Shown piece after piece: positions 1-7,613 of a DNA stretch of 7,613 nucleotides. Source of the DNA: Pseudomonadota bacterium (GTDB taxonomy: Bacteria; CALINM01); NCBI GenBank assembly GCA_026415985.1, contig JAOAGA010000075.1, forward strand, positions 1 through 7,613, in the 5' to 3' direction. The position numbers and the translations under genes are program-made. Position 1 is the first letter of the stretch; every line of letters starts with the position of its first letter. Below the pieces are notes generated by a model, which saw nothing but the letters and a program-made list of their open reading frames with translations, was not told where the DNA came from and searched no databases.

Positions 1-220
1 CTATTTGCTCTTCTACGGGGATGTTTTTTTCAAGCGCCTCTTCAAAGAGGGTTTTTACAGAATGTTCTATCTTTAATATATTTTCTTTTCTTTCTGCTTT
101 TGAAATAACGGAAAATAGATAAGTTTTTGATCTGAAGTGTTCCGAAATCTTAATGGCAATTTTGCCGACCGCTAAGGAAGGAAGCCCGCTATCTATATAT
201 ACAAGGATGTTTCTATACAC
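1..220 (-). CDS. Universal stress protein (UspA-like) family, N-terminal part, cut by left window edge
   Basis: My own minus-strand translation, starting at a GTG at 218-220, gives about 73 residues and stays open to base 1. It begins MYRNILVYIDSGLPSLAVGK (GTG read as Met) and continues with a region containing AIKISEHF and YLFSVISKAER. The order is a hydrophobic first strand ending in Asp (ILVYID), a short loop, a helix, and a second strand with a 'FSVIS' core. This is how the UspA alpha/beta nucleotide-binding fold starts. The ATP-binding glycine motif of the family lies near the C-terminus and would be beyond the window, so ATP binding cannot be judged. An in-frame stop lies upstream and no ATG is available, so GTG is the best start; the ribosome binding site is weak. 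It lies 60 bases downstream of the DMT-family gene on the same strand and may share its transcript. The family assignment is by pattern only. Confidence 0.6.
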   Translation of the reverse strand, partial: MYRNILVYIDSGLPSLAVGKIAIKISEHFRSKTYLFSVISKAERKENILKIEHSVKTLFEEALEKNIPVEEQI

Positions 221-280
221 ATATAAGATTTTATCACTAAAAAATTTTTTTTAAAGTTTGACAGGTTGTGTTTCTGATTT

Positions 281-607
281 TTAATCTTTAAAGATAAAGG
301 CAACTGCTCCAATAATCATTAAAAAACCAACAATATGATTCCATTTAAGGGATTCTTTCAAATAAAAAATACTAAAAACAGCAAATACAACAAGAGTTAT
401 TACTTCCTGCAGAGTTTTTAACTGTGCTGCAGAAAAGTTACCGTGTCCTATTCTGTTTGCAGGGACCTGAAAACAGTACTCAAGAAAGGCTATAAACCAA
501 CTGATGATAATTACTTTCCACATGGGTGCTGACTTAAACTTGAGATGACCATACCAGGCGAAGGTCATAAATATATTAGATATCGTCAACAACAATATTG
601 TTTGCAT
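281..607 (-). CDS. DMT-superfamily small membrane protein (DUF486 / DMT_6 type)
   Basis: This is a complete 108-residue integral inner-membrane protein with four predicted helices, at about residues 3-17, 29-47, 67-83 and 89-105. It carries the hallmark stretches of the DUF486 family: SNIFMTFAWYGHLKF (10-24), SWFIAFLEYCFQVPANRIG (36-54) and AQLKTLQEVITLVVFAVFS (61-79). The length is usual for this family, which is a half-size relative of drug/metabolite transporters. Such proteins probably act as oligomers, and the substrate is not known, so I infer none. The ATG start at 605-607 is supported by AGGAG (minus strand of 615-619) eight bases ahead, and a well-spaced promoter lies just upstream. 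The coding end and stop lie in a perfect 12-base palindrome (284-295), without a T-run that would make it a convincing terminator. Confidence 0.88.
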   Translation of the reverse strand: MQTILLLTISNIFMTFAWYGHLKFKSAPMWKVIIISWFIAFLEYCFQVPANRIGHGNFSAAQLKTLQEVITLVVFAVFSIFYLKESLKWNHIVGFLMIIGAVAFIFKD

Positions 608-642
608 TAAATTACTCCTGACAATAGGATGAATATTTAATT

Positions 643-671
643 ATTATAATGATTTTTGCTTATTATATCAA
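643..671 (-). promoter_or_regulatory. Sigma70-type promoter for the DMT-family gene
   Basis: Read on the minus strand, a -35 box TTGATA (671-666) is followed by a 17-base spacer and a perfect -10 box TATAAT (648-643). The expected transcription start is near 636. That gives a short leader of roughly 30 bases containing the AGGAG ribosome binding site of the gene starting at 607. No operator-like repeat is seen inside the promoter itself. The inverted-repeat element begins about 20 bases upstream of the -35 box. Confidence 0.7.
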
Positions 672-696
672 TGATTTTCAAAAAAACTGCGGGTAG

Positions 697-716
697 TGTG
701 ATAAAATGTTACACAT
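697..716 (+). repeat. Left arm (core) of the inverted repeat
   Basis: The 20 bases TGTGATAAAATGTTACACAT match the reverse complement of 899-918 at 17 of 20 positions. The arm is itself partly self-complementary (TGTG at one end, CACA at the other). Its 706-713 segment ATGTTACA is also repeated inverted at 733-740 (TGTAACAT), so the left end is a nested palindrome. Confidence 0.6.
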
Positions 717-746
717 AATTACTAAAAAGAGATGTAACATATTTAG

Positions 747-785
747 TCTCCCTCCTTTAGATGAGAATTCTAAATGGAGGTGGGA
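747..785. repeat. Strong imperfect hairpin with anti-SD-like and SD-like arms
   Basis: The arm CCTCCTTTAGA (751-761) pairs with TCTAAATGGAGG (769-780), leaving one bulged T at 775 and a seven-base loop. That is eleven base pairs, six of them next to the loop and five beyond the bulge. The stem is not followed by a T-run on either strand, so it is not a standard terminator. Read on the minus strand, 758-751 is AAAGGAGG, a perfect Shine-Dalgarno sequence; on the plus strand the other arm also offers GGAGG. Next to it are a small hairpin AGAAG-ATA-CTTCT (792-804) and a palindrome TGTTAA-C-TTAACA (804-816). The function is unknown. Confidence 0.5.
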
Positions 786-898
786 TAATTAAGAAGATAC
801 TTCTGTTAACTTAACACAAGTGATGATTAGGGTTTTTTCAGGGGATATAAGTTTAAGACAAAAATAAACAGTCATAATAAAATTTTGTATATAATACT

Positions 899-918
899 AT
901 GTGTGACATTTTATTATA
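899..918 (-). repeat. Right arm (core) of the inverted repeat
   Basis: The bases ATGTGTGACATTTTATTATA are the inverted partner of 697-716, with three differences. The arm lies about 25 bases upstream of the -35 box of the tRNA-Phe promoter, so an element end or bound protein here could affect that promoter. Confidence 0.6.
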
Positions 919-943
919 GTAACCACACCCTCAGAAAAAAGGG

Positions 944-973
944 TTGACAGGAAAGTTTGATTGATATTATAAT
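944..973 (+). promoter_or_regulatory. Promoter of tRNA-Phe (possibly also leuB-holA)
   Basis: The consensus -35 box TTGACA (944-949) and consensus -10 box TATAAT (968-973) are separated by 18 bases. The predicted start near 980 leaves about 20 bases of 5' leader before the tRNA at 1000. A full-consensus promoter is what one expects for a stable RNA gene. I see no competing promoter between the tRNA and the dehydrogenase gene, so read-through from here may also serve the two downstream genes. Confidence 0.8.
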
Positions 974-999
974 TTCTATTCACTTGTTAATTCCACAGT

Positions 1000-1072
<73 letters not shown>

Positions 1073-1126
1073 TTTTTTTTAAAAAATTTCTATGGTTAAA
1101 TCAAAATAACTTTAAAGGAGTAGAAA

Positions 1127-2188
1127 ATGCAAAAAAAATCTTACAAAATTGCAGTTATTCCCGGGGATGGAACCGGTCCTGAAGTAATTAATGAAGGCGT
1201 CAAGGTATTAAAAGCAGTAGGAGAAAAGGAAGGTATTGATTTTGATTTTTCATATATTAATTGGGGTGGGGATAACTACCTACAAACAGGTGTGACCTTA
1301 CCAGATAATTTTAAAGAACAGCTCAAAGGATTTGATGCCATTTACTTAGGTGCTATCGGCCATCCCGGTGTGAAGCCCGGTATTCTGGAAAAGGGGATAC
1401 TTTTAAGACTCCGTTTTGAACTTGATCAGTATATCAATTTAAGACCTGTAAAGCTTTATCCTAATATTGATTGCCCCCTTAAGGATAAGAAACCAGAGGA
1501 CATTGATTTTGTCGTAGTTAGAGAAAATACAGAAGGACTTTATGCAGGTGCGGGAGGAGTTCTTAAAAAAGGTACTGCCGATGAAGTGGCAATTCAGGAA
1601 TCAATAAATACGAGAAAAGGCGTTGAAAGATGTATCAGGTTTGCCTTTGAATACACCAAAAAGAGAAATAAAAAGAAAAAGCTCACCCTTTGCGGGAAAA
1701 CAAATGTGTTAACCTATGCCTTCGATTTATGGGAAAGAACCTTTTATGAAGTCGCAAAGGAATATCCCGATATTACAACCGACTATGTCCACGTTGATGC
1801 CTGCTGTATGTGGATGGTTAAAAATCCAGAATGGTTTGATGTAATTGTTACTGATAATATGTTTGGCGATATCATCACCGACTTAGGTGCAATGATTCAG
1901 GGTGGTATGGGTATTGCTGCCGGGGGTAATATTAATCCTTATGGTATATCCATGTTTGAACCTATTGGTGGTTCAGCACCCAAATATACCGGCTTGGGGG
2001 TCATTAATCCGGTTGCCTGTATTTTGGCGGGAGAGATGCTTCTCAGATATATAAATGAAGAAAGCGCCGCTAAAAGGGTTGAAGATGCCGTTGTCAAGGT
2101 AATAACAACGAAGCTCAAAAGTATGTCCGCAGGCAAGATGGGCTATACAACCTCAGAGGTCGGCGATTTAATAGTTGAAAATCTATAG
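1127..2188 (+). CDS. leuB: Isocitrate/isopropylmalate dehydrogenase family protein, probable 3-isopropylmalate dehydrogenase
   Basis: This is a full-length 353-residue cytosolic beta-decarboxylating dehydrogenase. The most likely reaction is oxidation and decarboxylation of 3-isopropylmalate in leucine synthesis. Visible features in order are the N-terminal [10 protein letters not shown] (11-20), the substrate loop [18 protein letters not shown] with R96 and R106, [11 protein letters not shown] with R132 and Y139, KTNVLT with K191 and N193, YVHVDA with D224, and [11 protein letters not shown] with D248 and D252 for the divalent metal. The cofactor loop is [12 protein letters not shown] (278-289). 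The overall pattern matches the branch of LeuB best known from Actinobacteria. The cofactor loop has Lys286-Tyr287 where classical NAD-dependent LeuB has Asp-Ile, and Gly281 where His is usual. The start is fixed by AAAGGAG at 1114-1120. The stop directly abuts the next gene. No leuA, leuC or leuD is in view, so homoisocitrate or tartrate dehydrogenase activity cannot be excluded. Confidence 0.85.
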
Positions 2189-3442
2189 ATGAATAATAGA
2201 ATTTATCTTATCTCCGGAGATGATGAGTATCAAAAAGAGCAAATAGAAGAAATTATTAAAAAAATCGGTGTAAGCTCTGAAAACATTGATAACATTATCT
2301 CTGGAGATAAAGAATGGCAAACCATAGCCGATGAGGTCAGGACATATTCTCTATTTGGCACTCCTCGTTTATTCATTATAAAAGATGTTGATATCTTTAA
2401 ATCTGAAGAAAAAATTGAAGATATAATTGATAAGGCATTTTCTCTTTATCAATCCAAAGATTATGAAAGGGCCGGCAAAGAAGTTTTAAAGGCACTGAAG
2501 CAACTTGAGCTTTCTGAAGAAGAATTAGACAGTATTATAAGCTCGCCATCAGTTTTAGAAGGGTACTTAGGAAAATCTGATATAAATATCAGTTTCATCA
2601 CAGACCTGATAAAAAAATCTCTCGTTAAAATCGAAAGCCTCAGAAAAAATGAAGAATTTAATTTTGCATCATTAATATCAAACATTCCCGAGGGTCACTT
2701 CGTAATCTTGACTACCAAAGAACTTGATAAAAGAACAAAAAATTTCAAACTGTTTCAAAATGCAGGAACCTTTCTTGAAAAAAAAGAGTCAAAAATATCT
2801 TCAAAAGAGTTAAGAAACAGGATAGATAATGAAATAGATAGCTTTATTAAAGACACAAAAAAACACATATCTCCTGAAGACCTGATATACCTGAAAGAAC
2901 TGGCCTTCGAATCATCTTTCCTGAAAAAGAAACTTGAAAAACTTGCACTTGTAATTGAAAAAAAAGAGTCCATTACAAGAGAAGATATAGATAATACCTT
3001 TGATGACGATACTTTCCCGGATAGCCAGCTGATACCAGAGCTTATAAGAAAAAAAGATCTCAACTCTCTGCTGAAAATAATCCTGAATCCAAGAAACACA
3101 AAGGCAGATTTTATTAAATTAACGGGTTATTTAAGAAGTCTTCTCAGAAATTCAATTGCCATAAGGGAGTTTTCCGCTAATGAAGAATATGATGATTTTT
3201 ACAGTTTTGAGAAAAGATTTTATAAAAAATACTTTGATATCTTGCCAAAGGAAACGCTAAAATCACAACATCCCTATTATCTTTTTCAATGTTACTTAAA
3301 CTTTAAAGATTTCCAACTCCGGGATTTAAAGAGATTCTATCTTTTGCTTTTTGAAATTGACAGGAATCTGAAATCTACTCAGATTACCCCTAAAGATTTG
3401 TTTATAGATTTTTTTACAGAACTGTTTTCTACCAGAAACTAA
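2189..3442 (+). CDS. holA: DNA polymerase III delta subunit (HolA), divergent, with an internal insertion
   Basis: This 417-residue protein is the probable delta subunit of the clamp loader, which opens the beta sliding clamp. The N-terminal strand and helix read IYLISGDDEYQKEQIEEIIK (5-24). TIADEVRTYSLFGTPRLFII (45-64) matches the 'TxSLFG..RLV' segment of HolA. FVILTTKELDKRTKNFKLFQ (171-190) matches the 'LDKRxKLxK' segment. IDSFIKDTKKHIS...FLKKKLEKLALVIEKKESITREDI (216-267) matches the domain before the C-terminal helical collar, and the end carries LRDLKRFYLLLFEIDRNLK (377-395). The protein is longer than the usual 330-350 residues. The excess sits at about 72-165, a charged helical stretch between RLFIIKDVDIF and IPEGHFVILTT. 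No Walker A motif is seen, as expected for delta. The ATG directly follows the upstream TAG with no strong ribosome binding site, so translational coupling is likely. Its 3' end overlaps the convergent cyclase gene by 14 bases. Confidence 0.78.
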   Translation: MNNRIYLISGDDEYQKEQIEEIIKKIGVSSENIDNIISGDKEWQTIADEVRTYSLFGTPRLFIIKDVDIFKSEEKIEDIIDKAFSLYQSKDYERAGKEVLKALKQLELSEEELDSIISSPSVLEGYLGKSDINISFITDLIKKSLVKIESLRKNEEFNFASLISNIPEGHFVILTTKELDKRTKNFKLFQNAGTFLEKKESKISSKELRNRIDNEIDSFIKDTKKHISPEDLIYLKELAFESSFLKKKLEKLALVIEKKESITREDIDNTFDDDTFPDSQLIPELIRKKDLNSLLKIILNPRNTKADFIKLTGYLRSLLRNSIAIREFSANEEYDDFYSFEKRFYKKYFDILPKETLKSQHPYYLFQCYLNFKDFQLRDLKRFYLLLFEIDRNLKSTQITPKDLFIDFFTELFSTRN

Positions 3443-4796
3443 TTTTGCCCTTCTCCGTCTTCTTAACCCTATACATAGCTTTATCGGCTCTGTCAATGAG
3501 GCTCTTTGCATTGAGCCCTGTTGTGTAGCTTGCGATACCTATACTGGCACTTATGATATGTCCTGCAAGGGGTGTGGTTTTTAACATCTCCTGAAGCCTT
3601 TTGGCTGTGCTAAGTGCCCCTTCTTTATTCGTATTAGGTAGCATAATAACAAACTCTTCTCCGCCAAAACGTGCTGCGATATCCACATCTCTTAAGGAAC
3701 TCCTGATAAGGTTGGCCATCTCCTTTAAAACAATGTCACCAACGGTATGACCATATTTATCATTCAGTTGTTTAAAATCGTCAATATCAATAAACATAAT
3801 TGACAGATAGCCTTCATACCTGTTTAATCTTGTAATCTCCTTTTCCAGAGATTTAAAGAAATAGGATCTGTTATATAACTGAGTTAGCGGGTCTATAATT
3901 GACAATCTTTCCAAAGCGATAAAGGTTTGTGCATTATTGAGAGCTATTGCAGCTGCGTCTGCCAAATAGGAGATAAGTTTCATGTCTCTATTAGTAAAAC
4001 TGCCTTCTTTATTAAAAGATTCCACTACTCCCAAAAGCTTTCTTTTGAAAATTATAGGTGCACAAATCAGATTTCTGATTTCATAATCCCTTACAATAAC
4101 TTTAACCCCTGTATCTTTATTAACCTTATCAACTACAATAACTTCTCTCTTCAAGGCACACTTGCCCGCAATTCCTTCTCCTAACTTCAGGGCTATTTCC
4201 TGATCTATACCCTCAGCAATTCTGCTAATTAGCTTTTCACCATCATAAATAAACAGTGTTGTTCTATCTGATTTAAGAACATTGGTGGTTGCCTTCACAA
4301 TCTTTTCCAATAAAAGCTCGTAATCCTTTTCTGATACAAGTTCGTTAAAAATATTAACGATCAGCTCTCTTTCATTCCACCATTTTTCATAGGTCTTTAA
4401 AAAGTTTTTCAAAAAGCTATCGGTAATCTTGATAATAGTATCTATAACTCTGTCATCCACATCCTTTTCTATACCGCATGTTACCCAGTAGGCTATAACT
4501 TTATCAAAAAATTTAACTGGTATTAGAATCTTTCTATAGCCAGCCCAACATTCCTTTGCAGTTACTGATAGATTGGCAAGCCTGAGCTTTGTATCATTCA
4601 TACATTTTTTAAACTCAATCTTATTTTCCAAATGCTTTTTACAATATGAGGGGATGTATGGTTTATCTACAATGACTTTACCTTTCGTATCAAGTATATA
4701 GGCACAAAAACCAAACTTCCCGGAAAAATCAATGACCAGTTGATTAAGCTCTTCTTTGTCAAAAATATCTGTGACGGTAGGCGAGATTAACTTCAT
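3429..4796 (-). CDS. PocR-GAF-GGDEF diguanylate cyclase, second gene of the copper ATPase operon
   Basis: This 455-residue protein has no membrane segment and should be a soluble sensor that makes cyclic-di-GMP from two GTP. Residues about 8-135 look like a PocR-type PAS-related sensory domain, with Cys31, 52, 65, 83 and 107 and the segment CWAGYRKILIPVKFFDKVIA (83-102). Residues about 140-292 are a GAF domain, including LGEGIAGKCALKREVIVVDK (205-224) and ICAPIIFKRKLLGVVES (244-260). The GGDEF domain follows a short helical linker and starts at DPLTQLYNR (302-310). It has Asp337 for metal, FKQLNDKYGH (341-350), an intact GGEEF active site (378-382) and the RxxD inhibitory site R369-D372, five residues ahead. 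It therefore should be an active, product-inhibited cyclase. The start lies 7 bases after the copA stop without a strong ribosome binding site, suggesting coupled translation. The sensed signal is not known. Confidence 0.88.
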   Translation of the reverse strand: MKLISPTVTDIFDKEELNQLVIDFSGKFGFCAYILDTKGKVIVDKPYIPSYCKKHLENKIEFKKCMNDTKLRLANLSVTAKECWAGYRKILIPVKFFDKVIAYWVTCGIEKDVDDRVIDTIIKITDSFLKNFLKTYEKWWNERELIVNIFNELVSEKDYELLLEKIVKATTNVLKSDRTTLFIYDGEKLISRIAEGIDQEIALKLGEGIAGKCALKREVIVVDKVNKDTGVKVIVRDYEIRNLICAPIIFKRKLLGVVESFNKEGSFTNRDMKLISYLADAAAIALNNAQTFIALERLSIIDPLTQLYNRSYFFKSLEKEITRLNRYEGYLSIMFIDIDDFKQLNDKYGHTVGDIVLKEMANLIRSSLRDVDIAARFGGEEFVIMLPNTNKEGALSTAKRLQEMLKTTPLAGHIISASIGIASYTTGLNAKSLIDRADKAMYRVKKTEKGKISFW

Positions 4797-4803
4797 AATA
4801 GTT

Positions 4804-6990
4804 TTATATCTTATTTCTTTTTAAAAGTAAAGAATTCGTTACCACAGAAACGGAGCTGAAAGCCATAGCCAAACCCGCAAACATAGGATTTAAAAGTAAA
4901 CCCCAGAAAGGATATAATATGCCTCCCGCTATAGGTATACCAATGGTATTGTAGATAAAAGCCCAGAAAAAATTTTGTTTAATCTTTGAGAGAATCTCTT
5001 TGCTCAGAACTACCCCTTTATAAATGGTCATTAAGTTTGGTTTAACAATTACTATCTCACCAGCCTCTATAGCGATATCCGTGCCAGAGCCAATGGCAAT
5101 TCCTACATCTGCCGATGCCAGAGCAGGGGCATCATTAATTCCGTCTCCAATCATAGCAACTTTTCTGCCATTCGCCTTCAGATCTGATATAATTTTTTGT
5201 TTCTCCTGTGGTAAAACTTTTGCTCTATAATTGGTAATATTAAGTCTTTTAGCTACCTTCTCTGCAACTTTTTCATTATCCCCGGTAAGCATAATTACAT
5301 CAATATTTAGATTTCTTATATTATTAATAAAATCACCCGCATCATCTCTCAGATTATCAAATAGTGCCATATAACCTAATAATTTTTTTTCATTTTCTTT
5401 TTCAATACCAACATAGATATAGCTAAAGCCCTCTTCTATATCCAATTCTGGAAGGTTAAACCCCTTATCTTTAATAAAATCGAGTGAACCTAAATATACC
5501 TTATCACCCTTTATGTATCCCAAAACCCCCATCCCGGGAACTGTCTCAAACTTAGTTACCTCATAAAAATCATCCTTTCCATATTTTTTAAGAATAGCCT
5601 CTGCTAATGGATGATTTGATGCCTTTTCAAGAGATGAGATAATTTTCAAAAAAATTCCCTCTTCAATGTAAGAAAAGATTTTTACAACTTCAGGCTTACC
5701 AAATGTAAGAGTTCCCGTCTTATCGAGAACAATAGTATCAATACTGGCAAGCTTCTCAATACTCTCGGCATTTTTAAAAAGGATACCTCTCTCTGCACCC
5801 ATACCCGTTCCTACTATCACAGCAGTGGGTGCGGCAAGCCCCAAAGAACAGGGACAGGCAATAATTAATACAGAAATAAGCGTTTTAAGAGCAAAATAGG
5901 TATCAAAACCATATGACTTCCAGAAAATAAAACTTAAGATAGCACAAATAATCACCACCGGAACAAACACACTACTTATCTTATCAGCCATCTTTTGTAT
6001 AGGTGCCTTTGAGCTCTGTGCAGACTCAACAAGCTTTATAATCTGAGATAAAACCGTATTTTCACCTACAGAGCTTGCTTCCATCGTGAAAGTCCCCATC
6101 TTGTTAATTGTCCCTGCAAGGACCTTATCACCTTTTTTCTTCTCAACAGGAATACTCTCTCCGGTAATCATAGACTCATCTACAGAAGAATATCCTTCCA
6201 AAACAACTCCATCCACAGGTATCCTCTGTCCTGACTTAACAATAACTATATCATTTACTTTTACTTCAGAGATCGGAATTTCAACCTCTTTCCCATCTCT
6301 TATAACTGTCGCATATTTTGGCGAAAGCTCAATAAGTTTTTTAATCGCTAAAGAAGTTTTTCCTCTTGCCTTTGCCTCAAGATTCCTCCCTAAAAGGATA
6401 AACATTATCAAAACCGCACTTGTTTCATAATATAGGTGCATACTATCATACCCTTCCTTTTTAAGAAAAATCATAACAGTAACAAAAAGGCTGTATAGAT
6501 AGGCAGTTCCCGTACCTAAGGCGACAAGAGTATCCATTGTTGCGGTTTTAGACCTTATAACCGACCTGATGCCATTCACATAAAACTCCCTGCCAAAATA
6601 CAAAACCGGAGTAGCGAGAACCAACTGAAACAAAGAATTGGCAACTTCAGAATGAAAAAACTTATAAATATGAAAATGTTCAGTCATTGTAAAAAAAGCC
6701 AGAGGTAAGGCAAAGATAAGAGAGAAAATAAAATTTTTTCTTTTTCGGCTTAGCTCTTCTTCAATTTTTACGTCTGGCTCCAAATCGTAAGCTTCATACC
6801 CTGCTGACTTAACTGCCGATTTAATACCTTCAACAGAGATAAAATGGGGATCATATTTTATATTTGCCTTAGCAGTTGCAAGATTAACACTGGCAGAGAT
6901 AACCCCCTTAGTCTCCCTAAGCTTGGTCTCCAACCTGTTCACACAGGAAGCACAATGAAGCCCCTTAATCCCAAAGACTTGTTCTTTCAT
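4804..6990 (-). CDS. copA: Cu(I)-exporting P-type ATPase (CopA, P1B-1 type)
   Basis: This complete 728-residue inner-membrane pump should use ATP to export Cu(I) from the cytoplasm. One N-terminal heavy-metal domain (about 4-68) carries GLHCASC with Cys13 and Cys16. Membrane helices lie at about 87-105, 117-135, 151-175 and 188-205. The actuator domain has TGES (276-279). Helices at about 338-358 and 367-392 include the CPC metal site (379-381). The phosphorylation domain has DKTGT (423-427, Asp423 phosphorylated), and the nucleotide domain has the P1B-specific HP (460-461). TGDN (569-572) and GDGIND (615-620) complete the hinge. The last two helices carry Tyr680-Asn681 and MAFSS (709-713), which with CPC form the Cu(I)-type signature. 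CPC is followed by Ser rather than the common Ala. The ATG fits the family start, but no ribosome binding site precedes it; a -10 box sits 8 bases upstream. It is followed 7 bases on by the cyclase gene. Confidence 0.96.
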   Translation of the reverse strand: MKEQVFGIKGLHCASCVNRLETKLRETKGVISASVNLATAKANIKYDPHFISVEGIKSAVKSAGYEAYDLEPDVKIEEELSRKRKNFIFSLIFALPLAFFTMTEHFHIYKFFHSEVANSLFQLVLATPVLYFGREFYVNGIRSVIRSKTATMDTLVALGTGTAYLYSLFVTVMIFLKKEGYDSMHLYYETSAVLIMFILLGRNLEAKARGKTSLAIKKLIELSPKYATVIRDGKEVEIPISEVKVNDIVIVKSGQRIPVDGVVLEGYSSVDESMITGESIPVEKKKGDKVLAGTINKMGTFTMEASSVGENTVLSQIIKLVESAQSSKAPIQKMADKISSVFVPVVIICAILSFIFWKSYGFDTYFALKTLISVLIIACPCSLGLAAPTAVIVGTGMGAERGILFKNAESIEKLASIDTIVLDKTGTLTFGKPEVVKIFSYIEEGIFLKIISSLEKASNHPLAEAILKKYGKDDFYEVTKFETVPGMGVLGYIKGDKVYLGSLDFIKDKGFNLPELDIEEGFSYIYVGIEKENEKKLLGYMALFDNLRDDAGDFINNIRNLNIDVIMLTGDNEKVAEKVAKRLNITNYRAKVLPQEKQKIISDLKANGRKVAMIGDGINDAPALASADVGIAIGSGTDIAIEAGEIVIVKPNLMTIYKGVVLSKEILSKIKQNFFWAFIYNTIGIPIAGGILYPFWGLLLNPMFAGLAMAFSSVSVVTNSLLLKRNKI

Positions 6991-6998
6991 AATAATGA

Positions 6999-7030
6999 AT
7001 TATAGCAAGATTTTAAAAATAATGTTGCAA
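6999..7030 (-). promoter_or_regulatory. copA promoter with 20-base spacer and central dyad (MerR/CueR-like geometry)
   Basis: On the minus strand, a -35-like TTGCAA (7030-7025) and a perfect TATAAT (7004-6999) are separated by 20 bases. Within and around the spacer is the dyad GCAACATT-N8-AATCTTGC (7028-7005), with arms complementary at 7 of 8 positions. Long 19-20 base spacers spanned by a dyad are characteristic of promoters activated by MerR-family regulators, which include copper-sensing CueR. The TG base pair ahead of the -10 box (TGCTATAAT) also makes an extended -10, so regulator-free use is possible. The expected start falls within about a base or two of the copA ATG. The dyad sequence does not match the E. 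coli CueR site, so the regulator is inferred from geometry only. Confidence 0.5.
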
Positions 7031-7067
7031 AAAGCTAACAAAATACTAAACAATATATATTTTAGCT
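7029..7067 (-). terminator. Weak AT-rich intrinsic terminator after the glycosyltransferase gene
   Basis: Read on the minus strand, AGCTAA (7067-7062) pairs with TTAGCT (7038-7033). A few further A-T pairs are possible beyond a bulge, and the stem runs directly into TTTTT (7033-7029). It lies 36 bases past the glycosyltransferase stop and just before the -35 box of copA. That is the right place to separate the two transcripts. The stem has few G-C pairs and a long loop, so efficiency is doubtful. Confidence 0.35.
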
Positions 7068-7102
7068 CTTACGATTTTAATAAAACTCAAAATAAACATT
7101 AC

Positions 7103-7613
7103 TTAAAATCTGTATTGAAAAATTTTAGAAAACGGTTTCAAGAAAAAAATATAATAGGGAATAGTAAAGCCATTTAATCTCCATGATTTTAGACATTCTT
7201 TATTTGATTGAATAATTTTTTTAAGTTCTTTATTGCTTTTTCCACCAATTCTCATCTTTACTAAAATCTTATCTATATAAGACGTAGATATATTGTTTTT
7301 TAGTAAAAACCTCAACATAAGCTCATAATCTGCTGATATTTCTAAATCTTTCCGAAAAATACCAAACTTTTTATATATATCTCTTTTAACAAAAAATGTC
7401 GGATGCGGGGGGTGCCACCCAAAATAGAATAGTTTTTTATTAAAGTGCTTTGATTTCCAAAATCTTACAACTTTATTTAAATCATGTCTATTTACGTAGA
7501 CTAAATTACCATATACAGAATCTACGTTTTTATCTGAAAAAACGTTTACCACAGATTTTATAACATCTTTTTCTGCATATAAATCATCACTATTCAGTAT
7601 CCCTATTATATCC
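7103..7613 (-). CDS. Family 2 glycosyltransferase, C-terminal part, cut by right window edge
   Basis: The frame is open through base 7613, so the true start lies outside the window; the GTG at 7552 is internal. About 169 residues are visible, beginning DIIGILNSDDLYAEKDVIKS. The NSDD segment (visible residues 7-10) is the metal- and sugar-nucleotide-binding DxD-type motif of GT-A fold enzymes. Later motifs are VDSVYGNLVYV (30-40), GWHPPHPTFFVKRDIYKKFG (65-84), ISADYELMLRFL (92-103) with the usual catalytic-region Asp-Tyr-Glu, and KMRIGGKSN (119-127). This order matches WcaA-like enzymes that add sugars to capsule, exopolysaccharide or O-antigen. The C-terminus is short, basic and aromatic (PYYIFFLKPFSKIFQYRF), perhaps membrane-associated. 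It is visibly richer in A and T than copA, common for surface-polysaccharide clusters that move between strains. Acceptor and donor sugars cannot be told. Confidence 0.88.
   Translation of the reverse strand, partial: DIIGILNSDDLYAEKDVIKSVVNVFSDKNVDSVYGNLVYVNRHDLNKVVRFWKSKHFNKKLFYFGWHPPHPTFFVKRDIYKKFGIFRKDLEISADYELMLRFLLKNNISTSYIDKILVKMRIGGKSNKELKKIIQSNKECLKSWRLNGFTIPYYIFFLKPFSKIFQYRF

Follow-up and report, generated by a model that had tools for sequence, protein, structure and literature searches.

DgcZ (YdeH) is a soluble GGDEF enzyme which binds zinc at its CZB domain; zinc inhibits its cyclase activity (PMC8846402). PA14_37690 (PA2072 homolog) is a c-di-GMP protein of Pseudomonas aeruginosa, and its CHASE4 sensor domain is reported to bind copper (PMC13277305). 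For PocR domains, predictions to date point to small organic molecules as ligands (PMC1592074, PMC4207490, PMC9768040). Such domains are found in the regulator PocR itself and in histidine kinases encoded at propanediol and methyltransferase loci. The operon partner of CopA, the copper ATPase of type P1B-1, is usually a copper regulator or a chaperone. In the locus which we describe here the partner is a diguanylate cyclase with a PocR, a GAF and a GGDEF domain. Our search of the open literature, with incomplete coverage, gave no report of an operon of copA with a cyclase gene, nor any paper which deals with PocR and a metal.

The cyclase of this locus resembles DgcZ as a soluble GGDEF enzyme and might, like it, be controlled by a metal. 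The latter has a helical CZB bundle and holds zinc mainly through histidines, while our cyclase has a GAF-like PocR domain with cysteines, and its gene is linked to copA. PA14_37690 lies in the membrane, with CHASE4 in the periplasm and a GGDEF-EAL output; here the predicted protein is cytosolic, with the order PocR-GAF-GGDEF. The PocR regulators share with it the sensor family and three core cysteines, but they differ in output domain and gene context, and the C-terminal third of the PocR profile is unmatched in our domain.

The window, which is the whole stretch of DNA analysed (7,613 bases), is an entire contig of an assembly of 1.57 Mb in 161 contigs, about 84% complete. Its features are the following:

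1127..2188, plus strand: gene of the isocitrate/isopropylmalate dehydrogenase family, upstream of holA, kept in 3 of 3 family genomes
2189..3442, plus strand: holA (DNA polymerase III delta), convergent neighbour of the cyclase gene
3429..4796, minus strand: PocR-GAF-GGDEF diguanylate cyclase, 455 aa, with a 65% identical ortholog (L032/L124)
3450..3899, minus strand: GGDEF domain, residues 300-449, with GGEEF at 378 and the RDVD I-site at 369
3939..4322, minus strand: GAF domain, residues 159-286, with C213 and C245 inside
4347..4460, minus strand: long linking helix from PocR to GAF, residues 115-149 of the AlphaFold model
4461..4775, minus strand: PocR sensor domain, apparently compact, residues 8-112, carrying C31, C52, C65, C83 and C107
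4797..4803, minus strand: junction between copA and the cyclase gene, 7 bases; a 4-base ATGA overlap in the ortholog of assembly SKW176
4804..6990, minus strand: copA, P1B-1-type copper-exporting ATPase, 728 aa

The sequence-only reading had placed copA and the cyclase gene on the same strand, 7 bases apart, with neither a promoter nor a strong ribosome binding site in between. Coordinates, strand and reading frames all check out. The only promoter-like match in the gap is a weak one (9/12) which overlaps the 3' end of copA, in an AT-rich window where 51 such matches were found and 30 are expected; the gap also lacks a ribosome binding site like GGAGG. The same reading had noted an intact active site and inhibitory site in the cyclase, as well as five cysteines in its sensory domain. 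These are all present, the cysteines at the positions which it gave, as we describe below.

By its sequence the product of copA is a genuine copper-type P1B-1 ATPase. Its score is 621.9 bits with TIGR01511, the profile of the copper-translocating subfamily (cut-off 397), and 405.7 with that of the cadmium subfamily. As in other CopA proteins, the HMA CxxC, the CPC and the MxxSS motifs are present: it has a single N-terminal HMA domain (HCASC), CPC in the membrane and MAFSS near the C-terminus. The genome has a second heavy-metal ATPase (C140, at L123:4103-6205), which we considered as a copper type and rejected: the cadmium/zinc type scores better. This cadmium/zinc-like ATPase has a CCQSC motif in its HMA domain, and pst-like phosphate-transport genes are found directly downstream on the same strand.

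In the cyclase, Pfam places PocR at residues 10-106, GAF at 159-286 and GGDEF at 300-449, each above its curated cut-off. The GGDEF match (PF00990) has 160.7 bits with a threshold of 23.8. Its active site is GGEEF at 378, and the inhibitory RxxD site (RDVD, at 369) precedes it by five residues, as is standard (RDVDIAARFGGEEF). Judged by these two motifs, the enzyme should be catalytically competent and feedback-inhibited. The PocR match (PF10114) is weaker, 37.8 bits with a gathering score of 23.9, and covers positions 1-101 of the 162 in the profile. Of the seven cysteines of the protein, five belong to the PocR part (31, 52, 65, 83 and 107) and two to the GAF domain (213 and 245).

Relatives of the cyclase were sought in three genomes of the family and in a collection of 84,980 species genomes. 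A single full-length one was found, 65% identical, in assembly SKW176, which belongs to a second genus of the same family; the pairing with copA, which had been read from one contig, thus extends beyond a single strain. The gene order is identical in both (L032, L124): dehydrogenase gene, holA, cyclase, copA. The copA ortholog is 60% identical and has two HMA domains, while there is one in the window. In SKW176 the copA and cyclase genes overlap by 4 bases (ATGA), which makes a single transcription unit very likely and supports the earlier suggestion of one apparent operon. The two cyclases are 79% identical in the GGDEF domain, 64% in GAF and 52% in PocR, with all 7 cysteines kept. We rejected the third family genome as a case which lacks the pair: its contig ends inside holA and is uninformative.

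The tail-to-tail junction of the cyclase gene with holA is also conserved between both genera: the 3' ends overlap by 14 bases in the window (3429-3442) and by 17 in the orthologs. The gene holA lies next to the pair in SKW176 too, yet its identity is merely 36%. The adjoining dehydrogenase gene is 92% identical between the two genera, so that these neighbours have very uneven rates.

Conserved adjacency has to be compared with that of other genes. About 0.26 Mb of the source genome and about 0.4 Mb of SKW176 gave 81 reciprocal best pairs, with a median identity of 62%. Among genes on the same strand less than 30 bases apart, 80 of 91 tests (88%) find the neighbours still adjacent in the other genus; the value falls to 16/28 (57%) for wider same-strand pairs and to 3/20 (15%) for opposite strands, in tests which are not independent, since every pair is testable from both sides. 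The pair of copA and the cyclase gene is in this respect no different from others within operons. With a base rate of 88% for tight same-strand pairs, its conservation shows an operon, not a coupling to copper. The source genome has about 14 GGDEF matches and an estimated number of about 1,500 genes; a chance meeting of copA with a GGDEF gene in one ancestor would have a probability of about 2% by our estimate, which is not negligible. The best reading is that the copA-cyclase operon is specific to a lineage, in this case two genera (two genomes) of a poorly known bacterial family.

We consider, with a probability of roughly 0.6, that this is a two-gene operon in which the cyclase would be co-expressed with the copper exporter and tuned through its PocR and GAF domains. 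A single transcript from upstream of copA would code for the Cu(I)-exporting P1B-1 ATPase and for the soluble PocR-GAF-GGDEF cyclase. Translation of the cyclase would probably be coupled to that of copA, and an inducer of copA would raise the amount of cyclase as well. The ligand or the redox state of the PocR and GAF domains may then tune the cyclase activity through the long linking helices. Support at the level of sequence comes from the operon layout, the conservation in two genera, the domain motifs and the census of cysteines given below. The genome also encodes a c-di-GMP receptor of the PilZ kind and has other GGDEF genes besides, with 14 matches in total.

A copper operator upstream of copA was sought in the form of inverted repeats: in the window there are AT-rich ones without operator likeness, and in the ortholog none. 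No CsoR was found in the three family genomes. MerR regulators are present, two per genome, none of them on the contig of copA. Since no CsoR has been found and no copper operator recognised, copper induction of copA and of the operon is assumed. If the coupling is true, a single transcript would join copper stress with the change between a free and an attached life, in a bacterial lineage which branches deeply; and a small, soluble enzyme, whose readout is easy, could be used to test the role of the invariant PocR cysteines. If it is false, the PocR cysteines still must not be counted as a sign of metal sensing.

The alternatives which we now discuss overlap with this explanation, and our confidences are not meant to sum to one. 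It is quite possible, at somewhat below an even chance, that the cyclase responds to an unrelated cue, a small organic molecule or a redox state, and merely sits behind the promoter of copA. The conservation of adjacency, being the base rate of operons, agrees with this, and so do the small organic molecules which PocR domains are otherwise predicted to sense (PMC1592074, PMC4207490, PMC9768040). However, the tight spacing is kept in both genera, which speaks for a co-expression that is useful, or at least tolerated, and both genes are intact at 60-65% identity.

The neighbours of PocR genes elsewhere bear on the same question. We searched PF10114 in 386 genomes, of which 80 had matches, and read 105 matches with their surroundings; CopA was compared with every fetched PocR locus by tblastn. 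Outside the family no copA was found near PocR at about 100 loci in about 78 genomes, so that among these the linkage with copper genes does not recur beyond one family. In another family three tandem PocR-GGDEF genes, which follow gmk, rpoZ and coaBC, have no metal genes beside them, which agrees with an unrelated cue. A P1B ATPase within about 6 kb of PocR was found at two outside loci. Both were examined as copper cases and rejected as of non-copper type: one has SPC, the other has CPC without a C-terminal motif of CopA type. They are at least about 2 kb away from the PocR gene, not adjacent to it, and the PocR proteins have other output domains. At the other cyclase loci from the search for relatives no P1B ATPase was found.

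The PocR domain itself was studied through its cysteines and its predicted fold. We aligned 107 other PocR matches with the domain of the window. The position of C52 is a cysteine in 93 of 98 residues, C65 in 97 of 101 and C83 in 94 of 103: these three align with a family-wide core. In a separate alignment, of 83 PocR domains, the cysteines at 52 and 65 do not vary, and conservation at C83 is 90% or more. The position of C107 is a cysteine in 18 of 107 sequences and a glycine in 77, and that of C31 is a cysteine in just 2. Proteins with four PocR cysteines, assigned by reading their sequences, include histidine kinases, an HD-GYP-like protein, small stand-alone PocR proteins and the tandem PocR-GGDEF proteins; none of them, including the PocR-GGDEF loci, has copA nearby. 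In a quick tree of PocR domains that of the window groups solely with its ortholog. The sequence-only reading had proposed that the five cysteines could bind Cu(I) or a cluster. As a copper signature this fails in the family alignment for three of the five, and largely for C107, which recurs in PocR proteins without copper genes nearby. The invariant cysteines are best explained as the general sensing site of the family, rather than as a copper site invented for this operon. C31 alone looks peculiar to the copA-linked pair, and with two sequences it may be drift.

An AlphaFold model of the PocR part (residues 1-150, with 83 domains used) has a mean pLDDT of 92.9. Its five strands are flanked by helices, and at 115 the chain passes directly into a long C-terminal helix (115-149). 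The profile match ends at position 101 of 162, and a diverged C-terminal part would escape the profile too. In the model the domain looks like a compact variant, in which the long helix leading into GAF takes the place of the C-terminal third of the profile. The closest solved folds are GAF, IclR, CodY and roadblock domains, and we are confident that the modelled domain has a fold of the GAF/IclR kind. Searches of solved structures with the whole cyclase gave GGDEF and GAF relatives alone, and the PocR profile gave no significant match. Function was not assigned from the Foldseek/VIA structure matches; this was rejected, as the lists are generic for the fold (CodY, IclR, roadblock, GAF).

Another possible explanation is that the invariant PocR cysteines make up a site within the GAF-like fold, either redox-active or Fe-S, which would report the thiol stress that comes with copper overload. 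Methionine sulfoxide reductases work by cysteine redox chemistry, and the structural matches of the modelled domain include the free methionine-R-sulfoxide reductase (Z 9.7) and the GAF domain of NifA (Z 9.6). The invariance of C52 and C65 would fit such a site. However, IclR and roadblock domains reach the same scores, so that this is a generic match. We find this explanation somewhat unlikely.

A direct copper sensor, in which Cu(I) or another thiophilic metal on the five PocR cysteines would switch the cyclase, so that copper load sets c-di-GMP, is in our opinion unlikely. The link with copA in two genera speaks for it, and all five cysteines are kept in a domain with 52% identity; C31 and C107 are additional to the core of three, and the former is almost unique to the pair. 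Cyclases which sense metals have precedents in DgcZ for zinc (PMC8846402) and in PA14_37690 for copper (PMC13277305). On the other side, three of the five cysteines occur throughout the PocR family, and a fourth is often present in PocR proteins which have no copper genes; there is no CxxC or CxC motif among the five, and other PocR-GGDEF loci with four cysteines lack copA; the two available sequences also leave C31 open to drift. As most of the cysteines are family-wide, they give no specific support to direct sensing of Cu(I) by the cyclase, which is possible. Binding of a metal by PocR, if true, would be without precedent in the literature which we have searched. The narrower form, in which the compact PocR with C31 and C107 added to the core would be a cytosolic sensor of Cu(I) or a thiophilic metal, co-produced with the exporter and directly switching c-di-GMP synthesis, seems quite improbable to us.

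Two other groups of PocR genes were observed in this survey. The three tandem PocR-GAF-GGDEF genes right behind gmk, rpoZ and coaBC are found in two genomes of one family (L206:5566-12708 and L220:5932-13220); they carry the PocR cysteines, with a fourth at 107 in most of them, and form an unusual sensor array on a housekeeping operon. There are also stand-alone PocR proteins of about 170-190 aa (L209:6027-6536, L215, L216 and L230) with a strict pattern of four cysteines which ends in GGC and without any output domain: they could be free sensors or metal or cluster proteins.
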